Source: Sipunculus nudus
Lineage: Eukaryota > Annelida > Sipuncula > Golfingiida > Sipunculidae
Direction of reading: 5' to 3'
Assembly (NCBI GenBank): GCA_026874595.1
Contig: CM049315.1
Location: 73,103,401 to 73,167,400 of the forward strand
DNA length: 64,000 nt
Every line of letters starts with the position of its first letter. Positions within the stretch are counted from its first letter, which is position 1. The notes beneath the pieces were generated by a model that worked only from the letters and a program-made list of their open reading frames with translations, had not been told where the DNA came from and ran no database searches. Shown here one piece after another: positions 1-64,000 of the stretch. The translations under genes were made by a program, and so were the position numbers.

Positions 1-448
1 GGCCTGTAAAACCCCTACCCGGAAATCAGAGCTACAACAGTGGTTGAGAGAACACAGCAAGTTTTTTTTAATAATTTTCTTTAATAAAAATCTTTTCATA
101 AATGTGGACCAAAATAAAATGAATAATAATTAAATTAAAAAATATTTTTATATTTCATTATTTGTTCAAATTTTATAATCCATTCTTTGAAGTGTAAAAT
201 AATTTTTAACATATATTTAAAAAAAATATAGCTTTACAGAAGCGAATCCAAGTTAGGGTGTGGGGAGGTCCGAAACCCGTTTTTCATAACAGTTTCGCGG
301 CCGGGAACCCCTTTTCCATATACCTGCTCACATTTTCATTAGCAATTGCCATTCGGCCTCTTTGGTTAGGACCCCCCCCCCCCCTTCCCATTTTACCATA
401 TCAAGGATCCATCCCTGCTATAAGAACATGCATACCATTAATATATGT
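1..448. other. Intergenic, no gene seen
   Basis: AT-rich sequence with a C homopolymer near 371-384. The stretch at about 250-320 (wording like 'ggaggtccgaaaccc') resembles the body of the small TIR element at 35765-35982, so it may be a remnant of that family. No convincing coding sequence is visible. Confidence 0.5.
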
Positions 449-489
449 TGTTACGGGGTGACAAAAAAGCGGACCGAACTGTATCGCTA
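449..489 (+). mobile_element. 5' part of a 157-bp LTR (TRIM-like family), interrupted
   Basis: These 41 bases start TGTTACGGGGTGACA and align base-for-base in length with the first 41 bases of the intact LTR at 53187-53342. The rest of this LTR resumes at 9928-10043, after a 9.4-kb insertion. The split falls exactly at a TA dinucleotide (488-489, repeated at 9926-9927). No primer binding site follows the far end, so this copy looks like a solo LTR. Confidence 0.8.
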
Positions 490-790
490 CACTCTAAAAT
501 GGATCGGTTAAATTCAACCAAAAAATTGGTTGAAATCAACCGGTCTTCTCGGTTGATATGTGTCCAACCAATTAGCCGGTTGATTTCAACCGATACCAAT
601 TGGTTGATTTTTCAACCAATATTTTTGGTTGAAATCAACCATGTGACTGGTTGAAATCAACCATGTGATTGGTTGAAAGCAACCAACAATAATGGTTGAA
701 AACAACCAATACTGAATCAACCAATTTGATTCAGATGACCATATTGGTTAAAATCAACCAAGAAAATTGGTTAAGAAGGAACCAACTGAA
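490..790. repeat. Left TIR and subterminal GGTTGA/TCAACC array
   Basis: Inverted heptamer-type motifs (GGTTGAAATCAACC, TTGGTTGATT and variants) occur about every 20-40 bases in both orientations. They correspond to a similar but shorter set at the right end. In CMC elements such subterminal repeats are transposase-binding sites; that role here is inference. Confidence 0.75.
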
Positions 791-1705
791 TACCCTAGCA
801 AAATATGAAATGGTTACAAAATGCAGTTGAATTCAGCCACAATTGCCTGAAAAAAACTAACATAAAAAAAATTTTGCATAAAATTGTGATGCAGTGTGCT
901 CAAATATCATGGTGAAAAAGAATTAAATGTACCTTTGTACCAAGTAATGTCAAGGAATATTCCTCAGCCAGTCAAATGAACAAAATAAAACACAATTTGC
1001 ACTTTGCATGATACTGCTGTTCCTCTGATTGTAGAAATGTAATGAAATTGGAAATATCACTCTGTGTGGCAGTACAAGTGCTCTGATAACCAGCTTGCAT
1101 TCATACATCAACCTTTTGTCTGAAATGGTAGACACAAAACAAGAGCATTATATTTATAAAAATAATTGTTTAATAAGTCCAGTAAAATAACAATGTAACA
1201 TATAATTAAATCATGCATGCAGTACACAACTTGTAACTGCACAACTGGTGACACAAGCCTCCATTTAAAAACATATATATACAAGTAAGATTTTCTAGAG
1301 TCCAATGCTAAAAATTGAATTTCAGGAAATTGAATTCACAATTACTGATAATTTAAAAATGGACAGATAGACAGGTAGACAAACAGAGTTAATCACTTTA
1401 TCTCCCTTTCTGCTGAAGCTGGAAAATGATTAACATATGTTTGAAGTACTCTGGAAGTGCAGTGTCATGGATACCTGACTCATAAAATGATGAAACAAGA
1501 GTCTACAGTCAATACTGTTCCCTGATGACTGTCTTCATTCCATATGCCTGCATGCATCATGGTGTCTGAGAAACACAGCAACACTGAACTCAGTCACTGT
1601 TGATCTTCATCAAACATTTAGAAACTGAATTTCTAGATCTGAAAATACATCAAATTTCACATTAATAATAAAAGATGAAAATATGTGTTGGTGTAAATAC
1701 TGTTC

Positions 1706-1708
<3 letters not shown>

Positions 1709-1761
<53 letters not shown>
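1709..1761. repeat. (AT)n microsatellite
   Basis: An uninterrupted alternating AT run of about 50 bases. Reading frames of repeated Ile-Tyr across it are artefacts of the dinucleotide. Confidence 0.95.
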
Positions 1762-1765
<4 letters not shown>

Positions 1766-2516
1766 CACACACGCAATTTTAATCCAACCCCTTATAACTG
1801 CTTGTGATATAGGCATACTTCATGCACAAGGAAGTACAAGAGGGCGAGACCTAAACAGTGACAAAACATGCAATTACATATTAACAGTTTGTTATGATGA
1901 CGATAGACTACCTATCATCAATGGATATTAAATTAGTCTGAACGAGGTAGGCCTACAAGTATAAATGTACTCATTATTGATTAAATATGTACTGTAACAG
2001 AATTCAGACTTTGTGCATATCTTGCAATTGTACAATAATACAAGAAGAAATACAATAGAATATGGGTCATCATAACATGATTTCAGGTGATGGAGATTTG
2101 CCCATTTCCAAAATTTCAAAGTTAGAAAGTTCCAAACATATTTGTTTTGCTTATCTGAATTTCAATGCTAAAACCATGTACTTTCTTAAAGTTCACAGAA
2201 CATTAGTCATAGTGTCCAAACTTCAGGATTCAAAGGAGACCTCCCTAGATATTGAGTATGAATGGCCTAATGGTTAAATATATGCCTTGTCAGTCTTTCA
2301 GGCTGCTCAAAATTATGTTTTCGGCCCGTATCTCACAGAATAAAGTTCACTATGTCCTACAGTTTTTGACAAAATGCTATCAAATTTTCATATTATAATA
2401 GTTTTAATCTTTGCATTTTGTACATACAAAATGTCAACTGTGCTGACAGGAAAGCAAATGTGCAATGGTCAAGGTTAGACAAAATTTAAAGGTCTGATAT
2501 TACCTTTATGACAATA

Positions 2517-2765
2517 ACTTAAAAAGATTATAAAAATCTGTTATATGCTAGAAAAAAATATATAAATCTGTTATATGCTTGAACAAAATTTAAAAAAAAA
2601 TCTGTTATATGCTTGAAAATTTTTGTTATAAAAAAATCTGTTATATGTTTGAAAATTTTTTTTTATAAAAAAATCTGTTATATGCTTGAAAATTTTTTTT
2701 ATAAAAAAATCTGTCATATGTTTGAAATTTTTTTTTATAAAAAAATCTGTTATACGCTTGAAAAC
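2517..2765. repeat. Minisatellite, about 45-bp unit, 5 copies
   Basis: The unit contains 'aaaaatctgttatatgcttgaa' wording followed by a T-run and A-run, so each unit can fold into an AT hairpin. Copies differ by length of the T-run and a few substitutions. It lies inside the 9.4-kb TIR element and yields spurious frames on both strands. Confidence 0.85.
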
Positions 2766-2924
2766 GACTCTTATCTTCAACATCTATCATGTAAAGTAAG
2801 TCGATATCTTTCCTGATGTTTTCACAAGATACATTTTATTTGGGTAAATAACTGCTACAAATTGTGCAATTGTCACCCAATTTTTGACAATAAAGTGCAA
2901 CAATTGGCTTTTACTGAAAAATGG

Positions 2925-3150
2925 AGGTTTCTCCTTAATTTCTCATAAAAAATGTAGTCACAGTGACCAATATTCAGGTTTGTTAGAAAATAAGGACATC
3001 TACCTGGATGTCAAATTTTGGATTCACTGAACCAGTGGTTTTGAAACGTGGCATGTAAACGGAGATCGAGCTGGACAACCAGACCGATAATGGACAAATG
3101 ACCATAGCTATATTTGACATAACGTATATACAGGTAGTCATCTGAGCTAA
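2925..3150. repeat. Dispersed repeat, copy A (pair with 5995-6210)
   Basis: It shares an ordered series of phrases with 5995-6210: 'ttaatttctca', 'gtcacagtgac', 'ggacatct', 'caaattttggattca', then a gac-rich block and 'tcagctgagctaaaaa' or close variants. Both copies have the same orientation and are well diverged. Both lie inside the 9.4-kb TIR element. Confidence 0.7.
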
Positions 3151-3261
3151 AAATGGTGCTACATAAATATTCCCTTTAACACAATATCAATTATTCTCAA
3201 TTGAATGATAGCTCTTATTTCTAGAATTGTAAGAAATCTAAAAGCCTAAATCAGTATATAC

Positions 3262-3375
3262 CTTCTGAACATCAATAAATGCTGCCTTTGCTTCTGCTAT
3301 GGCGGGCTTTGCATTTCTTCCTCTGTGCTGGAATCAGTTTTGGCAGTAAACGAAGCATCATAGCACTAATGGCAC
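3262..3375 (-). pseudogene. Decayed exon inside the TIR element
   Basis: An acceptor (TTTCAG) precedes 3375 and a donor (AAG/GTATAT) follows 3262. Twenty residues reading AISAMMLRLLPKLIPAQRKK are open in one frame, then AKPAIAEAKAAFIDVQK is open in another, so a one-base shift separates the two halves. The composition looks protein-coding. I do not recognise the family. It shares strand with the other exon-like pieces in this element and could be an accessory or transposase gene of it. Confidence 0.45.
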
Positions 3376-5994
3376 CTGAAAGAAACCAGGAATATAACAG
3401 AATGTCAACTTGTAGGACAATAACAGATTTACTACTAAAAATTTAGTTTCTCGACCAATAAACAAATTTCATGGAATGTCCACAGGCATTATGAAAATCA
3501 TGATCCTGCTGATCATGAAGTGGTCAAGATTTTGAAGCAAACTGGTTTGATAACCTTCCTTGTAGATATATATACCATAACACATGAGTGGTCATATGGA
3601 GTGATTGATAAAGGGACTATTTAAAAGTTAAATGTGTCCATTAGTCATTTTTCTCCATGAAATGCATTTAAAACTGTTTAAAATGTTAATGATGAGTCAG
3701 AAACAGGTTTAAAAGAGACCATTACATCAGCTTTATTATACATATAAAGATGTAAGAGGGCAGATTTATAAAAAGTCACATACATGTCACTCTCAAAATC
3801 CATCTGGAACCTCTGTATAAACAACAAGGGATCCATCAGTCACAGTGCTCAGCTGAAGTTGACCTTGAGGTAAAAATCTGAAAATGGAGGTAATGTCTGA
3901 TATGAAGAGGTAATATAGACCTTGGCTGGATGGTATGATTGGTTTGTATCATGATGAGTAAGAAATTGTTGCAAATAATATTTTGTGACCTGACCATGTG
4001 TTTTCTAATGTTAAAATTAAAGCATGTGCGCGGTTTGTGAACATTAGATGTATATTATTACCATAATCATTGGTTGGCTTTTTGATAAATTGATGACAGT
4101 ACAGTAGTTTACACATTTGTTTGATTGGGTCTATTTTTTATTAATATTTTTTATATTATTAAATATATGTATTTTTTATTTTATAAAATGTATACAGTTG
4201 AAATATAACTTATGTTCCCAGTCCACAGGTGTAAGGACTTGGTGGTGGTGTGGGGGTGGTATGACCGGAGTTACAACATCTCTGACTGGTAGACAAACAA
4301 AGCTGATAATATATGGTTCAATTATTTCTTAATTTTTTTATTATATCAATTTTTTTAAAGTTTAACATCTGAAATATTACACAATTGAGTATATAAGTTT
4401 TTTTTCAAATTTCAGACTTTAATAGCTTAAATCCATACACATACAGCATATGAAAGTTATTTCAACAGTGCTTATAGGAAAAATATCATAATAAATATAT
4501 ATTTAATGATAACGGAGAGATGATGGACAGACAGAGCTGATCACTTTATGTTCCATTCTCCTGAAGCAAGAATGTGTTTCAATTAGATCTTAATTTTTTC
4601 TAATCCAATTGTTTTTTAAATGAAATAAATTTTACACACTTGCACAGGCGCAAAGGAATCATTGGTAGCGGGGGGGGGGGGATTAACAACACTTCTGCAT
4701 ATATACATACAGGGCAAACAAAGCCTGATCTCCAATTCTGCTGAGGCAGGAAAATAATGAACAAATGTTTGTATTAGATCCTCATTTTTTTTTATCACAT
4801 CAATTTTTTTTAAATTTTAAGTATATATTTCTATACATTCCCAATATAACATATATATCTGAATATAAAAGTTAATTCATAATTCTAAATGCATCATCAT
4901 ATATCTCAATCTTGTCAGTTAACCCCACATCATGCATACAAATGCATATTTATTTTTTTACCACACAAATATATCTTTTAAATTTGCAGAACAATAAATA
5001 TCTAAAAATAATACTTGAATCAGATTTCACAATTTTTCATTGTGCCTTTATTTATTTGTAATTTGCTTCATATTTTATAAATTTATGCATACTGATGGGT
5101 TTAATTTTAATATTTTAAAATCATTTAAAAGGAAATTGATTTCTTTAAAAGGCTACATTAACCCAAATGGCTTCTTCTGGATTACTCAATGAATTACTCA
5201 TTCAAGGAAAGTTTTGTATATTGGAGTGGAAACAGCATTACAGTTGAGGAAATACAGGGCAAACAATAACAATTACTGCATAACACTTGGTGGGTAGGGT
5301 TGGCGGGGGGGGGGGGGGGGGGGTGGAGTTGATATGAGAATAACTGTACACCTGTCACAGCAGGGGATCTCCCCTAGTGACCTGTAACAAATCAGGAACC
5401 CTGGCATAGCTAACTTAACTTCTAGTGACCAGGAGTGGGCTGCCTGCATCTGGACAAAGCACGTGACTATAATAAGAGCCTGAACAAAAAAAATTCAATT
5501 ATTAGCCTAAATTTTGAGCTTTTATTTTCTAATTTCAGGTTGAAACAAATTAAATACTAAAGTTTACATGCTGTGAAAATTTAATCAACAGTACTCACAG
5601 GAAAAAAAAAAAAAACGTGCCATGGTCAAAATTGAAGGTACTTATTTTATTTTTATGCTAATAATTTTAAAAAATTTAATAATTCAGATCTAATCTTGGG
5701 TATACAATTGAATCTTAATTTAAACAAAGTTATATACTTGAACGAAAGGTCTCTAGCTTCCAAAATTTTCATGTTAGGTGAGTAAATTTCCTGAATTTGT
5801 AATTTACAAAGTCCATTATATTCGGGCCCACAACTTGAAGAAATTACACTTAACAGACTTAATTTCCAGCATTTATATGGAAAATATATAGGAGAATACC
5901 AGTACTTCTGGTAAATATTAAGAAAGAAAAACAGACAGATCAGTGGTTTTGATATAAGGCAGTCCTGAAGTGTGATAATAGGTTTTTAAATGGA

Positions 5995-6210
5995 AACCTG
6001 AGGTTTTTCCTTAATTTCTCAAAGGAATGAAGTCGCAGTGACCCAGTTTCCGGTTTGGTAGGAGATTTTGGGGACATCTAACAGTATGCCAAATTTTGGA
6101 TTCATAGGTATAATGATTTCAAAACGTGCAAATCTAACGGACGGACAGACGACAGACAATGGACAATGACTATAGCTCAGATAACGTATAGTCAGCTGAG
6201 CTAAAAAAAA
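5995..6210. repeat. Dispersed repeat, copy B (pair with 2925-3150)
   Basis: Second copy of the repeat described at 2925-3150. It ends with the same 'gtcagctgagctaaaaa' phrase after a (gacgga)-like block. Confidence 0.7.
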
Positions 6211-6439
6211 TTTAGGCAGCTTCTGTAGTCTAACAGGTAGAACACATGATTTATACCTGGGAGGTGGAAAGTTAAAATCATAGCCTAGAAGTAGTGTGCT
6301 TGTCTTGGACGGGCCATGAAAGCCATGATTGTTACAGAAGATGGACAAGATACTGAAACTTGTACCACCGTACTCAACTGATTAGCAGACAGATTAAAAT
6401 CATGTACAATATTTCAAAAAGAACTATACACCTACTTAT

Positions 6440-6690
6440 AAGGTGGTCCAAGATTACCTGCTGATGGCTCAGATGAATTCAAACCAGCTATCATCTTCAT
6501 GCTGTCTGGGTATTTCACTGCCACCTGGTTCTTATCCTTCAGCTAGGATGGCTGCCATGTCATCTCATTTAGCCATCAACTCCATCATGCCTCCTCATCC
6601 AGATATATTCCGAAGAAGTCTCCCTCTACCTATGAATGTCAAGTTAGCCAAATCAAGAATCAGTTTGCTTGGAATAGTTTACTGATAGAT
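6440..6690 (-). pseudogene. Possible decayed coding block inside the TIR element
   Basis: One minus-strand frame reads MMELMAK, stop, DDMAAILAEG, stop, EPGGSEIPRQHEDDSWFEFI, with TGA or TAA at the breaks. Several of the stops are TGA, which C-to-T decay of CGA would give. The opposite strand is also open for 80 codons, probably as its shadow. No family recognised. Confidence 0.3.
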
Positions 6691-7147
6691 CAGGTATTAT
6701 ATAAAACCTTGAATTCACCTACACAAAGTAAAATAATGAAATCATTTACATGATGAAAAAGATTGGGTGCCTCTGGCTTCTCACATTAGTATTGTAGGAG
6801 ACTTTTTATTCTCAGGTTGAAGAATCTGACCATTGTAAACAGGATCATGCATGCAACACGTCACTAGTAACTTGTTTACCTTTAGCCTAAAGATCCATTG
6901 GGATTATAGTATCATCTGAAAGAGTATTTTCACTGGTAGGACTAATGATTGTAATATAGATTTTTTTAATAGAAAATCAGGAAGTAATTACCCATATACA
7001 GGGGCGGATCCAGGATTTAGAAAATGTGTCATACAGACCCTTATGTGTGTGTCTGTGACTCCATCCCCCCCCCCCCCCCCGAGTCCTGGAACTTAAAGAT
7101 AAATTGACGCCACTGGCTGTAAGAATTAGCAAACCTTAGATATCTCA

Positions 7148-7300
7148 TTTACTTTATATCCAAACATGGGCCTTCTTCTCCACAAATCCAGGGTAACCTC
7201 GACACCCTGTCTCTACCATGTACTCGTGCATCCTCTCTCAGTTCCTGATATTAATGCTGGAGCCACTTGGTCTCGAGCTTGATGGAGGCAGTGTCTGGAT
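7148..7300 (-). pseudogene. Decayed exon inside the TIR element
   Basis: The acceptor is TTATGTTACAG just before 7300. In the third frame it reads PDTASIKLETKWLQH, stop (TAA), YQELREDARVHG and on to a second stop near 7148. The frame is the same on both sides of the first stop, so a single substitution could have created it. Charged helical composition; product unknown. Confidence 0.45.
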
Positions 7301-7685
7301 CTGTAACATAAAATTACCAGTACTCAGAAATACTATATATACCGTATGAATCTGTATTAAGCAGGCCCCAGGCAGAGCTGATTCATTTGGATTCAATTTG
7401 CATTTTTTTTTGCGGGAAAACAAGTCATAATAGAATAACTACTTATTAAAACTACTTCTACTAAAATAATAGTTTCCACTTTACCAGTGAAATGTTCTGT
7501 TTTAATACTTACTTCCAAGAGTTATTCTATTTTTCAAGAAATGGAACATTTTTTCTTTAAAGGGGAAAACAATTTTGTACTGTTTAATAGAAGAAGGGGA
7601 ACCTTTTATTTTTGAACACATTGTGCACACATGGAAAACAACTTGGCTTCATGTCATATTGCACCAACTTGTAATTTAAGTGATA

Positions 7686-7770
7686 ATATATATATATAAT
7701 TATATATATATATATATATATATATAAATACATATATATTTATATAATACACATGCACACACATATATAT
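7686..7770. repeat. (AT)n-rich tract
   Basis: Interrupted AT/TA microsatellite with a short CA-rich stretch after it. Confidence 0.9.
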
Positions 7771-8249
7771 ATATTAAATACACATAGCGGTATATTTTTT
7801 TAATACCGTTGAAAGTTTCCGTATTTGAATTGCCCTACCTATGTTTGATAATTTATGAAAAAAAACATGACGGTGCATGTATGTCCAGCACTTCAGCCCA
7901 TGCTCAGTTATGCGTGACATGCTCTCTCAGACCAAACATGTACGCTCGCACTTGGTATTCTCTGCACCAAAGGTGTGTTGGCCCATGTAACTATTTAACT
8001 GGTCTTATGCCACTGCAATGATGTTCAAGTTCCACTGATAAAGAATGAAAGGAATAAATGGTATAGCACTGAGAACCTGACAAGTTGGTATTCTCACTGA
8101 AATTGGATTAAATCCTGTTGGGTCTCCAATAAAATATAGGCAAAACCTGCCTCCTCTTACCTTGATCATGTTCTAGGTAAATAAATCATTATTCTTGTAA
8201 GTCGTTTGAGTCAGGGTTACATTTGCACTGAAAAGACATGATTTGGGTT

Positions 8250-8348
8250 TTATCTGACACATGACTTCTTGGCCTTGACCCTTTTATTCCAAGCGGCCAG
8301 GGTCTTCCTGCACACAGAACACAGGGTGACCCGAAAGAAATGAACATG
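8250..8348 (-). pseudogene. Cys-containing exon candidate inside the TIR element
   Basis: A good acceptor (CATTTTACACAG) precedes 8348. The frame reads HVHFFRVTLCSVCRKTLAAW then a lysine-rich tail, and ends at a TAA with no obvious donor. The C-x2-C pair followed by basic residues could be half of a zinc site. Function not recognised. Confidence 0.4.
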
Positions 8349-8459
8349 CTGTGTAAAATGATGAAACTTAAATTGGACCACACCAACAATTAATGAGAAA
8401 GCCTGTGAAAAGACAATATATATGACAATATAAACATATATAAACACACATATCAATAT

Positions 8460-8560
8460 TATATATACACTATAATATATATATATATATATGTGTGTAT
8501 ATATATATATATATATACTTATTTAGTATATACTTATAAAGCATATATATATAAATATAT
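8460..8560. repeat. (AT)n-rich tract
   Basis: Alternating AT interrupted by tgtgtg and ctta. Inside the TIR element. Confidence 0.9.
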
Positions 8561-8856
8561 ATTCATTTAAAATATCTTTTGAAGATGTTACTGTTTTAAT
8601 GTTATTTTATAAAGGAATATATTTGTTTTATATTCCTGTGACGTCACACAAACATGTTTTTAATATTTCATTTTATTTGTACTTAATTTCTATTCATATT
8701 AAACATTTAAATATTCATTGGAAGGGGCATATGACATATTAAAGGCATTGGAACCGAAGCCCCCCCCCCCCCCCCACACACACACACAGACACATCCCAC
8801 ACAAAAATTGAAAGTTGGGGTGGGGGCAATTTAATGGAATAGTTTTGCCCATATGC

Positions 8857-8859
<3 letters not shown>

Positions 8860-8938
<79 letters not shown>
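8860..8938. repeat. (AT)n microsatellite
   Basis: About 78 bases of pure alternating AT. A C-run with (CA)n lies about 90 bases before it. Confidence 0.95.
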
Positions 8939-8942
<4 letters not shown>

Positions 8943-9564
8943 AAATTTTAATTGTGTAAAATTACCTGAAATCTCTATATTTTTTCTTAAACATTTTGTA
9001 TGGGCCAACTTGGCCCAAGGTTAGTGTCCTTCTGTAAAGATTTCCTATGGGATTTTTGTCACCAATATATATTATATATAATATATATATATATTATATA
9101 TATATTTTTCAAAGAAATGATGTTCCCACGGGCCACGCCTATGTTTCTTCTAACATCTGTCAAACAAATAAATTTAGTCTGCGCATGCGCACTATTTGAC
9201 AGCATGCATGGTTTCCTTCGTATCGTGCTCCCTGTGGCAGAACAGTCAGCCATTAATTTTTATTTACACCAAAACACTGCTTCATATTCATAAGAAAAAT
9301 TAAGAAGGGTACAAAAAAATAAAAGAACATTTTCTCTTTGGAATATGAACATTTTTAGAATCGGATGACTTAGAATATGCAAGATGTTATTGGATTCTAA
9401 TGAAGTGATCGAATGTTTTTTAAATCATCAATCGATTATGACGGCAATGAATTTAGCGTGTCGGTTTTAAACCAAATACACTGGTTAAAGTCAGTTCTAA
9501 AAATACTTTACAGCCAAATTAAATACCAAAGCCAGTGAAATCTAACCAGAAAAATAAGCCTTAC

Positions 9565-9652
9565 CCTTTATATGACCTGTGAAAAACACCCAGGTCCCTT
9601 GCTCCTGCTTCAACTTCAGCTTTTCAAGTATCTTCTTCACAAATTTGTCCAT
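9565..9652 (-). CDS. First coding exon of an unidentified gene inside the TIR element
   Basis: An ATG (9652-9650) opens 29 codons, MDKFVKKILEKLKLKQEQ followed by GTWVFFTGHIK, ending at a GTAAGG donor (9564). It lies 273 bases inside the right terminus, where the first exon of an element-borne gene would be expected. The amphipathic lysine-rich start followed by a short aromatic stretch is coding-like and unbroken, unlike the downstream pieces. No known domain is recognised, so a transposase start or an accessory protein are both possible. Confidence 0.45.
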
Positions 9653-9784
9653 GTTGAACTAGATGACGCTACAAAACACGTGGACTAACACGCAGCTCCT
9701 ATGCAGCGTCCAATGAGGAAAGGCGATCGCGCACGTGCTCCCGTGTCAGAAACAAATCTAAATGTTACTTTGTATCAGATTATC

Positions 9785-9925
9785 AGTTTGCGGGCAACCA
9801 ATTGGCCGCGGTCGGTGTCAACCAATATTCTGGGCTCTACTCAAACAATATTTGGTTGATTTTAACCAATATCTGCTTCAACCAATTAAATTGGTAGCTG
9901 TTTCAACCAATCCGTTTTTAGAGTG
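9785..9925. repeat. Right TIR and subterminal motifs
   Basis: Repeated TTGGTTGA/TCAACCAA motifs followed by AACCAATCCGTTTTTAGAGTG at the end. This mirrors the left terminus at 490. Confidence 0.8.
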
Positions 9926-9927
9926 TA

Positions 9928-10043
9928 GTGAAGTTTGCTTTGCTAGCGAAGCGGTTGGTACGCCGGACTTGTACGCCACCGACCTATGTTCGACTCCCGG
10001 ATCGGCCCAGGATTTTTCCCCTCAACAATTTGTCTTCGTAACA
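9928..10043 (+). mobile_element. 3' part of the interrupted LTR, with tRNA-like pol III boxes
   Basis: It matches 53228-53342. It contains a box A-like TAGCGAAGCGGTTGG and a degenerate box B (GTTCGACTCCC) about 35 bases later, and ends TTCGTAACA. See the intact copy at 53187-53342. Confidence 0.8.
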
Positions 10044-10302
10044 ATCTACTCATTATTATAGACATTGGATACAGCAGTGATATGCTATCTGTTGAGCTTA
10101 AACAACTTGCTATAAGGGCGATACCTGAGAAAGGTATATCATTGCAATTCTGTCGAATTGTATTGCATAGTATGAAACAGTTTTGCATTATATAATTTGT
10201 AATTTAATATAATATTTGTTATGCAGGTATTGATTAATATCATATCATATATTATATACTTTTGTAATTTGTATTATATAATATAATCTAGTATTATTGT
10301 AG

Positions 10303-10476
10303 GGATAAAGGTCAGAGTCATGGCAGTTTTAAGGACTATGCAAATGGCAAGTATACGGGAAAGGTTTTCCCGACTGTTCCGCACGATGCGACAACTTCCT
10401 TGTGAATGCGTGGAAGCAGACGATAAAACTTTGGACTTGTGCCCGGTCTCCGTCCAGAGGATGTGGTTTTGTGATG
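10303..10476 (+). CDS. Unassigned exon candidate with ATG and strong donor
   Basis: An acceptor-like TATTGTAG precedes 10303. An ATG at 10320 opens a frame of 52 codons that runs to a GTAAGT donor at 10477 (phase 1). The frame begins MAVLRTMQMASIRERF and ends SVQRMWFCD. Two other frames are partly open over the same bases, so the reading frame is not certain. No partner exon with a matching phase was found: 13432-13485 would give an immediate stop. Product unknown. Confidence 0.35.
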
Positions 10477-11960
10477 GTAAGTACACAACGTTTAATTTGG
10501 TTTTTATTAGTTGCCCAGTCTGGCGTACACATATTACAGCGAAATTATTACCGAGAACGGAAATTCCAAATGAACGGCGCAGGGGAAGTGCGGGTAGTTT
10601 TGGATGTTTCCATAAGTGCCAAATATTCTGATTTGGGGAGATAGATACATATTCATAAATTTTTGCTCCTATTATATTCTTCTAAGAATTATGAAATTGA
10701 CAATTCATTTAAAGCAAACTAGGTCGGGCAGTCAGCACTAGCTGTGAACATTAAAATTTACAATCTGGGTCATAGAACTGTTGTATTATGGGGAGGCTTT
10801 GTTCTAGAGGTGACATTGGATGTAGTTGTTGAACAGCTGTCTACACATCAAAGTTTGATTAGGATCCTGGTTCAATTTGTGGTATCTGACTAATTTTCTG
10901 TCTTCGATATTTTAGACATTGTTATGATATGAGCGTCTGTTACATTTTCTTTTTTTCTCATTACATGAAATGTTTTCATTGTGCAACATATACAAGTGAT
11001 TCATTGAAGAAAATAGCAAGCAATAAAACCAGAACATATCTTCTCATTGCATTTTAGCTTATTAGTGTTGGTCGTTGACCGGCCGAGTGGTCAGGTGTAC
11101 ATTACATCCAGGGTTCTGAAATGAACAAGTTAACGGCATGCCATGTTGTAAGTTTCAGTGTCACAGCTGGTTCAGAACGTTCTGTCATGTATCATTCTCC
11201 CCGCCTTGACTGAACGTAGCTTTTTATCAAATATATTGTTTCGCTCCATAATTTTGAGTGTTTTAAATGTTTTTATTGGAGCCATTTCCAAATAATACTC
11301 TAAAGCGTAAATTGTGTATCAAGTATGAGGGTTTATCTACCATCAATGGCGACATCTGTTGATGAAGATTGAAACAAAATGCCACCTCTATTATATTATT
11401 AAAGACCGTGGTTGAAATATCGTAAAGCTGCTCATTCACTACCTTTTGAAAAATAAAAAGAATTTATGTGATTTCTGGCTTCCTCTCTGTATATATCAAT
11501 GATCCAAGGGTAATTTTGGTTGTGAAAAAGTCTTATAACGCCTTAAATTCGTGAAGGATGAATGAACTAGTATATCAACAACATGATGATAAACACAGCA
11601 ATGTTGACAAACGGCAAAAACCTACCTAAGGTGGTAGGCTGAATATATGCGGAGGTAGAAAGCTCCGGCTTATCCTTCTTGCTGCCAGATGCCCTTGTTG
11701 AATTTGTTTTGATTATTTTAGCGGGCCCTCGCTTATTATAAACACAATGATATAAACAAAACAATCAGCCTGTATGTGGTGATTTCCACGTTTTCTTGCC
11801 TATTTTCTCATATTTATTTTCTGAAATATTGACCCAAAAGGTTAGTTAGTGTCTACATTATACTTGGGAGTTTGTACAGTTTATACCTTGATAGAACTGA
11901 GGATAAACCCTCCCGCGGATACGTGTTGAGAGATGTTGGAAAGTTTGCTTAAATCTGCGT
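10477..11960. other. Intergenic or intronic, little seen
   Basis: A degenerate tRNA-like segment near 11085-11140 has a box A-like GGCCGAGTGGTCAGG and, after about 25 bases, GGTTCTGAAAT. It is followed by the phrase TTTCAGTGTCACAGCTGG, which recurs near 16600 (inverted) and 18290. Nothing else convincing. Confidence 0.4.
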
Positions 11961-11967
11961 TTCTGTT

Positions 11968-12070
11968 GGATCAGGCATTTCTATTGATCAGGCATTTCTA
12001 TTGATCAGGCGTTTCTATTGATCACGCATTTCTATTGATCAGGCATTTCTATTGAGCAGGCATTTCTATG
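11968..12070. repeat. 17-bp tandem repeat, about 6 copies
   Basis: The unit TCAGGCATTTCTATTGA is repeated in direct tandem with single-base differences. No flanking structure suggests function. Confidence 0.9.
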
Positions 12071-12862
12071 GAAGTTCCAAGTACTGTCCCTTGTTTTTGT
12101 CCTCCCTTCTTGACACAGGGATTATGATCATTACACACATAGCTATAACACCGGGAAAAACAGGAAAAACACCGAATCATACGCATTTGTCCTGTCCCGG
12201 ATAAAACATGGTAATACAACACAAACCAAATAAAATACAGGAAAACGGGACAAGTTGTTGTGCTGACCAAAATCTGCGAAATATTAATACAGACTTCTAA
12301 TTCATTTAACATAACTGCCACACTTGATTTATTTACAGATTTTTTTTGCTTCACCATTTAGCAATATCATCTTGTGTTACACATGATAATTTATGTTTTC
12401 ACGTTTCCTTTCCCTTAAGCCGGTGCATATTGCTCCGATACTGACGTATGCGTTTGTGGGTTTTGTCGAACTAATATGAGAAGCTTCCCAACAAGATTTT
12501 TACTCTGCCGTGTGACGGAATCAGGATTTCATTTTACATGCCAAAGAATTTTGGACTAAAGGTCGGCCCCGGTTTAGTATGAACACGGGAATCATTTTTA
12601 TGTAGCCGTTTTTTACATTTTAGTGGTTGCGCCCGGTCCAAAGTCCGCGCGGCGCAGCATAGAGAAAATCATGGTAACCTTCACGAAAAATTGGGCCAAT
12701 ATAAAAAATGTCTGTATTGACCAACGTTATGTCCTTATTTATATGTTCAGATAAACGTAACACGACAACGATCGGACTTATATCCGCTTTGCTTATAAAA
12801 ATATAGTTGTTGTTGTTAGATAAAAATAACACAGGCTAATCCATTGGACATTTGTTTAATAA

Positions 12863-13204
12863 ATGTCGCATGACATCATATTATATTATAGGACACTAAC
12901 ACGTGATCATTTGTTTGGCACAAGTTCTTGTTACGCACCCGAGAAAGGTGTAGTAACCATGGACGCCAAACCTATCATCACCAAACTGAGGACAAATGAC
13001 CGGGTTATGACGTCAAGACCAAACAGGTCGTACAGTGCCACTGGTATCATCACAATATGGCCGCCTGCCAAACGTTACAGCAAACATTCGAGTCGAGCAA
13101 ACAGTGAAATACACGTCCATCGGAACCTAACAGGGAGTACAGCGTCAGCGGTATCATCAAAATATGGCCGAATGCCAAACACTACATTGGAAACAAACAT
13201 ATGA
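12863..13204 (+). other. 113-codon frame over an internal duplication, doubtful
   Basis: The frame spans two diverged copies of an 80-90-bp segment, each with 'ggtatcatca', 'aatatggcc' and 'gccaaac' in order. The duplication keeps the frame open. Composition is not persuasive, and no domain or splice partner is visible, so I treat it as a repeat rather than a gene. Confidence 0.3.
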
Positions 13205-13431
13205 ACTACATATCGGAACCGTACAGGTCGTGTGTCAATATAATCCGCGATATCATGAATTCGATGATTAAAAATATGACCCCCTTCATAAATTTAAGAT
13301 TCCCTGAGAATAATATTTGATGGCAACAGGGGATCTAATTCATCCAGTCATTAGTATTTTGATGAGTTTCCATCGCACAGAAAATCATGTATTTTACTAT
13401 TTAATAAATATATGGCGTTTTTATCTTCAAG

Positions 13432-13485
13432 GCCAGCAGTAGAGAAGCTTGCTGATAAAAGTGGGCGTTATTGCCACTACAAGAA
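13432..13485 (+). CDS. 54-bp micro-exon candidate
   Basis: It lies between TTTTTATCTTCAAG and a strong GTAAGT donor. The second frame is open and reads PAVEKLADKSGRYCHYKK. Both splice signals are good, but the exon is short and has no confirmed neighbours, so chance is possible. Confidence 0.35.
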
Positions 13486-14314
13486 GTAAGTGGTTGCACG
13501 GTATGTATTTTACTTCACGAGCCTTGTGCAATTGTACAGAAATAACAGTCTTCAATTCCAGATTAAAGAACTAGTACCAAAGTTGCTTTACTTGTCAACA
13601 ACTAGTTACTATGGAAACAAACGTGGGTTGATCATTTATTTTGAACTATAATGTCTACATCACGTTTCAGTGACGAATATATATTAACGTTGGAACTTAA
13701 AGATTCTCATGACGGTGTGTCACGCTATTACTAGCTAGTTCTAACGCTATGCAAAAATCAATGAATGTCCTTAATTATCCTTTGGAAGAAAACAGCTTAA
13801 CGTTAAACTCACGAAATCCTCTGAATGTGCATTACCTTAAATACTCACCTGCTGCGAAGCCATATGTAGTAAGAATGATGTACATGGACTTGAGTGTTCT
13901 ACAGGCTGGCACCAGAACGAGGCAGACACCGGTTAAACCAACATTAAGCGTTTGCAGACATGTTTAAATTAACAAAAGGAAGGAAATAGCAGTATGTTTT
14001 TTATATTATTGTGTTATGTTACATTTGCATAGTCACATTTTACCTCTCTGACCTTTGACCCTATAACAATACAAGTAATGCATTTTTTGTTAAACTGAAA
14101 ACAAGTTGTAACATAAAAAAAATGATTTACTATGTTTTATGGTGCAAACCTTTTTTAAATGTTCATAAGTATTAAATCTTAAGATATTTTAGATAACTTT
14201 TTTATAAAATGTATACATTACTATATTATATTTCATATATCAAAATTAAAAAGGAAACACACACGCAATGAATAAGTTATTTGGTTTATATGAATATCCG
14301 GTTAAAATGAAATC

Positions 14315-14316
<2 letters not shown>

Positions 14317-14364
<48 letters not shown>
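14317..14364. repeat. (AT)n microsatellite
   Basis: About 48 bases of alternating AT. Confidence 0.95.
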
Positions 14365-14366
<2 letters not shown>

Positions 14367-14868
14367 ACAATAGAGATTCTTCTGGTGGAGATCTTAAATT
14401 TATGAATAAAGGCATATACTTTTCAAGAGTGATAGCTTGTTATATAATAAAGTTCCCTTACCGATAATTTAAAACAAAATAAACCGGTAATGTAGTAACA
14501 CTGTAACAATGTAGCGAACATACATAATCGTTTGAGATCCATTATCCAAAATGCAACCCATCTAAACGATTGTTGAAGACTTATTATATACTTTATCTCC
14601 AGGTAGTTCTTTGATAAGTTTCTTGCATACCTGAAATAATAGAAATACATTCTATGGATAACGTACTTTGTTGTATACTTGTACTAGTGTTCTATGCCGC
14701 AAAGCAAACCATTCAACCAAAAAAGATTTCACAATACGGATCGTCTGCATAATTAACAATATAACATTTTAACTAGTAACCCATGGGTATCGACGCTCAG
14801 CTGAATTGGTTTTTTTACTGGTCTTTTAATTGGATATACAAATACTTTTATATAAAACAAAAACAGGG

Positions 14869-15512
14869 GCCTGGTTCCAATAAGCAGAAATGGCCATATT
14901 CACCCAGTGTGAGCCGATACTTTTTCGGACTCACAGGGGACCTAAAATATGTGGTATTGGTACCAAACATTAATTTTCGTGCTCGAACAAGTAAGAAATA
15001 TCTGGATATACCTAAAAAAATATTATGGTCAGGTTTGGGTATATGTAGGTTAGAGGGACCTTTTTCAAGGTCGGCCCATTTTGTGGCGTCAAGAGTGAGC
15101 AGACATTAAATATTGTAGGGCAGCAGAGAATGTTAGGCATTAAATGTATGAGGGAAAATATATTGGTTCCAGATGGGGGAGACAGGAGACTTTTTTTTCT
15201 GAGAGGTAGTCATAATTTTGTGATGTTTGAGGAGATTGAATGTGTCAGTGCTGGTGGTGTTGGCATCGCTCGGCAGGTGGCGACATCTGTGGTGCACTAT
15301 AGTAAACTTCAGAAGCTGGTCTCTAGCGAAAAAACGAGATACGGAACCACCTGTTTTTCTGGAATAAAATAAAATTTCAGGTGTTGATCTTGAGTTTGAT
15401 GTATAACGTGATGCCAAACACTCGATAGGAAAAAACTTTTCCAGTGCACCCAACATGAGCACCTTTTATGATAATATATAGGGCTTGGAAATACGTCCCT
15501 CTAACCTGTAGG
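14869..15512. repeat. 0.65-kb repeat, copy 1
   Basis: A non-coding block running from 'gcctggttcca' to 'cgtccctctaacct'. It recurs in the same orientation 1,027 bp downstream, with about 90% identity by eye. It contains several short frames on both strands that also recur, so those frames are shadows of the repeat. No terminal inverted repeat is evident; it could be part of an LTR or a segmental copy. Confidence 0.85.
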
Positions 15513-15727
15513 TGAATCTTGGGAAAGGCAGATGTCTCTTTATACCTCGGGAGAAAAAACACAACAGACAGTAAGTAAAACCGAAACTTCTGAACAAACT
15601 TTACTTTTATGTCAGTATGAAATATACTGAATATGTTGAAATAACTTTTTTTCCCAAAACTTTTCAAAATACAAGAATTTTAATCACGGGTACCCCTATT
15701 ATCGCTAGAATGAACACCTGACTCAAC

Positions 15728-15812
15728 AAGCCCCCCCCCCCCCACTTTTTATCCCATCCCTCCCCGCCATTCTAAGCCCCCCCCCCCTTAAAAAGTGCCC
15801 CCCCCCCCCTTT
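15728..15812. repeat. Clustered C homopolymers
   Basis: Three C-runs of 9-13 bases separated by short spacers. Confidence 0.9.
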
Positions 15813-15895
15813 CAAATAAAATCATATCTTACTTGAATTAATAAAACAAAGCCAGTAGTATGTGTAAAACTTTAATATAATACAATAGCAGAGGG

Positions 15896-16570
15896 CCTGG
15901 TTCCATGATGCAGAAATGGCCATATTCACCCGGTGTGGGCCGATACTTTTTCGGACTCACAGGGGACCTAAAATATTTGGTATTGGTCCCGAACATTTTT
16001 TTGGTGCTCGAACAAGTAAGACCTATCTGGATATACCTAAAAAAATAATTATGGTCAGGTTGGGGTATATGTAGGTCAGAGGGACCTATTTCCAGGACCG
16101 TTCAAGGTCGGCCCATTTTGTGGGTGGCGTCAAGAATGAGCAGGCATTGAATATTGTAGGGCAGCAGAGAATGTTCGGCATTAAATGTATGAGGGAAAAC
16201 ATATTGGTTCCAGATGGGGGGGGGGGGGGGGGGGGGACAGAAGACTTTCATTATTTTTTTCTCAGAGGTAGTGATAATTTTTTGTGTTGTTTGAGGAGAT
16301 TGAATGTGTCAGTGCTGGTGGTGTTGGCATAGCTCGGCAGGTGGCGACATCTGTGGTGCACTATAGTAAACTTCAGAAGCTGGTCTCTAGCGAAAAAACG
16401 AGATACGGAACCACCTGTTTTTCTGGAATAAAATAAAATTTCAGGTGTTGATCTTGAGTTTGATGTATAACATGATGCCAAACACTCGATAGAAAAATCT
16501 TTTCCAGTGCACCCAACATGTGACCTTATATGATAATAAATAGGGCTTGGAAATACGTCCCTCTAACCTT
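15896..16570. repeat. 0.65-kb repeat, copy 2, with expanded G-run
   Basis: Second copy of the block at 14869-15512. Where copy 1 has a short G-run ('gatggggga'), this copy has about 22 Gs (16215-16236). Sequence diverges right after 'cctctaacct'. Confidence 0.85.
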
Positions 16571-16814
16571 AAAAGCCCGATCGAGTTAGCAAGACAAGCT
16601 GTGACACTGAAATGTACAAGCCTCAAAGAGTGATGTCAATTTCAATGTCCTTGATGACCTGTGTTCACAGATCGTTCATATGAACCAAGTGACACAACCT
16701 ACACCACGCCAGCGTTGGTTTCCTTTATAATTGGCCTTCCACAGTGTCACCTTAACCCATTGAACTGGCTGGTCTCAGGTCAGCTGTCACACAAGCAGTG
16801 GGTAAAGGCAGGAA

Positions 16815-17270
16815 TGGAAGGCTATTTGTGAAATCTCAACCAAGCTAAAAAAGGCAATTCAAAATTTATCAAGTAAGATTGTAAATATATCTTCCGAAAA
16901 TCAGCAGCTCACGTCCAGACTGGAACATCCGGAGAGGCTAGCCAGTGCCGCACAGAAACGGAAAACGATCTTTTTACAGATGTATAATGAAAAAATTGGT
17001 GCACTGGAATCAAAGTGTGATAAAAAGATGAATGAGCTGAGCAGTATCAAGGAAAAGATCACGTGACTGTGTCAAACGAATTAATTTCAGAGAACAGACA
17101 ACGGGAAACGAATTTTATAGATATGTGCTGAGAAAGTAGAAGAGAAACTGGGAAATATGACGGAACGTTTCTGAAAACAAAGCTGCTTAATTCGGAAATA
17201 AAAGTTACTAAACAGAAATTTCTTGACGTGATGAAAGAAAGTGAGATGACAGCAGGTAAAAACTAAGGCT
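16815..17270 (+). pseudogene. Coiled-coil ORF1 relic, LINE-like
   Basis: A frame from about 16827 reads STKLKKAIQNLSSKIVNISS and continues with a heptad-like pattern (SENQQLTSRL, MYNEKIGALES) to a TGA near 17066. After a frame change it continues as SNELISENRQRETNFIDMC. That pattern, coiled coil then a basic segment, is typical of ORF1 proteins of L1/Tx1-like LINEs, which bind RNA. The 3' part is shifted again. No reverse transcriptase lies next to it, so this is an isolated, decayed fragment. The assignment is by pattern only. Confidence 0.45.
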
Positions 17271-17480
17271 TGTGTCGAACCATCATCAACAGTCAACGAC
17301 TGTTTCAGCTTGGGCGCACTAATATGCAAACAAAAGTAAAATCAACGTATGCTTCAACACTACGAGGGACGCCAGATGCGACCAGAGATGAACAAACCGC
17401 TAATCGGTTGTATCTTCTGGTGTGGAGGTAGGTAGTGAGAAGGAACAACTGACGCCAGTTGTTCACAACCATACTGACCC

Positions 17481-18088
17481 TGTTACGACCCATAATGTAA
17501 TAACCGGCCCATAATGTAGCAACGTCCCATATTGTAATACAAACGAGCCATAATGTAATTACGGCCCATAATATAATAAAAACTACCCATATTGTATTTA
17601 CCATACCCTGCCAATATTGTAATACAATCGCAGGTGGGTAAAACGGCCCATATTGTAATAAAATCGCAGGTGGGTAAAACGGCCCATATTGTAATAAAAT
17701 CGCAGGTGGGTAAAACGTCAAATAATTTTAAAATTCAAAATTCATGCAAATTGACGAATGTGTAGGTGAACATACAAGTATATCTAACTATTTGTTTAAA
17801 GCGGTGACCAAGCTTATATGAGCAAAATTTGCCATGATTCATGTTATCCTTTTGTTGAATCAGTGTTTAAATTGGATGATAAATTATTTAAACGGATTAG
17901 ACAGGATATTTTTTTAAAATGAATATATATATATATTCTTTTTGTTATTACATTATGGGCCGTTATAACAGTATGGGCTAGTTTTATTACAATGTGGGCA
18001 GGGTATGATTATTACATCATGGGTCATTTTCATTACAATATGGGCCGTTATTACATTATGGACCGTTATTACATTAAGGGTCGTAACA
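17481..18088. mobile_element. Foldback-like element, 608 bp
   Basis: The left end starts TGTTACGACCCATAATGTAA and the right end is its inverse, TTACATTAAGGGTCGTAACA. Each arm is built of repeated 'gcccataatgtaataac' type units, about 8-10 on the left (17481-17720) and 7 on the right (17945-18088), in opposite orientation, around a non-repetitive AT-rich loop. The left arm also has a 38-bp triplication ('aaaatcgcaggtgggtaaaa'). No coding capacity beyond frames created by the repeats. No clear target duplication found. Confidence 0.75.
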
Positions 18089-19782
18089 AATGTAACAGTT
18101 GGTTACAATAAAATACCTATAATTGCGGATAACAATGCTGAAACAAATTCTGGTAACAAACCAGATAAACAGACACCTCATTCCGAAGCTGTGACGGTAA
18201 AAACCACAAAGTAATGACAACAGCCCTTTTCACTGAGTGCATACAGGCGCATCACGGGACCTGACATAAACAAATCTTACCTTGTAGGTTTCAGAGTCAC
18301 AGCTGGCTTTGATAAGTTAGGTCATATAGTGCGGGCGCACCTGTGTTAATTTTACTTCACTTAATTATTCGCTCAAACTACACTTGTCTCTATGAGACAT
18401 CACGTAGGATGTGATTTAACTGTCTACGAAATACCACTGCACGACTTGTCTATATTTTTTCACTTACCCAGAAATCTTTTTTTTTTTTACCCAGAAATCT
18501 TTGATTTGCTAAATTTTCCTACAAACGCTACGATTTGCTGCGGTTAACTACAACATTAAATTGTCGTTTTTTGCTGTCACACTGTTTCTTCAGGAGCATG
18601 TTTTCTTGTCGTGAACATGTTCCTGTTCATAAAGTCAGGGAGACTGACCCCCATCTGACCTAGCTGTGACATTGCGTATGATCACGATTTATTTTTTGCA
18701 CAAAATGGTAGTCGAGGATCCAGTTTTATAATAATACTGAAGCCACTTTGGCATTCATTGGGAAAATCTTTAGAATTTTCTTTTTTTTTTCAATAAAAAA
18801 AAAAAATTATAACATATTTTCGTGATAATAAAAAGCCAGTTTACAGAATATGTATATACAAATTATCCCTGGTATTTTAAGACGCATTCTTAGTGTAGTT
18901 ATTTCACCTGAATCGTCATCTTAATTGCCACGCCTCGGATAAACACGTTTTGGTCTTGCACTTTCAGGCATGATGCCTAGTGTGTCCTAAGTGGGTCATT
19001 TTCCATGTGTTCACCAAAATCCTGAACCATTGAACGATATTTTCCAAGGGGCGATGGTAGATCCTGTTATCAAAACACATTCAAGTGTTGTAGTACACTG
19101 GTTTATCACCAGGGGCCAGCACTAACTATATAATGCTGGAAACATGATAATTTATGAAAATGCGCTGACAAATAAATATATATATAAACTGGGTTTTTGG
19201 ATTATTTAAAATGAATTAATCACTAAATAAAGATATACTTAAACAAAGTGTATATCTGTTATACAATTCTGGTCTGAATGAGGTGAAGTCAAAACTGATC
19301 CTTCCAATTAGTCCTGAACAAGTTTGTTGATACGATGTCTTTTTCTGGACACATACATTATACAAATAAAGATGAAATTAATTAACTTCTTACTTCACAT
19401 CGTGGGTTCAACAAATGAAATATCAGAGCAAATATAAATAATTAAAAACTGATTCATGGAGAGGTCCTTTAATAGTCGTCTTTCTCACAAATTTCAATAA
19501 TTACAGCAGATGGCTCGAAACATGAAATAGCTTATTTGGATAACCTTATTGGGGGAAAGCCGTAATTTTTACATAAATTTCGGTCACACACATATATGGC
19601 ACTTTGTGAAGCTCACCTAAAAAAAGACGGAGGTCTCATGCTGAATGGCGGCAGCATTATACTTATTATATTGCCTAAACAAATATAGCGGTAATACATG
19701 ACACAATGTATATCAACTGATTCCCGATTGGGATGTGGTCTGGACCAATCGCCGACTGGTCAAGATCGGGATCTGGGCCTTG

Positions 19783-19851
<69 letters not shown>

Positions 19852-20772
19852 TACACGTTTATTCTTCCTTCATAGAAATTCTAAAAATATATTCGGAATA
19901 ATACTTATTTATAATGGCATAGCTAAACAATAATGAGATTGATGTACCGGTACATTAGCGAATAGCCCAACATGAAAGTTATTGCAGTCTACCAAATTTC
20001 TCATTTATTAGCAGTTATATATTTGCATTAACTGTACATACAGATCTTTAACTTCTTTATCAGAATGTTTATATATAGGTATATGTGTCTTTTATTTCAG
20101 CAATAATTGGATATCCGCCCTCCAGACTTGTTCACCACATTATTCATAATCGTATGGCAATACCTATGGACTGCCTGGAGAATTTATTAGATTTATAGAT
20201 TTATTGATAGAACACAGCAACAATGAATTCAAAGGTACAGTACGATTATAATAACCAACCAAATATTCGCGGAAAAAAAGTATTATAGTACAACTAAAAC
20301 ATATCTGATATCATAACCAAACAAGCCCTTCGTCCTTAACACCAGTTTTCACATGATCACCAAGGTACAAAACATGTAAAACTAGAAATTTGCAGGTGGC
20401 AGCTCATTTTTCCAAAATGGTTTTGTCTTCCAAAAATATCCAGATTCCAGATGGTGATCCCGGTCACCCAAAAAAAAATAATCAGTTGTTCCTTGTATTA
20501 TAAACAAGCCATCCTGAAAAATTCGTCAAAATTCGTTAAGAACGTTAAGAAGAATAATGTTGCTAACAGACAAACAAACAATTAAACATAAGCCAGCAAA
20601 AAGCAGCATCATCCCCGCCGCTTTGCGTAAATAATAGAAACTTGATGTGTAATATGGTCACATTCCTTGTTTGGTGTTTGGTGACAGAAAAAGAATTTTT
20701 AAACAATATGAGTTCCTTCCGTTTGCGGTTGGCCTGTAATAAAAATGTGGATTACATCTTTGTTTTAAACAG
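18089..20772. other. Intergenic or intronic, mostly featureless
   Basis: It holds homopolymer tracts (18480, 18790), an (AT)n tract at 19785-19849 and the recurrent phrase TTTCAGAGTCACAGCTGG at about 18290. A possible exon start at 20101 (after TTTATTTCAG, reading IIGYPPSRLVHHIIHNRMAI) has no visible donor and is not called. Confidence 0.4.
19785..19849. repeat. (AT)n microsatellite
   Basis: About 62 bases of alternating AT. Confidence 0.95.
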
Positions 20773-20958
20773 AACATCTGAGAGGATCGCACAACAAGTA
20801 TGATGAGGGACAGCTGGCGAGGGCTAGAGGTATGGCCGGTTCCTTTGGCAAGAAGCTGGAAAATATGTTTATGAGAGAAGTGGGTGACACGTGTCTTTCA
20901 AAGACTCACAAGACCATTGTCAAGATATATGCTGCGGATGTGGCCAAATTTGATCAAG
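20773..20958 (+). CDS. Internal exon of an unidentified gene
   Basis: The acceptor is TTTTAAACAG and the donor AAG/GTAGAT. The frame is open throughout (61 codons), with strongly coding-like content: KYDEGQLARARGMAGSFGKK, then MFMREVGDTCLSKTHKTI and IYAADVAKFDQ. The donor leaves one base (phase 1), which joins exactly in frame with the acceptor at 22658. I do not recognise the family. Exons before it must exist, since the frame is open at the acceptor with no ATG just upstream. Confidence 0.65.
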
Positions 20959-21800
20959 GTAGATCACTTTTCTTCCTAGCTCTACTTTACCTCGTGTTCT
21001 ACTGCAATAAAATTAAGAAAACTTGTCACCATTGGCAGAGGAGGATGGATATTGATCGTATAATGACAGAGGCACTGTGTACATGATTCAAAGTCTGATG
21101 GGCAGACCCTCTTATGCATATATTACACCAAAGAACAACATTTATTGTGATGTGAATAATGCAGAATCGACAGCGACCTAAACGCATTTTTATTGAGATG
21201 GTTTAGAGAAAGATTTTATTCACAACATTTAATTTTTTTTAATAAACGTAAATTTATAGGTTCCACTGAGCTCTTTTACTTGTCCCAATAATTACAGAAA
21301 TAATAAAGATATCCCCTACATCCACAGAGCTTGAACTTAGGTTCAACGGTGTCCCAACGTTTCGTGCCCATGCCATTTTGATCCCAAAGCCAATTGAGGT
21401 TAGCCAATTACCGTTTTGGTCCTGCGTAATCGCCATTTCGGTCCCGGCGAATGCATGGTGTTTGCCAAATCGTTCCCACTTCGTGGAGACGACAGCGATG
21501 TTATATGCAAGTTGTAGCTCATAGCTGTGCAGACCATAACTTATAATCTAGCACAAATACACCTATGTGATAATACGAAATCCTATCTTATGGTCGGAGC
21601 GGGAACACAATGGGAGAACAGTTCGAACAATTAATTAATATGAGTAGATCCCACCCTGCCTTGCGAGAATGCTTTTTCACAGACGAGCCAGCGTTACGGA
21701 AACTCCTCTGTAAAACTGCTGACCTCGACCGGTCTCTTTAATTTGCCGCGACAAATCCCTTGTTTTTATGCGCAAGGTGTCAAGTAAGTAAGATATATGG

Positions 21801-21976
21801 ATGTTTATTCAGACCGGCTATGTATTCAGACGCGCTATCGAGACGCTTTCACTTATATTATCACCCACGTTGCAAGGTTCCCATCGGGAGTGGTTTCTTC
21901 AAACTTTATTTAAGATAAACTGGATATATAAGGCCGCATGTGTCAGAATTCAGAAATACGTCAAGATTTTCAAATG
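21801..21976 (+). other. Open frame inside the intron, doubtful
   Basis: An ATG frame starting MFIQTGYVFRRAIETL runs past a GTAAGT donor-like site at 21977. It lies between two exons of the gene above and has no acceptor link to them. It could be an alternative first exon or chance. Confidence 0.2.
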
Positions 21977-22088
21977 TAAGTTTCATTTAATAAGCGCGGT
22001 CATAAAAAGGAAATCTGCGATAACATATATGCCTTTCAAGATACACCATGCAAAAACAACCTCAAATGAGGTTGTGTCTGCTTCAAGG

Positions 22089-22089
<1 letters not shown>

Positions 22090-22130
<41 letters not shown>
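22090..22130. repeat. (AT)n microsatellite
   Basis: About 38 bases of alternating AT in the intron between the two exons. Confidence 0.95.
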
Positions 22131-22132
<2 letters not shown>

Positions 22133-22657
22133 CGATATATCTTTCACAAGTCAGAGTTTGTTTAATTTTGGTCTTACAATGTTATATAAGCCTACAGTGT
22201 TATTATGTCAACTAACAAGACATTTGTGTCATATCATGTGAGACCTAAAAAATACTTTGTAAACGTTCATACAGTGGGTTTCCTCTGATAAAATGGGATA
22301 CATTTCAGCCTGCTGAATGACACATTGCCAAGAAAGGACTATATCAAATCATACTTTGGATGTGATGTCATGTGAGATTCAAGAATGAACTCCTCAGTTT
22401 AATGTTTAGTGATTGCCAAGACGTGGTTCACTTGTCAGAAATGTATCATATAGTTCATAATGTTTGATTATTTGAATGGACCTATATAGAACAAAGCCTT
22501 AAATAGCTGAAAAAGTTAAATTAATGCAGCAGAGAAAAGCACTTTTGATTTTAAAAATTCACTCAGCGTATTTGCTAGAGTAAGAAATAGACTTAAATGG
22601 ACATATAGAAACAGCTAAATACAGTTGTGTTTATACACTCATTTGCCCTTTTTGCAG

Positions 22658-22806
22658 AATACAGCAAACAGGAGCTCTTCAAAGAAGTCGCAGGTCGAGT
22701 TAGCTTTCCTGCATTTGTGCACACATATGGAGCTTATGACACCTAAATATTTGAACGACTTCAGTCATACTCCGAGGATCTTGATGCAGACACACTGGGA
22801 TTTAAA
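22658..22806 (+). CDS. Next exon of the same unidentified gene, with an in-frame stop
   Basis: The acceptor CCCTTTTTGCAG joins phase 1 to the exon ending at 20958. The frame continues EYSKQELFKEVAGRV, then SFPAFVHTYGAYDT and a TAA at 22744-22746. Past the stop the same frame stays open and coding-like (IFERLQSYSEDLDADTLGFK) up to a weak donor AAA/GTAAAA at 22807. So either the protein ends at the TAA, or the TAA is a disabling mutation and the exon really runs to 22806. Family unknown. Confidence 0.6.
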
Positions 22807-23330
22807 GTAAAAAAATAATTAAATTATACATGAAAACCCTTTAAGCAGTAAAACCTATACAGATTCTTTAGTAACTGCAATAGTATAGTTTACACGTTTT
22901 TCCAATAAAATCAACCTTCTTTACAGCTCAATCAGATATCTCTTACCCTGCTTCAAGTTGCATATCCATTTTAATTGCATATCCTCAAGAATCTTTGTGA
23001 TACCTCAGATATCAGTAATTATTGCAACTAAGCTCTAGCATGGTACAATCATCCTTTTATTTCATTAGTAATATTTTCATTTTACTGTTATTACCAGTAT
23101 TCTTGGTGATACCTCAAATCATATAGTTACTGGTACATAAATGCAGCAAGGCCCAGTATTTTCATTTAATTAGTATTTCAGGTTTTCTGTATTCTTGGTC
23201 ATATCTATATCTCAGTGAATGGTGGTTATTGAATGTGCCCCGGGACCCTGTCGCGGCTTTGAGGACAGCTCTCTTTCATGTGATTTCGGAAAATGAAAAC
23301 AGGTCACGAGCTTATTCCTTACACCAATCT
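22807..23330. other. Intergenic or intronic
   Basis: Low-complexity sequence with a recurring phrase ('attcttggtgatacctca' and variants at about 22990, 23100 and 23195). From about 23229 a frame runs into the triplicated unit; it may be a real exon fragment but has no clear splice sites. Confidence 0.35.
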
Positions 23331-23538
23331 TGGAGCTATATCACGGTCACAGCAACAGCACCGGCCGCGTCACAGGGACTTCGCAAGAGCAGAGAATGCA
23401 TCAAGTACCAGAGTCACTTGTGGGCTAAGTACTCGCCTAGATATGTTAGACCAAGGCTCCAAGAAGGCTACATTCATAAACCAATTACATGCAGTTATAC
23501 TTTGGCGAGGTGGATGCAGATTATCTGTAAGAAAATGT

Positions 23539-23596
<58 letters not shown>

Positions 23597-24251
23597 ACAG
23601 ATGTCCCTTTTATTGTGCAGCAGTCTTACATGTGTCTGTGTAGCGCTAGCATTGTCCGTTGCCATGGATTGGAGACGGCTGAGCTGGGCCGGCCCACGTG
23701 CGTACCCTGGCGTGTATAGACACAGCGCTCGTCTGGAAATTTCTGGGCTGTACGCGTGTCTTGTAATGTTCTTTCGACATGTGTATTATGTATTGTTGTT
23801 TTTTTTGGATTGTTCGTGAAATGGAAAGTTCTCGGCTGGAGGTGAAAAGTTATAAATAAGGGGCTGTGTTTAGAGCCGAGAGAGAAGAGAAAGAGAAATA
23901 ATCCAGCGGACACGGAAGAGTGTGAGTCAGTTTTGACCTATCCGATAAATGCAGTAGTTACAGGGATTCTGAGAACTCTGAGCTTTACTTTTGACTATCT
24001 GAACTGTTTACGTGGATTATTGGTTTTAAAGGACTTGTTGTAGCTGTGACAGTGGTGGTATCCAGGTACTGTACACTACATTTATTACACTGTGTAATTG
24101 TATTGATTTGCTGTTGTACTGTTGTCACTGTGTAATTGTATTGATTTAGTGTATTGTAATATTAGGATTGTTTTAAGAATAAATTAAATTTATTTGTTAA
24201 CAAAAAAACAATGACTTCTTTATTCATTCCCCTAGACATTTCACGCTGCCT
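23331..24251 (+). repeat. Tandem triplication, unit 1 (flank + (AT)n + LTR)
   Basis: The 921-bp unit has three parts: about 210 bp of non-LTR sequence starting TGGAGCTATATCACGGTC, an (AT)n tract (23543-23591), then LTR sequence from TGTTACAGATGTCCC (23593) to CACGCTGCC. The LTR part has a TATAAATA box and, further on, an AATAAA signal. The last part of the LTR is missing because the next unit starts there. Confidence 0.9.
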
Positions 24252-24458
24252 TGGAGCTATATCACGGTCACAGCAACAGCACCGGCCGCGTCACAGGGAC
24301 TTCGCAAGAGCAGAGAATGCATCAAGTACCAGAGTCACTTGTGGGCTAAGACTCGCCTAGATATGTTAGACCAAGGCTCCAAGAAGGCTACATTCATAAA
24401 CCAATTACATGCAGTTATACTTTGGCGAGGTGGATGCAGATTATCTGTAAGAAAATGT

Positions 24459-24510
<52 letters not shown>

Positions 24511-25166
24511 ACAGATGTCCCTTTCATTGTGCAGCAGTCTTACATGTGTCTGTGTAGCGCTAGCATTGTCCGTTGCCATGGATTGGAGACGGCTGAGCTG
24601 GGCCGGCCCACGTGCGTACCCTGGCGTGTATAGACACAGCGCTCGTCTGGAAATTTCTGGGCTGTACGCGTGTCTTGTAATGTTCTTTCGACATGTGTAT
24701 TATGTATTGTTGGTTTTTTTTGGATTGTTCGTGAAATGGAAAGTTCTCGGCTGGAGGTGAAAAGTTATAAATAAGGGGCTGTGTTTAGAGCCGAGAGAGA
24801 AGAGAAAGAGAAATATTCCAGCGGACACGGAAGAGTGTGAGTCAGTTTTGACCTATCCGATAAATGCAGTAGTTACAGGGATTCTGAGAACTCTGAGCTT
24901 TACTTTGGACTATCTGAACTGTTTACGTGGATTATTGGTTTTAAAGGACTTGTTGTAGCTGTGACAGTGGTGGTATCCAGGTACTGTACACTTCATTTAT
25001 TACACTGTGTAATTGTATTGATTTGCTGTTGTACTGTTGTCACTGTGTAATTGTATTGATTTAGTGTATTGTAATATTAGGATTGTTTTAAGAATAAATT
25101 AAATTTATTTGTTAACAAAAAAACACTGACTTCTTTATTCATTCCCCTAGACATTTCACGCTGCCT
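24252..25166 (+). repeat. Tandem triplication, unit 2
   Basis: A 915-bp copy, nearly identical to unit 1. The (AT)n tract is shorter (about 44 bases) and one 'ta' is missing near 24350 (reads 'aagactcgcc'), which breaks the frame found in units 1 and 3. The junction GCTGCC/TTGGAGC is the same as that to unit 3. Confidence 0.9.
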
Positions 25167-25374
25167 TGGAGCTATATCACGGTCACAGCAACAGCACCGG
25201 CCGCGTCACAGGGACTTCGCAAGAGCAGAGAATGCATCCAGTACCAGAGTCAATTGTGGGCTAAGTACTCGCCTAGATATGCTAGACCAAAGCTCCAAGA
25301 AGGCTGCATTCATAAACCAATTACATGCAGTTATACTTTTGCGAGGTGGATGCAGATTATCTGTAAGAAAATGT

Positions 25375-25432
<58 letters not shown>

Positions 25433-26150
25433 ACAGATGTCCCTTTTATTGTGCAGCAGTCTTACATGTGTCTGTGTAGCGCTAGCATTGTCCGTTGCCA
25501 TGGATTGGAGACGGCTGAGCTGGGCCGGCCCACGTGCGTACCCTGGCGTGTATAGACACAGCGCTCGTCTGGAAATTTCTGGGCTGTACGCGTGTCTTGT
25601 AATGTTCTTTCAACATGTGTATTATGTATTGATGGGTTCTTTGGGATTGTTCGTGAAATGGAAAGTTCTCGGCTGGAGGTGAAAAGTTATAAATAAGGGG
25701 CTGTGTTTAGAGCCGAGAGAGAAGAGAAAAAGAAATATTCCAGCGGACACGGAAGAGTGTGAGTAAGTTTTGACCTATCCGATAAGTGCAGTAGTTACAG
25801 GGATTCTGAGAACTCTGAGCTTTACTTTGGACTATCTGAACTGTTTACGTGGATTATTGGTTTTAAAGGACTTGTTGTCGCTGTGACAGTGGTGGTATCC
25901 AGGTACTTTACACTTCATTTATTACACTGTGTAATTGTATTGATTTGCTGTTGTACTGTTGTCACTGTGTTATTGTATTGATTTAGTGTATTGTAATATT
26001 AGGATTGTTTTAAGAATAAATTAAATTTATTTGTTAACAAAAAAACACTGACTTCTTTATTCATTCCCCTAGACATTTCACGCTGCCTAGTGTTACAGAA
26101 TCTGTTTTTTTTTCTATCTCCATAACAAACTTAATGCTCGTCACGACTAT
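25167..26150 (+). repeat. Tandem triplication, unit 3, continuing into the LTR end
   Basis: This unit runs past CTGCC into TAGTGTTACAGAATCTG and on for about 60 bp more. That tail is homologous to sequence after the same point in the LTRs at 37270-37905 and 60327-61166. So only this unit keeps the original 3' continuation, and the duplication breakpoints are CTGCC and TTGGAGC. Confidence 0.85.
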
Positions 26151-27055
26151 GTGAAACAAATAATTACACAAAAAAGTATGAACATTTTCATAAATATTTC
26201 AAGTTAATTCAAATAAGAAGAAGAGTGACTGTGACGTGGATGAATTATAGTGTTCTCTATATGCCGTTCCTTGCAAGAACTCTGGGCAGTGTTTGAACTT
26301 TGCCTTTATTGAAAAAAATAGGAAACGTAGTGACGCAAATATTGTTCAATTTAGTTTCTTTTCAGTGCATGTTGAAATAAGACTGGTACGTATAACCCGC
26401 GTGACCTTTGGGTATTTTTTTGCAAAATTTTATGTCACATGCATCGTTTTACATGTTATGTAAACTGTTACATGTTATGGGAACTGCCTGAAATAATTCT
26501 GAATGCATTTATGGTTTTCTCATATTTTGTCATACTAGGTAAATTCCTGATTTAATATATGTAACATTTTTATAGCTTTTTTTAAATGTCTTTGAATAAA
26601 TTAAAAAAAAAAATCAGGTTCATGGTAAATTTAACGAACGTTTATTCTTTAGATACATTCCAGCTTGATGTTTATTTGGGAAAAAGTACCTGATTACTTA
26701 TTCTGATGATAATTAGATAATTACTACTTTAGGCATTGTTGAATATATCCAGGACAGTTATACAACATAGAATTAAGTGTGATTGTGGGTATTATCGTTT
26801 ATAATTGTAATATTGTACAAGATATGCCCTAAAATATACTGAATGTATTTATATTTCACATCAGCTTTCATGGTATATTATCATGTGACTTCGCAGGCAG
26901 TTGTTTAATTTCTTTTTTATTTGCCGTGCTTCACTAAACATGTATAGCACATCCCAAATGATTTGTGTTGATTAAACCTATTGGAGTGACAGTGACATCT
27001 TAATGTGAGTCATCAAGCCAATATACAACCCTACCCATAATGAGATGAATGTTTG

Positions 27056-27105
<50 letters not shown>

Positions 27106-27376
27106 TGGGTGTAGGTGTACGGTGCTTGTGTGTGCACAATAACAAGCAATGCAGATCCTCAAACCATATTAAAACATATTCAAACTTAAAGAATGGAAAA
27201 CTAAAAAAGATTCTTTTAAACTTTTCCTTACGTGATTATTATGCTTTATAACAACGTTATTGAACAGCGTTCTGCTAACCAAACAAAACTCCACACTTTA
27301 ACGTTCCAATCAGGTTATATGGTAACGTTATGCTGACATTCGGCTAACCTTCCCAGAACGTTCTGGGAACGTTATT
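26151..27376. other. Intergenic, (GT)n and a palindromic ACGTT block
   Basis: A (GT)n run lies at 27066-27102. At 27254-27375 a palindrome-rich stretch (CCCAGAACGTTCTGGGAACGTT) precedes the LINE fragment and may be the end of another repeat. No gene seen. Confidence 0.5.
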
Positions 27377-27915
27377 TTGTTAGCTAGGTTTGCAGGTCTG
27401 ACAAAAAGTTTTGTTACAAAACAAGTTTTGTTTTTATTATATCGCAAAGGTTTCTTACATTCATTACGCACCGGTTCTAGTACACTGTTTCTTGAGGGAG
27501 TCCATGACTGTGCTGATCTGTCTGATCGCAAAATCGTTTCCTGTATTTTAACCGTAACCAGGCCACGTCAATGCAAAAGACTTGTGACCTCGCGGAACAT
27601 CCGAGCGATTTCGCTTTATGAAGTGCGGTCTCATATTAAGGAGATGGTAGCATCTGCAGAATTAGGTCAGTCAGCCTGTTTTGACCTGGACTCTCTCGTT
27701 GTCATGTACAATGATGGGCTCAGACATGCATGTTCTTGACCGCTGTGCACCGTCTGTTACTAGAATTGTGAGAGATAAGACCTTCGGCCTCGTGGTTGCC
27801 TGATGACATCAGAGTTGCACGCCTTAAACGGAGGTAAGCGGAAAGACGCTGGCGAAGTTCAGGTCTAACTGTCCATCGTGAAATCTTCGTCAGAGAAAGA
27901 GCTGTGGTCAGTGCC
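27377..27915 (+). pseudogene. L2/CR1-type LINE ORF2, linker region (part A)
   Basis: The frame 27377-27739 includes RQCKRLVTSRNIRAISL, then FDLDSLVVMYNDGLRHA. After a shift it continues as LDRCAPSVTRIVRDK and RLKRR, then WRSSGLTVHREIFVRERA. This is the segment between endonuclease and reverse transcriptase in L2/CR1-like LINEs ('YN..L...LD..AP' then 'RR.AERRW...LTVHR'). Endonuclease is absent upstream, so the copy is truncated. The next part of the protein appears at 29950, after unrelated sequence. Confidence 0.7.
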
Positions 27916-29895
27916 TCCGGGGGGGGGGGGGGGGGGGGGTCGGCCGGTACATCGTACCGGGGCCAAAAAGGGCCCGGGCTGGCGAAAAATAAAAAAGTTG
28001 GAAGTATGGAAGACTCATCTAAATTATTTATTTAAGTGACATATTGATCTTAATCCGGATTCCGGAGTGTAAAGAATGGGCCCGGCTGATTTTCGGGATT
28101 TTCACAGGAGCCTATATGTAATGCATGAACATTATATTTTTAACGTGTTTATTAAGTGGAACCAGTTGTTAAAGGGGACCCTATAGTGAAAATATTGTCC
28201 AATAAAAAGTTTATAAATGAAAATAAGGAAGACTTTCTTTTTTGCAATAACTTTTACATGTTTTGAATCAGGTAGGTCTGTGGGGCCCGGTCCACCAAGG
28301 AGTTGTATTAGGCCTGGGGACTATGTATATTTTATTTGTTTATCTGTTACATGGTTTCAATGAGGAGGATGTGAGGTGGCCTTTGGAGGCCAAAGGATTT
28401 ATCAGTCTAAAAATTACTTTAAATAGCAATTTCTTTTGGCTTGTGTGTATCTTTTTGTATGACTTTAATCATGCGGGACCGTTCAAAGGGGCCATAGTTT
28501 TCTGGGGAAGTTGGACTTAAATACATAAAAAATGGAAAATGTATAATTAGTTTTAAGTGTCATTCTGCTTTTAATCCAGACTGATCGCTGCGAAGTTTTT
28601 TTTTTTTTTTGGGGGGGGGAGGGGGTGTCAAAGGGGGCCCGGCCTGGTGAAAGTGTCTTAATTAAGGCCCAAAAAAAACTGGAAATAGGCCTATGGGGAG
28701 ACTTTTATATTTGAGATATATGTTTGAACAGCTTCTACAAAAAGGTCTTTCAGCAAATTGAACCTGATCAAGAATTTTTTAAGGACGACAATGGCACAAG
28801 GTCGTCTTGCTGATTTGCCAGATTGAGTCGAAACTTGCCCGATCAATTGATTTCGATCTTGTCATCAGAAACTTTTCACAAAGAAAGGCAAGAAAAGCCC
28901 ATTTTTAGCACAGCTGACGGTCAGCAATGCCAAGAATGGGCCTCGGTATAACAGCATACATATCATAACCGTCATTCCTTGATGCTATATGACTAATGAG
29001 CTCTCCTTGAAAATCTAAATTATATTTTAGCTGTATTGTTAACTATGAGTTATTACACGTTTACTATAATTGGTCCAATCTGAGTAAAACAATATTCACA
29101 ATCAGCAGTGATAATTTCTCTTTCAATGGCCTTGCAATTAATGTATTCATTATAATTGTGTTTGCCTACTTTTTAATATCGATGTAAGCAGATGTTGGCA
29201 CCTAAATTCAGTTGCTTTGATTAAAATGATTATGTAAACTCCTAAACTGCCATTTAGGTTTCTGAGTAAAAACACATCCACAGGCGCCTGTGGTTTGGTT
29301 ATTGTCCGCATGAAGTGTTTATTTAAAAGAAAGTACACTTCTTGTCAGCCTGTCACCAAACGAAATATGAAAACGATTCCTAATGCCCATTATACAGAAT
29401 TTATCCATAGATGACCAGGAACTTTTCCCGAAAAAAATTGCTAAAATTTCCCACAAGTGGCTGCACCAAGGGTCCAATGATATCTGTATGGACAGTTTAA
29501 TCGGCTAGGTTATACCGTATGTGGCCTCGACTACATTTCATGTTTCTATTTCTTTAAAGCTATGATACATATTGAAATTTATATCCACATTACCATTAAC
29601 TCCATATCCCCCATCACCATGCACTATTTGGATAATCAAACGGCTCTGTTATTTAGATCCTTAGACTCTTTTGGACATTTTGTATTTCTTTTCTATTTTC
29701 TTATGCGGTGCTTTCAATAAAATGTTCTCAGTTACGTGTCACAAATAAGGCAAATTGTGCTCATCAGCTCCACAATAGGCAATTGACCTATTGGTCACCT
29801 ATAATTTATTTTAATATGTGCCACGCATATTTTTAAATTTGATTTTCTCGGGTTTTTAATTACGTGTATTCCTATTTTCATAGTTTTTCAATATA

Positions 29896-29932
<37 letters not shown>

Positions 29933-29950
29933 GTGCTGGGAGGGGGCAGG
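27916..29950. other. 2-kb non-LINE block between the two LINE parts
   Basis: It starts with a G-run of about 20 bases and contains several GC-rich 'gggcccgg' phrases (27977, 28080, 28285, 28635), a second T-run/G-run at 28595, and an (AT)n plus (AAT)n tract at 29887-29931. No terminal inverted repeats or genes recognised. It may be an inserted element or the space between two separate LINE copies. Confidence 0.5.
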
Positions 29951-31885
29951 GCCGCAGGGGCTCGGCAACGTTTTTGTACCGCCTTAAAAGAATCCTCTCG
30001 GAGGCCCTGGCTGTAGTGAAAGCAGTCATTTATCAGCCTAAGAGACAATTCTACATGGATAAGATTGACTCCATTTCGTCATCAAAACAGCTGTTTTCTG
30101 TGTCTGGTGAGCTTCAGGGCAAGTCCCGGATTATACCTTTGCCAATTGATATACCTCGCTGTGACCTTCCGAAACGTTTCTGTGACTTTTTCTTGGCCAA
30201 GATTGAAGGTATCCGTCGGGAACTTGACTCTTGTGTATGTGAACCTCCTAATTTTGATATTTATGATGGTCCCACTATGTCCTGGTTTACACCAGGGACT
30301 GTTCAGGAGATACATGAACTTATAATGTCATCACCAACAAAAAGCTGTATACTTGATCCCTTCCATACTCCCCTTCTTAAGCAATGCATAGATGACCTTA
30401 CTCCATTGATTACATTCATTATAAATATCTCTCTATCAACAGGTACAGTCCCTTTTCAGTTTACAGAGGCTGTCCTGACCCCACTTTTGAAGAAGCTGGG
30501 ATTAGATCCAAATGACCTAAAACATTTTAGGCCAGTTTCAAACCTTCCCTTCGTTTATAAAATCCTTGAGAAGACTATTTTTAAAGAGGTTACAATGTCA
30601 TCTTTATGAAAATAGCTTAATGGAAATCCATCAGTCCGCGTGTAGAAGGCACCATATAGCACAGAGACCGCCGTACTGAGTGTCATGGATGTTCTACTGA
30701 TGGCGGCAGACGAGAGACTCGTTTCTCTCCTAGTATTGTTGGACCTCAGTGCAGCGTTTGACACGCTTGATCATTGCATTTTGCTTAAAAGACTAGAAAT
30801 TACCTTTGGTATACACGGCACCGCGCTTTCATGGTTTACTTCATACCTTGCCAATCGTTCCCAAGCTGTTATGGTCGACGGTAGAAAATCAGACCCATGT
30901 ACTTTGTTGTATGGGGTTCCCCAGGGATCCGTGTTAAGACCTATATTGTTCACTTTATATTCACAGCCCCTATCTCGCATAATATCCGCACATGATTGTT
31001 CTTTTCATAAGTATGCTGATGACACTGAACTGTCAAAATGTAGTCAACCAGGTGAGTTCAGCTATTTTTAGTTAAGCATACAAGCTTGTATTGAGGATAT
31101 ACTATCATGGATGACCAGCAACAAACTTAAATTGAATACTGACAAGACTGAAATTATGCCTGTCGGATCTAAACCCCTTCTAAGGATGACTCACAATGAG
31201 TTTATTAGCATTGGGGGCTGCACTGTTCCTTTACAAAATTCAGTGAAGTATCTAGGTGTTAAGATTGATCGTAATTTTTCAATGCATGATTATTTTAGTA
31301 GTTTATGTCGTGCGGCCTTTCTCGAGCTCCGCCGTATAGCTTCAATCCGGCGTTTCCTCTCTATTAATGCGTGTTGTCGGTTCATTTGCGCCACAGTAAT
31401 ATCTCGCCTGGATTACTGTAATTCAGTTCTTGCTGGGTTACCTGCAGAGCAAGTCTCGCGGCTACAGATGGTCCAGAGTAATGCTGCGCGTCTCATTCTT
31501 AAGAAGCGTAAGACCGACCACGTCACCCCGCTGCTCAAACGGCTTCCCGTCAAGTACCGCGTACAATACAAAATTGCTGTTTTTGTTTACCGCCGTATTG
31601 ATGACTCACTTTCATCATATTTGACTAAAAAAATAATAACCTAACGGCCTTTGCATACGCTGCCCTCGGCTGGCGGACATCTTCTTAAAGTACCAAAGTG
31701 TAATATGGAAATCGGTGAACGTTCCTTCCGTCTCATAGCCCCAAAAGTTTGGAATTCACTTCCCATTACACTTAGAAAATCTCCAACTCTTGTATCATTT
31801 AAAACTAATTGCAAGCTTTTTGTAATTAATATGCATCACTTTTTTTCTGGGTCAGGCACAGGGAGTAGATTTCAATGAAATTGTA
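29950..31885 (+). pseudogene. L2/CR1-type LINE reverse transcriptase and C-terminus (part B)
   Basis: The order of motifs is that of an L2-like non-LTR reverse transcriptase, which copies the element's RNA at the target site. SWFTPGTVQEIHELI comes first; then HFRPVSNLPF (about 30520-30550); LLDLSAAFDTLDH (about 30735-30775); GVPQGSVL (about 30916); catalytic YADD (about 31012-31023); then the thumb region with KYLGVKID and a C-terminal GERSFRLIAPKVWNSLP. The frame breaks near 30595-30680, with more than one shift, and in-frame stops occur at 31069 and 31642. The copy is therefore inactive. The catalytic aspartates are still present. Confidence 0.9.
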
Positions 31886-31992
31886 TGCGAGTATGTGTGT
31901 TTTTGTGTGTGTGTGTGAATTGCGCTGAGTCCGACCATCGGAGAATTGGCGCTATGTAAAGACTATATTATTATTATTATTATTATTATTAA
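31886..31992 (+). repeat. LINE 3' tail with (TTA)n
   Basis: After the last stop the sequence reads GGCGCTATGTAAAGACTATA, followed by (TTA)9-10. Such short microsatellite tails, rather than poly(A), are usual for CR1/L2-clade LINEs and mark the 3' end of this copy. Confidence 0.85.
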
Positions 31993-32204
31993 ATGCAGTG
32001 CCACTTAAAGATTAATTGGCTTTAAACAATGGGTGATAATAGGGGGCGTTACTTTGTAAACAAGGTGATGTCTAAATTTATCTGTATTACCTACTGAAGT
32101 GATAGTCTATTAATCATGATATTTAATCACATTTAGCCCGAAATGATTTATTGTTTAAGATATTTAATTATGAGTATAAATTTATTATTTATTGAGTTTT
32201 ACAG

Positions 32205-32325
32205 AGAGATACCCAAACTGGTTTGCAAGTATGAAGGCGAAAATAGCTAGCGCAGACAAAGGTTTCAACGTGTTATCAGAGCATATATGCTCAAGACACT
32301 TTGAGGACAACTATTTTGTTATTGT
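32205..32325 (+). CDS. THAP domain, C-terminal half exon
   Basis: After an acceptor (TGAGTTTTACAG) the frame reads RYPNWFASMKAKI, then ICSRHFEDNYF. The last block matches the second half of a THAP zinc finger (C-x2-H-F), a DNA-binding fold found in host regulators and in P-element and Kolobok transposases. The first Cys pair is not seen upstream, where the LINE ends only 200 bases away. No clear donor follows. It may be an exon of a host gene or a transposase fragment. Confidence 0.55.
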
Positions 32326-33177
32326 CATGTCTCTTTCGTGGAGCAGCAAAATGTAAACACTTAATATGATAAAAACATATAAAGCCTCACAGAATGTGTA
32401 TGGAAAGTCTTTATTGCAATCCATGTACACACTAATTTTCCAGTGGCAATATATTTTTTTCAGGGAAAATGTTAATTTTTCCAGTACAGTTAGCATGAGC
32501 ACGGTTTTTTATTAATACTTTACTTAAAACTTGCACTCTGCTTGGAAGTATTTACGATTAGTCTTAGTTTCTTAGTACTGCTGCAACCAGTGTGTAAAGG
32601 TACTTGTCGTAATTGCCACACAATACATAACAAGCATATATTAGACTTCAGGAATCTGGCATGTTGATACAATATCATGTGAACACATACTTGTCAGCCA
32701 CATAATGAATAATGTGCCAAGAACTTAACCGGCATGGATTCCTTTTCCATGAACAACAATATTTAGCATACACATTACACATCATTTCATACAATTTTCA
32801 ATTTTACAAGTTTCCCACATCACAAATTAGTATTACATCATGACAATGTAAAAAAATGTGGAAAAATTATTACAATAAATTGAAAAATATAGATATATTC
32901 TGAATTAACAATAAAGCTAGCTGTGGTAAAATCCAGACGTGGTGATGTGAAACCCCATATATACACGCACTACACAGTCTTCCTTTCTCTGCTGTTCCTG
33001 AGCAAGAATGGGAACGTATTGTTGTTAAGCATGTCATACAGTCATTGTTGTTTATATGTCACATGCTAGTGGAAACTGCAAGTGTTGCTGCTTTGGTTAC
33101 TTGGCAGTTGTAGCTCACCATCTCTATCCCATTTGGGTATCCCTTAAATTTGTATAAAGACATCGTGTATAAATCAT
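32326..33177. other. Intergenic, nothing recognised
   Basis: AT-rich sequence without coding-like frames, splice-flanked exons or repeats that I can identify. Confidence 0.4.
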
Positions 33178-33354
33178 TTAGTTTACAGAAGATGAATAGG
33201 TTCTGCATTTCCACTGGTTGCTCAGGTAACGGGTTTTGAAGACCTCTTTCTTAACTGAGACGCAGGTCTGATGGAACCAGCCTAAGCATGTGGAACATTG
33301 AACGATTCTTACCTCTCCATTGTCGGGCAACCTATATATACAGTGAGTGGGGAC
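33178..33354 (-). pseudogene. Degenerate PHD finger
   Basis: The frame reads HCIYRLPDNGEVRIVQCSTC, then LGWFHQTCVSVKKEVF, then WKCRTY and a stop at 33178-33180. It follows the PHD plan (C-x-C, C-x2-C, W-F-H-x2-C, W-x-C-x2-C). Two zinc ligands, the second and the last Cys, are Tyr here (TAT), so the domain would not bind both zinc ions. PHD fingers read histone tails, and also occur at the end of several animal transposons. The tyrosines and short open frame point to a relic. Confidence 0.6.
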
Positions 33355-33524
33355 TGTTAAAGGAGGCCTTATTGTGCTGGTGAAAGCACTGGTGAACAAT
33401 GCTAGAAAGACAGGATGTGTTAATCAGTCAAGACTTGCGGGGTATATCGATATTGCTGCGACTATCGATGGCATTATACATAACGACACACTGCCAAACA
33501 AAAACGGCCGAGATATAGTTCCTG

Positions 33525-33526
<2 letters not shown>

Positions 33527-33572
<46 letters not shown>
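33527..33572. repeat. (AT)n microsatellite
   Basis: About 45 bases of alternating AT. Confidence 0.95.
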
Positions 33573-33574
<2 letters not shown>

Positions 33575-33635
33575 AAAATAACCACCCCTCGTTATAAGGA
33601 ATTATCAAGCAGAGAAATCAGTAGCCACTTTCGGA

Positions 33636-33639
<4 letters not shown>

Positions 33640-33685
<46 letters not shown>
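33640..33685. repeat. (AT)n microsatellite, target of the hAT-like insertion
   Basis: An alternating AT run that stops abruptly at CAGACATGGG and resumes on the far side of the element at 35700. Confidence 0.95.
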
Positions 33686-33689
<4 letters not shown>

Positions 33690-35699
33690 CATGGGTCGAA
33701 TACAAGAGAAATCTATTCGAATACGAATACGAATACAGAAGGGGTACAAGAATACAAATTCGAATACAAATACTCTAAAACGGAAATGTATTCGAATACA
33801 AATACGAATACAAATACAAACGTATTCATGAATACCAATATGAATACAATTTAATGAAACAAAAAGAAACTATCAAGGATCATTTTTGTTTAATAGAATT
33901 AACTACAATCATCATATATTCACACTTGCAAAATGTATTTTAGTCCAAAATCTAAATATTTATGCAATCCGCTGTGTAAGCATATACATTAACCCAAATC
34001 GCATAATGACGGAGTATTATATATTATGGCAGATTGTTACACTACCTGTTGTTACACTGCTTGTCAATGAAACCAGAAAGAGAGAGAGAGAGAGAAATAG
34101 GGGACGATTTATTAAATTTCAGATTGATAACGCATTTAAAATAAAACAAATAAGAGAGAGAGAGCAATTTATTATATATAATTATTTAAAAAGGAGACGG
34201 ATTTATTAAAATTAATTTTTTAATTATTGTAATTGAAATAAATATTAGACTTTCTCAGTACAATCATGAACATATCCTATATTAAATATATATTTTTAGC
34301 TGGAAATTTAAAAGATTTCAAATGTTTATGAAGACTAGTTTTTGCAGCCGTTAAAACAGTGTTATAGGAAACCTCTGTATAGGAAACTTCCGTGCGGCTA
34401 TTTAACTAATTAATTGGTTGTTTCTGTTGGCCTCTGTTTACACTGATAATTAACTAACACAGACTACCGCTGACGGTTGCAGCATGCTGACTCTAACAAT
34501 TACGACACCCCAGGCTAGCCCAGAACTAGCCCTGGAATATTTGCTCTTATATCAAATCTACACACTAGATTTATAATTAATTTACTTGTTACAATAATAT
34601 AACTATAGAACAAGAACTATAAAAAACTAACAAACTACAGAACAGTAAAAATGTGTGTGTGTGAGAGCCCTACCAGGCCCAAACCAGCCCCACGGGCTGC
34701 GTTGGCCCGTAACCGCCCCGCACCGCGGGCCCCCGCGGGCTGACCTTTTTTCAGAATTTTGTGGGGCGATGCGGGCCAAAAATAATTCTCTGCGGGGCGG
34801 GGCAGCTGCTGGCTCAAAGATTGGATATGCGGGGCGGGGTATGTGATATTTAAGTGCGGGTTTCTGGGGGTCGAAAACATGGTTAAATAGCGAGAAGATG
34901 ATCACATTTTACTTAAATGTTAAGCACAGCAAGTCATTTTATGTTCTTCGGTTACTCAATTTTTCGGAATTACTAAATAGCACTCGTGAAATATAAATTC
35001 CCTGAGTTTTGAGAAAGATTCATCTTTGCAGAGACCATTTTTCAGAATATTGCAAATGTACCTGGGAATAGCGTTGTATAATTATAGACTGTTCAGCACT
35101 GTAGGCCTATACTTGTGGCCAGTCTCAGATATAATGTAGAGCACCAGGATTATGCCTGTGATGTTATAATAGTCACAGCATGGGTGCATCTAGCTCTGTC
35201 ACCAGATGGATATAGCTTTACATACTGCAAAGACTGATTTGTGACAATCATAGATGATCATATGAGCACTGTCTAGTTAAAAGGACTGCATTAGCAAAGC
35301 AGATGGAGATAATGAGCATGGGGCTCATTTGATATCTATTCTTGTGCACACAACCATGATGTAGAACTGACTGATCTGACTCCCTCTGTACAGTTCCATA
35401 CCCTTCCCCTTTCAGCTAATTAGCTGATCATGGCTTGACAGGATTAAGCGCTTTGTCAAATAAAAGGTGTGAACTGTGGTGAGCAAATGGATAAAGAACA
35501 AAAGGTAAACAATATTAATGTATACTGCATGTATTCATGAAAAGTATTCATGAATGTGAATACTTCTGCAATGTATTCGAATACGAATACAAATACTTTG
35601 TACTTTTTACAAATGTATTCGAATACGAATATGAATACTGAAAATACCTGTATTCGAATACAATGAATATGAATACTGATTACGAATACCCCATGTCTG
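33686..35699. mobile_element. hAT-like TIR element, 2.0 kb, non-autonomous
   Basis: The termini are CAGACATGGG and CCCATGTCTG. The flanking 8-mers are atatatat (left) and atatatac (right), consistent with the 8-bp duplication of hAT elements, though the AT tract makes this weak. Many GAATACGAATAC/GTATTCGTATTC motifs fill both subterminal regions (33693-33850 and 35515-35690). No hAT transposase domain is visible inside. The interior has a GC-rich 200-bp block (34665-34860) of GCGGG/CCCGC repeats that looks like a second, nested repeat. Confidence 0.8.
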
Positions 35700-35764
35700 A
35701 TATATACATATATATATATCGAATCGACAAACCTGAAGCGCCAGCCACGTCATGTATATAAATA

Positions 35765-35982
35765 CAGGAGCGGATCTAGGATTTAGGAAAAATAGGGTCC
35801 ATCGCAGGAGGACTAATGACAAAACCTGATCGAATTAAAGGTTTCAGATCCAAAGGAGGAGGAGGGGTGTCCAGACCGCAAAAAGGGTCTGAAACCCTTA
35901 AAAATGATTGCGGCTGCTGAACAGGGGCAGGAGGGTGTAGGAGGTCCGGAACCCCTGGACCCCTCCCCTGGATCCGCTTCTG
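35765..35982. mobile_element. Short TIR element (MITE-like), 218 bp
   Basis: The ends are CAGGAGCGGATCTAGGATTT and, inverted, CCCCTGGATCCGCTTCTG. A related single terminus (CAGGGGCGGATCCAGGATTT) occurs at 7011-7030. No coding sequence inside. Confidence 0.7.
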
Positions 35983-36664
35983 AAAATAGTTACAGCAATG
36001 ACTGTAAATTAGGAAAGTAATAGAACATGTTTGAAGAAGACATAATCATAGTCATTCTGATGCAAGGTTTTAATTTAATTAATGAAGCAGGATTATGTAT
36101 ACTGTCGTTATAATAAAGATAAATCCCTCGCTCAGCTCCTAATTGCAAAGAAAGACTCTGGAGACCAGTCTTTTCTTGTTGTGCCGGTGATGCTGATACG
36201 CATGCGCAGGTTTTATATCCTGCCATCATCTTCGTCCATTATGTTGGCCAGCTGTCGGTCAATATGGCGGTTGCTGGCGTGAATAAATATTTTTGTCTCC
36301 CGAGTAATTGCATTAGGTTTCTAATCATGGGGACAGAATGTCACGCATTTTATCTACTTGAACAATCTAAAGAACCAAAACAAGTATGTGCAGGTAGAAA
36401 TATTTTGCTCATTAGCAAGAGTGATTTTTTTCCTCCCGTGATTAAAAACAAACATATTCTTTTACCAACATATTCGAACAATCATAGGGGGCACCCCAAG
36501 AGCCTGACCGGGGGGGGGGGCGTATTAGATGTGCTGGTTTTCAACTTCGGTGGGACAATATTTTGATGTGATTTTTGATAATAAGCTTAAGTTTTGCTGT
36601 TCCCAAGAATTTTAGGGGGGAAAGGGTACTCGCTCCCCGGGGTCCTCCCTCCCTCCCTGGTTTA
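35983..36664. other. Intergenic, downstream of the receptor gene
   Basis: It contains a G-run at 36510-36520 and no convincing exon. The last coding exon of the receptor may continue into an exon in this region if the donor at 36673 is used, but none could be identified. Confidence 0.4.
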
Positions 36665-51293
<14,629 letters not shown>

Positions 51294-51732
51294 CTGTAGA
51301 AAATGAAAAAAAAATCTTAAACTGATTTATAACATACGACGTTCATTCAAGTTATTTTTGACTAAATGTGCACAAATAGAATTTTATGTATTTGTCCATA
51401 CATTGAGGTAATTGTTTAAGATTTTTTCTTAGGATACTTAACCCAGTTATCCTTCCCCGATAGCAGTGGATAACTTCTACCATTACAAATGTGTTAAGTT
51501 AATTTTGCTTGTGATTTTACGAAATTAATACACGAAACCAACAATGTAGTATGTACAGAAACTAAGGACCGGTTGTTCTTATACAGTCCCAAGCCATATT
51601 GTTCGTTCGTGATTTCTGGCTTAACGTTACATTGTAAAAGGACTAAAGGCTCTCTTAGTCAACACACAAACAGCAATGACAATCATAGTATCTGTAGTTT
51701 ATTGTCCAGGATTCTTAACATGTATAGATATA

Positions 51733-51914
51733 TATTGAGTAGAACTTCCGTATTACGAACACTCACGGAACTGACATTTTGCCAGCAATAGAGAGGCGCC
51801 TTAAGTAGGGAGGTCATAGATTTCGGGACCTACTTTCAAGGGACTGTCCGTAAGTGGTTGTAAATAGGAGGTGGCCTAAGTACAGAGGTGCGCGTAAGGA
51901 GATGTTCCACTGTA
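51733..51914. mobile_element. Short pogo/Tc1-like MITE, tentative
   Basis: The left end (AGTAGAACTTCCGTATTACG) and inverted right end (CAGTGGAACATCTCCTTACG) are imperfect inverted repeats. TA-rich flanks do not allow a clean duplication call. About 180 bp, no coding sequence. Confidence 0.45.
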
Positions 51915-52197
51915 TATATAAATAAAGTCCATGGATAATATACAAACACCGACACACTATATATATATATAACAGGGAAATTTAATGCAGTTGGAATCAT
52001 GGTGTATCGGATTTCCTTAGATCACTCTTACGATTTTTTGACCGCTTCAGCGATAAGTTATGTGTACGTGAACGCGCTTGGCGTGTCACATTACCGTTGG
52101 CTCGCTCGGTTTGAGAGATGATCCCAGGTGACGTAACCCTGAATGCTAGTTACTGGCAGGGTGCCACTGTAGGCGTTAATCTTAAATAGTGACAGCC

Positions 52198-52395
52198 TCA
52201 TATGACAGAACTGCTGTAATTATCCAGAGACCACTGTAGCCATATTATTATGATTGAATGGAAGACGGAGAACGGTCTCAGGACTGCAGTCAAAATGTTA
52301 TCAAGTGAGCCCGTTTTCCTCTGGGAGTCGGCTTGTTCGATGGGTGGAGTGGACTCAAACTGCAGAGATGATTTTAAAAGATGGACTCAATGTGT
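52198..52395 (+). repeat. Dispersed repeat, copy 1 (inverted copy at 56030-56235)
   Basis: About 195 bp with roughly 70% identity to the reverse complement of 56030-56235. Shared phrases are GTTTTCCTCTGGGAGTCGG, 'attatccagagaccactg' and 'aactgcagagatga'. The 176-codon frame from 52250 starts in it and has no domain, so the frame is probably incidental. Confidence 0.7.
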
Positions 52396-52399
52396 TTGT

Positions 52400-52990
52400 A
52401 TGGTAAAGCCAATTAAAAAAAAAGATGTAAAATCTTATATTATTTTACATATGAAATTAAAATCTATATATTGCTCTAACCCTACCCTCCCCCTGTCATT
52501 TTTTTTATTTGGAACTTTTTTTATAACCTTCAATGTTACCCATGTGAAATGTCGATATCTAAAGTTCCAATATAAGAGTGTAAATATTTACTATTTAAAC
52601 AGGAAGGCCTCAGATGATGTAGTGTGCAAGTATCTACCAGGTTTTAGGCTTACGCTCCCGAGGCAGCGGAAATCTTGCGCTTCTAAAGAAGCAACTGATT
52701 TTCCCGCTGCCTGCTTTGACCGTTATGATACACTTAGACACCAGGTGGCGGGTGGTTGTCTGCTGAAAACGTGTGTATGATGTGACAAGCAGATGCCAAC
52801 TAACAAACACTCGACAGGCATCCTGGCTCCGCCCATAGCTAAAGCGCAGCTTCATGACATTTTTATGCTTACACTTAGTAAAGAACAGTCGAATTGTAAT
52901 TGCTCCCTCTGCATTCTCGCATCATCAACCGATTCGATTATGACATTACGACTATGTTAGCTTCGCCATGTATCTGTTGTCTGCGAAACT
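52400..52990. other. Intergenic, nothing firm
   Basis: It contains the rest of the long frame starting at 52250 and AT-rich sequence. No recognisable protein family. Confidence 0.35.
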
Positions 52991-52999
52991 GAAACAGTC

Positions 53000-53081
53000 A
53001 GCGAGGTGTGCACGGAGCCTATGTGTGCCAGCGTATACAATCGGCCCAGTATTTTCCTCTGAGCAATTTGTCTTCGTAACA
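53000..53081 (+). mobile_element. Degraded left LTR of a TRIM-like element
   Basis: Its last 45 bases (TCGGCCCAGTATTTTCC to TCTTCGTAACA) match the end of the LTR at 53187-53342 with a few differences. The earlier part aligns only loosely and has lost the box B segment. Confidence 0.65.
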
Positions 53082-53084
53082 AAA

Positions 53085-53101
53085 TGGGGGCTCGTCCGGA
53101 T
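53085..53101 (+). other. Primer binding site, tRNA-Pro type
   Basis: TGGGGGCTCGTCCGGAT begins 3 bases after the LTR end. It equals the well-known tRNA-Pro primer site (TGGGGGCTCGTCCGGGAT) except for one missing G. Its position is what a retroelement needs to start minus-strand DNA synthesis. Confidence 0.75.
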
Positions 53102-53186
53102 TTGGCCCAGGGAATAAACTCACCAAAGTGTGACTCCTGGGATTATTAGTCTTGTTCTGAACGCAGAACGCTCTTAAGAGGGTGTA
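53102..53186 (+). mobile_element. TRIM-like internal region, non-coding
   Basis: Only 85 bases lie between the primer site and the right LTR. A short purine run (AAGAGGG, 53176-53182) just before the LTR may be the polypurine tract. No gag or pol, so this is a miniature, non-autonomous retroelement. Confidence 0.6.
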
Positions 53187-53342
53187 TGTTACGGGGTGAC
53201 ATATAGGCGGACCGAACTGTCACGCTAGTGAAGTTTGCTTTTCTAGCGAAGCGGTTGGAACGCCGGACATGTGCGCCACCGACATGGGTTCGAATCCCGA
53301 ATCGGCCCAGCATTTTCCCCTGAACAATATGTCTTCGTAACA
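53187..53342 (+). mobile_element. Right LTR of a TRIM-like element, with tRNA-like pol III boxes
   Basis: The 156-bp repeat starts TGTTACG and ends CGTAACA, a 7-bp terminal inversion as usual for LTRs. Inside are TAGCGAAGCGGTTGG (box A-like, about 53244) and GGTTCGAATCCC (a perfect box B core, about 53288), spaced as in tRNA genes. A second copy, split by the 9.4-kb element, lies at 449-10043. Alternatively this is a tRNA-derived SINE that happens to have inverted ends. The adjacent primer site and paired left copy favour an LTR. Confidence 0.72.
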
Positions 53343-55440
53343 ATATATGCCTGTACCCACATACACACACACTATGTTGCATATAGAATACTTCTGTTAG
53401 CTGTTTAACTAATTCTAGACAAGACACCTTTTGGGCACATGTCCAACCAATGGGCAACTGAGTCGAAAATGAGGAAACACAATGATTATAACACTTCCAC
53501 GAATGGGGGCCACCGATACGCTGTCGAATATTGGCATAGCGTGAGCACACGTAGACATCGATTTTAGCTTTGAGTCGATTCAAAACTTTTTTACGAATTG
53601 TTAAATTTCGTAGGCCATATGTAACTCTTAGAGTTACTCTGCAGGTGTGCTTGCAGGTGCTGAGTGCTCGACCGTGACCTGAAAAGATGGCCAGGCCACA
53701 CTGCGCGGAGCATGAGGCTGGACCTTTTCTGCATTCACTTATTTTTTGCCAAGATTCCAATGTTCATTCGTGCATTTGTAAATATTACTTGATAAAGCTC
53801 CTGAATGTGGAGAATATGCTTGTTCCACAATCCGAAATGCCCATTCCCGAAATGTCCTGAAAGTTTCATGAGAATCCGTGTGTAACTGCCCCCTACACGC
53901 TATTAATCGGAAACTTCACATAGTATATTCATATACGAATCCATTTTTTTCATAACCCGCCATTCCCGTTTAATTTCTCCAAGCTCTTTTGTGCGACTGT
54001 TTAAAAATTGAGCAGTTCAGACTAAATAATACCTAAAATATCTTCATACACATTATATTTGCGACACAGAGGAATATTCTTTGCTGGTAGGTACCCGGTA
54101 CACCTTACCCGGTGAAAGCGTGATTTCTCATTCTTAACATGGATAAACATAGTTTAGTCCGGTAGAAATTACACTCTAATGTAGTGTTTATGAATTCAGA
54201 TATTTTTATATGGAATGTTAACCACTCGAAAAACATATAATAAACCAGCCCATTCCCTGATAATTAAAAAGTAATTGCTTGATACACAAACCCGTATACT
54301 CATTGAATATTCATGTGCGCCCTCATATATATTTGCAGCTGCCTTAAGAATACCATCTCTATACTGCAGAATTTGCTTTACATCGATACAATTATCCGCA
54401 GTTACCACTACCAAATGACAGTAAATGAGCCCATGTAATCATCATAATTTATTTATTGTAACAATCAACTGATCTTTCTGACGTCAGGCAAGTTCTGCTG
54501 TTTCAAAGTAATCAAGAGCTCCTGCGAAAGAAAACCACTAATATGCTGGTTGGACACTCCTGAACCAGCTTTTGAACAGGTTCTTTGCACAAAAAATGCA
54601 TAACATTAAAAATGAATGAATAAAATAACATAATTTGTAAAAAAGAGGCTCTCATTCTTTATAATTATCAATAGATGTTCTTTCGCGTTTAAAAAATCAG
54701 TGTAAATTTACGTGCATATGGCCCCTTCAATCCTTAATATTGTGTGCCCATGGCCCCGCACCCAGCACTCGCACACATCCCGTAAGGCAATCACACACAA
54801 TCATTCCAGACTCGCACACTCGGTATGTTTAACAATGCCTCGCATACCTGCATGTAAATGTCCCAGAAAAAAATATGTAAATATGAAGCATATGGGCAAT
54901 GTATCGCTTGGTATGAAAATTAGAAAATTGAAATACAGTTCAAAATAGGTTGTGTTTCACACAATTTTGATATCTGATAAATCCACGAACACAGCCAGAC
55001 ACAAACAGTTCTAAAAAGCTCACGTTTCCACCAACACAGTGCTCAAGGTTAAGATAGAAGCATGTTTAATAGATCACTCTTGGTATGGAAATCTAAAACT
55101 GATAAAAATACACTGTTTGAACACAACCTTGATCTCTGGTATATCCAAGAAAATATGACCTCATCGGGAATTCACCCACGCATTATGCGACATTTACACA
55201 CTCATAGGATATTCACACACACGCTGTGTATATTATATTTTGATATTCTACTATAATAGGCAAAATGTGAATGTCCCATGTCCAGCGTGTGAACGTCATA
55301 TGAGCAGTGTATCTTACGGTCACTTAATATCTAACGCCCTTGTATAAGCTCGTCCATATTTTGCCAGTGAAATAACGTGAAGAATATAAGAATTTGACTC
55401 CGAGTGATGCAAACCTCTTTCACTCCTCATTTAAATAGTC
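53343..55440. other. Intergenic, nothing firm
   Basis: A 204-codon minus-strand frame (53760-53146) overlaps the LTR and shows no domain. The rest is AT-rich, with no splice-supported exon or repeat recognised. A short C-run lies at 55441-55448. Confidence 0.35.
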
Positions 55441-55461
55441 CCCCCCCCTCAACATATAGCG

Positions 55462-56115
55462 TTATGAAGCGTAGCAGCTTAATTCTAGCGAACCGCAAGA
55501 ATGATTACTGATGCGTAGCTCGCATGTGTTCGGTATATATCGTTTCGAATGCCTATGATGTTGGTAGCAGAAGCACGGTGGTTCTTTGTTATTCGTTGTA
55601 AATAGTGGCTCCTTTGACACAAACTGCAGATTTATTGTGATGAACTCGTAACAGCTGGTTATGCTTCGTGTCTGATTCAACTTATGCATTATCATTTTAT
55701 CTGGGCCGAATCGCGCGGAATTTCGTAACCTCTTGGTAGCGCATCGGGAGATCAATTCATGGAAGTGGGAACGCCCTTTTACGCTCATCCCGAGTCATTC
55801 AAGAGTTCCGTACATTTTCCCTATAATATGAACAGCTATTGACGGAGGTATTTCTTTGAAACCATTCATATGAACTGTTTGGATCTTGTTAGTATTTATC
55901 ATCAAGCCTGGATGATTTTTGTTGTTTATAAAACTTTTCACTCGCAATGCTTTCAACCACATTTTGTTACCTCTTTCAACGAAATATAAGACATAGAAAA
56001 AAAGGCAATTAGTGGAGGAGACGAAGGGTCCATAAATTAATATCATCTCCGCAGTTCGATTCCACTCTGTACCCATGGAACTAACCGACTCCCAGAGGAA
56101 AACGGACCCACTCAT
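55462..56115 (-). pseudogene. Long minus-strand frame with one in-frame stop, unidentified
   Basis: 218 codons are open in one frame apart from a TGA near 55790. The first part overlaps the repeat copy at 56030-56235; the rest (KMWLKALRVKSFINNKNHP, then IPPSIAVHIIGKMYGTLE, then CATKRLRNSARFGPDKMI) is not repeated elsewhere in the window. No domain recognised. It could be part of a decayed mobile-element gene or chance. Confidence 0.3.
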
Positions 56116-56235
56116 TATAATTCTGATTGCAGTCCTTAGACCGTTCTGTCTGTTGTTCAGTCATTTTAAAATATGCCTGCAGTGGTCGTTGGATAATCAT
56201 GGCAGTTCTATCAGTGCTTATGAATCTATCACTAT
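56030..56235 (-). repeat. Dispersed repeat, copy 2 (inverse of 52198-52395)
   Basis: See 52198-52395. The pair lies 3.6 kb apart in opposite orientation. A segment GCAGTTCGATTCCACTC on the plus strand is box B-like, so a tRNA-related origin is possible, but no box A was found. Confidence 0.65.
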
Positions 56236-56272
56236 GTGCGATTAACGCCGACAGTGACGCCCTGCCAGCAAA

Positions 56273-56842
56273 CTGAAGCCTAAAACAAACTAACGCGCGC
56301 GTCACGCGTGCGCCACGCGCTTGGCTCGCGACAAATTCAAAACACACTTACGCGGCTACAACGCGCACGACACGCGTCAGATTGGATGGCATTAACTTAG
56401 CACCTATTCTATTTTTATTTATCTTTAGAAAAATAATAATTTTGATGATCAGCATTGAATTAATTGTGTAAAAATATGTATCTGTGATAAAACATGTTCT
56501 TCATATGACAGAACTCAGTTACCATTCTTTACAATATTTATATATTAGTTTTGCTTTGTTGCACGTTTTCAATCCAGATAACAAACCAATATTTATAGAT
56601 CAACGAATGATAACAAACGTTTCACCCGCAGTTAAATATAGAATCCGTTTGCTGGGGAGGGAAACCCCCTCTTAAGTTATCAGGAATCCCCACGCGACAA
56701 GCCCGCGTCACGCGTCAAAAATCGCTCCAGGAGCGTGACGCGGGCGTTAGTCTGTTTTATCAATTATAAATAGAGTGGAGCGACTTTTTCCGGATTTGAT
56801 GCTTGACGCGTGACGCGCGCGTTAGTGTGTTTTGGGTTTCAG
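56273..56842. mobile_element. GC-rich TIR element, 570 bp
   Basis: The left end is CTGAAGCCTAAAACAAAC followed by TAACGCGCGCGTCACGCG. The right end, inverted, is CTGAAACCCAAAACACAC followed by the same TAACGCGCGCGTCACGCG block. Further ACGCG motifs fill both arms (to 56385 and from 56690). The centre is AT-rich and non-coding. No target duplication is evident. Confidence 0.75.
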
Positions 56843-56979
56843 CGAGCGCACGTCACTCCTGCGACAAACGGAAACGATTTATGTTATACCTCATAAAATA
56901 CCTCATCACTTAAGCGAACACAAAATCGTGAGAGTGATCCAAAGAAATCCGAACCACTGTGAATCCGACTGCAATAAAT

Positions 56980-57015
56980 TCCGTGATATATATATATATA
57001 TTTATATATATATTG
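56980..57015. repeat. (AT)n microsatellite
   Basis: Short alternating AT run interrupted once. Confidence 0.9.
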
Positions 57016-57102
57016 TCCACAGGTTAATTTGCAGGTTAACTGGTCTGCTCTGTTCGCTTGTTAAATTCTGACTGCCCGTTGATGGCACTTTCCCTGTCAG
57101 GG

Positions 57103-57240
57103 CGAGAATTTTGTGAAACGGACAAAATCAAATCAGTGTGGTCAGTGTGAAAAAATACATCCACACAGATCTTGTCGAGCAGTTGGCCAACGGCGCAATT
57201 TCTGTAATAAACTTAATAATTTTGTGTCTGTGTGTTTCTG
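57103..57240 (+). pseudogene. Orphan gag zinc-knuckle fragment
   Basis: One frame reads ENFVKRTKSN, then CGQCEKIHPHRSC (C-x2-C-x3-H-x4-C), then a second, altered knuckle with FCNKLNNFVSVC. Paired knuckles of this form, 'C..C...H....C' then 'C..C...NHF...C', occur in gag proteins of Ty3-type retrotransposons, where they bind the element RNA. The second knuckle has lost its His and one Cys. Nothing recognisable as capsid, protease or reverse transcriptase lies next to it. Confidence 0.5.
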
Positions 57241-58349
57241 GCCAAACCATAAAATAATTGAATTACTAAATCAAATTAGTTGATTCCATGTTGATTTTGT
57301 GTTACTGCATTTCTGTCAATTTTTTTCGTAATGTTGCTCATATTATCTTGAATGTTTCTTTATGAAAAATTGTTTGTTTCTAGAGAGTGTTAATGGATAT
57401 AATATAATGTTGATGTCCTAGTGTATTCAATCATCTTGTTCCTCAACTAAGTAATTTAAATCTGTGTACATGTATTAAGATAACTGCTTAGTATAATTAT
57501 ATGTTAGGCAAAAAACGTTATGTTTCTCATTTTTTTCATGAATGAGTAGAACCTGTCGAATTTTCTGCACCTTTTTATTTCCAGATAATCGGGGGACATC
57601 ATGATAATAACATAATTTGTTTGATAAAGTCAGGAAAAGACAAAACAGCAAAGGGAAATTTTCATGAAATGTTTATTATTTTACTTCCTTGAATGTCAAA
57701 TTCCCTGGAGCTCAATATAAGTAAAATTAAAGTGAAAATCAAAATCAAAATGTTTGAAGCGGGAGTCTACACTGACGCATGGTACCTTAGAAACCAACCT
57801 GTTTTTGCCTATCAAGATTCCTTTACAAATGGTATTTATATAGTTGAATTGAGAATTTTGTATAGCCCGTATATGTAAAATTATATCTGAACTTGAGTAT
57901 TAATTAGAGCTTCGATGGATACTCCGCCGGGATCCTGATTTCTATATAGTCGAAGACGTAAACGTTGCAAAATTGTTAGTGGGGTTTACATGTTTGATTT
58001 CCTACTATTATATGGGAAATAAAAAAAAAAAACAAACAAAAAAACAAGAAAACAAGTGGTCTGTTTTAAATGGAAAGACTTCACTAAGAAATTTTCCTTT
58101 GGGATCTAAATCTGGTGCAGAATATGGAGCATTAATCATTATAAAACGCGTAAACATACATTCAGCGTCGTTGTCGTAACACGCGAATACCATGGAGATG
58201 AGGAGACACATGTCATGTGATTACGCGCCTGCCGCCCATGACGATTGTCGTAATATGTCGTCTGTTCAATGATACTGTGTTGTTATAAAATGTAATCTGC
58301 TAAAAGCCAGCCCATCTGTGCTTGATCTGTGAAGGGAGAGCAGAATAAA

Positions 58350-58388
<39 letters not shown>

Positions 58389-58562
58389 ATAGCAATGATA
58401 AAGTGTATTTATAGTCATTTAATAAATAATTTTGTATTAAAGTTGTATAAGGAGAGATCTTAAAATTATCAGGCGACCATACACAAATTCGATGTCAAAA
58501 TCAGTAAATATGAAATGCTTTTGCATATATATATTTTGCATATATATATTTATATATATATA

Positions 58563-58619
<57 letters not shown>

Positions 58620-58980
58620 TACTTTTCTATTTATATGGAACATTCTTTGTTCTTTTGATGTTGAACCTGTCCTCCTGATATCACTTTAAAATTGTATATC
58701 AGAGTGCTGGTGTCTTTGTGGTCCTAGTAAACGCACAGAGAGACAAGTTTAAGGTGTGCGTAAAGTTCTCTATTGCTGCCCCATCTCTCTAAAAGAAAGA
58801 ACTCGTCAGTCTATTTACACCTAACATTCATGAGTGGGCTCTAGTATAAGGTGCAACCCTCCTGTTTTATTCCTGTTTTTTTTTATATTTTTTTTTGGTG
58901 GAGGTAACCGCCTTCATTTTTAAATGCTGACTTATCTAATTCTTTAACTAAGTATATGGACATCTGCAAAGTTTCCATTA
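57241..58980. other. Intergenic, AT-rich
   Basis: (AT)n tracts lie at 58355-58382 and 58540-58618. An A-run block sits at 58019-58050. No gene recognised. Confidence 0.45.
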
Positions 58981-58984
58981 CGGT

Positions 58985-59305
58985 TTGGGGCTACTTGACA
59001 AGGCGGTAGCACTCGCTTCCTATCATTTTTATTTAGTATCCTGCTGTCACCCAGGTCTACCGCACCTGCGGGTCCTGGGTGTGTAATCATCCCCAATGCT
59101 GGGTCATAACACCAAGGAACCCCCCAAAGACGCACATGTAATGTGAGTGAACGCCGGCTGTTGGGCACAGCCTTCCCACTAAGCCTGTAAAGCGCTCATT
59201 CTGGGTCGGGCCGACCTTGAAAAACCTCACCGCCTCGGCTGAGATTCGAATCCATGATCTCCCGGCTTTGAGTGCTGCGCTCTACCCCTGAGCCACAGAA
59301 GCCGG
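58985..59305 (-). mobile_element. tRNA-derived SINE, copy 1
   Basis: Read on the minus strand from 59305: GGCTTCTGTGGCTCAGGGGTAGAGC (box A-like TGGCTCAGGGGTAGAGC) and GGATTCGAATCTC (box B) about 30 bases on. A roughly 250-bp body follows, ending GCTACCGCCTTGTCAAGTAG then CCCCAAA. The tRNA-like head, length and lack of coding sequence define a SINE. Confidence 0.85.
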
Positions 59306-59356
59306 TTTTAATTATATATGATTTGTCATCTGTTTTAAGTGGCAGTCAATTGGAAA

Positions 59357-59666
59357 TTGGGGCTACTTGACAAGGCGGTAGCACTCGCTTCCTATCATTT
59401 TTATTTAGTATCCTGGTGTCACCCAGGTCTACCGCACCTGCGGGTCCTTGGTGTGTAATCATCCCCATTACTCGGTCATAACACCGAGGAACCCCCCAAA
59501 GACGCACATGTAAAGTGAGTGATACAAGGCTATGGGGCACAGCCTTCCCATTAAGCCTGCAAAGCGGTCACCCTGGGTGGGCCGACCGTGATAAACCTCA
59601 CCGCCTCGGCTGAGAATCGAACCCATGATCTCCCGGCTTTGAGTCCTGCGCCACAGAAGCCGGTTT
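59357..59666 (-). mobile_element. tRNA-derived SINE, copy 2, head damaged
   Basis: Same body and orientation as copy 1, about 50 bp further on. A deletion of about 17 bases in the head removes most of box A (CTCTACCCCTGAG is missing on the plus strand). Box B remains. Such a copy should not be transcribed by pol III. Confidence 0.85.
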
Positions 59667-60326
59667 TTTATTATATTATTATATATGTGCCAGTCAATTG
59701 AAAATTATTATATTCTATATAAATAAAAAATAAAGCATAGACTTTTATGTAATTTTATTTATTATAATGAAAGAGTATATATACACTTAGATTCGCGTAC
59801 ACAGTATCATTGTAAGACATTGCAGCTACAACCCTTGTCACTATTATAAGACTAACCCATTACCCCCGTGATAAAATAGGTTGCCCCATAACTCAGTCTT
59901 TAGGCTTCCTGGTCTAGGGTAGAAAGTGCGAGAGACTGCTGTTGGTCCACGTGTGGCTCTAGGATTGGGAGTCTCCGCCCAGCTGCAAGCTACTTCTCTG
60001 AACAAGCCAGTTTAGTTAATTAATTTGCCCAAATATGCCTTATGACAGCAACACTGAATATACAATAAGCTGAATGATGCTTACGTCTCCATTACATGTA
60101 CTTACAAGGTAAAAAGTAAGAAAAACCAAGAAAATCCAAGGAAATGTCGCGTTCCATTATTCCATACTTTGTATTATTTGCATTGTAAAAACAATGGTTA
60201 TTTAGTGTGACACTTTGTAAATTTTTAAAGTGATTTACCCCCAAAATAAGCCATACCAGTTTGTACGGAAGACGGCAGGGCCAGACTGGAACTGTCAATG
60301 TCGAAAGTTGACTTTAGGTCTTGATA
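59667..60326. other. Intergenic, nothing recognised
   Basis: AT-rich sequence without recognised elements, ending at the solo LTR. Confidence 0.4.
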
Positions 60327-61166
60327 TTTTTACGGAACCTAATATAAACAGATTACGTATGCGTTATGAACACAAATTTTGTAATGGAGATAAAACAAAT
60401 CAGATTTTGTAACACTAGGCAGCGTGAAATGTCTAGGGGAATAAATAGGGAAGTCAGCGTTTTTTTTTGTTAACAAATAGCTATATTCTTAAAACAACTC
60501 TAACATTACAATACACTAAATAAATACAATTAAAAATACAGTAAAACAGCGGTATAACAACAAATCAATACAATCACACAGAAAAATAAACAATTTGCAC
60601 AGTACCTGGATACCACCACCGTCACAACAATAAGTTCTTTAAAATATCTATGTCGGATGAAAAGTCCACACCAATCCTCTCGGAGAATAACAGTCCAATG
60701 TAAAGCTCTTGTAACAATCAAGAAAGTAACTTGAGGCAGGCAGCATTAAATTGTATAGAGTTAGTAATAGCAAAATTCCTGAAATTACTGGATAATCGGA
60801 CAGGTCCCACAAACTGACATAATACGTCTGTGTCCGCTGGAATCTTCTCTCCTCTCTCTCGGCTCTAAAACACAGCCCCCTATTTATAACTTCTCGCCCC
60901 AAGCCGTGAATTTTCCACTTCTCGGGCAGTCTAAAGAATCCAATCCACAGTTAACACGCGTTACAGGAATCATCTAGAAAAACATCGCTGTGCCTCTACA
61001 TATTAGGGTTCACACGTGACCTCGGCCAGGCGAGAAAGCCCCACGCTAGCATGACAACGAGAGTTCAACCAGTACGGATTAAACATAGAGTGCAACAAGC
61101 GGCCCGGGGAGGGCGCCACAACACGAGTTACGCCCGTGTCATACAATAAAAAGAGCCCTTGTAACA
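60327..61166 (-). mobile_element. Solo LTR, about 840 bp, most complete copy of its family
   Basis: Read on the minus strand it starts TGTTACAAGGGCTCTTTTTA (61166) and ends GGTTCCGTAAAA (60327), where the copy at 37905 has GGTTCCGTAACA. It has a TATAAATA box (about 60889), the same 'GAGCCGAGAGAGA' and 'ATTCCAGCGGACAC' leader seen at 23.9 kb and 37.4 kb, and 'GCTGCCTAGTGTTACA' near the end. No retroelement genes on either side. Confidence 0.75.
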
Positions 61167-61278
61167 ATATATAATACCGTACAGAAAAAGTACCCCATCC
61201 GACACAGCAAAGGTTGCAAAACATACGGCAAGAACAAGGTAGCTTAACCATTTTTCTATGCTGTCATCTGATGGTTTA

Positions 61279-61545
61279 TTATCTTTGTGAGCCGATGTCT
61301 TCACGTTCTCTTGGGATGTACATGTTATTTCTTGAATTCACACTTTCTGCAGTTGCATTATTTTTCGCGTTTACTTCACTGCCCGGATCTTCTTCGGTTG
61401 ATCCTTGGTTGAGACTGGCGGAGGTATCCTGGCTTAATGTCTCCAACGTCCAACGATATCCGATAAAAACCTTCATCATGCACCGACATGTTTCCTTCAT
61501 TAAAGAAGCTAGACTGAAGAGAGATCATTTCATCTTATACACTGT
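61279..61545 (-). CDS. Possible exon, frame uncertain
   Basis: Two overlapping minus-strand frames look coding-like. One reads YRWTLETLSQDTSASLNQGS, then an acidic, Asn/Ser-rich tail to a TAA near 61276. The other reads SSFFNEGNMSVHDEGFYRIS, then VGDIKPGYLRQ to a TGA. An acceptor-like CTCTTCAG precedes 61522. I cannot choose between the frames and recognise neither product. Confidence 0.3.
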
Positions 61546-61828
61546 TAAAGAACTGCAAATATGATATGTCAGAAGTGATTACATACAACATTCCATAGCC
61601 ATTTAGTAAGAGAAAATCGGGAGACTTTAGTTTGCCTGTGAAAAAATATTGCAGATATAAATCAATATAGTTATTCTTAATGTTTAATTAATGATAAAGG
61701 GGCAACTGCTTAGCGGGGACCCGCAGCAATGGGCTGAGCAGGCCAAATCGACCGAAAGGTAAAAGGTGGCCCGGAGCAGTGGGCAGGGGAGGGCCAGTCA
61801 ACAGTGGAATGCAGCCGTAGACTAATGC

Positions 61829-62121
61829 CTAGCTCACATATACACCGGGCGCCGTACGTTTTTTCAACCCGGCGGCTTGCCGTGGTTTTCGAAACCTCAC
61901 GCTCACCGTGTGATTTTTTATCTCACGTTGTTTGCACTCACATAATCTACGGCGACTCTACGGTGACCTCCGAAACTTGGTTGGTTAAGGGGCCGTCAGG
62001 GAACCGTAGGGTGACTGTGCGGGTTCTCTGCATGAAGCAAGTACACGGTGCCCGGTTGGTGACCGGAAGGTGCCCTGCTGGCGGTCGCTGGCACCGTACG
62101 GCAACTTGAGGCAATTTTCTG

Positions 62122-62163
<42 letters not shown>

Positions 62164-62902
62164 AGCTGGTTTTTAAACAACAGTAATGTGTTCAACATGA
62201 AGCGAAAGAATAAAAAAGATAAAGGAAAGAAAAGTAAAGAGCAAGTCGAGGTGTTTACATGCGAATATGTGGATGGGGCGGAAGGCAAAATGAAACAAAA
62301 GGATCTTAATGGGGACTTTTTTGAGGGGGATTTAATTATTGTATTATTATATGCAGAATTTCTTGGACATTTGACCCTATAGTCCTAGCCCTGTCTTATT
62401 TTGAAATGGATAAATGAAATAGGTTTACTCAGTCGTATAACAAAATTATACATGTACTTTGATAATATTTATTTTTTTTATCAATATAAATTAATTTAGG
62501 GCACTTGGGCAACAAACATGCGGAGGGGTTTACCAATATGCTGAGTTAAAACGAAACTTTTCTCGCTCATGTTTGGTGTTGTTAGAGCGTACACTAAAAT
62601 GCTAACGATTAGTCTGATGTATGTCAATTGACAGTGTACCTGCATGTAGGCCATGCATGGGGCGTTGTAAAAAAAAATGAAAATATTTGCATACTCATGT
62701 GGCCTTATAATGCGGTTACCTGACAGCCAGTTATCTGGTCGTAATGTCAGAGGGCATATAGCGCTACACGGCGCTCAAATGGCGAGTAAAAATTAAATCG
62801 GCGCCCGTGAAAATCGTACGGGTACCTTGCGGGCACCGTGCGAATACAGCCTAAATGCTGATTATACTCACCGTACGGGCTCCGTGGGCCATATGTGATA
62901 GC
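61829..62902. mobile_element. TIR element with CGTACGG subterminal motifs, about 1.07 kb
   Basis: The left end TAGCTCACATATACACCGGGC corresponds to the inverted right end CGCTATCACATATGGCCCAC. CGTACGG/CCGTACG and GTACGGTG-type motifs are frequent within 270 bp of the left end and 130 bp of the right. The interior has an (AT)n tract (62123-62161) and a lysine-rich frame at 62188-62382 (62 codons from its second ATG), without a recognised domain. Exact ends and target duplication are unresolved. Confidence 0.6.
62188..62382 (+). other. Lysine-rich open frame inside the TIR element
   Basis: It starts MKRKNKKDKGKKSKEQVEVF, then FTCEYVDGAEGKMKQKDLNG, and ends with a hydrophobic tail. The basic start resembles a nuclear localisation signal. 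It is short and has no splice evidence or family match, so it may be a fragment of the element's lost gene or chance. Confidence 0.25.
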
Positions 62903-64000
62903 GGCACTAGTGACTGGCAGCCAGGGGAGACTGGTTTTGATGAGCAGACGGTTATAGCAGTCTGTCACATTTCCCAGCTAATATGTTCAACCTGAATGTA
63001 ACTCATTAATTCTCAACCATGCGATGGTACCCTGCATTATCATAACGTGTTATATATGCCTATGGAATGACACAGGTCACTTTTAGCTATTTTTCACCTA
63101 AATATTTTATGGAAACACTTACCCTGAAGGTGGCACAGACAGCAATAAAAATATAGAATAATGACTGGTCTTCAGTATGCCAATATTCCAGGTTTATTTG
63201 CATCACCTGTAGTAAGTGTACTCGCTGGTACCTGTGCAAAATGACTGACTGTATAAACATCTGCCACGAAGACCAATAAAGCAATCATGATAATTAATAT
63301 ATGATTAGTTGACGTCCATTTAACATAAAGTGTGGATACACCAGACACCGTATTACCTGAACAACACAGTCAGTAACGTGCGTATTCTGTATATAATTGA
63401 AAACAAAGGCATATGTCGTGTATTCCTATATCATCTGTTGGCATCAGTGCCAGTACCTGATTCAAGCATTTGCAGGAACATAACACGCACCAAACAGCAC
63501 TATAATAATTAACAATCAGAAGAACTATTACCTAGAAACACGGGAGTGACCATTAAAGGAGGTTACACGATGTTTCAATGAGCTAGCTAAGGGGGGCGGT
63601 TTAATTGATGGGGTATGAGAAAACCTGTGGAATAGATTTTTTAGACCGTCGTCTTTCCGGTCGTCCGGCTGTCCGTCCGTCCATAAGTAAGTCACAAAAT
63701 CGTGAACGCTGACCATCGAAACTTCTTACTTATAATCCAGGGAGGTCAATGAAACCTTGAAATAAGGTCACTCCGACCTATATTCACCGAGCTATGACGT
63801 TTGTGTGTAATACCGGGATAATTATACAATTGATACAAAATATCCAGGTTTTTTATAATAAATGCATGGATTTTCATGAATCGTGCCTTGAATATTGACC
63901 ATGATTAGTTTTGTCAGATCCCTAAAACCAAGGGCGCCACCTATATTTCTGTCTAATTTTCGCGATTTTTTTTTATTTTCTAAACCATCAGATGACAGTT
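62903..64000. other. Intergenic, nothing firm
   Basis: A gac/gtcc-rich block at 63640-63690 resembles the end of the old repeats at 6140 and 44090. No gene recognised. Confidence 0.4.

Follow-up and report, generated by a model that had tools for sequence, protein, structure and literature searches.

Our analysis of the window, a stretch of 64,000 nucleotides from the genome of Sipunculus nudus, indicated that the element ending at position 53342 belongs to a known kind, Helenus, all of whose structural features examined were found in its family. Considered as a whole, the data are very probably best explained by a Helenus TRIM with a putative pol III promoter, a Gmr1-type helper, and a T-arm route to foldback elements, the window copy being a truncated descendant. 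As described in the cited parts of Kojima 2024 (PMC10886601), Helenus elements are protein-less TRIMs of less than ~1000 bp, in which two LTRs surround a short non-coding internal part. Part of the LTR derives from a tRNA, and a primer site and a purine tract are present; those of animals show 4-bp duplications and Gypsy-like primer sites, with tRNA-Pro among the primers in bivalves. Our family has in common with them the TRIM form, the LTR tRNA segment with boxes A and B, the tRNA-Pro primer site, and the polypurine tract, as well as 4-bp duplications, solo LTRs, arrays, and a degenerate tRNA (PMC10886601).

The first-pass annotation had regarded the element as a possible animal analogue of Cassandra. 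What we found is indeed a TRIM of an animal whose LTR carries tRNA-type boxes, a kind already in print as Helenus (Kojima 2024, PMC10886601). Cassandra, a protein-less plant TRIM, likewise carries the promoter of a small RNA gene in its LTR and forms LTR-sharing arrays (PMC7215508), but it differs in its 5S rRNA promoter and its occurrence in plants; Rfam gave no 5S match in the window (gathering cut-off) or in locus L001 (E up to 1). The biv-TRIM of bivalves is also a TRIM, for which the cited part of PMC6934838 reports neither a clear primer site nor a tRNA promoter.

Anatomy of the window element and its duplicated unit

All features of the element lie on the forward strand. The complete 3' LTR (53187..53342, 156 bp, TGTT...AACA) contains a box A-like motif (TAGCGAAGCGG, 53244..53254), a box B (GGTTCGAATCC, 53287..53297), and, downstream of the latter, a TTTT run (53313..53316) that might act as a weak pol III terminator. 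The TG...CA repeat with both boxes at tRNA-like spacing was therefore present as first annotated. The degraded partner LTR proposed upstream was also recovered, as 43 bp at 53039-53081 with 91% identity (47 nt and 89% in a second alignment). Because the direct alignment upstream of 53039 was not significant alone (p 0.03-0.08), the boundary was set at ~53021 by homology to copies on contig C2, giving a remnant of the 3' part of the 5' LTR at 53021..53081. The element, annotated as 53000-53342, accordingly keeps its extent from 53021 onward, and 53000-53020 lie outside it. The internal region (53082..53186) measured 105 bp, 87 bp of which follow the primer-site core, in place of the 85 bp given initially; it is 14 bp below the commonest length elsewhere, 119 bp. 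The primer site is situated 3 nt past the 5' LTR, where it had been placed, and its score needed correction from 17/18 to 16/18 ungapped (15 contiguous) against an 18-mer that we take to be the tRNA-Pro complement. Its core, TGGGGGCTCGTCCGG (53085..53099), complementary to the tRNA-Pro 3' CCA end, occurs a single time in the window, with ~6e-6 occurrences expected from base composition. A short polypurine tract, AAGAGGG (53176..53182), ends 4 nt upstream of the 3' LTR.

The window element is not an independent insertion, since the same flank and the same 5'-LTR deletion are found in a duplicated unit of contig C2. It matched nine C2 loci at 77-80 Mb, which occur in both orientations (L003-L008, L011, L012, and L017), from ~53021 (53080 for L006) through and beyond the element. 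The match past the element extended from 53650 to ~54250-54400 with 84-90% identity over 600-760 bp, so that the duplicated unit spans at least 1.4 kb (window 53021-54400). The window side upstream of 53021 had no match in the nine C2 loci; eight of the nine had left flanks that were 93-99% alike where aligned. Box B of the window 5' LTR was lost through a small deletion common to the C2 copies. Collectively, these comparisons indicate that one old insertion was multiplied within a larger genomic unit, of which the window carries a version cut at ~53021, a position taken to be the duplication breakpoint.

A second Helenus LTR on the forward strand of the window is split by an insert of ~9.4 kb into its start (LTR 1-41, 449..489) and its remainder (LTR 40-156, 9926..10043). 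The ends of the insert (CACTCTAAAA / TTTTAGAGTG) and the duplicated TA are as expected for a Tc1/mariner-like or similar DNA transposon. Elsewhere in the window, three adjacent open frames at 29884-31644 resemble, by eye, a broken non-LTR reverse transcriptase, and three near-identical tandem units of 915-922 bp, together with related stretches at other places, were observed among positions 23329-26112, 37274-37840, and 60327-60957.

Family structure and the tRNA-like segment

A search of the genome (1.43 Gb, 153 contigs) with 53187-53342, as the first-pass annotation had envisaged, revealed the LTR to be a dispersed repeat, with 46 matches reported and 2774 first-look candidates, 40 of which were scored. 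The 40 loci fetched with the LTR, including the window, are thus the best-scored ones and not a random sample. LTR-internal-LTR pairs were present in 29/40 loci, an LTR with only an internal region in 4/40, and solo LTRs in 7/40; nine of the 29 pairs (the window and eight C2 loci) represent one duplicated insertion. Several loci contained at least three LTRs in a row, as LTR-sharing arrays. Pairs around 80-300 bp with the primer site had been anticipated, and the internals were 105-154 bp long in 30/31 junction pairs (47 bp in the other). The primer site matched at 13-18 of 18 positions in 29/31 internals, in full in one; the misses were one of two internals in L034 (6/18) and one of two in L039 (10/18). 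Polypurine ends such as AAGAGGGGGTG were seen by eye, uncounted, upstream of the 3' LTR in the internals inspected. Regarding assembly content, long intact COX1-family matches were observed on contigs C60, C61, C62, C66, C72, C74, C75, C89, and C123 (11 matches in total), with a COX1-family fragment on C5; C123 resembles, by eye, a bacterial cbb3 oxidase operon, so bacterial sequence, possibly of symbionts, seems to be part of the assembly; the nine matches on C60-C89 were provisionally assigned to bacteria by length.

Target duplications, anticipated at 4-6 bp, were found to be 4 bp long. Excluding nine loci with unreadable ends from the 40 left 31, and removal of seven C2 copies and three loci in TA tracts left 21 testable loci, among which the 4-bp duplication was exact in 10 (shuffle mean, 0.7) and had at most one mismatch in 18 (shuffle mean, 3.7). 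Exact duplications of 3, 5, and 6 bp numbered 0, 0, and 2 (shuffle mean for 6 bp, 0.1) in the same loci. Genome-wide, the junction of the last nine LTR bases with the primer site occurred exactly 187 times, and its backwards control did not occur. The first 30 junctions in contig order, some of them overlapping or duplicate, were read: an LTR spanning both boxes lay within the 3-kb locus in 28/30, and a direct LTR pair in 20/30, under an automatic rule that also admits some composites (L049, L057, and L067). LTR identity was 0.907 within elements and 0.896 between elements, in a set chosen for resemblance to a single query. The within-element value exceeded the outsiders' median in 15/25 pairs and the best outsider in 1/25, so LTR identity gave no clear signal of templated LTR renewal in these 25 pairs.

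The tRNA-like segment of the LTR is a candidate pol III promoter, and pol III transcription of Helenus has been proposed (PMC10886601). The box A motif was kept in 60/68 LTRs and the strict box B motif in 50/68 (50/61 without the C2 5' LTRs), with TTTT downstream of box B in 65/68. Transcription would start near LTR position 40-45 and stop in the 3' LTR, yielding an RNA with short repeated ends, such as is reported for Cassandra in the introduction of PMC10886601. Non-CpG conservation across the 68 LTRs was 0.931 for box A, 0.853 for box B, and 0.923 for the remaining LTR; the weaker value of box B is due to the seven duplicated C2 5' LTRs with their common deletion. Without these, the boxes reached 0.939 and 0.938, compared with 0.937 for the remaining LTR, and are therefore not better kept than the rest. 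The folding of the LTR segment was no better than that of shuffles (z 0.26), and ARAGORN and Rfam reported no tRNA in the window, in line with the usually non-functional tRNA segment of Helenus. TTTT also occurred directly upstream of box A in 58/68 LTRs and within 10/31 internals, where it could end pol III transcription early.

These observations bear on two other readings. If the element were a TRIM transcribed by pol II, with the tRNA-like segment carried along passively since an old SINE insertion, the ordinary conservation of the boxes and the frequent TTTT before box A would be accounted for; the retention of box A and of the TTTT past box B in most LTRs argues against this, as does the recurrence of the same layout in animals, fungi, and one plant (PMC10886601), and we consider it unlikely, although a modest share of probability stays with it. 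A tRNA-headed SINE family merely resembling an LTR element would likewise explain boxes A and B at tRNA-like spacing, together with the 7/40 loci that are single copies. This has next to no probability: LTR pairs, a primer site adjoining the LTR, a polypurine tract, and duplications fixed at 4 bp are all present, and a tail was not seen in the flanks inspected. A SINE family was ruled out by the pairs, the primer site, and the duplications, and the 40 loci were not, for the most part, the single, tailed, tRNA-headed SINEs without a primer site that the first-pass annotation had named as the contrary outcome.

Gmr1-type elements as the candidate helper

A second LTR family uses the same primer site, matched at 18/18 in 7 of 12 loci inspected. 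Its LTR ends are TGTTACAGG...TTCCGTAACA, and 122 exact LTR/primer-site junctions were found, with none for the control. Pieces of open frames in this family encode a SCAN-domain gag (L099 and L095) and the zinc and C-terminal domains of integrase, followed by RT and RNase H; integrase then RT was found in L103, the same copy as L099, and in the same order in L088, a broken copy. An integrase upstream of RT is a mark of the Gmr1 clade (PMC6238403, PMC8220671), and, in the cited part of PMC4131045, SCAN is reported among frog LTR elements for Gmr elements only. Domain order and SCAN together point to a Gmr1-type Ty3/Gypsy family.

This Gmr1-type element is the likely helper of Helenus. The two are alike in their primer site and LTR ends (TGTTAC...GTAACA), and unlike in that the former codes for proteins and has an LTR of ~800 bp. 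Chimeras of Helenus and the Gmr1-type element were found, and the primer site and LTR ends are common to both. Helenus RNA would be packaged, with host tRNA-Pro as its primer, and Gmr1-type enzymes would carry out the integration. Whereas Kojima 2024 noted primer sites shared with Gypsy elements (PMC10886601), the helper is narrowed here to a Gmr1-type element; a link between TRIMs and Gmr1 was not found in the openly accessible literature, judged by title and the start of the abstract. In two loci, L013 (C9:53818325) and L088, a tRNA-Pro 3' end in reverse orientation lies between a Helenus LTR and a Gmr1-type 5' LTR, directly adjoining the latter.

Foldback elements and copied primer tRNA

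A strict search pattern, in which the LTR end is joined to the primer site and the T-arm, occurred at 17 places in the genome, with none for the control; the pattern itself selects the T-arm seam, and other seams are outside its reach. With L080 assigned to primer read-through and L071/L072 and L082/L083 taken as duplicates, the 17 places correspond to 14 foldback events, in which the primer site continues unbroken into a reversed LTR at position 113. The seam had the same position in 16/17 pattern-selected loci, and the reversed arm extended to LTR position 1 in 9/14 events. The inverted form was also present in 7/30 junction loci, which had been chosen without reference to the T-arm seam. 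Outer ends, picked by eye, were readable in the nine foldbacks whose arm extends to position 1 and unreadable in five (L074, L077, L079, L085, and L087). Exact 4-bp duplications flanked seven of the nine (TGGC, ACAG, AGGA, ATAT, AACA, GGTA, and AAAG), the duplication of L081 matched at 3/4 bases, and L073 had no matching one. In a shuffle test of eight of the nine readable foldbacks (L073 excluded) plus L057, 8/9 matched, with a shuffle mean of 0.9. The donor LTR in L077 and L084 was that of the helper, joined to a Helenus acceptor arm.

The T-arm held in the Helenus LTR could allow an alternative annealing of strong-stop DNA. The plus-strand strong-stop DNA would end in the normal 18-nt copy of the primer site (...TCCGGGAT), and TCCGGGAT would sometimes anneal not to the minus-strand primer site but to ATCCCGGA in the LTR T-arm. 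Extension to the LTR start, or to the start of plus-strand DNA, would then give a molecule with two U3 ends, usable by integrase. The ATCCCGGA acceptor was intact in 29/68 LTRs and not intact in the window LTR. The similarity of foldbacks to their own arms was mixed (ranks 5, 25, 26, 57, 6, and 1 of 79), L076 being poorly aligned owing to its deletion; a single-RNA origin of each foldback is therefore not claimed.

Two loci, L057 and L080, contain tRNA-Pro sequence far past the primer site. The order in L080 is Helenus LTR, reverse tRNA-Pro copy, helper LTR, primer site, and internal part, with a tRNA body scoring 30.7 bits in Rfam (cut-off, 29) and a helper part ~89% alike over 1.5 kb; such an order would be expected if reverse transcription had switched templates between co-packaged molecules. 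In L057, a Helenus LTR is followed by 3 nt, a reverse copy of ~63 nt that includes the primer site and is tRNA-Pro-like by eye, and then LTR 83-156, all flanked by exact ATAC duplications. ARAGORN reported no tRNA in either locus, nor did Rfam (E 1) in L057. A copied tRNA-Pro body beside the primer site speaks for the primer more directly than complementarity by itself does. The CCA of the captured tRNA was dropped as proof of a mature tRNA, since those bases lie in the primer site itself. We located what we take to be the tRNA-Pro 3' half 17 times in the genome, as candidate genes only, and 14 of these are on contig C14. The 14 lie within C14:19081313-19319681, where 9/13 steps measure 3645-3647 bp, an arrangement suggestive of tRNA-Pro genes arrayed in tandem.

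Foldbacks could also have arisen through events at the DNA level, such as inversions, nested insertions, recombination with tRNA genes, or gene conversion. Such an origin would suit the abundance of tandem and inverted composites, the duplication of the C2 copies at the DNA level, and the homology of the primer site to tRNA-Pro genes over 15-18 nt. The exact outer duplications of whole composites in 7/9 readable events are at odds with it, as are the constant seam, though pattern-selected, and the inverted join in junction loci not selected for the seam, and we judge DNA events improbable. In a further alternative, foldbacks would encode their own primer, since the inverted arm, read in reverse, gives LTR 1-113 with boxes A and B, the tRNA-Pro 3' end with CCA, and TTTT. 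The arm reaches LTR position 1, not the pol III start, in 9/14 events, L080 copied the tRNA body itself, and copies are few, which together render this highly improbable.

The T-arm route is our preferred reading of the foldbacks. We propose tentatively, as something plausible rather than probable, that the tRNA-like segment of Helenus serves reverse transcription in addition to transcription, the T-arm offering a second landing site for strong-stop DNA that repeatedly yields integrable two-U3 foldbacks, while primer read-through would be a SINE-free entry of tRNA into LTR elements. Foldbacks and copied primer tRNA, seen here, go unmentioned in the cited parts of Kojima 2024 (PMC10886601). No report of primer read-through or inverted-LTR elements was found by title and the start of the abstract; subscription journals were outside this search, so foldbacks may already be published. 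In HIV-1, methylated A58 has been described as a partial stop to primer-tRNA copying (PMC1785368). Our findings thus add a well-populated Helenus family and propose a specific helper lineage, Gmr1-type Ty3/Gypsy, and the composites may represent naturally formed end products of two reverse-transcription steps, the stop at tRNA nucleotide 58 and the plus-strand transfer.
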